IMG/VR virus record: IMGVR_UViG_3300034103_001682 | Span: 1-35,610 of that record | DNA: 35,610 nucleotides | Source of the DNA: a virus | Strand: one strand, 5' to 3' | In this document: piece after piece, positions 1 to 35,610 of the stretch | Numbering within the stretch: position 1 is the stretch's first letter | Layout: every line of letters starts with the position of its first letter | Notes under the pieces: generated by a model | Told to the model about the DNA's origin: nothing | Seen by the model: only the letters and a program-made list of their open reading frames with translations | Databases searched by the model: none | Program-made: the position numbers and the translations under genes

Positions 1-126
1 GCTCCCAGCATCGGGTAAGCCATCGCTGCACGCGCGAGGCGTGGATGGTCAGATCGTACTGACCGGCGATCTCGTCAGGGCATGGGGCGAAGGCGCTCCC
101 GGCGTGGATGTCACCCACCGAGACGA
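1..126. repeat. direct terminal repeat, left copy
   Basis: These 126 bases are identical to 35470-35595, compared base by base. A perfect repeat at both contig ends means either a circular (or circularly permuted) genome that the assembler read past its start, or short fixed terminal repeats. It lies inside the phosphoesterase gene, whose reading frame continues intact across the join. That favours a circular assembly. Confidence 0.95.
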
Positions 127-157
127 CATAGGAAACGTCCGTCTTCGCCGTCGCCAT
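1..157 (-). CDS. calcineurin-like metallophosphoesterase, N-terminal part (gene crosses contig ends)
   Basis: This is the 5' end of the phosphoesterase gene whose body is at 34808-35469. On the circle the gene starts at ATG 157-155, runs to base 1, then continues at 35469 and stops at 34808, giving 272 residues. The ATG adds 13 residues (MATAKTDVSYVVS) before the GTG that would be the first start available at the right-hand end. These lead into the VGDIHAG metal-binding motif, where the hydrophobic strand YVVSV before GDIH is typical of the family. The stop of the preceding 99-aa gene is at 161, three bases upstream, so the two genes are probably co-transcribed. Confidence 0.85.
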   Translation of the reverse strand, partial: MATAKTDVSYVVSVGDIHAGSAFAPCPDEIAGQYDLTIHASRVQRWLTRCWE

Positions 158-160
158 GCG

Positions 161-460
161 TCACCCCGTGAGTTTCGTCCAAGCGTCCTTGAGAACCACG
201 ATGCAGCCGCAGCCGGAGAACTGGCGAACGAAGGCCCAGACGCCCCGCGATGGCTTGCCCGCTCGTTTGCGTTCGCGGTGCATCTGCCACGCGAGCACGA
301 TCCGCCGGTGGAACGGGACGCCGTAGAACGCGATGCCGCGGAAGTGCCAGCGACCGATGGCAAACTCAAGATCCCAGACGTGCGTTCCGTCGTGGCGTAG
401 GCCGAGGTACTGGCACGCGGCGCGGTCGCGGTCGTGCATGGTCCCGCCGCAGCAGCTCAC
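161..460 (-). CDS. small cysteine-containing protein, unknown function
   Basis: A 99-aa protein I do not recognise. It begins MSCCGGT and has further cysteines near residue 16 and in a SGCGCIVVLKD segment near residues 82-90. The centre is basic and aromatic. Its ATG (460-458) overlaps the TGA of the upstream 353-aa gene by four bases (ATGA), so translation is probably coupled. It ends three bases before the phosphoesterase start. The cysteine pairs could bind a metal or form disulfides, but no known motif is evident. It sits at the end of the tail gene block and may be a minor virion or assembly protein. That role is inferred only from position. Confidence 0.7.
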   Translation of the reverse strand: MSCCGGTMHDRDRAACQYLGLRHDGTHVWDLEFAIGRWHFRGIAFYGVPFHRRIVLAWQMHRERKRAGKPSRGVWAFVRQFSGCGCIVVLKDAWTKLTG

Positions 461-1518
461 GAGAACATCTCCGCCAGAGCCGAGAGCGACGCGGGAGGAG
501 CGTCACCAGCACCGCACGCGGGGCCACAGCCTTTGGTGTCCTCGTGCAGCCACCGTTCTTGGCCGCTCCACGTTTCGCTGCCGTCGAACAGTGCCCGCGT
601 GACTGAGAACGCGATGCGATCGCACGCCACAGTGACGGTTCCGCCGGTCGCGGGGTTGCCTGGATTGACGACAGCGGTTCTGATGTACGGCCGGAGCGTC
701 TGCTCCAGCGTGGCGAAGTTGAGAACGAAGTCTGCGTTCGGGTCACTGGTGATGTACCAGCCGTTGATGAACGTCGCTGGCGTCACCTGCAGCGTGAGTC
801 CTCGTTCGTTGTCGTTGATGATCGTGTAGGGGTTGCCGAAGGGGTCGATGTAGTTGCCAACGGAACGCTCGAGCCATCTCACCACGACTTGCCCACCGCC
901 GACAATCAGGGTTTCGTCCCAGTTCACGGACGAGTTTCTGGTCAGTTCGTAGCTCGTTCCCTCAAACACGCCCGACGTGAAGCTCGAATAGGTCAGCGAG
1001 CCCACGTTCCGCACGATGTCGCCGGTCGTCGCCCGAGGCAGGCAGCACAACTGCGAAGGCAGCGTCACCGACACGCCGCCGGGCTGCGTGGGGCTCACGT
1101 TGAAGCCGACGTTGTTGTAGCAGTCGCCGCAGGTGCAGCAGTTCGGCAAAATGCCAGCCGCCACGTAGGTGTTCGCCGTGCTCGTCACCACGGGCATGCC
1201 CGGACCAAAGCGGGCACAGACCGCGCCGACGTTGGTCGCGGCCGAGGCGACGACGCACGGCACGTTTGCGGGGCTCTCGCTGCCGTAGGTGGCGAGCAGG
1301 TACGCCCGGATCGCTGCCACCGCCAGCACGATCGGACGGTTGGGTGACACGCCATCTTTGCACGGCGTACCAACAATCCAGCCCGAGGTCGGCCACGTTT
1401 CGCCGGTGCTGCCGCACCCGCACGACGGACACGCCCCCGCCGCATTCGTGACGCGCACGCCTCCAGACGAGCCGACGCGCACGCCGCCGTTGGTGCTGAC
1501 GAGGACGCCGTTAGCCAT
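457..1518 (-). CDS. cysteine-rich probable virion (tail) protein
   Basis: A 353-aa protein starting MANGVLVSTNGGVRVG at ATG 1518, one base after the stop of the upstream gene (1520). An upstream in-frame start would run into that gene and is rejected. It carries about 15 cysteines, clustered as CPSCGCG near the N-terminus, CCTCGDC and LCCLP in the middle and CGPACG near the C-terminus. The rest is rich in beta-forming residues, Gly, Thr and Asn, as in phage fibres and tip proteins. A structural role is inferred from this composition and from its place after the tape measure in the late operon. I recognise no family. The clustered cysteines suggest metal-knotted or disulfide-stabilised fibre segments. 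Confidence 0.75.
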   Translation of the reverse strand: MANGVLVSTNGGVRVGSSGGVRVTNAAGACPSCGCGSTGETWPTSGWIVGTPCKDGVSPNRPIVLAVAAIRAYLLATYGSESPANVPCVVASAATNVGAVCARFGPGMPVVTSTANTYVAAGILPNCCTCGDCYNNVGFNVSPTQPGGVSVTLPSQLCCLPRATTGDIVRNVGSLTYSSFTSGVFEGTSYELTRNSSVNWDETLIVGGGQVVVRWLERSVGNYIDPFGNPYTIINDNERGLTLQVTPATFINGWYITSDPNADFVLNFATLEQTLRPYIRTAVVNPGNPATGGTVTVACDRIAFSVTRALFDGSETWSGQERWLHEDTKGCGPACGAGDAPPASLSALAEMFS

Positions 1519-1519
1519 T

Positions 1520-2317
1520 TCAGGCGAACCGGGGGCCGCTGCCGGTGGTGTTCTGGGTCGTGATCGTGTACGCCGCACCAGAGCGCGGGCGAATGATCGT
1601 CAGGCCGGGGCCGACGTTGCCGGTCGCAATCGTGATGTCCTGGGCAAGCTCGGACAGATCCAGCGTGCCAGCCTGGGCATTCAGGGTCGTGATGTTGCCG
1701 CCCTGCTTGATCTTGAGCACGCCCGAGCCGCCGAGGTTCACAGTCGTCGGCGTGCAGGTCGTGCTGTCGATCAGCAACTGGCCCGCGTAGACGTTGGCCG
1801 TGGTCACGTCGCGGTTCAGGTTGCACGAGCCGCCGTTCAGGGTCACGGTCGTCGCTGCCGTGCCGCCCTTGTCGAGGAAGGTCACGCCGCCGGTCTGGCT
1901 CAAGGTCGTCACAGCCGCCGAGTCCGAGCAGAGCAGCGTGCCAGCCGAGACGATCGCCGTGGTGATCAGACAGGCCGTGGCGGACACCTGGCCGTTCTGG
2001 GCCGGGTTGACCTGCAGTTCGTTGATCGTGCCCGCGCCCGCGTTGCTGGTGATGCGGATGACCTGGCCGGACCACTCGAGGATCATCTTGCCCGTGGCGG
2101 TGCGGTTGCACTCGAAGTCGAGCGCCGAATCCGCGATGTCGCCCATGAATCCCGGCGTGGCGTGGAACAGCAGCAGGTCGATGGTCGGATTGGACAGGCC
2201 CGCGGTGTACGCGTCCTTGCCCTGCGTGAGCCGGACGGTGTCGCCGTCAGCGATCGCTCCGCCAGCGATAGAGGTGATCAGGTTGGGGTCGCGGACGGTA
2301 TTGGTGAACGTGGCCAT
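1520..2317 (-). CDS. beta-repeat tail fibre-like protein
   Basis: A 265-aa protein beginning MATFTNTVRDPNL. The sequence is a run of short Thr/Gly/Asn/Val-rich strands, for example GTLDLSELAQDITIATG and VNLGGSGVLKIKQGG, as in right-handed beta-helix fibres. There is no obvious catalytic motif. The start follows a GGAGGG-type ribosome site (minus strand of 2320-2330). Position among the tail-tip genes and composition suggest a fibre or tip component, possibly for host binding. The family is not recognised. Confidence 0.75.
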   Translation of the reverse strand: MATFTNTVRDPNLITSIAGGAIADGDTVRLTQGKDAYTAGLSNPTIDLLLFHATPGFMGDIADSALDFECNRTATGKMILEWSGQVIRITSNAGAGTINELQVNPAQNGQVSATACLITTAIVSAGTLLCSDSAAVTTLSQTGGVTFLDKGGTAATTVTLNGGSCNLNRDVTTANVYAGQLLIDSTTCTPTTVNLGGSGVLKIKQGGNITTLNAQAGTLDLSELAQDITIATGNVGPGLTIIRPRSGAAYTITTQNTTGSGPRFA

Positions 2318-2368
2318 AGCGGCCCTCCGTGTCTAGGGGTCGTGGTGGGTGGATTGGTGGTCAGTTGG

Positions 2369-2803
2369 TCAGGAGCCGATGACGCGGAAGCCGCCGCCGG
2401 TGCCTTCCTCAAAGCCGCCGGACAGGATGCGGTCCTCTTCGGTGGCGGGCTGCGTGGCGTCCGATTCGATCGTGATCGTGATCGTGGCGTAGGAGCCTGC
2501 AGCCTCGGCAGCGCCCGTGTTGGTCACAATCTCGATCTCAGAGACGCCTTCCATCTCGATCGACGAGAGCGACACCGAGCCGCCGCCGGCTGCGATGGTC
2601 TTGGCCGTGGCGAACCCGTAGGACGACGGGCCGACGACGCGGTTGACGACGAGCGTTCGCGTGGACCACGAGCCGGATTCCTTGAACGCCGCAACCGTCA
2701 TGGCCTTGGCGGTCGGAACCTTGACGCGGATGAACTCGCGCGTGGCAACGCTGAGATCAAAGCGGTTGAATCGCTGGGGTTGACGTGAGATCGGGTTGGC
2801 CAT
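2369..2803 (-). CDS. probable virion protein, unknown
   Basis: A 144-aa protein (MANPISRQPQRFNRFDLSVATR...) predicted to be mostly beta strand, with alternating hydrophobic and Thr/Ser residues and an acidic stretch near the C-terminus (ATEEDRILSGGFEEG). It starts one base after the stop of the upstream 155-aa gene, within the same operon. The function is not recognised; a tail or tip structural role is inferred from context. The 51-bp gap after it (2318-2368) contains one GTCTAG at 2331, the hexamer also repeated at attP and in the immunity region. Confidence 0.7.
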   Translation of the reverse strand: MANPISRQPQRFNRFDLSVATREFIRVKVPTAKAMTVAAFKESGSWSTRTLVVNRVVGPSSYGFATAKTIAAGGGSVSLSSIEMEGVSEIEIVTNTGAAEAAGSYATITITIESDATQPATEEDRILSGGFEEGTGGGFRVIGS

Positions 2804-2804
2804 G

Positions 2805-3272
2805 TCAGGAGCACGCCTCGTGGAAGACGGTTTCGCCCTCGGACCCGCCGGGCAGCAGGACCAGCTTCGCGGTGATGGCGCCCTCGGCGTTGCGGTCGCG
2901 GAGGATGTAGCAGAACGAGCCGACAGCCGCGGGCCGGATCTTGGTGAACGCCGTATCTGCGCCCTTCACCGGACGCCCGTAGGACGGGGTCGCGTTGGAC
3001 AGAATCGCGTTGTCTTCGAAGATGCCCTTGACGGTGTACAGGACGTTCGCGGGCAAGTCGGGATCGCCGCCGGTCTTGGCGGTGATGCGGGCCGGGATGA
3101 ACCAATCCGGCGACTGCGACAGCATCAGGTGCAGGCCGTCGTCGGTCCATTTGCCAGACAGCCCGGGTCCGGTGGTGATGCGGAGGGCGCGCAGCAAGCC
3201 GCGGACGATGCCGTTGTGGTGCTCGGCGCGGATGCCGTCGCCTGACTGAACTGGAGTGCCAATCTGCGGCAT
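2805..3272 (-). CDS. probable virion protein, unknown
   Basis: A 155-aa protein starting MPQIGTPVQSGDGIRAEHHN. ATG at 3272-3270 is chosen because it overlaps the TAA of the upstream gene (TAATG); a TTG two codons earlier is less likely. The N-terminal stretch, with its HHNGIVRGLLRALRI segment, resembles the short N-terminal helices of phage neck or tip proteins, but I cannot place it in a family. The remainder is beta-rich. A structural role is inferred from operon position. Confidence 0.7.
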   Translation of the reverse strand: MPQIGTPVQSGDGIRAEHHNGIVRGLLRALRITTGPGLSGKWTDDGLHLMLSQSPDWFIPARITAKTGGDPDLPANVLYTVKGIFEDNAILSNATPSYGRPVKGADTAFTKIRPAAVGSFCYILRDRNAEGAITAKLVLLPGGSEGETVFHEACS

Positions 3273-4090
3273 TACCAAAGTCCTGTAAACGGCGTCGCGC
3301 GGTAGAGCTGCACGGCGCCGAGCGTGCCGGTCGGCTTGCCGTCCTTGTCAATGATCGCCCAGCGGTAGTAGAAATCGACGGCCAGCTCGAGTTGGTGCTT
3401 GATGAGAATCGCGTCGGGCCGAATCTCGGGCTCAAAGCCCATGTACAGAGCCTGTTTCGGCTGCAGGCTGACAGCGTTGACCGTCCCGAGCGGTGCGGGG
3501 AGCGTGATCGCGTCCGAGTTCAGCGCCTTGTCAGACGCGAGCGCGATAAGCGTGGCGTAGGGGATGCTGTAGTTCAGGGGCCGGAAGTCGTAGACGGTCG
3601 CGGTGATCCGCCCGACCTGCTTCGGCATGGGCTTGCCGTTGTTGATCGGCCCATCGACCGTGATGTTGTTGGCGATGTCGGTGAAGTAAGCATCCATGAC
3701 GATGCCGGAGTCGTTCACGCCTGCGCCGACCTCGACGCTTTCGTTGCCAACGGCGATGACAGTGTGCTTGACGCCCGGCGGCTGGACTTCCTTGACCTCG
3801 CCGGACCACTGGTAGTTTCGCTCGGTGTACTCGACGTAGACCGTGGTGACGCCGCCGACGCCGTTCGCGTCGTCCTTGCCGCCCTCGACCACCGTGCGGC
3901 GAGAGGTGACGACAAGACCGGGGCGACCGGCGGAGTAGGCCGCGCCCATCTGCGGCACGCCCGCAACATCCAAAGCCGCGAGTTCGTCGCGGGTCTGGAC
4001 GCGGTACTTGGCCTGTGCGCGCAGACCACCGCCGAATGAGTCGGAGATTCCGCACTCACGATCGAAGATTCGTCGGACTGATGGGGGCAT
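3272..4090 (-). CDS. probable tail-tip/baseplate protein
   Basis: A 272-aa protein just downstream of the tape-measure candidate, with 3 bp between them. In siphoviruses this slot usually holds the distal tail or tip protein. It has an aromatic, beta-rich pattern (YNYSIPYATLI-like segments, LAVDFYYRWAIID near the C-terminus) and no enzymatic motif. It begins MPPSVRRIFDREC and its stop overlaps the next start (TAATG). No family is recognised, so assignment to the tail tip is by synteny only. Confidence 0.65.
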   Translation of the reverse strand: MPPSVRRIFDRECGISDSFGGGLRAQAKYRVQTRDELAALDVAGVPQMGAAYSAGRPGLVVTSRRTVVEGGKDDANGVGGVTTVYVEYTERNYQWSGEVKEVQPPGVKHTVIAVGNESVEVGAGVNDSGIVMDAYFTDIANNITVDGPINNGKPMPKQVGRITATVYDFRPLNYSIPYATLIALASDKALNSDAITLPAPLGTVNAVSLQPKQALYMGFEPEIRPDAILIKHQLELAVDFYYRWAIIDKDGKPTGTLGAVQLYRATPFTGLW

Positions 4091-4093
4091 GGG

Positions 4094-5158
4094 TTACTTG
4101 TAACTGGCGAGTGAGTAGCGAGGGTCGGTCAAGCGATTGGCGACGACGGACAGATCGCGGGATGCCTTCTCAAGATTGCTGTCGATGCTCTGAATAGACC
4201 GCTGCAGCGACTGCGTCTCAAGGCTTCCCTGCTGGCGGAGTGTGGAACCACCGACGCCAACGGACTGGAAGCCGCCGCGGGCCGCAGCCTGTGCAGACGA
4301 CAGAGCACGCTGGTCGATCGACTGGCGTTCGGCAGCATCGGCGGCGGACAATGCCCCGAGCGCCCGATTGCGGTCGGTGTCGCTGAGGTAGTCGGCACCC
4401 TCGATCTCGCGGCGCATCTTGGCCGAGCGTGCGGCCTGCTCTGCCAGTTCGGCCTCTCGCGTTCGTCCCTTTTCCTTCAGCATCTGGACGCGTCGGGTTT
4501 CGAGCTGGTCAGACAGACCGAGGCGGCTTTCCGCCTTCTGCTTCTCGTCTGCCATGAACTTCTCTTCAACGTCGTCCTGAGCGCTGCGCATCTTCTCTGC
4601 CCGCTCGCGTTCGCTCTTGTCCTTCCACGCGGCAACGGCCTGATTGGCGGCACCGTTGATGGCCGCAATCTGGATCTTCGCGTCTTCCTTGATCTTCTGC
4701 TGCATCGCCTCCACCGTGACCTCGTCGGCCCCGATGGCTTGGTTGTAGATTTCCAGGGCGGCTTTGCCCAGGAAGCTCTTCTTCTCCAGCTCGATCATCG
4801 CCTCGTCGCGCTTCTTGATGATCTCGTCGATGCTCTTGCCCGCGTCCGCTCGGATCGACTGCGGCCCCTCGGCCTGCCGACCCATGAACCCGTCGCGGCG
4901 CTTGTTCATCGCCTCGACCGCCGAGCGGCCCATCTGGTTGATGGCGTCCGACGCGGAAACGGCCTTCTCCCGAACGTCGTCCAGTTGGGTGATCAGGCCG
5001 ACCGCGAAGTTGGCGACGCTGATCACGCCCAAGCCCTTCATGATCTTGGACACCTGCCCTGCCGTCCGGCCAATGGACGACATGCGGCCGTCGATGCGGC
5101 TCATCGCGCTCTGGAACTGCGCATCATCCGCCGAGATTCGCGTCATCAGGTCAGCCAT
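4094..5158 (-). CDS. probable short tail tape-measure protein
   Basis: A 354-aa protein starting MADLMTRISADDAQFQSAMSRI. This is the kind of N-terminus seen in tape-measure proteins: a short strand, then an amphipathic helix with DxxQFxxAM. A hydrophobic stretch (ISVANFAVGLITQL) follows at about 46-59, then long helical, charged coiled-coil-like sequence with many Lys/Glu/Arg/Ala. At the usual rule of about 1.5 angstroms per residue it would specify a tail of roughly 50 nm, which is short. No lysozyme or peptidase domain is seen. It overlaps the preceding 217-aa gene by 8 bp. Position after the chaperone-like gene supports the call. Confidence 0.7.
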   Translation of the reverse strand: MADLMTRISADDAQFQSAMSRIDGRMSSIGRTAGQVSKIMKGLGVISVANFAVGLITQLDDVREKAVSASDAINQMGRSAVEAMNKRRDGFMGRQAEGPQSIRADAGKSIDEIIKKRDEAMIELEKKSFLGKAALEIYNQAIGADEVTVEAMQQKIKEDAKIQIAAINGAANQAVAAWKDKSERERAEKMRSAQDDVEEKFMADEKQKAESRLGLSDQLETRRVQMLKEKGRTREAELAEQAARSAKMRREIEGADYLSDTDRNRALGALSAADAAERQSIDQRALSSAQAAARGGFQSVGVGGSTLRQQGSLETQSLQRSIQSIDSNLEKASRDLSVVANRLTDPRYSLASYK

Positions 5159-5804
5159 TGGATTCCCCCAGGGCTTCGAGATACCGACGCTTGCTCAGCT
5201 TGACGATGCCGCCGCCACCGGACTTCACCGCGGCGATGGCGCTGGCCATGACCTTGTGACGCTTCTCGACGATGCTCGCGTGCGCCTCGGTGTTGTGGAC
5301 CTCGACGATGGTCCGGGTCCGCGTCTGGCGGATGCGACCGCGACCGATGTAGACCTTGTACCGAACCGACGCCCGACGACCGCCGAAGGCGTTGATGACG
5401 ATCGCGTCATCGGTCTGCTCGAATCGCCGCAGCTCAAGCTCGGCCCGGTTGCGGTTCTTGAGGATCTTGCGGTAGTACGGCTCATCGGTGCGGCCCGCAG
5501 CCTGATACTGGTTGTCGCGGAGGGTCCAGTACGCGGCCTCTTCTGCCAGCCGGGGCACCAGACGATCGGCGAACTTGCTGCGTTTGGTCTTGATTGGCAC
5601 CAACGGCCCGACGCCGGCGCGGTTCGCGGCCTCGGCCAGATTCTTCTTGAACCGGCCGGTATCGACCGGGGCGTTGTTGTACGCGATGCGGCAGACAGAG
5701 CGGGCGTTCTCGATCGTCGCCACGCGACGCGCGTACACCCGCCGCGAGAGGATGCGCTGATAACGCGCGTCCCATCGGGATTTGTCCGCGTTGAGCGTGA
5801 TCAT
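5151..5804 (-). CDS. tail completion-like protein (HK97 gp10-like motif)
   Basis: A 217-aa basic protein. Residues 45-55 (APVDTGRFKKN) match the PVDTGRL-type motif common in HK97 gp10-like and minor tail completion proteins. The rest is rich in Arg/Lys with a C-terminal SKRRYLEALGESNG. Its ATG at 5804 overlaps the TGA of the chaperone-like gene by one base (TGATG), and its end overlaps the tape measure by 8 bp. A virion assembly role is likely. The motif is short, so the family call is tentative. Confidence 0.6.
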   Translation of the reverse strand: MITLNADKSRWDARYQRILSRRVYARRVATIENARSVCRIAYNNAPVDTGRFKKNLAEAANRAGVGPLVPIKTKRSKFADRLVPRLAEEAAYWTLRDNQYQAAGRTDEPYYRKILKNRNRAELELRRFEQTDDAIVINAFGGRRASVRYKVYIGRGRIRQTRTRTIVEVHNTEAHASIVEKRHKVMASAIAAVKSGGGGIVKLSKRRYLEALGESNG

Positions 5805-6514
5805 CAGAGTCCCGCGATGCCGACAGCCGCCGCCGCGATTCGCATCTTCTCGTTCTCTTCCTGCCGCCGGACCAGTTCGTTGGCGAGCATCATCGCCCGC
5901 TTGCCCGCGTCCAGACCGTCAATCCAAGCGATCGGATCGCCGACGCCGAACCGTTCCGCCGCCGACAGCAGCAAACCCGTCTCGGTGTTGTCGTAGTCCT
6001 CGGGGATGCGAATCTCGGGGGCAACGTCTGCCGAGCCGTCACGCTCGACCACGAGCACCCGAATCGCTTCCTTGACCATCGCCACCGTGCCGAGCTGGTC
6101 GATCGCCTCGTGCAGCAGCCGCACGTCGGCGTCGGTCATCTTGTCGCGGAGCTGCTTCGTCGCGTCCACCAGCCAGCCGTTGTCGGTGACGGCGTCGCCG
6201 GAGGCCGGGAACGGGCGCCCGTCCTCGAGCACAAGCCCGATGCCGATCGCCACCTCGGCCAGCATGACGTTCGCATACCACCGGCGGAGAGCCCGGTTGT
6301 AGATCACGTCGTCCGGTCGCTGGATCGGCGGGGCGTTGCTGCCCTTGGTCGGGTCGGGACCGAAGGGCGGGGCAGGACGGGGAAAACAGTCCTGCACCGC
6401 CTCGTGTTCGGAGACGCGAAGCGCCCGGATGGTCACGGTGCGATCGGAGTCCAGCCGAACCGGCCGGGACGCGATCTTGCTGGCGATCGTGGCAAGTGTG
6501 GTGGTCATATTCAC
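5804..6514 (-). CDS. probable tail assembly chaperone
   Basis: A 236-aa soluble protein between the tail-tube candidate and the tape-measure region, the usual slot of the G/T chaperones of siphophages. The first part carries ITIRALRVSEHEAVQD-like sequence seen in proteins that read out a small beta domain. The C-terminal 45 residues are helical and charged (ANELVRRQEENEKMRIAA). GTG 6514 overlaps the upstream TGA (GTGA), while ATG 6508 is an equally possible start. I see no convincing slippery sequence for the G-GT frameshift, so one continuous protein may replace the two. Confidence 0.55.
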   Translation of the reverse strand: MNMTTTLATIASKIASRPVRLDSDRTVTIRALRVSEHEAVQDCFPRPAPPFGPDPTKGSNAPPIQRPDDVIYNRALRRWYANVMLAEVAIGIGLVLEDGRPFPASGDAVTDNGWLVDATKQLRDKMTDADVRLLHEAIDQLGTVAMVKEAIRVLVVERDGSADVAPEIRIPEDYDNTETGLLLSAAERFGVGDPIAWIDGLDAGKRAMMLANELVRRQEENEKMRIAAAAVGIAGL

Positions 6515-7017
6515 GAGAGAGGGGCGACATACGCGCTGATGGTCGGGGCGGCTTCGAAGTCGGTCAGGTCCAGGTCAAACTCGTCGAACGAGCTTCCGGC
6601 CTTGACCGAGATACCGCCCTCGGCCTTCACGGCGCAGTAGCGGAAGCGGTAGAGCTTGCCCGCCGACGCGCCCGCGAAGTTGGGGATCTCGATGTAGATG
6701 TCGTGCAGCTTGCGATTGCCGTCCGCCGGCGAGTTGTCGATCGTGCTGAACCACTGCTCGACCTGCGTGGAACCGACCGACGCGGTGCCCCAGACCTTGA
6801 TGCGGAGCTGCGTGGGCTTGGCGTCGCCGTTCTGGGGAGTGGTCAGGTCGCCGACGTTCGTCTCGTGCAGGATCTCGCGGAGCCCGGGCGTGTACTCAAA
6901 CCATGAGTTCGGGCGAAGATTGCTGATGCTGATGTAGTCCGTGCCGTTCTTGATGAGGATGCGGGCGTTGGTCGCGTCACAGCGACTCTTGGCGGTGTTG
7001 ACGGTGGTGACTGCCAT
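6511..7017 (-). CDS. probable major tail (tube) protein
   Basis: A 168-aa protein starting MAVTTVNTAKSRCDATNARI at ATG 7017, preceded by GGAGG seven bases upstream. It is dominated by beta strands and has a TWWF-like aromatic region (NSWFEYTPGLREI) and an FDEFDLDLTDFEAAP C-terminal segment of the tube-protein kind. It lies between the terminator-like and chaperone-like genes, matching the order of lambda V and its relatives. The 63-bp gap before it (7018-7080) and the strong ribosome site suggest high expression. The assignment rests on synteny and size. Confidence 0.65.
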   Translation of the reverse strand: MAVTTVNTAKSRCDATNARILIKNGTDYISISNLRPNSWFEYTPGLREILHETNVGDLTTPQNGDAKPTQLRIKVWGTASVGSTQVEQWFSTIDNSPADGNRKLHDIYIEIPNFAGASAGKLYRFRYCAVKAEGGISVKAGSSFDEFDLDLTDFEAAPTISAYVAPLS

Positions 7018-7080
7018 GTGAAAGCCTCCAAATCGCGGCGGGTCGTCCGTCGCGTTGGTGTGCGGGTGTGGTGAACGTGA

Positions 7081-7548
7081 TCAGGGAGCGACGAGCGACG
7101 CGCCAGAGGTCCGGCGAGCCATTCCAGTGCCTACCAAACGGAACAGACCAAACGGGCCGTCCTGTGCGTCCGTGTCGCTGCCAGCGGCCTCGACTTCGCG
7201 TGAGATGCGGTGGATCTGCACTTCGTGCCCAGTGGACGCGTCGTACAGACGCTGTTCGTTGAATGCGGTGGCGATCTCCATAGCCATCCGCGTGACAAGG
7301 TTGATCGCAGCCTCTTGGGCGGTCGCGCCGACGACGCCGACAATCTCAAACTCCACGTCTGCCATGTCCTCGGCCTCGTCCGCCATGACGCGGTCGTGCG
7401 GAGACACGGACAGCCGGATCAGTTCGGCCGCGACGTTGCCGAGGTCGCGTTCGGGCTCGCCCAGCACGCGGACAACCGGGTCCACGGTGTTGAGCTGCCC
7501 TACCAGCAGCTTCAGAACGATGGAATCGTCGATGATCGCCGCAGCCAT
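7081..7548 (-). CDS. probable tail terminator / minor tail protein
   Basis: A 155-aa protein with an alpha/beta pattern: helix at the N-terminus (MAAAIIDDSIVLKLLVGQL), then strands such as DMADVEFEIVGVVG and a long helix (AQEAAINLVTRMAMEIATAFNEQ). This layout resembles lambda gpU-type tail terminators. It lies directly before the tube gene and one base after the upstream stop (TGATATG). The family assignment is tentative. Confidence 0.55.
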   Translation of the reverse strand: MAAAIIDDSIVLKLLVGQLNTVDPVVRVLGEPERDLGNVAAELIRLSVSPHDRVMADEAEDMADVEFEIVGVVGATAQEAAINLVTRMAMEIATAFNEQRLYDASTGHEVQIHRISREVEAAGSDTDAQDGPFGLFRLVGTGMARRTSGASLVAP

Positions 7549-7549
7549 A

Positions 7550-7936
7550 TCAGGACTCGTTCCGCTTAAATCGGGCCGTGATCCGCCACGCCAGGTCGTT
7601 GGCGTCGGTTTCGATGTTGGTGACGCTCAGGGTGAACGTGTCCGGGCCAACGGTGTCGCTGATCTGGTCGTTGCGGTCGGGCACCACGGACGCCCCCAGA
7701 TCGGACTTGCGGAGGGTGTAGACAAACTCTGTGACAGCCCCGCGGCCAACGTCCTCGGAGCGGCCCGGAGAGCGGATTGCCGCGACGGAGATGGTCGCGG
7801 TCGTCGTGTACCCGCGAGTCATCGTGGCCGTGTTGATCGACCCGCCGGGCGTCCGCTTGTAGTAGGTGATCGTGCGCCCGAGGTCGCCGATCGCCTCCTC
7901 CATCATGTCCGAGATGTCAGAGTCGAGCGCGCCCAC
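7550..7936 (-). CDS. probable head-tail joining / tail attachment protein
   Basis: A 128-aa protein starting at GTG 7936, immediately next to the TGA of the upstream gene (7939-7937). It has an N-terminal helix (DISDMMEEAIGDLGRTITYYKRT) followed by a beta barrel-like region ending in LAWRITARFKRNES. This is the shape of head-tail stoppers such as gpFII and SPP1 gp16. Its position after the capsid and fibre cassette and before the terminator and tube genes fits that role. Sequence similarity was not tested. Confidence 0.55.
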   Translation of the reverse strand: MGALDSDISDMMEEAIGDLGRTITYYKRTPGGSINTATMTRGYTTTATISVAAIRSPGRSEDVGRGAVTEFVYTLRKSDLGASVVPDRNDQISDTVGPDTFTLSVTNIETDANDLAWRITARFKRNES

Positions 7937-9697
7937 TCAGGTGTCCTTCTGGATGAGGAAGTTCGCACCGCTGCCGGAGCCCAGATCGGTGTCGAACAGG
8001 ATGCCGTCCGCGTTGCCGAGGTCGGGGAACCAGACCGAGGCCTGCGTGTTGTTCGCGGGCGAGTAGACCACCGCACCGGACGACAGGCCGAACGCCGATT
8101 CGAGGGCCGTCAGGTACGAATCCTTCGACACGCTCACGGTGTCCGCAAGTCGGTCGCTGCTGCCGAACAGGGTCGATCCCGAGGCACCGTCGCCGGTCGC
8201 GTTGCCGAGCGTGACGGTCAGCGTCGCCAGCAGATGGACCTCGCAAGGGCCGTTGAAGCCGGCCTCGGAGGTGCAGTGCACGGCGTAGACGCGGGTGGTG
8301 AACGTGTCGTTGTCGGCACCGCGGCCGAAGGGCACGATGCGGACGCCGCGGGCCGGGGACGCGGTCGCGGTGTCGCCGACGCGCCCGAGCGGGACGACCC
8401 GCAGATTGGCGTTGACGGCGGTGATCGCGGCCAGGCTGTCGAACTGGCCATCGGCCGGGACGGTCAGGGCGTAGGCGGTCGTGACCTGACCGGCGCCGGG
8501 CAGGTATCGGGAGAGGCGTTCAACGTGAGTTCCCATGTCTGCATCCTTCTCAATCGGTGCGGCGCGACCGCGAAGGCTGCGCCCGCCGGAGGTGTCAATC
8601 TGGTCAATGATCGGAATAATCGCCGCGCACTTGGTGTTGGTGTCCGTCCAGGTCGTTCCGTCCGGCGACGCGGTGTACATGAACACGTCGGTTCCAAACG
8701 TGTCAAAGAACAACTGTCGCTCGGTGCTGGTCGTCCACTCCATGCAGTAGAACATCAGCACGGAGTTGGCCGTTGCGTCCGGCTTGACGAAGATTCGCAC
8801 CACGTCGCCAGCCGCGAGCGTCGTCAGCGGGACATCGACGCTGACCATCAACTGGGCAGGATTGAACGGAATCAAGTTCCACGAGTTGTACGAAGTCGTG
8901 CTTGTGGATTTGAGCGTCGTTCCGTCGCTTTCGTAGACGTTCACAACAACTTCGTGCGTCGCGTTTCCGGCAGTGCGATACAAGATGTTTACCGCTCTGA
9001 GACGGCACCCAAACTGCACGTTCCAGCGGATGCCGCGACGGTTCGGGTTGCTCGCCGAGGTCCAGTTCGTTTCGTTGGTGAATATCGACACATTGGACGT
9101 GTTTGTAACTATTCGCCCGGCACCGTCCACTGCCCACAATGTCGGAATGTTGCCGGTGTGCGACCACGACCCACTGATGAGGCTGGAGTGGTACGGCTGC
9201 GAGTAGTTCGTTGCCCACGTCTGATACCCACCCTTGATCGTGATGGTGTTTGCGGCGTTGAGTCCCGATCCGGTCGTGCCTGTGCGGATCGTGATGGCGA
9301 TGAGTTCGGGAGCCGCGCTGTTGTTCGTGTAGGTGTCCACAAATGCGTGCAGCACAATCGCGTTGCTTGTTACGGCTGAGCCGGGGTTGTCCTCGACAAT
9401 CATCGGGACAGAACCAGCCCCGTTGCTAGTCAGGGGGGTTCCGTTTGGGCGTGCGCCATACGTTGCGCCGCCGTTGACAACGCCCTCGATCGAGACGTTG
9501 TACGTCGGGGTGCCAGCGGGCGCGCCGCCGCCGACGAGGTATACGCCCGCGATTGTCTCGCCGGGCTGCAACATGCAGATTGCGGCAAAGACGTTGTTGC
9601 TGGCGGTCGCGTTGTTGAAGGTAAATGTCGTGTGCGTGACATACGGCAACTGCGACAGCCGCATGAGCGGGGCAGATGGGATCGTGGTGAGTGCCAT
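7937..9697 (-). CDS. composite tail fibre-like protein, possibly two modules
   Basis: A 586-aa protein of two unlike parts. Residues 1 to about 387 are Thr/Asn/Ser-rich beta sequence typical of receptor-binding or spike proteins. From about residue 388 (MGTHVERLSRYLPG) to the end is a separate-looking beta domain. An internal ATG at 8536 is preceded by AAGGA seven bases upstream, so a second product of about 199 aa is possible. Base composition changes near this point: the 60 bases at 9061 hold 28 G+C, the 60 at 8341 hold 51. The main ATG 9697 has its own AAGGA site and abuts the upstream TGA. No catalytic motif is seen. Confidence 0.7.
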   Translation of the reverse strand: MALTTIPSAPLMRLSQLPYVTHTTFTFNNATASNNVFAAICMLQPGETIAGVYLVGGGAPAGTPTYNVSIEGVVNGGATYGARPNGTPLTSNGAGSVPMIVEDNPGSAVTSNAIVLHAFVDTYTNNSAAPELIAITIRTGTTGSGLNAANTITIKGGYQTWATNYSQPYHSSLISGSWSHTGNIPTLWAVDGAGRIVTNTSNVSIFTNETNWTSASNPNRRGIRWNVQFGCRLRAVNILYRTAGNATHEVVVNVYESDGTTLKSTSTTSYNSWNLIPFNPAQLMVSVDVPLTTLAAGDVVRIFVKPDATANSVLMFYCMEWTTSTERQLFFDTFGTDVFMYTASPDGTTWTDTNTKCAAIIPIIDQIDTSGGRSLRGRAAPIEKDADMGTHVERLSRYLPGAGQVTTAYALTVPADGQFDSLAAITAVNANLRVVPLGRVGDTATASPARGVRIVPFGRGADNDTFTTRVYAVHCTSEAGFNGPCEVHLLATLTVTLGNATGDGASGSTLFGSSDRLADTVSVSKDSYLTALESAFGLSSGAVVYSPANNTQASVWFPDLGNADGILFDTDLGSGSGANFLIQKDT

Positions 9698-10033
9698 TCA
9701 GCGGTCCTTCTGTGTGTGCTGGGCCTGTGCAGCGTTGCCGCTGGCGACCACCTTGACGCCGAGCCCGATGAGTGCGGTGATTGATGCGGTGATTGCAGCC
9801 GCAACCCACCCGTTCACGCGCAGGTTGCGGGCCTTGTCAATTTCGGCCTTCTCGCGTGCTTGGCGCTCCATCTCGGCCATGCGGAACAGCAGCCCGCTCG
9901 CGGGATCGCCGTTGCCGGTCAGGAACTTCTCGATGCGGTGCTGGCCGTCGATCAACCGCCGCACGTCCTGGGCGATGATCGCCAGTTCGTAGCCTGCGGT
10001 ATGTTCGGTCGGGTCGTGTTGCGGGATACTCAC
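9698..10033 (-). CDS. small membrane protein, holin-like (coiled coil plus one TM)
   Basis: A 111-aa protein from GTG 10033, which overlaps the TGA of the lipoprotein gene (GTGA). The central part (IAQDVRRLIDGQHRIEKFLT and AEMERQAREKAEID) is helical and charged. It is followed by one hydrophobic segment near residues 80-102 (WVAAAITASITALIGLGVKVVA) and a short tail. This layout resembles XhlA-type holin accessory proteins. Next to a lipoprotein, it may belong to a lysis cassette. The role is inferred from topology only. Confidence 0.65.
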   Translation of the reverse strand: MSIPQHDPTEHTAGYELAIIAQDVRRLIDGQHRIEKFLTGNGDPASGLLFRMAEMERQAREKAEIDKARNLRVNGWVAAAITASITALIGLGVKVVASGNAAQAQHTQKDR

Positions 10034-10641
10034 GCCTTGGCTCCGAGTCGGGCCTTTCGTTCGGCACGACGCCACGCCGCGTCGTAGTACGGGTTCATGC
10101 GAGCCGCGAGGATGCGGTCGCGTTGGGCGTCACGGTGGGGTTCGTCGGCCTCGCGGTAGAGTTCGTAATCACGCTCGGCAGCGATGCGGGTGGGCTTTGG
10201 GATGAGCCATTCGAGCCACTTCACGCCCGCGAGGAACACGGCGAGCACGGGCCAGAACTTGATCGCCAGAATCGCGGCGGCAGCGATAAGTGCCAGCCAT
10301 GTCACGTTACCGAGCAACGTCGCCCACCAAGGTGTCACGTCTTTCACCTTCGGCAGAGCGGTCTGGACCTTGCCCGCTTCAATCTGAATGTCGCGGGCGT
10401 TCTGGGCAATGCCCTTGACGTGGCTAGCCGCCTGCTCATGCTCGGCCACCAACGGGGCAAGGGCTTCGGTGTGGGCGATGATGCCAGCCGCGAGCGTCTG
10501 CGTGTTGCCAGCGGCGCGGGCGATGTCCTTTGTGCCCGACGTGCATCCCGCCAGCGTCATAAACGCCAACAGGAACAGCACCGCAAGGGCACCGATGCCG
10601 ACGCGGATAAGGGTGTGGCGGATGTTCTTGGTCATGCTCAT
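10030..10641 (-). CDS. lipoprotein with signal peptide and a second membrane segment
   Basis: A 203-aa protein. Residues 1-33 form a lipoprotein signal with a basic N-terminus, a hydrophobic core (VGIGALAVLFLLAFMTL) and lipobox LAGC at residues 30-33. A helical region follows (residues 35-100), then a strongly hydrophobic stretch around 115-148 (LALIAAAAILAIKFWPVLAV) and a basic, charged C-terminus rich in Arg. It starts two bases after the stop of the deacetylase gene; ATG 10635 is an alternative. A lipobox protein beside a holin-like protein suggests a spanin-type or lysis role, or superinfection exclusion. The sequence does not decide between these. Confidence 0.7.
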   Translation of the reverse strand: MSMTKNIRHTLIRVGIGALAVLFLLAFMTLAGCTSGTKDIARAAGNTQTLAAGIIAHTEALAPLVAEHEQAASHVKGIAQNARDIQIEAGKVQTALPKVKDVTPWWATLLGNVTWLALIAAAAILAIKFWPVLAVFLAGVKWLEWLIPKPTRIAAERDYELYREADEPHRDAQRDRILAARMNPYYDAAWRRAERKARLGAKA

Positions 10642-10643
10642 TC

Positions 10644-12248
10644 TCAGGACAACCCGCCGATCATGTCGGCGAACGTGATGCACTTGTATGTTCCGTCTTT
10701 GACGCCCGGCATGACGCGGTTCATCACCGACGCCATGGTGGCGTTGCCCGCTGAGGTTGTGTCGTGCCCCGTGTAGATGAGCACGCCGCCGATAGTGTCC
10801 AGTCGATCCGCCGCGCCGACAGCCGTGCCGCCATAGAGGACCGTGAAGTTGTTCCGAAGCAGTCGCGGGTGGTTGATGTGGTTGGACGTGCCGCCGCAGG
10901 TGTTGGTCTGGGAAATGATGTCGATGCCGCGCTGGTACGCGTACTCGCGCTGCTCGCACGTCATGTTGCCCTGCTCAGGAGCAAAGACGCGGGCACCCTC
11001 GGCAAAGTCGTTGTCCTGCATCCACCACATCGCGGGCAGGATGTTCTTGGTGTAGAACTCCTCCGGCGACTGCTGCATGTAGTTGAACGTGGAGGACCCA
11101 ATCGTGTCTTCCTCGAAGCGCGACCAACCCTGGTGTGCGATGAAGTGCCCGGCCCGCTGCATGGCACGGATGTCGGCCAGCGTCGCGCCAACGGATGTCC
11201 CGACCAGTCGCGGTTTGCAGAAGAACGTCCCGAGAATCCCGCGTTTGTCGAACTCGCGGGCGACTCGCCACACGTCGGGGAAACAGTCGTCGTCGCGGAA
11301 CGCGATGTACCGCTTGGATGGGTCGTTCTCAAGGAACTGAACGGTGTCGAACGTGATCGACGCCGCTTGGCCGCTGCGGGGCTGCACAAAGAAACGGAAC
11401 AAATCGACCGCCGTTTCGTCGAACGTGCCAGCCGGGATCATGTTCTCGGTGATTTCAAGCCAACCCGGACCGGCACACGCCGAGGCGTCCATTTGGTTGT
11501 ATTGCGCCAGCCATTGAGAGTGGACGTTTGCGCCTTCCTGCATCGTGAACGTCACGAGGTTGATGTTGGACGTTGCCAGCGTGTTCGCATTGGCCGAGTC
11601 CGCGTAGAAACGGGCAAACATGGTCGGGGGGACGCCGCCAGCACCGGAGATGTTCTGCCCGCCCGGACCGCTCGACGACACGCGGTAGTCGTACCGAATC
11701 TCCGTCGTCTGGCTGGTCGTGCCTGTCAGGTTGATCGAATAGGGCCGCGTTTCGCTCGTCTGCACTTCACCCGACCAACAGTTCGTGTAGTCCTTGCTGC
11801 CTGTGCCGGTTTCCACCCGGCATCGGTCGGTGCCGATGACGCCAGCACCCGGCAACAGGTCAAATGGCAACACGAACTGCGGTGCCCTGCTCTTGGCCTG
11901 GTGACCGAACGAGTCGGGGCGACCGCGATACTGGAGCCGCGGCGATGCCGCAGGCCCGTACTCGTCGTCGCTGATGCTCGGACCTACGTCAACGGATTCA
12001 ACACGAGCACCTGCGGAAAGCTGAACCACGACCACGCGGTACTGGTTGAACCGAGGCACGAGCATCGACCCGGTGCTGTACAGCAGACCGATTGGCGTTG
12101 CTGTTCCGTTGGGCAGGTTCCGCCCCTCAATGCGGACCAGTCCGGTGCCCGTCATAAAGAGGCGCACGGACACGACGGCTTCGTTGGCGTGCGAGTTGAA
12201 CCACGCCGACGTAACCGGAGACGTGCTGATGTTTAGGGCTGTGATCAT
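10644..12248 (-). CDS. tail protein with NodB-type polysaccharide deacetylase domain
   Basis: A 534-aa protein. About 300 N-terminal residues are beta-rich, fibre-like sequence. From about residue 312 a polysaccharide deacetylase (carbohydrate esterase 4/NodB) domain follows. The metal-site aspartates appear in AFRDDDCFPD, a HxxxH motif in GHFIAHQGW, an APEQGN segment stands where the RxPY/xG motif lies, and IYTGHDT resembles the late LxxH motif. The likely role is to deacetylate capsule, exopolysaccharide or peptidoglycan during adsorption or entry. No ribosome site precedes ATG 12248; the tRNA-Met 3' end lies only 7 bases upstream. The RDDD version of motif 1 is slightly divergent. Confidence 0.75.
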   Translation of the reverse strand: MITALNISTSPVTSAWFNSHANEAVVSVRLFMTGTGLVRIEGRNLPNGTATPIGLLYSTGSMLVPRFNQYRVVVVQLSAGARVESVDVGPSISDDEYGPAASPRLQYRGRPDSFGHQAKSRAPQFVLPFDLLPGAGVIGTDRCRVETGTGSKDYTNCWSGEVQTSETRPYSINLTGTTSQTTEIRYDYRVSSSGPGGQNISGAGGVPPTMFARFYADSANANTLATSNINLVTFTMQEGANVHSQWLAQYNQMDASACAGPGWLEITENMIPAGTFDETAVDLFRFFVQPRSGQAASITFDTVQFLENDPSKRYIAFRDDDCFPDVWRVAREFDKRGILGTFFCKPRLVGTSVGATLADIRAMQRAGHFIAHQGWSRFEEDTIGSSTFNYMQQSPEEFYTKNILPAMWWMQDNDFAEGARVFAPEQGNMTCEQREYAYQRGIDIISQTNTCGGTSNHINHPRLLRNNFTVLYGGTAVGAADRLDTIGGVLIYTGHDTTSAGNATMASVMNRVMPGVKDGTYKCITFADMIGGLS

Positions 12249-12255
12249 GGGTGAA

Positions 12256-12327
12256 TAGCGAGAGCCGGAATCGAACCGACGACCTTCCGGGTATGAGCCG
12301 GACGCGCTACCGCTGCGCCATCTCGCA
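12256..12327 (-). tRNA. tRNA-Met (CAT)
   Basis: A complete cloverleaf reads on the minus strand. The acceptor stem pairs at positions 2-7 with a T-T mismatch at 1-72. The D arm is GCGC/GCGC, the anticodon stem TCCGG/CCGGA with loop CTCATAC, and the T arm GTCGG TTCGATT CCGGC. The anticodon is CAT. The anticodon stem lacks the three G-C pairs typical of initiators, so an elongator tRNA-Met (or a lysidine-type tRNA-Ile) is more likely, although the open 1-72 pair resembles initiators. CCA is not encoded. It lies inside the late operon between the capsid and deacetylase genes. Confidence 0.9.
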
Positions 12328-12333
12328 GATAAA

Positions 12334-12398
12334 GCCGACGCCCGATGGCGAAACCGGGCGGCGGTGAGGAGTAGACGGCGAGGGGACGAAGCTCGCCG
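12334..12398 (-). other. two hairpins just downstream of the capsid gene
   Basis: Just past the capsid stop (12408) the transcript can form CGGCGAG/CTCGCCG (12376-12398, 9-nt loop) and then CGCCCG/CGGGCG (12339-12360) with an outer GCC/GGC extension. No T-run follows either stem. They are more likely RNA-stability, processing or partial-termination structures between the capsid and the tRNA than strong terminators. Confidence 0.5.
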
Positions 12399-12407
12399 AG
12401 TGAGGGC

Positions 12408-13415
12408 TTAGGTCACGCTCTTGAACAGGAACCCGCAGGACGAGTCCATGATCACCTCGTCGGTGTACTCGATGCAGCGCACCACGTCGGAACGACGGGT
12501 GTCATCGCGGTACATCTCGACCAGGAGGCGGTCGTCGAGCTGGGCGCCAACGTCCAGAGCGGCAGCGTCGCTGCGGTCGAGGACGTTGTTCAGAACGAAC
12601 GTGCGGCCGAGCTGGGGCTCACGCAGCATCCGCTCGTTGCTCACGCGAGCGAGGAACGCGTAGGTGTCCGACCAGATGCGGGACATCGACGGCGTGGCGC
12701 CGGCGACGGCCGTGTTGTAGATCGCGGGAGCCTCGATGATGCGGTTCACGCCGAGAACCTGCGCGAGCGTCTCGAGGTTGGGGCTGCCTTCGATGTAGCG
12801 GCCGTACACGTCCTTGATCTGGTTGCGGACGTTGGTGGTCGCCCACAGATTGCGAATGACCTTGTCGTTGGCGAGGAGGACATACGAGCCGTCGCCAATC
12901 TTGGCCGAGATCGCGTTCTTGCCGGCGTTCACGTCAGCGATGGGGGTCGCAGACGACGCATTCGACCACGCGGCCGACACGGTCAGACCGGTCGTGCCGC
13001 TGGCCGGGAACGTGGTTTCGTTGAAGATTGCGGAAGCCACGTCGGACTCGTGCGCGATCGAGAGGACGTTGTACGCGGTGGTCGCCGCGACCTGGTCCTG
13101 ATCGAGCACGCTGCGGTAGATCGCCTTCTCGGCACGATCGACCGACTCCTCGATACCGCGCTCTTCGCAGAGGAAGGTCGCGGAGTCGATCGGAGTCGAA
13201 ACGCGGGCGTAGGGAGCGCCCGGGGCACGCTTCGCGCCGACGAGGCGGTACGCCTTGCCGGACGAAACCTTGTGGTACCGGCCGTCCTTGGCGTAGACCG
13301 GCATCGGGGGGAGGATGTCGAGGGCCGCGTACTTCTGGCTCGGGGCGGTGCTGTAGAGGGCACCGACCAGATCCTGACGCGGGCCGTAGAGAGTGGCGCT
13401 GTCAGCATAAGGCAT
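12408..13415 (-). CDS. major capsid protein, lambda gpE-like
   Basis: A 335-aa protein (MPYADSATLYGPRQDLVGAL...) that should form the capsid lattice. Family-like features include the N-terminal PPMPVYAKDGRYHKV region, a central helix-rich segment (VLLANDKVIRNLWATTNVRNQIKDVYG), and a C-terminal strand pattern ending LLVEMYRDDTRRSDVVRCIEYTDEVI. The length matches HK97-fold gpE-type capsids. ATG 13415 has GGAG eight bases upstream. It follows the decoration gene, as E follows D in lambda. A hairpin (GCTGCGG/CCGCAGC at 13433-13451) lies just upstream of the ribosome site. Confidence 0.8.
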   Translation of the reverse strand: MPYADSATLYGPRQDLVGALYSTAPSQKYAALDILPPMPVYAKDGRYHKVSSGKAYRLVGAKRAPGAPYARVSTPIDSATFLCEERGIEESVDRAEKAIYRSVLDQDQVAATTAYNVLSIAHESDVASAIFNETTFPASGTTGLTVSAAWSNASSATPIADVNAGKNAISAKIGDGSYVLLANDKVIRNLWATTNVRNQIKDVYGRYIEGSPNLETLAQVLGVNRIIEAPAIYNTAVAGATPSMSRIWSDTYAFLARVSNERMLREPQLGRTFVLNNVLDRSDAAALDVGAQLDDRLLVEMYRDDTRRSDVVRCIEYTDEVIMDSSCGFLFKSVT

Positions 13416-13486
13416 GGGGAAAACTCCGGTCTGCTGCGGTCATGCCGCAGCGACTTGTGCGTGTGGAAGGAACTGGGTGGGTGCCG

Positions 13487-14104
13487 TCAGACCGTGGCCT
13501 TGACGACGTGGAGGGTGACGATGTCGTTGGCCGCGAGCGAGGTCACGGTCACACGAGCAACGCTGGTGGAGGTGTTGGTGATCGACGCGATCGTGCGGGG
13601 AGCGCCGGTCGAGCCGTTGGTGGCGTACGCGATCCAGCCAGCCGGATTCGCGCCGAAGCTGTGCGTGAACTCGATGTAGCCGTTGGTCGCGTCGCCAGCC
13701 GAAGCCGTGGCCGTGAAGGTCTTGGCGTTCGGGACAGACGACTTGCCGAGGGCAACGACAAGCTCGCCAGCGTTCGACGCCGCCGCGAGGGCGATGCCGA
13801 CGTACTGGCCGTTGGCGGTGGCCGAAACGCGACCGGAAGCCGCGGCGTAGATGTTGTTGCCAGCCGAGATCGCGCCAGCAGCCTGGTACACGCTCAGGAA
13901 CGTGCCGGGCTGGAGGCGAATCGCGGCCTGCGTGCCCGACGAGGTCGGAGCAAGCACGACGCCGTCAACGCGGTCGCCGGCGCCTGCGGCCGTCGCGGTC
14001 AGGACGCTGGACGAGTAGGACAGAACGACGGTCTGGCCCTGCGTCAGCGCACCGCTGGCGTTGGCCGACACGATCTCAGTGTTGGTCTGGAGTCCGGGGA
14101 ACAT
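13487..14104 (-). CDS. capsid decoration (head-stabilising) protein
   Basis: A 205-aa protein. The first 115 residues look like a capsid cement protein: LTQGQTVVLSYSSSVLTAT, RVDGVVLAPTSSGTQAAIRL and GELVVALGK are the repetitive beta strands of DUF2190-like or gpD-type proteins. The C-terminal 80 residues form a second small beta domain. It sits between the protease/scaffold and capsid genes, exactly as D does in lambda. Start ATG 14104 has only a weak ribosome site. A perfect short dyad (CTGTGA ATG TCACAG, 14117-14131) lies just upstream. Confidence 0.7.
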   Translation of the reverse strand: MFPGLQTNTEIVSANASGALTQGQTVVLSYSSSVLTATAAGAGDRVDGVVLAPTSSGTQAAIRLQPGTFLSVYQAAGAISAGNNIYAAASGRVSATANGQYVGIALAAASNAGELVVALGKSSVPNAKTFTATASAGDATNGYIEFTHSFGANPAGWIAYATNGSTGAPRTIASITNTSTSVARVTVTSLAANDIVTLHVVKATV

Positions 14105-14116
14105 GGTTTCTGCTTT

Positions 14117-14131
14117 CTGTGAATGTCACAG
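14117..14131. other. 15-bp dyad upstream of the decoration gene
   Basis: CTGTGA and TCACAG flank a 3-base centre. A second stem (CCCGA CTTC TCGGG with outer GCGG/CCGC, about 14131-14155) follows on the same strand within the 14105-14177 gap. Both sit upstream of the decoration start. They could be RNA processing or stability elements, or the dyad could bind a CRP-like protein. No function is shown by the sequence. Confidence 0.35.
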
Positions 14132-14177
14132 CGGCCCGACTTCTCGGGTTCGCCGCGATCTGTGCGTGTGGGTTGGG

Positions 14178-14696
14178 TTACTTCTTCGAGGCGGCGACCT
14201 GCTCGGCGTGCCACGCGCGGTACAGGTCGGGGCGCTTCATGTTCACGGTGTGGATGGCGCGGAAGCGGTTGCTGCCGTTGGTCGCCATCTCGGCACGGAT
14301 GAGCTGCTCGTACTCGGTCAGGCCCGAGTCGGTGGCGGTGGCCGTGGCGATGGGGGCCACGCCGCCGAGGTTGCCAGCAGCTGCGGTCACGGACGCCGTC
14401 GCCTTGGTCTTGGCGTTGACCTTCTCGGTCAGGTCCGCGACGCTGGCCTTCAGCTTCTCGTTCTCAGCCTCGATCGCAGCAGACTTCGCGGCCAGCGCCT
14501 GCGTGAGGGTCATGCCCTCCTCGAGCGCCTTGAGGCGAAGCGCGTCCGGCAGGCCAGCGGTCTTGAGCTGAGCGCTCGAAGCCGCGGGCTCCTGGTCGGG
14601 CTGCTTCTCGGGGTACATGCCCTTGATCTTCTCGACCATCGACGCGGGCATCGTCTTCAGATCGTCGTCGGTCACGGTGGACCAATCGGTTGCCAT
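14178..14696 (-). CDS. nested capsid scaffold (Nu3-like) from an internal start
   Basis: Within the protease gene, in the same frame, ATG 14696 (MATDWSTVTDDDLKTMP) is preceded by AAGGAG eight bases upstream, a better ribosome site than that of the full-length protein. Starting here gives a 172-aa helical protein with a coiled coil. This is what lambda does with Nu3 inside C. The protein would build the internal scaffold of the procapsid and be degraded by the protease. It is inferred from the internal ribosome site and the family precedent. Confidence 0.6.
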   Translation of the reverse strand: MATDWSTVTDDDLKTMPASMVEKIKGMYPEKQPDQEPAASSAQLKTAGLPDALRLKALEEGMTLTQALAAKSAAIEAENEKLKASVADLTEKVNAKTKATASVTAAAGNLGGVAPIATATATDSGLTEYEQLIRAEMATNGSNRFRAIHTVNMKRPDLYRAWHAEQVAASKK

Positions 14697-15623
14697 AGCA
14701 GAGACTCCTTGCGCCGCGGCCTTGGGTGACGACGCCGACGCTCGTGCGCCCGGTGCCGCGGCTCGGCCCGATGCGAACTTGTTCTGAAGCTCGGCGATGT
14801 ACGCTTCGACACTGGGGACGACCCGATCGGCCAACCCCGCTGAGACTGCGTCGGCACCGGCGAAAACCCGGCCCTGCAGTCCCTTGATCTCGTCCGTTGA
14901 TTTGTTGCGTCCGGCAGCGACGGCGTTGAAAAACTCGGCACCGAGCGTGTCAGCGATACGCTGATACTCGCCCTTGATGCCGTCCGAGAGAGGCACGCCG
15001 AGCATCCCGGCGCCCTTGTTCTCGCCCGTCTTGGCGTTGAAGACTTCGATGCCCTCGGCGGCAAGTGCCTTGCTCTGGTCGATGATCGGGCCGACGAATA
15101 CGCCGACCGATCCCAGCAGCGAAGTCGGCGTCAGCACGATCTCGGCAGATCCACAGACCGCCCAGAACGCCGCCGACCCGCAGACGCTCTCAGAGATCGC
15201 GTGCACGGGCTTCTTGGCCTTGGCGTAGGCGACAGCCGCCGCAAGGTCCGACATGCCCGCCACGTCACCGCCGGGGGAGTTGACGCGGAACAGGATCGCC
15301 TTGGTGAGCGGATCATCAGCCGCGTCTCGAATCGCCTGCGTCAGCGTCGCCGTCGAGGTGCCACCGAACAGCCACGAGAACGGGTTCTCGGTGTGTTCCA
15401 TGACGCCGTCGATGCAGACGATCGACAGGTTGCCCACGGCGTAGCAGCATGAGCCGCGATCCATGACTTCGAGGCCGTGCATCGCAACCGGACGCGGCGT
15501 TGGGCTCGGGCGCTTGCCGCTGCGGGCGTTCATCTCGATGATCTGCGCGGCGTTGGCCGGGATCAGCGCGGACGCGATCGCCTGCAGGGCGTTGCCCTGG
15601 TATGTCATCGTCGGCGTGCTCAT
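14178..15623 (-). CDS. S49 (SppA/lambda C-like) head maturation protease fused to scaffold
   Basis: A 481-aa protein. Residues 60-290 are a serine peptidase of family S49: IDGVMEHTENP, LFRVNSPGGDVAGM (oxyanion region, 112-124), the nucleophile Ser near 150 in CGSAAFWA, LLGSVGVFVGP, and the general base Lys near 203 in ENKGAG. Residues 310-481 are helical scaffold sequence with a coiled coil (LAAKSAAIEAENEKLKASVA). The protease clears scaffold and trims capsid subunits during head maturation. The layout is that of lambda C with nested Nu3. It starts one base after the portal stop. Confidence 0.85.
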   Translation of the reverse strand: MSTPTMTYQGNALQAIASALIPANAAQIIEMNARSGKRPSPTPRPVAMHGLEVMDRGSCCYAVGNLSIVCIDGVMEHTENPFSWLFGGTSTATLTQAIRDAADDPLTKAILFRVNSPGGDVAGMSDLAAAVAYAKAKKPVHAISESVCGSAAFWAVCGSAEIVLTPTSLLGSVGVFVGPIIDQSKALAAEGIEVFNAKTGENKGAGMLGVPLSDGIKGEYQRIADTLGAEFFNAVAAGRNKSTDEIKGLQGRVFAGADAVSAGLADRVVPSVEAYIAELQNKFASGRAAAPGARASASSPKAAAQGVSAMATDWSTVTDDDLKTMPASMVEKIKGMYPEKQPDQEPAASSAQLKTAGLPDALRLKALEEGMTLTQALAAKSAAIEAENEKLKASVADLTEKVNAKTKATASVTAAAGNLGGVAPIATATATDSGLTEYEQLIRAEMATNGSNRFRAIHTVNMKRPDLYRAWHAEQVAASKK

Positions 15624-15624
15624 G

Positions 15625-17172
15625 TCAGTTGCTCGCGGTCGCCTCGGCGTTGGGTTGCTGGCCGGTCGCGGGCGTCACCTGGCCGGGCATGGTCACGGGG
15701 CCGATACCCGCGCTGGTTTCGCGCTTGATCTCGGCCTCGATCTGGTCGTAGTGGTCGTCAAGGTCGGAACCGCTCAGGCCGGCGACGGCGTCCTTGCGGG
15801 TGGTCAGTCGCTGATTCACGCCGAACGCGAGGGCTTCCAGTTCGGCCTTGGGGTCGATGACGGGCTTTGCGGGCGGCAGGAACGATGCACGCTCCCACGA
15901 CTCGACGAACGGCAGATCACCCTCGACGATGGCGCGACCGATGCGCCAGCGGAAGAGGTTCAGCAGCATCCGGGCGTTCCACTCCTGCCAGCGAGCGAAG
16001 CCGCGATAGGCCGTTTCCAGTGCCGCCTTGAAGCCGTGGTAGTTCGCCTGCGAGCTGTCCATCATCGACAGCTCAAGGGGCAGGCCGAAGTCGGCACCGA
16101 TCATGCGGACCAGCATGCGGACCTGGTCTTGGAAGTTCTGCCCCGGGTGCTCGGGCTTGACCTGCGTGGCCCGCTCGCCCTGCTGCAGATGCAGCACGCC
16201 GCCGGGCTCCCAGTGGATCGGCTGCGGTGCGCCGCCGTTGTAGCCCGTGGACAGCCCCGGCATCTGGGCCTCAGATCCACCCTCAAGGGCCGACTGCATG
16301 CCCGCGGGGTCGGATGACTCGATGACCAGCGCCTGATACGCCGCAAGCCGCTGGGCGACAACGGACGCGTCAATCAGGTCGTCCAACTGCTCGAGGAGCG
16401 GGATGGTCGCGGCCAGAACCGGCTCGCCGCGGGTCTGGTTCACCCGCTGATGCTGCGGCGAGGGCATGTAGACGCAGAACTCGGCCGGGATGCGGCGGGT
16501 CTGGGTGTAGCCGAGCGAGTAGGACGAGGGGCCAGCGGTGTCAGCGACGTGGAACGCGACGATGCGGCCCGCCTTGTCACGCTCGACACCAGAGGTGCAC
16601 GAGTGGCCGGACGCGATCGCTCCGGCAGGCTGGCGGATTCGGTCGCTCTCGATGAGCTGACACTGGCCGTTGTCGAGCTTGACGATGAGTACGTCACCGT
16701 CCACGCAGGCGGAATCGTGCACGATCCGGTCGAACTGCGGGCCGATCGCCAGCCCCTGCACGTCGATCTCGTCGGTGTACCACTTCCGCCAGAATCGCTC
16801 GGCGACCTTGTTCCATTCCTGATCGCCCGACTCGCAGCGGAGCGTGAAGCCCTTGCCGATGACCGCGTCGCAGTGGCGACGAATCAGGGACCGCGCGAGG
16901 GCGTTGTTTCGGTCGAGCTTGCGGGCGTCGCGGCGCAGCAAGTCGTGCGACTGCGGGTCCAGATGCTGATCGTGGCTTCCGGCCCGGCCGTAGTAGCCGA
17001 CGCGGTTGCGACCCCGGTGGGTCGCGTCGTAGGAGTCGAGGTAGCCCCGGGGCGCGGCGATGCCCTTGCGGGTCCGCTTGGCGGCGGTTTCGACCAGCCG
17101 GTGCCGCTCAAGCTGCGCACGCTGTTCCGCCCGCTTGACGCGGTCGGTGAGGGTGTTCTTTCGCTTGCTCAT
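15625..17172 (-). CDS. portal protein, lambda gpB family
   Basis: A 515-aa protein that forms the dodecameric portal at the head vertex. Lambda-family features include an Arg-rich N-terminus with GYYGRAGSHDQHL, then LLRRDARKLDRNNALARSLIRRH (about 79-101) and the IGKGFTLRC strand. The central wing/clip region has LIESDRIRQPAG, and ATQVKPEHPGQNFQDQVRMLVRMIGADFGLPLELSM near 335-370 is followed by NYHGFKAALETAYRGFARWQ. ATG 17172 overlaps the upstream TGA by four bases (ATGA). Length and order, directly after the gpW-like gene, match the family. Confidence 0.88.
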   Translation of the reverse strand: MSKRKNTLTDRVKRAEQRAQLERHRLVETAAKRTRKGIAAPRGYLDSYDATHRGRNRVGYYGRAGSHDQHLDPQSHDLLRRDARKLDRNNALARSLIRRHCDAVIGKGFTLRCESGDQEWNKVAERFWRKWYTDEIDVQGLAIGPQFDRIVHDSACVDGDVLIVKLDNGQCQLIESDRIRQPAGAIASGHSCTSGVERDKAGRIVAFHVADTAGPSSYSLGYTQTRRIPAEFCVYMPSPQHQRVNQTRGEPVLAATIPLLEQLDDLIDASVVAQRLAAYQALVIESSDPAGMQSALEGGSEAQMPGLSTGYNGGAPQPIHWEPGGVLHLQQGERATQVKPEHPGQNFQDQVRMLVRMIGADFGLPLELSMMDSSQANYHGFKAALETAYRGFARWQEWNARMLLNLFRWRIGRAIVEGDLPFVESWERASFLPPAKPVIDPKAELEALAFGVNQRLTTRKDAVAGLSGSDLDDHYDQIEAEIKRETSAGIGPVTMPGQVTPATGQQPNAEATASN

Positions 17173-17417
17173 CGCTGCGTGTGTGCAAACGACAAAGGCG
17201 TGCGGCCGTTGAAGCGGCGGACGCGGGTTTCCAGTTCAGCCCGGCGAGCCTCAAGCCCGCTCAGATAGCTCGTGTCCACCGACAGGCTCATGCCGCCGCC
17301 GGATACCGACTGCTTGCCGCCGTACTTCTCGCGGACCTCGGCAATGTGCAGGTGCAGACGCGACAGCTTCGCGCTGTCCGTCGTCTGCTGCTCAAAGTCT
17401 TCGTAGGTCCACGCCAT
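17169..17417 (-). CDS. gpW-like head-tail joining protein
   Basis: An 82-aa protein between the large terminase and portal genes, the place of lambda W. The C-terminal half has the gpW layout: a short beta hairpin (GMSLSVDTSYLSG), a helix (LEARRAELETRVRR) and an aromatic tail (TPLSFAHTQR). The N-terminal helix is AKLSRLHLHIAEVREKY. Proteins of this type plug filled heads and prepare the tail joint. It starts one base after the upstream stop and overlaps the portal start. Confidence 0.65.
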   Translation of the reverse strand: MAWTYEDFEQQTTDSAKLSRLHLHIAEVREKYGGKQSVSGGGMSLSVDTSYLSGLEARRAELETRVRRFNGRTPLSFAHTQR

Positions 17418-17418
17418 A

Positions 17419-17682
17419 TCAGGCTGCGTCCTTTCGACGCTGCTCGTCTTCCAGACGCGCCACCTCGGCCTCGGCTGCTGCCTTGGCCGTCGTCGTCGCG
17501 GCCCGGTTCTCGGCGCTCTCGCGCTGGGCCTCTTCGTACTTGTCGCGTGCCGCCCGAACAGCAGCATCGCCGTCCTGACACGCCTGAACGTGCTTGCGGA
17601 CAGCGTCGGATAGTCGCTTGCGCGCAGCCGTCAGCGGGTCGTCGGCCGTCGCTGCGGTGCTGGGTTGATTCGCTTTCGCCAT
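17419..17682 (-). CDS. small helical protein, unknown
   Basis: An 87-aa Ala/Glu/Arg-rich protein, almost entirely helical and probably coiled coil (residues 18-85, for example YEEAQRESAENRAATT). It lies between the large terminase and the gpW-like gene. The ribosome site upstream of ATG 17682 is weak. There is no recognisable family; a packaging or head-completion accessory role would fit its place but is only inferred. Confidence 0.6.
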   Translation of the reverse strand: MAKANQPSTAATADDPLTAARKRLSDAVRKHVQACQDGDAAVRAARDKYEEAQRESAENRAATTTAKAAAEAEVARLEDEQRRKDAA

Positions 17683-17697
17683 ACCCCATACCCAGAA

Positions 17698-17716
17698 TGC
17701 GCAGGAATCCTGCGCA
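17698..17716. other. 19-bp near-perfect inverted repeat between large terminase and next gene
   Basis: TGCGCAGGA and TCCTGCGCA flank a single central A, giving nine paired bases on each side. It lies in the 55-bp gap after the terminase stop, followed on the same strand by CTAGAC (17729-17734), the inverse of the GTCTAG hexamer seen at attP. As RNA it could fold with a 7-bp stem and 5-nt loop, but no T-run follows. As DNA it looks like a dimer-binding site. Confidence 0.5.
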
Positions 17717-17737
17717 CCGGATCGCGGGCTAGACGAC

Positions 17738-19675
17738 TCACCGGCGCAAACGATCCCGGAACCGCTCAATCGACGGGTCCGACACGCCCTGCAGGCGAGG
17801 GGCCGACGCCGCCGCCGGCGCTTGCCGCATCAGCCGCTTCGCACCAGCCCAATCAGCACCGGCCGCGTTGTACCGCAGACAATCCAGGATGTGGTTGTCC
17901 CGCCGCCCCGGCCGCAGATCCCACGTCACGATCGTCTGACCGCCACGCTTCCGGGGGATCGCCGCTTCCGCCGTGATGTGTTCCAGCACGAACGCCGGGC
18001 AGTCCTCGGGCAGAAACCGCCGACCGGACGGGCGCGACAGGTCCGGCTGCGAGTCGTCCGCCTGCCCCCCCACCGCCCGCAGGCTGTTCAGCAACTGGCC
18101 CCAGATCGCCTCGGTCCAATGCGAGTTGTTGACGTGCAGCAGTTGCACCCCGCCGATCAGCGCCCGCCCGCTCGCGGTCTTTTCGATGACCTTGGCGTAG
18201 TGCGGAAGGGTCAGGTGGTCGTGACCCTGCACCGCCACGATCCGCTCGCCCCGGGCCTTCCCCTGTCGGCAGAACTCAAAGACCTCTTCCGTCCGGTATT
18301 GCGAGTCGATGAACGTGGCGACGATCCGCATCTGGCGACCGTCCGCCGTGGGGAACACCCGCCGCCGGACGTGCTCGAGCTGGCCGATGCCGCCACCGGC
18401 CGGGCTCTCGATCTTCTCGGCCCAGACCAGGTGCGAGTCCACGCCGCCCTCGGTCCAGCCCTCGACCACGCACCACAGGTGGTCGGCCTGCACGTCTGCG
18501 GCCATCGTCAGCGCCAGCACCGGCTCGGGCACCGCGCCCATCTTGTGACCGCCGCCGACATACGGCACCCGCAGCTTCTCGAGCTGTGACACCTCGAGCG
18601 ATTCGCCCTTCGGCGCCCACGGCTGGCCCAGCTTGCCGTTGAACCACACCCGCGGCGGAAACCCCTTGGCCTCGACAAAGTCCCGGGCCACCCACCCAAA
18701 CGTCTTGAAGGGCGAATAGAGCGACGACAGCCGGAAGCCCGCGTGCGTGGACGGGCGAACGTCGCCGACCAGCTCGACCGTCCCGTCGTCACGCCGACGC
18801 ACGAACTGGCCCTCGCGGACCCACACGCCGTGCGCCAACATCTGCTCCTTGTGGTGGTTCTCGATGACGCCGCCGCAGTGCTCGCAGACGTACACCGCCG
18901 TCCGCTCGACCTCGTCCGGGTTCGCGGTCGATCCGCCCTCCCAGCGGACATTCTTCCAGATCAGCTCCTGGTGCTTCCAGCAGTGCGGACACGGCACCTC
19001 GTACCGCCGCTGATCCGACTTCATGTACTCGGCGTGGAGGCCCATGTTCTGCACGCCGGGCGTGCCCATGTCGATCAGCAGCGACCGCTGGAACGTGCCG
19101 GTGCGCTGGATCGCCTCTTGGATGATCTGGTCGTTCTCCTCGATGCACAGATCCTCTTCGTCGATGAGGATGAACCCGATCGGGTTGCTGCGGACGTTGG
19201 TGCTCGATCCCGAGCCAACCGCCGTGACCGTCGAGCCGTTCATCATCGCCAGCGTCGTCGTCGATGACTGCGTCCGCTTCCGCATGAACAGGCCATCGAA
19301 CACGGGCATCGCCTCGATCGTCTTGCGGATGCGGTCCTTTACCACCTTGCGGGCCAGCTTGTCGTTCGGCCAGATCGCCAGCCAGTGGTTCGGGTTCTCG
19401 ACCATGTGCTTGAGCATGCCGTTCACGCCGGCCTCGGTTTTGCCCAACTGCGAGGCCATCATCAGCGTCACCCGCCGGAACGCGGGATCATCCATGCACC
19501 GCATCGGCTCGCGCAGATAGGGCGTGCGGGCCGTGCGCCACGGTCCCGGCTCAGCGTTGCCCGACACCACCACGCGATGCTTATCGCACCACTCGTCGAT
19601 CGGGATTGGATCGCGGACGGCGAACGCACGCCGCCGCACCGCCCGCGCCACCGCAATGGGATCACACAGCGTCAC
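17738..19675 (-). CDS. large terminase subunit, lambda GpA family
   Basis: A 645-aa packaging motor and nuclease. GTG 19675 is chosen because it overlaps the small-subunit TGA (GTGA) and has GAGGG eight bases upstream; longer readings run into that gene. The ATPase domain shows EWCDKHRVV, TPYLREPMRCMDDP, a Walker A variant ASQLGKTE (about 74-81) and Walker B FILIDEEDLC (about 168-177). A zinc-finger-like CPHCW...CEHCG pair follows. The nuclease domain has DVQADHLWCVVEGW, ATFIDSQYRTEEVFEFC and the DNHILDCLRYN end motif. Length and order are those of GpA-type terminases, which usually cut at cos. Confidence 0.92.
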   Translation of the reverse strand: MTLCDPIAVARAVRRRAFAVRDPIPIDEWCDKHRVVVSGNAEPGPWRTARTPYLREPMRCMDDPAFRRVTLMMASQLGKTEAGVNGMLKHMVENPNHWLAIWPNDKLARKVVKDRIRKTIEAMPVFDGLFMRKRTQSSTTTLAMMNGSTVTAVGSGSSTNVRSNPIGFILIDEEDLCIEENDQIIQEAIQRTGTFQRSLLIDMGTPGVQNMGLHAEYMKSDQRRYEVPCPHCWKHQELIWKNVRWEGGSTANPDEVERTAVYVCEHCGGVIENHHKEQMLAHGVWVREGQFVRRRDDGTVELVGDVRPSTHAGFRLSSLYSPFKTFGWVARDFVEAKGFPPRVWFNGKLGQPWAPKGESLEVSQLEKLRVPYVGGGHKMGAVPEPVLALTMAADVQADHLWCVVEGWTEGGVDSHLVWAEKIESPAGGGIGQLEHVRRRVFPTADGRQMRIVATFIDSQYRTEEVFEFCRQGKARGERIVAVQGHDHLTLPHYAKVIEKTASGRALIGGVQLLHVNNSHWTEAIWGQLLNSLRAVGGQADDSQPDLSRPSGRRFLPEDCPAFVLEHITAEAAIPRKRGGQTIVTWDLRPGRRDNHILDCLRYNAAGADWAGAKRLMRQAPAAASAPRLQGVSDPSIERFRDRLRR

Positions 19676-20214
19676 GCGCTCAGCCCTCGCATCGCTTCTC
19701 GCACCTCGTGGTCCAGAAGGCCGCGGATCGTCTGAATCCGCTCCGCCGGCAACTGCAGCGCCGCGACCACCTGCTGAGCCGCCTTGACCGGGATTGCCTC
19801 GATCGCCATGCGGATCGTCATCGACTCCTGGGCCCATGCACGCTCGACCTCGACCGCGTCCATCAGCTTGCCCTCACGGATGTCGTTCTTCATCTTGCGG
19901 TCGCGGGCCTCTTCAATCGTGCGACGCCGCAAGGCCTCGGCCATTGGCATCGCCGCGTCATCGCCGTCGCCCGCCACGATCTCGGCCTTGTCCCGTTCGG
20001 CTTGCGAAAACACGCCCGTCTTGTTCGCCAGCCGCGGCTGCACCGAACCGACGTTGTTGAACCACTCACGCAGCTCGGCCTCATTGAACAGCCGCCGCCC
20101 GTTCTCGTGCGTGTCGCATGGCGCTCCCTTGTCGCGTACCTGCTCGCACAGGTACTGCTTAGAGATCCCCAGCGCCTTCGCGGCCTGCGTTGCTGTCAGC
20201 GTTCGCTTACTCAT
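19672..20214 (-). CDS. small terminase subunit, Nu1-like
   Basis: A 180-aa DNA-recognition subunit of the terminase. Residues 4-25 form a winged-helix/MerR-like start (TLTATQAAKALGISKQYLCEQV), followed by the wing (RDKGAPCDTHENGRRLFNEAELREWF). The second half has the conserved helical block RDRKMKNDIREGKLMDAVEVERAWAQ, broken here only by family-typical variation, that dimerises and contacts the large subunit. ATG 20214 is chosen; earlier in-frame codons lie inside the upstream gene, which it overlaps by 8 bp. It is expected to bind a cos-like site. Confidence 0.85.
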   Translation of the reverse strand: MSKRTLTATQAAKALGISKQYLCEQVRDKGAPCDTHENGRRLFNEAELREWFNNVGSVQPRLANKTGVFSQAERDKAEIVAGDGDDAAMPMAEALRRRTIEEARDRKMKNDIREGKLMDAVEVERAWAQESMTIRMAIEAIPVKAAQQVVAALQLPAERIQTIRGLLDHEVREAMRGLSA

Positions 20215-20479
20215 CGGTGTCCGGCCTTGCCAGAACCATCTGCGGCGTGACCTTCTCGGCCTCACAGATCGCCTTCATCTCGCGGCGGACCTCGATCAAG
20301 ATCGCCCGCAGCGTCGCCTCCGGCAGACGGTGCTCCTGGGCGATGTCGCGCATCGACCGCTCATCCCAGTTGTCGAGCAGAGCCGCCTCGATCGCGGGCA
20401 GCATCTCCCACCGCTTCGTTCCCAAGATCCCGCGCACCATCATCCGCGCGCACGTGTTCAGGCGTTCCATGCCCGTCAT
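20207..20479 (-). CDS. small HTH protein upstream of terminase
   Basis: A 90-aa protein with a likely helix-turn-helix at residues 41-66 (SMRDIAQEHRLPEATLRAILIEV). ATG 20479 has a strong AGGAGG site seven bases upstream. It precedes the small terminase and overlaps its start. It could be a transcription or packaging accessory factor, or a late-gene regulator. The family is not recognised. Confidence 0.65.
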   Translation of the reverse strand: MTGMERLNTCARMMVRGILGTKRWEMLPAIEAALLDNWDERSMRDIAQEHRLPEATLRAILIEVRREMKAICEAEKVTPQMVLARPDTDE

Positions 20480-20490
20480 GTCGAGGCCTC

Positions 20491-21015
20491 CTAGCTCTTC
20501 CAGAGCTTCGTAAGCTGCCGCGTTGCATCTCGGAAACCGCTTCCGAAAAGCATCGCCGCACGCTCGGTTGTTGCCGCCGCTCGTCCGTTCACCTCAAGCC
20601 CCTGCTGCGCCAGCCATCGCGTCGTGGCCTCCGTCGCGTCAAAGACCTGTTCCATGTGCACCAGATCACGCGCCAGCACCGGCGTCCCGTCCGTCGTCGT
20701 GCCCACGCGTTGAATCGGCGTGTGGAACTCATGCTCGGGGTACTGCCGCGGCGTCGCTGTCGGAACGCGATCACCACGCAGCAGCTTCCCGTCCAGCTTC
20801 TCGTCGTGCGCTCGGTCCACTTGGCTCCTGGTCGAGAAGCAAACCGGCGCCGGGGCCACCGTCGGGAAAACGCACGCGTTCTTTGCCACCGCGCGACGAA
20901 TGCCGAGCCGGGCCTGCCGCTTCGTCATCGCGTCAACGTCACGCGGAAGCAGTCCGCCGTCGCCGCCGCGAGTCGGACGGAACGTGTCAGAGAGCAGTTT
21001 GCGGGCCTTTTTCAT
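20491..21015 (-). CDS. first gene of the late operon, unknown
   Basis: A 174-aa basic protein beginning MKKARKLLSDTFRPTRGGDGG. ATG 21015 is preferred: AGGAGG lies ten bases upstream, whereas a GTG three codons earlier is almost on top of the ribosome site. The middle carries PEHEFHTPIQRVGTTTDGTPVLARD. No family is recognised. It is the first gene after the 169-bp gap that probably holds the late promoter or packaging site, so a packaging or late-regulatory role is possible but unsupported by motif. Confidence 0.65.
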   Translation of the reverse strand: MKKARKLLSDTFRPTRGGDGGLLPRDVDAMTKRQARLGIRRAVAKNACVFPTVAPAPVCFSTRSQVDRAHDEKLDGKLLRGDRVPTATPRQYPEHEFHTPIQRVGTTTDGTPVLARDLVHMEQVFDATEATTRWLAQQGLEVNGRAAATTERAAMLFGSGFRDATRQLTKLWKS

Positions 21016-21037
21016 ACCGAACACGCCTCCTTTGCGT

Positions 21038-21051
21038 TGAACGATCGTTCA
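21038..21051. promoter_or_regulatory. 14-bp palindrome, LexA-box-like (GAAC-N4-GTTC)
   Basis: TGAACGATCGTTCA is a perfect palindrome containing GAAC-N4-GTTC, the core of the LexA box known from Gram-positive bacteria. It lies 11 to 20 bases upstream of the AGGAGG of the first late gene. Binding by host LexA or by a phage regulator would couple late expression to induction. Whether the unknown host uses this box is not visible here. Confidence 0.45.
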
Positions 21052-21055
21052 CCTA

Positions 21056-21084
21056 TTGACATCCTAACGTAAACCTCGTAGAAT
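21056..21084 (+). promoter_or_regulatory. near-consensus sigma70-type promoter on the plus strand
   Basis: TTGACA at 21056-21061, a 17-base spacer and TAGAAT at 21079-21084 make an almost ideal promoter in an otherwise GC-rich genome. It points rightward, against the early genes, and no convincing plus-strand gene follows. It could make an antisense or small RNA, or be a chance match. Confidence 0.45.
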
Positions 21085-21184
21085 CGCTCAGATTCGTCAG
21101 AAAATGCGACGCTTCGCACCTGCAACCGGACACCTAACAAAATCGGTACCTACCCGGGGGTACCCCTGTTCGGCCTCCGTGCGG

Positions 21185-21577
21185 TCAGGGTTCAGGGTAG
21201 ACATGGAGCCTCGCACGCTCGTCCGAATCGCCCCGTGGGATTCGTGGCGTGCCCACCAAGCCGAGGATGCAGTCAACGGGCGACGAGCCACGATACTCCG
21301 CAACGTGCAACGCGACCGCGTATCGCGTCGCGCTCCACTGCCGGCTCTCGTGCGCTCGTTCGTTGGTGTTGCTGAACCGGATCTCGCAGACACCCCCCCG
21401 GGCCATGTGCACGACCGCGTGATGCGACACGATCTCCATCGCAACGTGCGTCGGAACAGCGGCGCCGCAAATGGTCCAGGCTGCTCCGTCGTGCGCGACG
21501 TAGAACGGCCACCACTCCGCGCCTTTGAACTTGTCCCAGAGTTGCACCGCCTTCGCGTGGTCTTCGTCTGTGAACAT
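21185..21577 (-). CDS. hypothetical protein, end of early block
   Basis: A 130-aa protein (MFTDEDHAKAVQLWDKFKGAEWWPFYVAHDG...). ATG 21577 has GGGAGG eight bases upstream. It has several His and Cys residues (VSHHAVVHMARGGVCEIRF) and aromatic residues but no motif I recognise. It is the last gene of the early leftward block, beginning two bases before the end of the upstream 83-aa gene's stop region. Confidence 0.6.
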   Translation of the reverse strand: MFTDEDHAKAVQLWDKFKGAEWWPFYVAHDGAAWTICGAAVPTHVAMEIVSHHAVVHMARGGVCEIRFSNTNERAHESRQWSATRYAVALHVAEYRGSSPVDCILGLVGTPRIPRGDSDERARLHVYPEP

Positions 21578-21578
21578 G

Positions 21579-21830
21579 CTACTTGCCTCCCGCCCGCGTT
21601 CGGGCCTTCTTCGCTGCGGGCTTGCGGTTGACGCGTACCGTCGTCGGTGTCGCGGTTATGTCGATCCACTGGCCCGCTGCCCACACGCGGATCGCGGCCC
21701 ACTTGCGATTGTCAGATGAGCGAGACGACGCCATTCGGTTGACGACGATAATGCTCTTGTCGCTTGCATCGCCAGCCACGAAACCCCACGCGGTATCCGC
21801 GAACCGCACGCTGTTGTCACGCTTGGGCAT
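21579..21830 (-). CDS. small basic hypothetical protein
   Basis: An 83-aa protein starting MPKRDNSVRFADTAWGFVAGD with a GGAGG site five bases upstream of ATG 21830. It is beta-rich in the middle (KWAAIRVWAAGQWIDITATPTTV) and ends in a Lys/Arg/Ala tail (KPAAKKARTRAGGK) that could bind nucleic acid. It overlaps the upstream gene by 14 bp. No family is recognised. Confidence 0.6.
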   Translation of the reverse strand: MPKRDNSVRFADTAWGFVAGDASDKSIIVVNRMASSRSSDNRKWAAIRVWAAGQWIDITATPTTVRVNRKPAAKKARTRAGGK

Positions 21831-22323
21831 TGCCCCCTCCTTCCCCCGCGCCGTCGCTGGTGGGTGCCTTCAACGCGGCGAGGGCTGCGTCAAGTGCCTT
21901 CAACACGGCGAGGGCGTCGTCAAGTGCCCTCACCACGTCGAACCACGCCTGCTCTTGACGCTCGCAGTCGCCGCTGTATTTGCCGTTGCGGTAGCGGAGT
22001 GCCGCCGAACACACCTCCCTCATGGCCTTGATTTCGGCGGCGGGGTTGGCGAGGTCTTTGCAGGCGTTGACGCAGGCGACGATGCGGCGTGCGTTGGCCT
22101 TCTCTTCGTCGCGCGGAATGTCTTTGCCTTCGACGTACGCGATGCGAAGTGGAACGCGAGTCATGCCGCCAAATCCATCCGGCGTCAGCGGCATTCGGTC
22201 GTCGTCGTCTTGGCGGTAGACGCTGGAAAACGGCTGTCCTGTGTCTCCGTAGTAGGACTGCGCATCTTCGCGTCCGGTCTGCCACGGCTCCGGAGTCCAG
22301 TTGTTCATGTTGTTGTCGTTCAC
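21817..22323 (-). CDS. hypothetical protein with 10-residue C-terminal repeats
   Basis: A 168-aa protein starting at GTG 22323, which overlaps the TGA of the DnaA-IV gene (GTGA). The sequence is Asp/Asn-rich at first (MNDNNMNNWTPEPWQTG), with a segment ARRIVACVNACKDLANPAAE resembling small phage proteins that track with replication genes. Near the C-terminus it carries helical repeats (LDDALAVLKA, LDAALAALKA) encoded by a 30-bp tandem repeat at 21864-21923. The function is not known. Confidence 0.6.
   Translation of the reverse strand: MNDNNMNNWTPEPWQTGREDAQSYYGDTGQPFSSVYRQDDDDRMPLTPDGFGGMTRVPLRIAYVEGKDIPRDEEKANARRIVACVNACKDLANPAAEIKAMREVCSAALRYRNGKYSGDCERQEQAWFDVVRALDDALAVLKALDAALAALKAPTSDGAGEGGGNAQA
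21864..21940 (-). repeat. 30-bp tandem repeat, about 2.5 copies
   Basis: Units at 21864-21893 and 21894-21923 match except for a few bases, and a partial third follows to 21940. They lie in frame and encode ten-residue helical repeats rich in Leu, Ala and Asp at the C-terminus of the 168-aa protein. Such repeats change copy number by slippage. Confidence 0.75.
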
Positions 22324-22781
22324 TTGGCCTGCCTTTCCAGTTCCGCCCTCAGCTTCTCGTACAACGCCTTCGGTTCATACGCCGTTCGCCACACCGCGAT
22401 GTACGCGGACTTGTCGCCCTTCTCGGCACGCTCGACGCGGTTATACCAGCGCTCGCGTGCGTCGATGATCGTCGAGTGATTCGGCCTGCCCATCGCCAGT
22501 GCGATCGCGGGATACGAAAGCCGCGTCAGATCCGCCGCCAGCGCCGACACCAGCTCGCGGGCGATGACCACGCGGCTGAACCGTGACGTAGACCGGAACT
22601 CTGCGGGCTCGATGCGAAGGGCCGCGCAGACGGCACCGACGATCGCGGTCATTGGCACGTTCATGTTGCCAGAGCGTGGAGCCTGAGCCTGGCCAGCAAT
22701 CGCGCCACGAAAGCCCTTGCGGGTCACGGGATCGACGACGGCGGCACAGTTCACGCCGGGGATGGCTTCGGGGAGGTTCAT
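22320..22781 (-). CDS. DnaA domain IV-like DNA-binding protein
   Basis: A 153-aa protein. Residues 60-112 match the C-terminal DNA-binding domain IV of the bacterial initiator DnaA. There is a helix FRSTSRFSRVVIARELVSAL, then LTRLSYPAIALAMGRPNHSTIIDA, where GRPNHSTI stands for the DnaA signature GGRDHTTV that contacts the DnaA box. The AAA+ ATPase domain is absent; the first 55 residues are unrelated. It probably binds DnaA-box-like sites to help or hijack origin firing. It is fused in the operon to the DnaC-like gene by an ATGA overlap and followed by a GTGA overlap. Confidence 0.8.
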   Translation of the reverse strand: MNLPEAIPGVNCAAVVDPVTRKGFRGAIAGQAQAPRSGNMNVPMTAIVGAVCAALRIEPAEFRSTSRFSRVVIARELVSALAADLTRLSYPAIALAMGRPNHSTIIDARERWYNRVERAEKGDKSAYIAVWRTAYEPKALYEKLRAELERQAK

Positions 22782-23497
22782 GCCACCCCCCGCATGCTCG
22801 GCCAGTCGCAGACGACGATTCCGCCGGCTTCGGCCATGCGGTCCAGGATGCTCGGGTCCAGCTTCGCCTGCAACGCCTCACGCGACAGGTTGGACAGCAG
22901 CAGCGTCGCCCGCATGTTGCGATACCGCCGATCGAGCAGCTCGCGCATGTTCCGGTCGCCGAACTCGCCGTCCTTGGCGACCTCGATCTCGTCGATGACC
23001 AGCAGGGCGGGGGTGTCGAACTCGGCGATGACCTTCCGCTCGGACTCCGAGTCGCCCGTGACGGCCTCACGCCAGCGCCGCGAGATGTCGGCCCACGTCG
23101 CATACAGAGCCGTGCCCCGCGTCGTCGCCTTGCGGATGACCTCGCAGGCCATGTGAGTCTTCCCCGTGCCGTGGGAGCCCGTCAGGACGACGATGGCGCC
23201 GGGCTGCTCGATCAGGCGACAGGCGGTGCGGAACTTCTCGACCCATCGCTCGTTCAGGCCGTGGGTCTTCGTCTGTCGGTAGCGCAGGGGCACGCGGGCG
23301 GCGTTGTAGCGTTCGGCGGCTGCGTACTCGGCCTGACGACGCTCGGCGTTCTGGAGCCGCTCTTGGTCGGCCTGGGCGTCAGTAGACCTTGACGGCAGGC
23401 CGCGCATCGCCTCCGACACGGCTGGCGCGATCCGCTGCACGGCGGGCGTCTTCGGATGTCGGGCGGCGATGCGATTGATTTCGGTGATCGGGTCCAT
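22778..23497 (-). CDS. DnaC-like AAA+ helicase loader
   Basis: A 239-aa ATPase that should load the host replicative helicase. Walker A is GSHGTGKTH (residues 107-115), Walker B LLVIDE (165-170), sensor 1 lies in LLLSNLS (200-205), and DPSILDRMAEAGG carries the family's arginine-finger region. The N-terminus is helical (AERRQAEYAAAERYNAARVP). ATG 23497 has GGAGA six bases upstream but overlaps the initiator gene by 119 bp; ATG 23404 (MRGLPSRSTD) is the alternative with a shorter overlap. It lies between the initiator and DnaA-IV genes, forming a replication module. Confidence 0.88.
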   Translation of the reverse strand: MDPITEINRIAARHPKTPAVQRIAPAVSEAMRGLPSRSTDAQADQERLQNAERRQAEYAAAERYNAARVPLRYRQTKTHGLNERWVEKFRTACRLIEQPGAIVVLTGSHGTGKTHMACEVIRKATTRGTALYATWADISRRWREAVTGDSESERKVIAEFDTPALLVIDEIEVAKDGEFGDRNMRELLDRRYRNMRATLLLSNLSREALQAKLDPSILDRMAEAGGIVVCDWPSMRGVA

Positions 23498-24257
23498 TGG
23501 TGCTCTCCGGTGGGAGGTTTTCCCACATGCTGTCTTTGAGGAAGTTGTCGATGCGGTTCACCTTGCCCTCGCGCCACTGGTCGGAGGCTTTCCACACCTC
23601 CAGGCCGGTGAGGATCGCTTCGGTCTTGGGTTCCAGCACCATGGCTCGCCACAGGTCTTCAGCTGCGTACCGGGCGTTCTTGCGGTGCGACGGGTAGGCG
23701 TTCATGAACCGGAAGAAGCCGGGGGTTTCCGGGGGGCACGGGGCGGGCGTGTCGGACTCGAACGGCTCCGCGTTCGGTTTTGTCGCCTCAGAAGAAGAAG
23801 ACAGAGAAGACAGAGAGGATGAAGAAGAAGAGATAGATGGAGTGGGTTCTCCATGGGTTTGCCATGGGTTAGCCATGGGTAGCCCATGGGTTACCGATGG
23901 GTTACCCATGGGTTTTTCTTCTCGGGATTTCTGCGGACGCCCACCCTTCTTTCCGTTGGTCCAGTTCGCCACGAGGCTCGCGTTGTAGATCTCCCACTCG
24001 CAGACGGTGACGGTGCCAGCCTGGTCGCGGCGGATGAATCCTGCGGTCGTCAGGGCGGCGTCCAGCTTGTCGGCAGCGCCATCGAAGCGGCACAGAGCCT
24101 TGAGCGCAGACGGCGGGAGGCTGTCGAAGACCCACTGCCGGCGCATCTGGCAGTGCCCCCAGATGCGGATGACGTAGAGAGGTGCCTGCGGGTCGCCCAG
24201 CAGGTCGGCCAGCATCAGCGTCTTCCAGTGGTCGAGGAAATCAGGATCGACGATCAT
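23379..24257 (-). CDS. replication initiator-like protein containing the iteron array
   Basis: A 292-aa protein starting MIVDPDFLDHWKTLMLADLLG, with AAGGA seven bases upstream. The N-terminal 115 residues look like the winged-helix start of phage replication proteins (PLYVIRIWGHCQMRR, ALKALCRF, LDAALTTAGFIRRD, VTVCEWEIYN). A linker (residues 115-160), encoded by iterons and ending in a polyserine run, separates it from a C-terminal domain (FFRFMNAYPSHRKNARYAAEDLWRA ... VNRIDNFLKDSMWENLP) like that of DnaD/lambda O-type primosome proteins. It probably binds its own iterons and recruits the loader next door. Confidence 0.7.
   Translation of the reverse strand: MIVDPDFLDHWKTLMLADLLGDPQAPLYVIRIWGHCQMRRQWVFDSLPPSALKALCRFDGAADKLDAALTTAGFIRRDQAGTVTVCEWEIYNASLVANWTNGKKGGRPQKSREEKPMGNPSVTHGLPMANPWQTHGEPTPSISSSSSSLSSLSSSSEATKPNAEPFESDTPAPCPPETPGFFRFMNAYPSHRKNARYAAEDLWRAMVLEPKTEAILTGLEVWKASDQWREGKVNRIDNFLKDSMWENLPPESTNGPDHRNQSHRRPTSEDARRAADRASRVGGDARPAVKVY
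23791..23840. other. purine tract beside the iterons
   Basis: On the plus strand 45 of 50 bases are purines and G+C is 21 of 50, far below the surrounding DNA. It encodes the polyserine linker of the initiator protein. In lambda an A/T-rich, strand-biased tract beside the O iterons is the site of first melting; this tract has the same place relative to the iterons. Confidence 0.6.
23851..23914. repeat. six 11-bp iterons, likely replication origin
   Basis: The nonamer CCATGGGTT, with one or two variants, starts at 23851, 23862, 23873, 23884, 23895 and 23906, exactly every 11 bases. Each core is the CCATGG palindrome except the fifth, which has CGATGG. Phasing near one helical turn puts all sites on one DNA face, as for initiator iterons. 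The array lies inside the putative initiator gene next to a purine tract, as in lambda ori within O. Confidence 0.85.
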
Positions 24258-24280
24258 CTTTGCTTCCTTGCTACCCAGGC

Positions 24281-24793
24281 CTAGAACGCATCCGTGTGTT
24301 CAGAGATCGCCACGAAGCACCGCGGCCCCTCGGCGCCCGCGTAGTGCTTCTCCGTCCGCTGCGACACCACCTGCGAGTCGTCGTGCCACGCGATGCCCTT
24401 GAGCGCGTCTTCTACGGCCCGGAGCATCTTCGTGCAGTCGGGCTTGGTCAGGGGTCGAGCTGGCGCCGAGTCCTTGACGGGCTTGGATCTGTCGCCGGCC
24501 TTGTGGTGCCCAGCCGGACGCGGCATGTAGAACGTGACGCAGAGCTGCACGGGACCGGCAAGGGGGCAGACGCCAGCCTGCCGCGCGAACAACTGGACCG
24601 ACGCTCGCCAGTCCTTGCCCTTCTTGGCGTCGTCGATGAGCACCGGCCTGCCCGCGTGGTGCCCGACGTACTTCTTGCTGCCAGCGGTGCCGGGGACGCC
24701 GGGCACGGTGAAGCTGAAGATCGCGGGCGACGGCTCGGCGACGATGCCAGCCTGGGCGTCGGCGATTTCCTTGTGGGGGAAGTTGCGATTCAA
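24281..24793 (-). CDS. rusA: RusA-family Holliday junction resolvase
   Basis: A 170-aa endonuclease that cuts four-way junctions during phage replication and recombination. The family pattern is clear: FTVPGVPGTAGSKK at the start, then VQLCVTFYMPRPAGHHK, KPDCTKMLRAVEDALKG and AWHDDSQVV. The acidic residues of KPD, VED and HDD correspond to the metal-binding aspartates. The start is TTG 24793, which overlaps the TGA of the upstream membrane gene (TTGA). Longer readings extend through that gene and look non-coding. It lies 23 bases before the initiator gene. Confidence 0.88.
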   Translation of the reverse strand: MNRNFPHKEIADAQAGIVAEPSPAIFSFTVPGVPGTAGSKKYVGHHAGRPVLIDDAKKGKDWRASVQLFARQAGVCPLAGPVQLCVTFYMPRPAGHHKAGDRSKPVKDSAPARPLTKPDCTKMLRAVEDALKGIAWHDDSQVVSQRTEKHYAGAEGPRCFVAISEHTDAF

Positions 24794-25056
24794 GCGACGG
24801 CCTTTCTCTGCGAGTGCGAATGAACGACGACAGTTGCGAGCGTGGCCGGAACCGCATACGCGACGATCAGCAGCGGCCAGGGCTCGCGTGCCATGACTGC
24901 GGAGGCTCCGGCCCCGACGAACGCGATGCGGGTGACGGTGACGAGGAACGCCGCGGCGGTGGATGCGGCAACGGACGCGCCGACGGCGGTTCTCATGCGC
25001 CAGTGCCATGCTGCGGCTTCGACGATGCCGAGAGCGGCGAGGAGGATGAGTGTCAC
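24790..25056 (-). CDS. small multi-spanning membrane protein
   Basis: An 88-aa protein from GTG 25056, overlapping the upstream TGA (GTGA). Three hydrophobic segments are visible: about residues 2-20 (TLILLAALGIVEAAAW), 25-53 (VGASVAASTAAAFLVTVTRIAFVGAGA) and 61-82 (PWPLLIVAYAVPATLATVVVH). A basic tail follows. No family is recognised. It could be an early membrane protein such as a superinfection-exclusion factor, or a holin. Its place between a zinc/coiled-coil protein and RusA does not decide. Confidence 0.65.
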   Translation of the reverse strand: MTLILLAALGIVEAAAWHWRMRTAVGASVAASTAAAFLVTVTRIAFVGAGASAVMAREPWPLLIVAYAVPATLATVVVHSHSQRKAVA

Positions 25057-25478
25057 TTCTTCCCCCCCGCCGCGTCTTCGGCGGCTTGATTGGTGGTCAG
25101 GGCTTCGCGTGCGAAGTCGGTGATGCTGCCGAGCAGATCGCTGGCGCTTGCTTCTGGACCGCCAAACGGCCCGTAGGCGATGCGGTCCAGCACCTTCCGT
25201 AGCCGCTCGTTCACCGCCGCGAACTTCGCACGCTCGGCCAGAACAGCAGCCTTCGCACCGGCCAGCAACGCCTCCAACTCCCGTACCTTCGCATATGCGG
25301 TCACGGCTGCGGAGTTCGCGGTGTCGGTGTTCGCACGCTCGGCGCGGAGGGCGGCGGCGATGTCCTCCCACGCGACAAGGAATCGCGGGCAATCGCTCAT
25401 GTGACGGCGGTTGTTCTCGCCGTAACCACCGCAGGTGCAGGGGATCAACTTCTGTGCAATGCTCTCAACGCTTTCCAT
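25053..25478 (-). CDS. small protein with N-terminal Cys motif and coiled coil
   Basis: A 141-aa protein starting MESVESIAQKLIPCTCGGYG. ATG 25478 has AAAGGAG five bases upstream; longer readings are rejected because they lie in the upstream gene. The CTCGG...HMSDC segment (residues 17-37) looks like a small zinc site. Residues 45-110 are a helical, Ala/Glu/Arg-rich coiled coil. It overlaps the upstream gene by 14 bp. The function is unknown. Confidence 0.65.
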   Translation of the reverse strand: MESVESIAQKLIPCTCGGYGENNRRHMSDCPRFLVAWEDIAAALRAERANTDTANSAAVTAYAKVRELEALLAGAKAAVLAERAKFAAVNERLRKVLDRIAYGPFGGPEASASDLLGSITDFAREALTTNQAAEDAAGGKK

Positions 25479-25839
25479 CGCTGCTCCTTTCGGCCTTCCG
25501 CTTCCGCCGCTTCTCGGCCTGGTGCTCGTGCAGTTCCTTCGCCGCATCCACCATCGCCGCAAGTGCCTTCTTCGCCTCGTCGTCCAAGTACCGCGTGTCG
25601 TCGTCGTTCAACTCCAAAGACGACAGGGCGTGCGCGAGTTCGAGAGCGACGTACAAGTCGGTGCCGCCGTGGAACCTGTCCAGCGCCCAGCGGATGCACC
25701 AGCCGGGCGTTGCGATCTGGTCGCCGGCCTCGTCGTCGGAGTCCTCGTACTCGACGACCACGCGAGCGTCGCCGGGGGTGGTGTGTTCGATGCGAACCAG
25801 CGTGTGCTGGCCGTTGCCGGGGGTGTGTTGAACGCTCAT
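25465..25839 (-). CDS. acidic hypothetical protein
   Basis: A 124-aa protein starting MSVQHTPGNGQHTLVRIEHTTPGD. ATG 25839 has AAAGGAG six bases upstream and overlaps the TGA of the PP-loop gene (ATGA). The middle is acidic (VVVEYEDSDDEAGD, ELNDDDTRYLDDE) and the end is strongly basic (AEKRRKRKAERSSDGKR). The contrasting charges might suit a DNA mimic or a protein-protein adapter, but no family is recognised. Confidence 0.6.
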   Translation of the reverse strand: MSVQHTPGNGQHTLVRIEHTTPGDARVVVEYEDSDDEAGDQIATPGWCIRWALDRFHGGTDLYVALELAHALSSLELNDDDTRYLDDEAKKALAAMVDAAKELHEHQAEKRRKRKAERSSDGKR

Positions 25840-26597
25840 CCTCCGCTCCTTTCGTGAGCCGTCACCTCGGCGTCGCCGTCCCAACACGCGCACGGCAGGT
25901 CGTTCCCCGCATCTGCAAACAACGATCCGCCGTCGCGTATCTCTCGGGCGGGCTTGCGCCATTGCATACGCGGAGACCCATCCGGCTGCGGGCCGTGCTT
26001 GGCGTTGGCCGCGTCTTCCAACTTGATGATGCGGTCGAACTTGCAGGGCGAAGAGATGGTCAACTGGACCACCTCTTTCACACGGGCGAACGGGCAATGC
26101 CAACACCCGGACTTCACCGGCACTGGCAACCCGGCTTTAGTGATAGCGGCAACGCACTCGTCGTGGCCCCAGCCCATTTCAATCAGTGGGAACCTCAGCA
26201 CGCGACCGTCGCTCGGCTGCTTTGCCCTGTGCTGCTCGTCCGCGTGAATACCGATCAACTGGACATCGCCAGGCTTGCCATGCGCCGCAACATGCCGCGT
26301 GATGGGCTTGATCTTGGCTTCGACGGAGCAGGTCCGCAGTATCCGGTTGCCAGTAACGGACAACCGCTCCCAACGCTCCAGCACGCCTTCGTCAGCGCAG
26401 ACGACTTCAAGCACGCGCCCACGGCGGCGCAGCAAAGGCGTGACGTACTGGTCGATGTAGGCGTACGTCTCGTCCTTCTCGTCGCGTGTGTCGGCAAAGA
26501 CAACGCGCCACGGATCGGCCTTGATCGTGCCGTCAAGCAACGCCAGCAGCACCGCCGTTGAGTTGACGCCCGCGCCATATGAAAGCCAGTGCGTCAC
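25836..26597 (-). CDS. PP-loop ATP pyrophosphatase, PAPS reductase-like
   Basis: A 253-aa protein from GTG 26597 (overlaps TGA of the upstream gene, GTGA). The N-terminal SYGAGVNSTA (residues 6-15) is the SGGxxST PP-loop of ATP pyrophosphatases, followed by VVFADTRDEKDETYAYID as in PAPS reductase/DndC-type proteins. Later motifs include RTCSVEAKIKPITRHV, IGIHADEQHRA, FPLIEMGWGHDEC and SGCWHCPFARV, a Cys pair often seen in these phage enzymes. It should adenylate a substrate in a sulfur, nucleotide or tRNA/DNA-modification reaction; the substrate is not evident. Its role in the phage is unknown. Confidence 0.75.
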   Translation of the reverse strand: MTHWLSYGAGVNSTAVLLALLDGTIKADPWRVVFADTRDEKDETYAYIDQYVTPLLRRRGRVLEVVCADEGVLERWERLSVTGNRILRTCSVEAKIKPITRHVAAHGKPGDVQLIGIHADEQHRAKQPSDGRVLRFPLIEMGWGHDECVAAITKAGLPVPVKSGCWHCPFARVKEVVQLTISSPCKFDRIIKLEDAANAKHGPQPDGSPRMQWRKPAREIRDGGSLFADAGNDLPCACWDGDAEVTAHERSGG

Positions 26598-26968
26598 TTT
26601 GCACCCCCCACCCGCTCGCGCCCCGCATCCGTGATCTGATAAACGTCTCCCTCGCGCCCACTCCGCAACTTCCGCGTGCCGATGACCTGCACCTGCCCGA
26701 GCCGCACCAGGGCGTTCACGCGCGGGCACACGGTCTGCGTCAACAGCCCCGTCGTGTCCTCAATGTCTTCTCGTGTGGCACCGTTCGCCCACCTGGGCGC
26801 GGCGAGCATCTTGAGGATCATCGACTCGCCCGTGGGCTTGCCGTTGTTGCGGTCGATCGCTCGTGCGGCTGCCTTGCTTGTCGCGGTGCCGTTGTGCGGG
26901 GCGTACTCGACTCGGCCCGAGAACGTCGTCCGTGCGGCGAAGAGGGTGGGCTGTGCGTTCGCGTCCAT
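26594..26968 (-). CDS. winged-helix-like DNA-binding protein
   Basis: A 124-aa protein starting MDANAQPTLFAARTTFSGRVEYAP. Residues 45-120 look like a winged helix: ILKMLAAPRWANGATREDIEDTTGLLTQTVCPRVNALVRLGQV, then two strands QVIGTRKLRSGREGDVYQIT and a final short helix. This layout is typical of phage early regulators that sense replication state. ATG 26968 has AGGAG six bases upstream, just after a strong hairpin. It precedes the PP-loop gene with a GTGA overlap. Confidence 0.7.
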   Translation of the reverse strand: MDANAQPTLFAARTTFSGRVEYAPHNGTATSKAAARAIDRNNGKPTGESMILKMLAAPRWANGATREDIEDTTGLLTQTVCPRVNALVRLGQVQVIGTRKLRSGREGDVYQITDAGRERVGGAK

Positions 26969-27269
26969 GCTGTGCTCCTAATCCCCTGCCGTCGCTTTCG
27001 CTACAGCAGGATGTCGCGTGGCGAGATTCACGCTCTGCCGGTCAACGCGACCGGCTTGAAACCCCCGCGACACAACAAGCGGCGCGGGAGCGATGTGATA
27101 CCGGGCGGAGGTGTGAGAACCGACCGGACTGCGGCGCGTCACCGTCAAGCGACGCACAACGCGAGGAGAACCAGAAGCCGTCGCCGCCGATTCCGCCAGC
27201 GGCGACAGCACGAGGAGAGAGGCAAGCCGACGCGGGGGAGGTGTCCGCCCGCGCCAGCCGTGGTGAGAG
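26969..27269 (-). ncRNA. 301-bp gap with four hairpins, candidate structured RNA
   Basis: On the minus strand, between the RecT stop and the winged-helix gene, the RNA can form four stems in a row: CCCGCG/CGCGGG (27088-27064), GCCGGTC/GACCGGC with a 5-nt loop (27055-27037), GCGTG/CACGC (27033-27016), and an 11-pair stem with a GAAA tetraloop (27010-26985, one A-G mismatch and one wobble). The last lies about 10 bases before the AGGAG of the next gene. A 124-codon open frame here is Arg/Ser-rich and unconvincing. Riboregulator, cis-leader or small RNA are all possible. Confidence 0.45.
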
Positions 27270-28139
27270 CTACCAGGGGATGTCGTCTTCCGTGATCGGG
27301 CCGTCGGGCTTGACCTTGCCTGCCACCAACGGCGTCTCGGCCTGCGGCTCATTGCCGTGGTCGATGTCCGTCTGATCCGCGGGCGTCTCGGGTGCTTCGG
27401 CGCCGGCGTCGCGGCCAGCGAGCTTGTCGGCCAGGCTCGGGCGCTTCGGCTGTTCGGCGTGCGTGTCGATTCGATCGCCGTCGTACTCCATCGCCTTCTT
27501 CAACTGCGGCGACAGGGGCAACTGCTGGCACGCGCGGCGAATCACGGTCTTCGTCGCCATCCGCGAGTAATCCGTCTGCCACGGTCCCGAGTTGCCGGAG
27601 CGACTGCGGCGACGGATCGCCTCGACCTCGTTCTTATCCATGACCTCGACCTTGCGGGCACCGTCGGCCATGTCGATGATGCAGTAGACGCCGACCAGCT
27701 CGCCGCGCTTGCCGAGTGGGGCGGGCTCGTGGTTCACCGACGGGCTTGTGCCGCCGGTCCACGAGAACGTGTCGCCATCGCGGACCTCGCGGGCGTCGAT
27801 CATCTTGACGCGGCCCGAGCGGTAGGCCAGCTCGATCAGGCCCTTGTAGCCGATGATGAGCGTCGCCTTGTTGCCGTAGGGGATCAGGTACGCCTGCCCG
27901 AGCGTCTTGGACAGATCCAGACCCAGCTCGCAGACGCGGGCCACAGAGAGCACCAGCGACGACCGATCGCAGTTGCCGAGCTGGGGCGTCTCGATCGCCG
28001 CAATCGCGGCCTGCTTGATGAGCCGGTCCACGTCCACGCCGGACGTCGCCACCGCCGCAATCGAATCCCGCTTGCTCTGGAGCAGCGATTCCGTCGGACT
28101 CACGTTCGCCTTCACGATCGCACCGTTCTCAGTTGACAT
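27270..28139 (-). CDS. recT: RecT-family single-strand annealing protein
   Basis: A 289-aa recombinase that binds single strands left by the exonuclease and anneals them. RecT features include LLQSKRDSIAAVATSGVDVDRL, LSVARVCELGLDLSKTLGQAYLIPYG, ATLIIGYKGLIELAYRSGRV (about 95-115) and WQTDYSRMATKTVIRRACQQLPLSP near 195-220. ATG 28139 (MSTENGA) has GAGGG five bases upstream. The C-terminal tail is acidic and ends ITEDDIPW, like the DDIPF tip of bacterial SSB. It overlaps the exonuclease gene by 11 bp, forming a RecE/RecT-like pair. Confidence 0.9.
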   Translation of the reverse strand: MSTENGAIVKANVSPTESLLQSKRDSIAAVATSGVDVDRLIKQAAIAAIETPQLGNCDRSSLVLSVARVCELGLDLSKTLGQAYLIPYGNKATLIIGYKGLIELAYRSGRVKMIDAREVRDGDTFSWTGGTSPSVNHEPAPLGKRGELVGVYCIIDMADGARKVEVMDKNEVEAIRRRSRSGNSGPWQTDYSRMATKTVIRRACQQLPLSPQLKKAMEYDGDRIDTHAEQPKRPSLADKLAGRDAGAEAPETPADQTDIDHGNEPQAETPLVAGKVKPDGPITEDDIPW

Positions 28140-29004
28140 TCGTTCCCTCGCTTTCAATCTGCCGATAGGCCCACGCCGGGAGCACCAACGGAGTCTCCGC
28201 GTCGTAACCGGGCCACTTGTTGGACTTGACCGCCGCCGCGTACTGCGCCAGCTTCGTGCGAACCTCGCTCATGCCGACGGCGAGCGTGTCGTCGTCGATG
28301 GAGTAGACCGCGACCGCGTAGGGGTCTTCCGACTCGACCGCGACGATGTAGGCGTCGAAGGCTTTGCCGGGGAAGAGCACGCTGCACGCGCGGCGGTAGA
28401 AAGCCATCTGGAAGACGTACCCGAACTTCGCCGCGTCGCGCCCGAACGCATCGGGTGAGGCATCGCCGGTCGTCTTGAAGTCGGCGACGATGATGCGGTC
28501 GGGGCGTTCGATGAGGCAGTCGAATCGGCCCTTGCACACCGCCCCGAACTCGGGATCGGTCCAGACTGCCGACGCTTCGACCAGGGGCTTTGCGGATCGG
28601 AGCATCTGCACCGTCGCGTTCTCACGCGCCGCCGTCGCCATCGCTTGCACGTCCGCCAGCTCCAGACGGCTGATGTGGGTCTTGCCGGGGTTCGCGGCCT
28701 CGAAGACCTCCCACGTGTTCGTGCCGCGGCCCCACGACTCGCCGGTCTTCTCGTTGACCGGGCAGACGGCAACGCGCTCGCGGAACTCGCCGGGCTCGAG
28801 CAGCAGCGTGTGGAACGCCGTGCCCTTGCTCTGCGCCGGGCCGGGAGCATCCGGCACATTGTCGAGCCGACGCCGCAGGTGCAGCATCGTCCGAGCGGCT
28901 TTCAGGTCCGTCTGCGAGAGAGCGGACCAGAGGATGTAATCGGAAAAGGGCACGCCCGGATGCAGGCCAGTCGCGGGCGGCAGGATTCGCGTTCGTGGTT
29001 CCAT
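28129..29004 (-). CDS. PD-(D/E)XK exonuclease, RecB/RecE-like
   Basis: A 291-aa nuclease expected to chew 5' ends and feed the RecT annealase. Motifs: ALSQTDLKAA near 28-37, GTAFHTLLLEP with His65, FDCLIERPDRIIVADFKTT with Asp162, Asp175 and Lys177, and QMAFY with Gln199 and Tyr203 (QxxxY of the RecB-type subfamily). ATG 29004 has GGAGG eight bases upstream and overlaps the TAA of a 38-codon gene (TAATG). The family includes phage RecE C-terminal and DUF3799-type exonucleases. Confidence 0.88.
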   Translation of the reverse strand: MEPRTRILPPATGLHPGVPFSDYILWSALSQTDLKAARTMLHLRRRLDNVPDAPGPAQSKGTAFHTLLLEPGEFRERVAVCPVNEKTGESWGRGTNTWEVFEAANPGKTHISRLELADVQAMATAARENATVQMLRSAKPLVEASAVWTDPEFGAVCKGRFDCLIERPDRIIVADFKTTGDASPDAFGRDAAKFGYVFQMAFYRRACSVLFPGKAFDAYIVAVESEDPYAVAVYSIDDDTLAVGMSEVRTKLAQYAAAVKSNKWPGYDAETPLVLPAWAYRQIESEGTNVN

Positions 29005-29120
29005 TACCGTCCCCTCCCAATGTGAAACGCCCGAGGATGAAGACACGCGACCAACAGGCCCACGGCGAGCAGCATCGCGGAGACGCTGCCGACGATGAGC
29101 GAGACGGCGTACCAGTTCAC
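29004..29120 (-). CDS. 38-aa single-pass membrane protein
   Basis: A short frame coupled at both ends. GTG 29120 overlaps the TGA of the 76-aa gene (GTGA), and its TAA overlaps the exonuclease ATG (TAATG). The protein has one clear membrane segment (residues 4-27: YAVSLIVGSVSAMLLAVGLL and onward) and a basic tail. Without it the operon would have an unusual 112-bp gap. Topology is predicted from hydrophobicity only. Early phages often carry such small membrane proteins, with varied functions. Confidence 0.65.
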   Translation of the reverse strand: MNWYAVSLIVGSVSAMLLAVGLLVACLHPRAFHIGRGR

Positions 29121-29347
29121 TCAGTCACCGCCTTCCCACAGTCGAATCTCGCAACGAGTCGCTCGGTGTTTCGGATCATCCCGCCGTCGCCAAGCTCAGC
29201 GAAGAACTTCAGCCCGCTACCGCTCAGCCCGTGGATGACGGTCCACTCTTCGCGGCGCACTTTGGACCAGTGCTTTGCGTGCTCAATGGCCTCGGCCTCG
29301 TCGTCGAATGAGTTCAGCACGGCAGGATCTGGGAAGTTGGTGCTCAC
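29117..29347 (-). CDS. small hypothetical protein
   Basis: A 76-aa protein (MSTNFPDPAVLNSFDDEAEAIEHAKHW...), starting at GTG 29347, which overlaps the upstream TGA (GTGA). The N-terminal half is acidic and helical; the second half has strands (EWTVIHGLSGSGLKFFAELGD). No family is recognised. It sits between the zinc-ribbon protein and the small membrane protein. Confidence 0.6.
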   Translation of the reverse strand: MSTNFPDPAVLNSFDDEAEAIEHAKHWSKVRREEWTVIHGLSGSGLKFFAELGDGGMIRNTERLVARFDCGKAVTE

Positions 29348-30096
29348 GATGCCACCGCCTTCCGAGCGCCGACCTCTTTCTCAAGCTCCCAAGCGATCGC
29401 GTCAAGCTCAGACTCGACCAGCACGTCGCCCATCTCGTCGTCGTCGATCCGCTGCTGTTCACGATCAGCGAACGCCCGCACGAACTTCGCGAGCTGGGCC
29501 TCGTCGTTGTCCGCCATCTCGCCGATCAGGACGTGGCGAACGTGACGGATGGCGCGGGCGTAGATCACGACCTCCTCGCCGGAGTCGCTCATCGCCTTCG
29601 GATCAAGAGCGGTGACGGCCAGGGCGAGCACCGTCTCCAATGCCTCGCAGTCGAGGCCGACCTTGCTCAGCGTTTCCTTGACAGCGGCAGGCGCGAGCGT
29701 GCGGGCAGCCTGCGTCTCGTCGATTCGCTTCACCCAAGCGGCGTGCTCAGATTTACGCTGCTCGGCAGCATCGACGACCGGAGCAAACGCGACCTTGAGC
29801 GCGTTGCTCAGGTGCGACACCTTCGCCACTTCCGCAGCGTCGGCAGCAGCTTTGCACGCGCGGCAGATCGGGATCAGTGCCCCGCTCGACATGCGGCCCT
29901 GCGGGCCGACCTTGCCACACTCGCGGCAGAGGATCGACTCGGCGACGATCTCGGCAGCGGACGCGGCGGCGTTGTGGTTCTCAGCAGCGACCTGCACGCG
30001 GGGGCTGGCATTCGCCGTGCCGATCTCGCCGAGGATTCGGGTGATCGCACCGTCGATTGCGGCGTCTTGGGTAATGGGGATACTGTTCATCTGCAT
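29344..30096 (-). CDS. zinc-ribbon early protein
   Basis: A 250-aa protein. Cys57-x2-Cys60 and Cys78-x2-Cys81 (LCRECGKVG ... PICRACK) form a zinc-ribbon-like site. The rest is mostly helical and acidic, with a long helical region 85-245. ATG 30096 has GGAGG seven bases upstream. It is the third gene of the early operon, after a 104-bp gap. No enzyme motif is seen. A DNA-binding or adapter role would fit a zinc ribbon but is not shown. Confidence 0.65.
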   Translation of the reverse strand: MQMNSIPITQDAAIDGAITRILGEIGTANASPRVQVAAENHNAAASAAEIVAESILCRECGKVGPQGRMSSGALIPICRACKAAADAAEVAKVSHLSNALKVAFAPVVDAAEQRKSEHAAWVKRIDETQAARTLAPAAVKETLSKVGLDCEALETVLALAVTALDPKAMSDSGEEVVIYARAIRHVRHVLIGEMADNDEAQLAKFVRAFADREQQRIDDDEMGDVLVESELDAIAWELEKEVGARKAVAS

Positions 30097-30117
30097 CGGG
30101 TTACCTCCGGTGTTGAG

Positions 30118-30144
30118 CGGGTCGCGTGTACAAGACGCGGCCCG
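30118..30144. other. 10-bp stem hairpin in early operon
   Basis: Arms 30118-30127 and 30135-30144 pair over ten positions, with one T-G wobble and a 7-nt loop. It lies in the 104-bp gap (30097-30200) between the excisionase-like and zinc-ribbon genes. No T-run follows on the minus strand, so simple termination is doubtful; attenuation, RNA processing or an anti-termination site are possible. Confidence 0.45.
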
Positions 30145-30200
30145 TTCGCGTTTTGGAAACCAGCCCCACGCCTCTCGACGCAGGACCGGCGCGTGTGAGA

Positions 30201-30416
30201 TCAGGTGGCTTTCGCCGCGTCGCGCTGCTGGTTGGCTTGGTTGTTCAGGAACTCACGCAGGTCCGCGATGCGAAACACGCGGCGACCGAGGACATGAACG
30301 CTGCGCACGGAGCCGTCCTTGGCTCCGCGACGCAGAGAGGATTCCGACACGCCGAGGAACCGCGCGGCGTCGCGGTAATCCAGAGCCGCCGGAGCGACTT
30401 CGGTGACGCGGGGCAT
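30201..30416 (-). CDS. excisionase-like MerR-family HTH protein
   Basis: A 71-aa protein with a MerR/excisionase-type winged helix. LDYRDAARFLGVSESSLRRGAKDGSVRSVHVLGRRVFRIADLREFL spans residues 12-58, broken as helix-turn-helix, wing with Arg, and final helix. Small proteins like this act as Xis (bending attR for excision) or as regulators. ATG 30416 starts two bases after the stop of the preceding gene. Early-operon placement beside the immunity region fits Xis. The repeated GTCTAG sites at attP could be its or the integrase's targets. Confidence 0.65.
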   Translation of the reverse strand: MPRVTEVAPAALDYRDAARFLGVSESSLRRGAKDGSVRSVHVLGRRVFRIADLREFLNNQANQQRDAAKAT

Positions 30417-30418
30417 GC

Positions 30419-30649
30419 TCACGCCGCACCTCCGGCCACGCGATTGCCCTGCAGGTTCGGGCGGCGACGATGAGCGCCGAGCAGCATGCGTTCCTGCGTC
30501 TGCTCGCCGAGCCGGTTCCACGCTTCCCACATCGCCGCGACGACAACGGGGTTGGGAACTCGGAAATCGCGGGCGGTCTTGCGAATCGCCTCGTGCTCCG
30601 GCAGGTAGGCCTGCACGTTCTTGTGGGGGGTAGGTGACGCCTTGGTCAT
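30419..30649 (-). CDS. first early gene, small regulator candidate
   Basis: A 76-aa protein from ATG 30649 (MTKASPTPHKNVQAYLPEHEAIRK); a GTG at 30655 is an alternative. Residues 12-40 (VQAYLPEHEAIRKTARDFRVPNPVVVAAM) resemble a ribbon-helix-helix core: a strand then two helices. The C-terminus is basic. It is transcribed away from the repressor, in the position of Cro, and directly next to the operator array. A Cro-like role is inferred from position; the fold is a guess from pattern. Confidence 0.6.
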   Translation of the reverse strand: MTKASPTPHKNVQAYLPEHEAIRKTARDFRVPNPVVVAAMWEAWNRLGEQTQERMLLGAHRRRPNLQGNRVAGGAA

Positions 30650-30679
30650 ACCCACAGAATATCGACAGAATCGAGCCTT

Positions 30680-30737
30680 GTCTAGTCAAAGTCTAGCAAA
30701 AATCTAGCGTCTAATCGCAAGTCTAGATATTGCCTAG
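30680..30737. promoter_or_regulatory. immunity-region operator array of TCTAG repeats
   Basis: The divergent gap 30650-30746 carries GTCTAG at 30680, 30691 and 30721, ATCTAG at 30702, GTCTAA at 30709 and GCCTAG at 30732. The TCTAG-type cores are mostly 11 bases apart. CTAG is otherwise scarce here. The array lies between the first early gene and the repressor start, where both promoters must be, so it is most likely the operator of the repressor or its opponent. Confidence 0.7.
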
Positions 30738-30746
30738 CATTATTGC

Positions 30747-31427
30747 ATGGTCCAGATTGTGGAAAACGTCACGCCGTATCTTTGGGTCTTGGACATTGGC
30801 ACCTACATCCGAGAACGCCGAGACGCGCTGGGCATGTCGGCGGCTGAACTGGCCAAGCTGGTGAACTTGTCCACTGGAGCTATCACCAGTCGGGAGCGGG
30901 GCGACACGCGCATCAGGCTCGCGGAGCTTCCGCGACTGGCAAAGGCGCTGAAACTCAAGGCCTGCGATCTCGAAAGCGTGCTAGCCTCTGGGCCGAAGCC
31001 GCGAATACCGATTATCAATCGCACCGCGGCAGGCCAGCAAGTCGATAACGCGGAGTGGAGTGTGGACAGTCGATTTGGGTATGCGTACACGGACGTGGAT
31101 GTCCAGACCGATCTGGAAAACGTCTTTGCCTTGGTCGTGGACGGGTCCAGCATGGCCCCGACGCTGAACCAGCATGATCTAGTCATCGTGCGAACCGTGC
31201 CGCCGGACGCCGACAACATGCCAGCGCCGGGATCTGTGGTCTACGTCCGGCTCGGGGCGGATCATCCGCGTCCGGGCGGAATGCTCTGCCGGTGGTATCC
31301 TCAAGAGGGCGGGTCGCTCCTGCTGCGGAAGGACAACGCCGCGTATCCGCCGCAGGTCGTGCCCCGCGAGCACGTCGAGCAGTTCGGCGTGGTCATTCAG
31401 CACCGGAGGCAGTTGCCTCCCATGTAG
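30747..31427 (+). CDS. XRE/S24-type phage repressor (CI-like)
   Basis: A 226-aa repressor. An XRE helix-turn-helix spans residues 17-70 (YIRERRDALGMSAAELAKLVNLSTGAITSRERG). A LexA/CI-type S24 domain follows: a possible cleavage site TAAGQQ (Ala95-Gly96), nucleophile Ser135 in VDGSSMAPTL, and LVIVRTV. The place of the catalytic Lys is filled by GGMLCRWYPQ (Cys181-Arg182), so self-cleavage may be lost. There is no ribosome site at ATG 30747; leaderless or weak translation is likely, as for lambda cI from PRM. It maintains lysogeny by binding the TCTAG array just upstream, by inference. Confidence 0.85.
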   Translation: MVQIVENVTPYLWVLDIGTYIRERRDALGMSAAELAKLVNLSTGAITSRERGDTRIRLAELPRLAKALKLKACDLESVLASGPKPRIPIINRTAAGQQVDNAEWSVDSRFGYAYTDVDVQTDLENVFALVVDGSSMAPTLNQHDLVIVRTVPPDADNMPAPGSVVYVRLGADHPRPGGMLCRWYPQEGGSLLLRKDNAAYPPQVVPREHVEQFGVVIQHRRQLPPM

Positions 31428-31435
31428 GTGGGTCC

Positions 31436-31789
31436 ATGCCGAAGTTCATCGTCACCTGTGCGCATCGTGAGTCGGGGGCCGCATACGAGATGGTCGTGGA
31501 CGCCGCCAGCGAGTCAGCAGCCGCCGCGACCGCGTCCAACGACGGGCACCTGGTCGGCACGGTGCTGCAGGCTCCGGCGGCAGACGCCGCGGCACAGGCG
31601 ATCGTGGCCGAGATACGCGGGCTGCGCGAGGACATGCGAGCCGCGCTGCAGATCAAACGGATGCACGGGGGCCTGCAGTACCGCGTTATGTGGGGCATGA
31701 TCCTGTTCGTGCCGGTGGGCTTCTTGCTGTTCGGTGGCCTCTGGTTCATCATGCAGATCGTCAACGAAGTCATCGCCAACCGGCAATAG
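31436..31789 (+). CDS. small C-terminally membrane-anchored protein
   Basis: A 117-aa protein of the lysogeny operon, starting 8 bases after the repressor stop. Residues 1-80 are soluble and Ala-rich (CAHRESGAAYEMVVDAASESAAAA, a domain with a zinc-like Cys/His start). Residues 82-110 are hydrophobic (VMWGMILFVPVGFLLFGGLWFIMQIV). It is expressed from the prophage, so superinfection exclusion or another lysogenic conversion function is plausible. No family is recognised. Confidence 0.65.
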   Translation: MPKFIVTCAHRESGAAYEMVVDAASESAAAATASNDGHLVGTVLQAPAADAAAQAIVAEIRGLREDMRAALQIKRMHGGLQYRVMWGMILFVPVGFLLFGGLWFIMQIVNEVIANRQ

Positions 31790-31792
31790 CCC

Positions 31793-33064
31793 GTGCCCTT
31801 CATCTACCGCAAACTCCGGCGATTGCCAATGCCGGGCGGGGCACGCCCATCTACGCGCCGGGGCATCCGGGGCGTCGAATGGGTCACACCCTCAGGCGAT
31901 CAACGCTGGGCCAAGCTCGCCGCCGATGGCAAGCGGATCGAGGTCCGCGACGAGAACTGGACGATCCAGTACACCGACGCGAGCGGCAAGAAACGCGAGC
32001 AGAGCGCGGGTACCCCCAGCCGCACCGGGGCCGAAGAGATCGCCGCGGCACTCGTGCTGAAGGTCGCACGGCAGAAGGCGGGCGTGCACGACGAACGAGA
32101 CTCGAGTCTGGCGACGCACTCACGCACGTCGATCGAGCATCACCTGACCGGATCGGGGAACACGATCGGGTACCTGCAGCACCTTGCCGACAAGGACGAT
32201 TCGGATCGGTATGTCCGCGACACCAAAGCCCAGATCCAGCGGGTGCTGACAGCCGCGAACATCCGCACGTTGGCCGACTTCGAGTCCTCCCGCGTCTCCC
32301 GCGCCGTGGCATCCCTGCGAGACGACGACAAGCCGCTGTCAGGCCGAACGCGGAACGGCTACATCCGGGCGTGCAAAGCGTTCTCCACCTGGCTCTGGCG
32401 GCGCAAGCGAACGCGCGAGGATCAACTGCGGGATCTGGACATGGTCAGGACCGAGCCGACGCGGAAGCTGCGGCGCCGTGCCCTGACGCCGGCGGAGTTC
32501 GACAAGATCAAAGCCGCGGCGGAAGCGTCCGAGGTGGTGGTCATCGGGCAGATCGCGTCCGGGGGGAAGCGGCGTCTGTCGCTCCCCCACCGCGTGTGGG
32601 CGTACCGACTGGCAGCAGCGACGGGCCTGCGTGCGAACGAGATCGGGACGCTCACGCGGGTGTCGTTCGACTTCAAGGCCTGCACGGTGACGGTGGAGGC
32701 GGGGTACTCCAAGCGCCGGCGGCACGACGTTCAGCCGCTGCCGAGCGAGTTCGCGGCCGAGCTGCAGGCGTGGATCGAGAGCATGCCCAAGCGGGCGGCG
32801 CTGTTCCCGGGCAGCAAGCGATGGGGAGCGGCGTTGAAGGCAGACGCGAGAGCCGCCGGGGTGCCGGTCAAGACGGCCGAGGGCTCGATCGACTTTCACT
32901 GCCTGCGCCACACCTACGCGACGCGGGTCGCGGCAACGGCACCGGATGTGAAGACGGGCCAGAGCCTGACGCGGCACTCGTCGCCGTCGCTGTACTTGAA
33001 CGTGTACGCGAAGGAACAGGCCAAGGCGAGGACGGCCACCGTAAACGCCATGCCGTCCGTCTAG
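31793..33064 (+). CDS. int: tyrosine-family integrase
   Basis: A 423-aa site-specific recombinase. The arm-binding/core-binding half covers residues 1-230. The catalytic domain has Arg280 in ATGLRANEIG, Lys307 in the YSKRRRH beta-hairpin, His369-x-x-Arg372 in HCLRHTYAT, His395 in LTRHSSPS, and Tyr405 in YLNVYAK as likely nucleophile (Tyr401 is the alternative). GTG 31793 starts three bases after the upstream stop. The TAG stop lies within the first GTCTAG repeat of the attP region, and a tRNA-Cys 3' half follows, so it should integrate into a host tRNA-Cys gene. Confidence 0.9.
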   Translation: MPFIYRKLRRLPMPGGARPSTRRGIRGVEWVTPSGDQRWAKLAADGKRIEVRDENWTIQYTDASGKKREQSAGTPSRTGAEEIAAALVLKVARQKAGVHDERDSSLATHSRTSIEHHLTGSGNTIGYLQHLADKDDSDRYVRDTKAQIQRVLTAANIRTLADFESSRVSRAVASLRDDDKPLSGRTRNGYIRACKAFSTWLWRRKRTREDQLRDLDMVRTEPTRKLRRRALTPAEFDKIKAAAEASEVVVIGQIASGGKRRLSLPHRVWAYRLAAATGLRANEIGTLTRVSFDFKACTVTVEAGYSKRRRHDVQPLPSEFAAELQAWIESMPKRAALFPGSKRWGAALKADARAAGVPVKTAEGSIDFHCLRHTYATRVAATAPDVKTGQSLTRHSSPSLYLNVYAKEQAKARTATVNAMPSV

Positions 33065-33076
33065 CCCGTGGTCTAG
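33059..33076 (+). repeat. attP left arm: GTCTAG pair
   Basis: Two GTCTAG hexamers 12 bases apart (33059 and 33071). The 18-bp block matches the right-arm block at 33321-33338 in 16 of 18 positions, in the same orientation. Its first hexamer contains the integrase stop codon. Paired direct sites either side of a core are the layout of integrase arm-type or Xis sites. An inverted CTAGAC follows at 33140. Confidence 0.65.
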
Positions 33077-33178
33077 TCGGTTCCCGACATTCGGTGCGCC
33101 AGATGGGGCCTGCTGGCGAAAGTTGAGGGGGTGGCAGTCCTAGACCAACCCGCACGCGGCGGGCCTGATTCCTCGGAC

Positions 33179-33202
33179 GATTCGCGGAAAACCCTGCGAA
33201 TC
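33179..33202. other. 7-bp inverted repeat beside the att core
   Basis: GATTCGC (33179-33185) and GCGAATC (33196-33202) flank a 10-base centre, 11 bases before the tRNA-like core. It might be a terminator for the converging transcripts or an IHF/Int accessory site, but no T-run follows on either strand. Confidence 0.35.
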
Positions 33203-33212
33203 AAGGGGCAAA

Positions 33213-33266
33213 AGGCCGGGGTGGGATTCGAACCCACGAAGCTTGCGCAACGGATTTGCAATCCGT
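33213..33266 (-). other. attP core: 3' half of a tRNA-Cys (GCA) gene
   Basis: On the minus strand this reads the anticodon arm ACGGA TTGCAAA TCCGT (anticodon GCA), a 12-nt variable region, a perfect T arm (GTGGG TTCGAAT CCCAC) and the acceptor 3' strand CCCGGCC plus T. The bases upstream do not give a matching acceptor 5' strand (GGCCGGG expected) or a normal D arm, so it is a half tRNA, not a working gene. Phages that integrate into tRNA genes carry this 3' half to restore the gene after integration. It lies 149 bases after the integrase stop. Confidence 0.85.
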
Positions 33267-33320
33267 CGCGGCGTTCCCGTGCGCCTTGCGGGACAAGGAC
33301 TTACGAGCGGGCCGGAATCC

Positions 33321-33355
33321 GTCTAGTCTGTGGTCTAGCGGAAAACGCCGTCTAG
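33321..33355 (+). repeat. attP right arm: three GTCTAG sites
   Basis: GTCTAG at 33321 and 33333, again 12 apart and near-identical to the left-arm block, plus a third at 33350 that contains the TAG stop of the 58-aa minus-strand gene. With the left arm they bracket the tRNA-like core, 55 bases away on this side. Confidence 0.65.
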
Positions 33356-33528
33356 GGCCACTTGCGCAGCGTCTTTTCCGGCAGGATCATCCGCCAGACG
33401 CTCACGCCCTTCTCTGGCTCCATCTCGATCTCGTACAGCTCCTCGGGCTCGAAGCCGCACGCGACCAGAATGGCGAACTCACGATCCAGCCGGGCCTGCT
33501 CCTCCTCAGTCCGGTCGGGCGGCGTCAC
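33352..33528 (-). CDS. small acidic hypothetical protein, last late gene
   Basis: A 58-aa protein from GTG 33528 (MTPPDRTEEEQARLDREFAI), which overlaps the TGA of the glycosidase-like gene (GTGA), the coupling seen throughout this genome. An alternative ATG 33609 with a perfect AGGAGG site would add 27 Arg-rich residues and overlap the upstream gene by 85 bp. The rest is helical and acidic with a final WRMILPEKTLRKWP. No family is recognised. Confidence 0.55.
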   Translation of the reverse strand: MTPPDRTEEEQARLDREFAILVACGFEPEELYEIEMEPEKGVSVWRMILPEKTLRKWP

Positions 33529-34457
33529 GCCTCTCGATCCTCGCGGCGTCGGAAGGTGGGTCCGGGGCTCGCGGCGTCGATCGTGTGGTTGCTCGGAATC
33601 GGTAGCCATTTGCGAGCCTCCTGCCACCAGGGCGCTGAGTCGTCCCATCCGTTGCCGCCTTCGACGGCATACCCGAACTTGTTCCGCTCGGCAGGCACCA
33701 GCCCCTTGCGGCCGTACAGGTTGCTGCCCCACCAGATCTCGGAGTCAGCCAACCGCCGCGACAGGCCAATCATGTCCGCGATGTGCGGCGGCTCCATGAT
33801 GTCGAAGCGGAGCGCGGCCACGTCGTAGGACTGCGGGTATCGCTCCCAGAGGACGGACAGCAGACGCTTCTCGGGGTAGAGCCTGCGAGCCTCGGCGGCG
33901 AGCCCTTCCACGCGGCGGGTGTTGGCACGCTGATCGGAGTAGCAGCGGTAGAACGAGACGGCGGCGGCGTCGAACAGGTTGCCGATGCCGTTGGGTGCCC
34001 CGGGATGCGGCTCGATGTACACGGCCTCGTTGGTGTCGCGGTAGGCCCGTAGCCAGGCGTCGCCGTTGTCGGCGTTGAAGGTGCCGACGAGAGACTGGTA
34101 CGTCACGATCGTCGCGGACGGGCACGCGGCACGGACGAGGTAGACGGTGCGGGAAATCGCCGCGGCGAACCGGGCGCGATCGGCGTGCGGCGCGAGGTTG
34201 CGGCCGGACCAGTCGATCATCCGGTGCAGCCACGGCTCAAAGTCGAGCATGACCAGCGACCCGGGCGGAATGCGGCCACCGGCGGCGAACGCGCCGGCGG
34301 CGTTCACGCGTGCGTCGGCAGCAGCCCCGGCGTACCAGCCGGTGCCGATGTAGACCATCGGCCGCATGCCCAACGCGTGCGCGGGCGGCTTCTGGCCGTC
34401 CTGCCCCGGGGCGCGGGCGGCTGAATAGTCCATCGAGTCGAAGGATTCGAAGGGCAT
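33525..34457 (-). CDS. glycosidase-like (TIM-barrel-like) protein
   Basis: A 310-aa protein. VYIGTGWYAG, SLVMLDFEPW (residues near 67-76, a possible acidic catalytic strand end), ATIVTYQSLVG, EAVYIEPHPGAP, AVSFYRCYSD, LLSVLWERYP and SEIWWGSNLYG are spaced strand ends of a barrel, as in hydrolases acting on sugars. An endolysin, virion depolymerase or tail glycosidase is possible. No known family signature is certain. ATG 34457 has GAGG about seven bases upstream and starts two bases after the stop of a 32-codon gene. The genome otherwise lacks an obvious endolysin. Confidence 0.6.
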   Translation of the reverse strand: MPFESFDSMDYSAARAPGQDGQKPPAHALGMRPMVYIGTGWYAGAAADARVNAAGAFAAGGRIPPGSLVMLDFEPWLHRMIDWSGRNLAPHADRARFAAAISRTVYLVRAACPSATIVTYQSLVGTFNADNGDAWLRAYRDTNEAVYIEPHPGAPNGIGNLFDAAAVSFYRCYSDQRANTRRVEGLAAEARRLYPEKRLLSVLWERYPQSYDVAALRFDIMEPPHIADMIGLSRRLADSEIWWGSNLYGRKGLVPAERNKFGYAVEGGNGWDDSAPWWQEARKWLPIPSNHTIDAASPGPTFRRREDREA

Positions 34458-34459
34458 GG

Positions 34460-34558
34460 CTACACCTCAGCCTCGTGCTCTGGCTGCTCGTCGGGGTCGA
34501 TCCACTCGAGCGGGGCGGGGTACTCGGTTCCCTCTTTGATCGTCGGCCACGGGAGCAT
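34460..34558 (-). CDS. 32-aa acidic protein overlapping the HTH gene
   Basis: A short frame (MLPWPTIKEGTEYPAPLEWI then an acidic tail) with AGGAGG five bases before ATG 34558 and its TAG two bases before the next start. Its residue use looks coding, while the overlapping C-terminus of the HTH protein in another frame is Arg/Pro-rich. Either it is a true overlapping gene, or the HTH protein shifts frame into it. Confidence 0.5.
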   Translation of the reverse strand: MLPWPTIKEGTEYPAPLEWIDPDEQPEHEAEV

Positions 34559-34811
34559 GCCCACCTCCTGCGAAGCGATAGACGGTTTCGAGCCGAGGTA
34601 CGCCGTTGATCTGAGTCCTGACAGAGCGGCCGATGACAACACGACCGTCGCGGATGAGGGGCCGCAGCTTCTCCCGCACCGACGCGCACCGGCTTCGCGT
34701 CGGCTCCTGGCCCAACGCCTCCACCATCTCGGCCACGGTCGCGCCGTCGTCGCCGGCGTGGTTCTGGGCGAGCGCCTTCCGCAGTTCGGCAATGTCGAGC
34801 GTCGGTTTCAT
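34467..34811 (-). CDS. winged-helix-like HTH protein with doubtful C-terminus
   Basis: A 114-aa frame. ATG 34811 overlaps the phosphoesterase TGA (ATGA). Residues 1-82 look real: helices (DIAELRKALAQNHAGDD, TVAEMVEALGQEPTRSRCASVREKLRPLI) and two strands (GRVVIGRSVRTQING, LETVYRFAGG), a winged-helix layout. The last 30 residues are Arg/Pro-rich and overlap the 32-aa gene in another frame, so the natural end, a frameshift, or a sequence error is unclear. A DNA-binding regulator at the operon's end is possible. Confidence 0.55.
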   Translation of the reverse strand: MKPTLDIAELRKALAQNHAGDDGATVAEMVEALGQEPTRSRCASVREKLRPLIRDGRVVIGRSVRTQINGVPRLETVYRFAGGGHAPVADDQRGNRVPRPARVDRPRRAARARG

Positions 34812-35587
34812 GGCTTGGGCCTGTACAGGTTCCGGTGCACGGTGGGAAGGTCGAAGGGATCAGACACCCGCGAGTAGTCGAGCACCACGCCGCCGACCAT
34901 GATGCCGCGCTGGGCCGCGGGAACGACCTTGTGACCGTGGCGGGTGAGAAGCTGCCACGCGGGTAGAACGACCGCCATGCCGCAGCCGTCGTCATAACTG
35001 CCGTAGGTGTGGCGGTGCGAGCGGACGACCACGCGGGGGATGGGCGTCCCGGCGCCAGCGGCTTCGGCCTGTTCCTCGATGAGCTGAATCGAGAGCTGAG
35101 AGCCCTTGAGTGCTCGGCGCGAGGTCGCGGGGATGTGGTGGCGGAACGAGGTGAGACAGCCGCGGACGTTGATGTCCCACCAGTCGGGCGCGAAGTTGTC
35201 GGTGTCGGGGCAGCGCCGGGCCTTCAACTCGGCCGCGATGTCCTCTTCATCGTCGCGGGTGTGGCATTCGGTGCCCTTGACGACGTAGACCTCGGACGCC
35301 CGCGCCGCCAGCGGCCGGAGCAGTTCGAGAGCAATCCGCCTCTGCACCTTGACCGCCGCGGATACCAACTGGTGCCCGCCGTGGTGGTTGCCCTCGAGCA
35401 CGTCGCCGTTGACCAGCAGAGCGAACTTGCGGCGACCGACGACGGCCGGGACGTACTCGTCCGTGAAGTGCTCCCAGCATCGGGTAAGCCATCGCTGCAC
35501 GCGCGAGGCGTGGATGGTCAGATCGTACTGACCGGCGATCTCGTCAGGGCATGGGGCGAAGGCGCTCCCGGCGTGGATGTCACCCAC
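34808..35587 (-). CDS. calcineurin-like metallophosphoesterase, main part (gene crosses contig ends)
   Basis: This holds most of the 272-aa enzyme that begins at base 157 on the circle. Metal-binding motifs are in order: GDIHAGS at the start, LLVNGDVLEGNHHGG (residues near 70-85; GDxxE and the NH pair), TECHTRDDEED with a family-like His, and VVRSHRHTYGSYDDG (HxH). A metal-dependent phosphomonoesterase or nuclease is expected. Its place after the tail genes suggests a late function; related phage proteins are often of unknown role. Its TGA overlaps the HTH gene start. Bases beyond 35595 are not part of the true gene. Confidence 0.8.
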   Translation of the reverse strand: MGDIHAGSAFAPCPDEIAGQYDLTIHASRVQRWLTRCWEHFTDEYVPAVVGRRKFALLVNGDVLEGNHHGGHQLVSAAVKVQRRIALELLRPLAARASEVYVVKGTECHTRDDEEDIAAELKARRCPDTDNFAPDWWDINVRGCLTSFRHHIPATSRRALKGSQLSIQLIEEQAEAAGAGTPIPRVVVRSHRHTYGSYDDGCGMAVVLPAWQLLTRHGHKVVPAAQRGIMVGGVVLDYSRVSDPFDLPTVHRNLYRPKP

Positions 35588-35595
35588 CGAGACGA
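35470..35595. repeat. direct terminal repeat, right copy
   Basis: Identical to bases 1-126. The contig should be closed by removing one copy. The reading frame of the phosphoesterase passes through without change, supporting a true circle. Confidence 0.95.
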
Positions 35596-35610
35596 GATCG
35601 CCGGTCAGTA
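35591..35610. other. 20-base inverted copy at the contig end
   Basis: The last 20 bases are the exact reverse complement of 57-76 (and of 35526-35545). They share only GACGA with the expected continuation at 122-126, so 15 bases depart from the repeat. This is the mark of a fold-back chimera with short microhomology, as made by multiple-displacement amplification, or of an assembly error, rather than phage sequence. Confidence 0.75.

Follow-up and report, generated by a model that had tools for sequence, protein, structure and literature searches.

A phage RecT protein with an SSB-type C-terminal tip and the recurrence of similar tips among RecT proteins

The window, that is, the whole 35.6-kb stretch of viral DNA analysed here (35,610 nucleotides, IMG/VR record IMGVR_UViG_3300034103_001682), belongs to a temperate phage. 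Its recombination and replication module comprises, in this order, the genes of a RecE-like exonuclease and of RecT, which adjoin each other, and further along those of a RusA resolvase, a replication initiator and a DnaC/IstB-like helicase loader (Table 1). The presence of the loader would imply that the phage uses the replicative helicase of its host. Elsewhere in the window, genes encoding an integrase, a repressor, a terminase, a portal protein, a protease and capsid proteins were identified. A gene similar to phosphoadenosine-phosphosulfate reductase (PHROG 424; positions 25836–26729, minus strand) is located within the recombination/replication module, and a tRNA-Met (CAT) gene (12256–12327, minus strand) is found shortly downstream of the gene for the major capsid protein. 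TerL, RecE and RecT have distant relatives only, and the hosts that these suggest are not the same.

Table 1. Features of the recT locus and of the surrounding module, with positions in the window
Feature	Position	Strand	Basis and remarks
recT gene, 295 aa	27270..28157	-	TTG start; ATG at 28139 (residue 7) is a possible start
RecT annealing core, residues 50–228	27474..28010	-	Pfam envelope; pLDDT mostly >90 for residues 21–228
Acidic, proline-rich tail linker, residues 229–287, predicted disordered	27297..27473	-	pLDDT mostly 45–60; DSSP almost all coil
SSB-type C-terminal tip ITEDDIPW	27273..27296	-	Direct reading and statistics
TAG stop, leaving tryptophan as the C-terminal residue	27270..27272	-	Direct reading
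RecE-like PD-(D/E)XK exonuclease (DUF3799), just upstream of recT	28129..29046	-	PF12684, 4.7e-28; PHROG 412 (exonuclease VIII), 4.5e-62
RusA-like Holliday junction resolvase, same module	24281..25009	-	PF05866, 2.6e-17
DnaC/IstB-like helicase loader	22778..23497	-	PHROG 50, 1.6e-30

In the profile search, the product of the recT gene matched the Pfam family PF03837 at 1.2e-41 (142.9 bits against a cut-off of 24, residues 50–228) and PHROG 148 at 8.8e-73, and no match to the OB-fold SSB profile (PF00436) was obtained for it in Pfam. The AlphaFold2 model of the protein consists of a confident core (residues 21–228) and a low-confidence tail, and exhibits a RecT/RAD52-type fold. The best matches in the PDB were 7ub2 and 7ubb, followed by Red-beta and RAD52; 7ub2, the RecT protein of Listeria phage A118, was matched with an E value of 7.8e-11, and the TM-scores of the model against the PDB matches were moderate (0.46 by query and 0.66 by target). 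Sequence comparison, too, relates the core to the RecT of phage A118. The window protein is a member of the RecT family, and its annealing activity is predicted.

The C-terminus of this protein is ...KPDGPITEDDIPW-stop. By direct reading, its last ten residues are GPITEDDIPW, and the codons ATC ACG GAA GAC GAC ATC CCC TGG TAG occupy positions 27296–27270. Acidic residues followed by a hydrophobic residue, proline and F/W thus stand at the very C-terminus (ITEDDIPW-stop) and are carried on a linker predicted to be disordered. The 67-residue tail, tip included, contains 15 acidic and 7 basic residues; its pLDDT in the AlphaFold2 model is mostly below 60, and below 50 for most of residues 260–282, so that the disorder is a prediction. 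A frame error or an out-of-frame tail was ruled out, since the GC content at codon positions 1/2/3 is coding-like up to the stop (0.61/0.46/0.89 in the core and 0.75/0.49/0.87 in the tail). Among the 581 window ORFs of at least 30 aa, RecT was the sole match to a loose SSB-like tip pattern, and in shuffling of its own 67-residue tail a terminal [DE][DE][ILVM]P[FW] arose in 10 of a million trials. According to the initial annotation, RecT ends in an acidic tail and a DDIPW tip resembling that of SSB; the reading at the TAG stop confirms this observation, which is right and non-trivial. As judged from these sequence data, the ITEDDIPW peptide is of the SSB-tip type and has probably not arisen by chance.

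A scan of viral contigs for xDDIPW followed by TAA or TGA (TAG ends were outside its scope) gave 120 loci with 118 reading frames of at least 74 aa, which formed 22 groups and represented many unrelated families. SSBs were the commonest annotated families among the 47 representatives and helicases came next; a nucleotidyltransferase and several unknown families were also found. There were no RecTs among these 120 loci with TAA/TGA stops. Since SSBs and then helicases are the commonest annotated bearers, the motif marks proteins working on ssDNA, and the xDDIPW string is thus a portable tip of ssDNA-metabolism proteins. As a separate observation, the phage helicases L222, L211 and L214 (ResIII/Helicase_C domains) end in TEDDIPW, the last seven residues of the window RecT. 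In addition, a family of proteins of about 200 aa (L231, L228, L316 and relatives) with an EDDIPW end accounts for 34 of the 120 loci; PHROG and Pfam gave no match for its first member, L231, and the family is a candidate phage ssDNA-associated protein.

Relative searches returned no sequences with more than about 45% identity to the window RecT, and searches of genomes from the phyla to which L119, L120 and L132 belong found no RecT closer to it. Its nearest relatives (at most 45% identity) do not have the tip. In the first sample of relatives, with 153 distinct ends, an SSB-like tip was present only in the window and in L092 (...FDAEDSMPF). The canonical tip was found in 1 of 117 window-type RecTs (non-redundant at 90% identity), which is not significant in comparison with neighbours (p 0.09). 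Other loose matches in the window-type set, such as that of L135 (...GCPAW), were set aside as not SSB-like in appearance. Another type of RecT ending is recurrent, mostly in proteobacterial types (...GSIE, ...GMSME, ...GMSVE, ...MPSVE, ...QSMSVE and ...GGAAIE; seen in L104, L117, L084, L091, L170, L181 and L186), and the Anaerococcus-type RecTs (L042, L145, L148 and L197) have in common a segment of acidic and aromatic residues close to the C-terminus (DDFFGDDFEPV or a similar sequence).

A gapped DNA pattern consisting of the RecT 'M..KT' motif, a tail of set length and [DE][DE]xP[FW]-stop was validated on the window and run on the viral collection. At least five other RecT lineages with canonical tips, widely separated from one another, were found, with the ends ...VVITPDDIPF (L370/L452), ...PITEEDVPF (L485), ...PVTQDDMPF (L343), ...PSLEDVPF (L383) and, in one further group, ...NLDEVPF or ...NFDEVPF. 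As these lineages were selected via the tip itself, they demonstrate its recurrence and not its frequency. The end of L462 (...GSGGDDIPF) was not relied on, its tail being arginine-rich and the end probably due to chance or a frameshift. On a 210-row FastTree tree, which contains long branches including that of the window, the canonical tip requires 14 changes, at least six of them forced by well-supported branches. Several origins of canonical tips within the RecT family are supported by this distribution.

An unselected sample came from a scan that used an alignment built around L383 and ordered its hits by their similarity over the whole RecT; it comprised 49 non-redundant Firmicutes-type RecTs. 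Canonical tips (EEEPF, EDDYPF, EDAPF and others) were present in 9 of the 49, against 4 of 362 neighbouring ORFs (p 1e-6); for acid-P(x)-F/W/Y ends, which also include EGPGF, EEGPSF and DMPSW, the counts were 25/49 and 9/362 (p 3e-19). A named member is orf43 of Staphylococcus phage PVL (...ESEEEPF). In tip-bearing pairs with cores 60–90% identical, the identity was about 34–61% over the last four residues and about 10% over the preceding 40 positions (ungapped), and among relatives with cores of the same identity the tip was frequently lost or replaced. Being more alike than the linker, yet often lost or replaced, the tip is a fast-moving but favoured feature, and by these comparisons it does not vary freely in the Firmicutes-type clade. 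Many of the tips in this clade are non-canonical (PGF, PAW) and may serve another partner, so that these tips support the case of the window only loosely.

Motifs of the QxxLF type (QTELF, QNLFDNL) were found in the last 60 residues of 11 of these 49 RecTs and of 4 of the 362 neighbouring ORFs, and together with an aromatic tip in L688, L689 and L697. The consensus of bacterial clamp-binding motifs is QL(S/D)LF (PMC9690074). Among the RecT tails of L642–L721, motifs resembling beta-clamp-binding ones (QTELF, QNLFDNL, QTDLF and QTDIF) were noted near the C-terminus, for example in L679, L693, L703 and L706.

On balance, and by a small degree, it seems probable that the tip serves as a docking peptide through which SSB-binding proteins of the host are drawn to DNA coated with RecT. 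On an acidic and presumably flexible tail, RecT carries an SSB-type short linear motif (E-D-D-I-P-W-COOH). The RecE-like partner would make ssDNA, and RecT would coat it, presumably exposing many tips. Host proteins with an SSB-tip pocket, such as a recombination mediator, a helicase, or restart or primase factors, could then dock on the RecT-coated DNA in the way they do on DNA covered by SSB, and the RecT tips would compete with SSB for the host proteins that bind SSB tips. Recruitment of this kind was proposed in the initial annotation. Its basis in the tip itself stands: the tip is of the SSB type, is unlikely to be due to chance, has SSBs as the commonest annotated bearers of xDDIPW and recurs in RecTs; the exposure and binding of the tip, the receptor that it meets and its influence on recombination are what we infer. 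The recruitment reading is made plausible by the recurrence across RecT lineages and not by one sequence. Against docking stand the terminal residue, which is W and not the usual F, and the tipless closest relatives, together with the rarity of the canonical tip among window-type RecTs (1/117).

Alternatively, the tip may act inside RecT, where the acidic tail and its terminal aromatic residue would fold onto the DNA groove or an adjacent subunit and adjust the binding of ssDNA or the assembly of filaments, like the tail of SSB. This is unlikely, in our opinion, although it needs no host receptor and would explain the loosely conserved acidic-aromatic ends. The tail is indeed rich in acidic residues (15 against 7 basic) and predicted to be disordered, and the C-terminal tails of SSBs can inhibit DNA binding as well as act as interaction interfaces (PMC9917605). 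However, the exact DDIP[FW] form found repeatedly at the ends of RecTs and SSBs is not expected from an internal role, and many RecTs manage without a tip. Also improbable is that the tip docks on some partner of RecT with an affinity of its own for SSB tips, for instance the phage exonuclease or a second RecT subunit, and ties together the exonuclease, RecT and SSB, or that RecT blocks such sites against the host SSB. The known cases of Red-beta, which binds the SSB peptide, and of Sak4 and Sak80alpha, which need the SSB tail, indicate that annealing proteins can receive such a peptide, and the RecE-like gene adjoins recT; but an SSB-tip pocket in the window RecT or its exonuclease is hypothetical.

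That the tip arose by chance, or is neutral, at the end of a disordered tail that evolves rapidly is quite unlikely. The tipless nearest relatives and the single canonical tip among the 117 window-type RecTs, which is near expectation, are compatible with chance, and with about 45 genes surveyed a single conspicuous end might conceivably turn up in one of them. On the other hand, the exact form has a frequency of 1e-5 in shuffles of the RecT's own tail, it sits on an ssDNA-binding protein, and tips are strongly enriched in another RecT clade.

The initial annotation had further stated that no phage SSB gene was seen and that RecT may act as its own SSB. The first statement was borne out within the 35.6-kb record, which is possibly a fragment: there was no Pfam match to PF00436 even at E 1, and none of the window ORFs had homology to the SSB-type families compared. 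The second failed as a general rule. Among 49 related records, PF00436 was present in 12 of 32 with a tip-bearing RecT and in 5 of 17 without one (p 0.75); tips occur both with and without an SSB gene, and a RecT generally standing in for a missing SSB was therefore rejected. In phages with both an SSB and a tip-bearing RecT, in nearly all cases the SSB bears a DDLPF-type tip as well. The exceptions are the related phages L383 and L642, in which the SSB ends in ITGGE and ITRGE and the RecT carries SLEDVPF and SLEDAPF, respectively; the picture in L383/L730 and L642/L729 resembles a transfer of the tip from the SSB to the RecT protein. The SSB of L691 ends in DDITF, and L485 has look-alike tips on its SSB (NDDEVPF) and RecT (EEDVPF). 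Full replacement of a missing phage SSB by the window RecT is very improbable: the window has no SSB gene, and in L383 and L642 RecT is tipped beside a tipless SSB, but the presence of a tip shows no link to the absence of an SSB gene (see the counts above), SSB is supplied by the host, and an SSB gene may be missing from a fragment.

The preferred reading, docking of host SSB-binding proteins on the tip, would account for the way in which an annealing protein of a phage reaches forks or repair factors, and a tip-bearing RecT reverses the known arrangement, in which the annealing protein accepts the tail of SSB. A wider proposal is put forward tentatively and is somewhat doubtful: many RecT proteins may have, at their ends, interchangeable peptides for docking to the replisome of the host (SSB-type tips, beta-clamp motifs or, in some cases, both), by which phages would steer annealing to the fork through imitation of host tags, the window RecT being one such case in a lineage with few others. 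If it is true that tips and clamp motifs set the performance of RecT in each host, a few C-terminal residues would offer a handle on host dependence in RecT-based genome editing.

Compared with known systems, the window protein resembles the RecT/Red-beta family (PF03837; A118 RecT, 7ub2/7ubb) in sequence family, predicted fold and RecE-like neighbour. A118 RecT differs in that no SSB-type tip is visible in the part matching the window RecT; its tail (residues 225–271) is structurally unresolved and was proposed to be a small SSB-binding domain, which is the reverse role (PMC9772228). With the bacterial SSB tip (DDDIPF in E. coli), the window tip has in common acidic residues, proline, a C-terminal aromatic residue and a disordered tail, and it differs in having a terminal W and in being placed on a RecT/RAD52-type annealing fold and not on an OB fold. 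T7 gp2.5 has been counted among annealing proteins with gene neighbourhoods without ssb genes (PMC8093625); unlike the window RecT, it is an OB-fold SSB without relation to RecT. In the open-access literature, subscription journals being mostly uncovered, no RecT was found described as carrying an SSB-type tip or a clamp-binding motif. The tip of the SSB of phage HK620 is NDYPPF, and removal of these last six residues lowered Sak4 recombineering tenfold (PMC5928155), which implies that such tips do recruit annealing machinery. Red-beta of phage lambda binds the SSB C-terminal peptide with a Kd of about 10 uM, the binding site possibly overlapping that for the exonuclease (PMC7496540), and Sak80alpha and Sak4 depend on the SSB tail (PMC11846896, PMC5928155). 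These three proteins are thus coupled to SSB via an SSB-type tail as its receivers, whereas the window RecT is the bearer.
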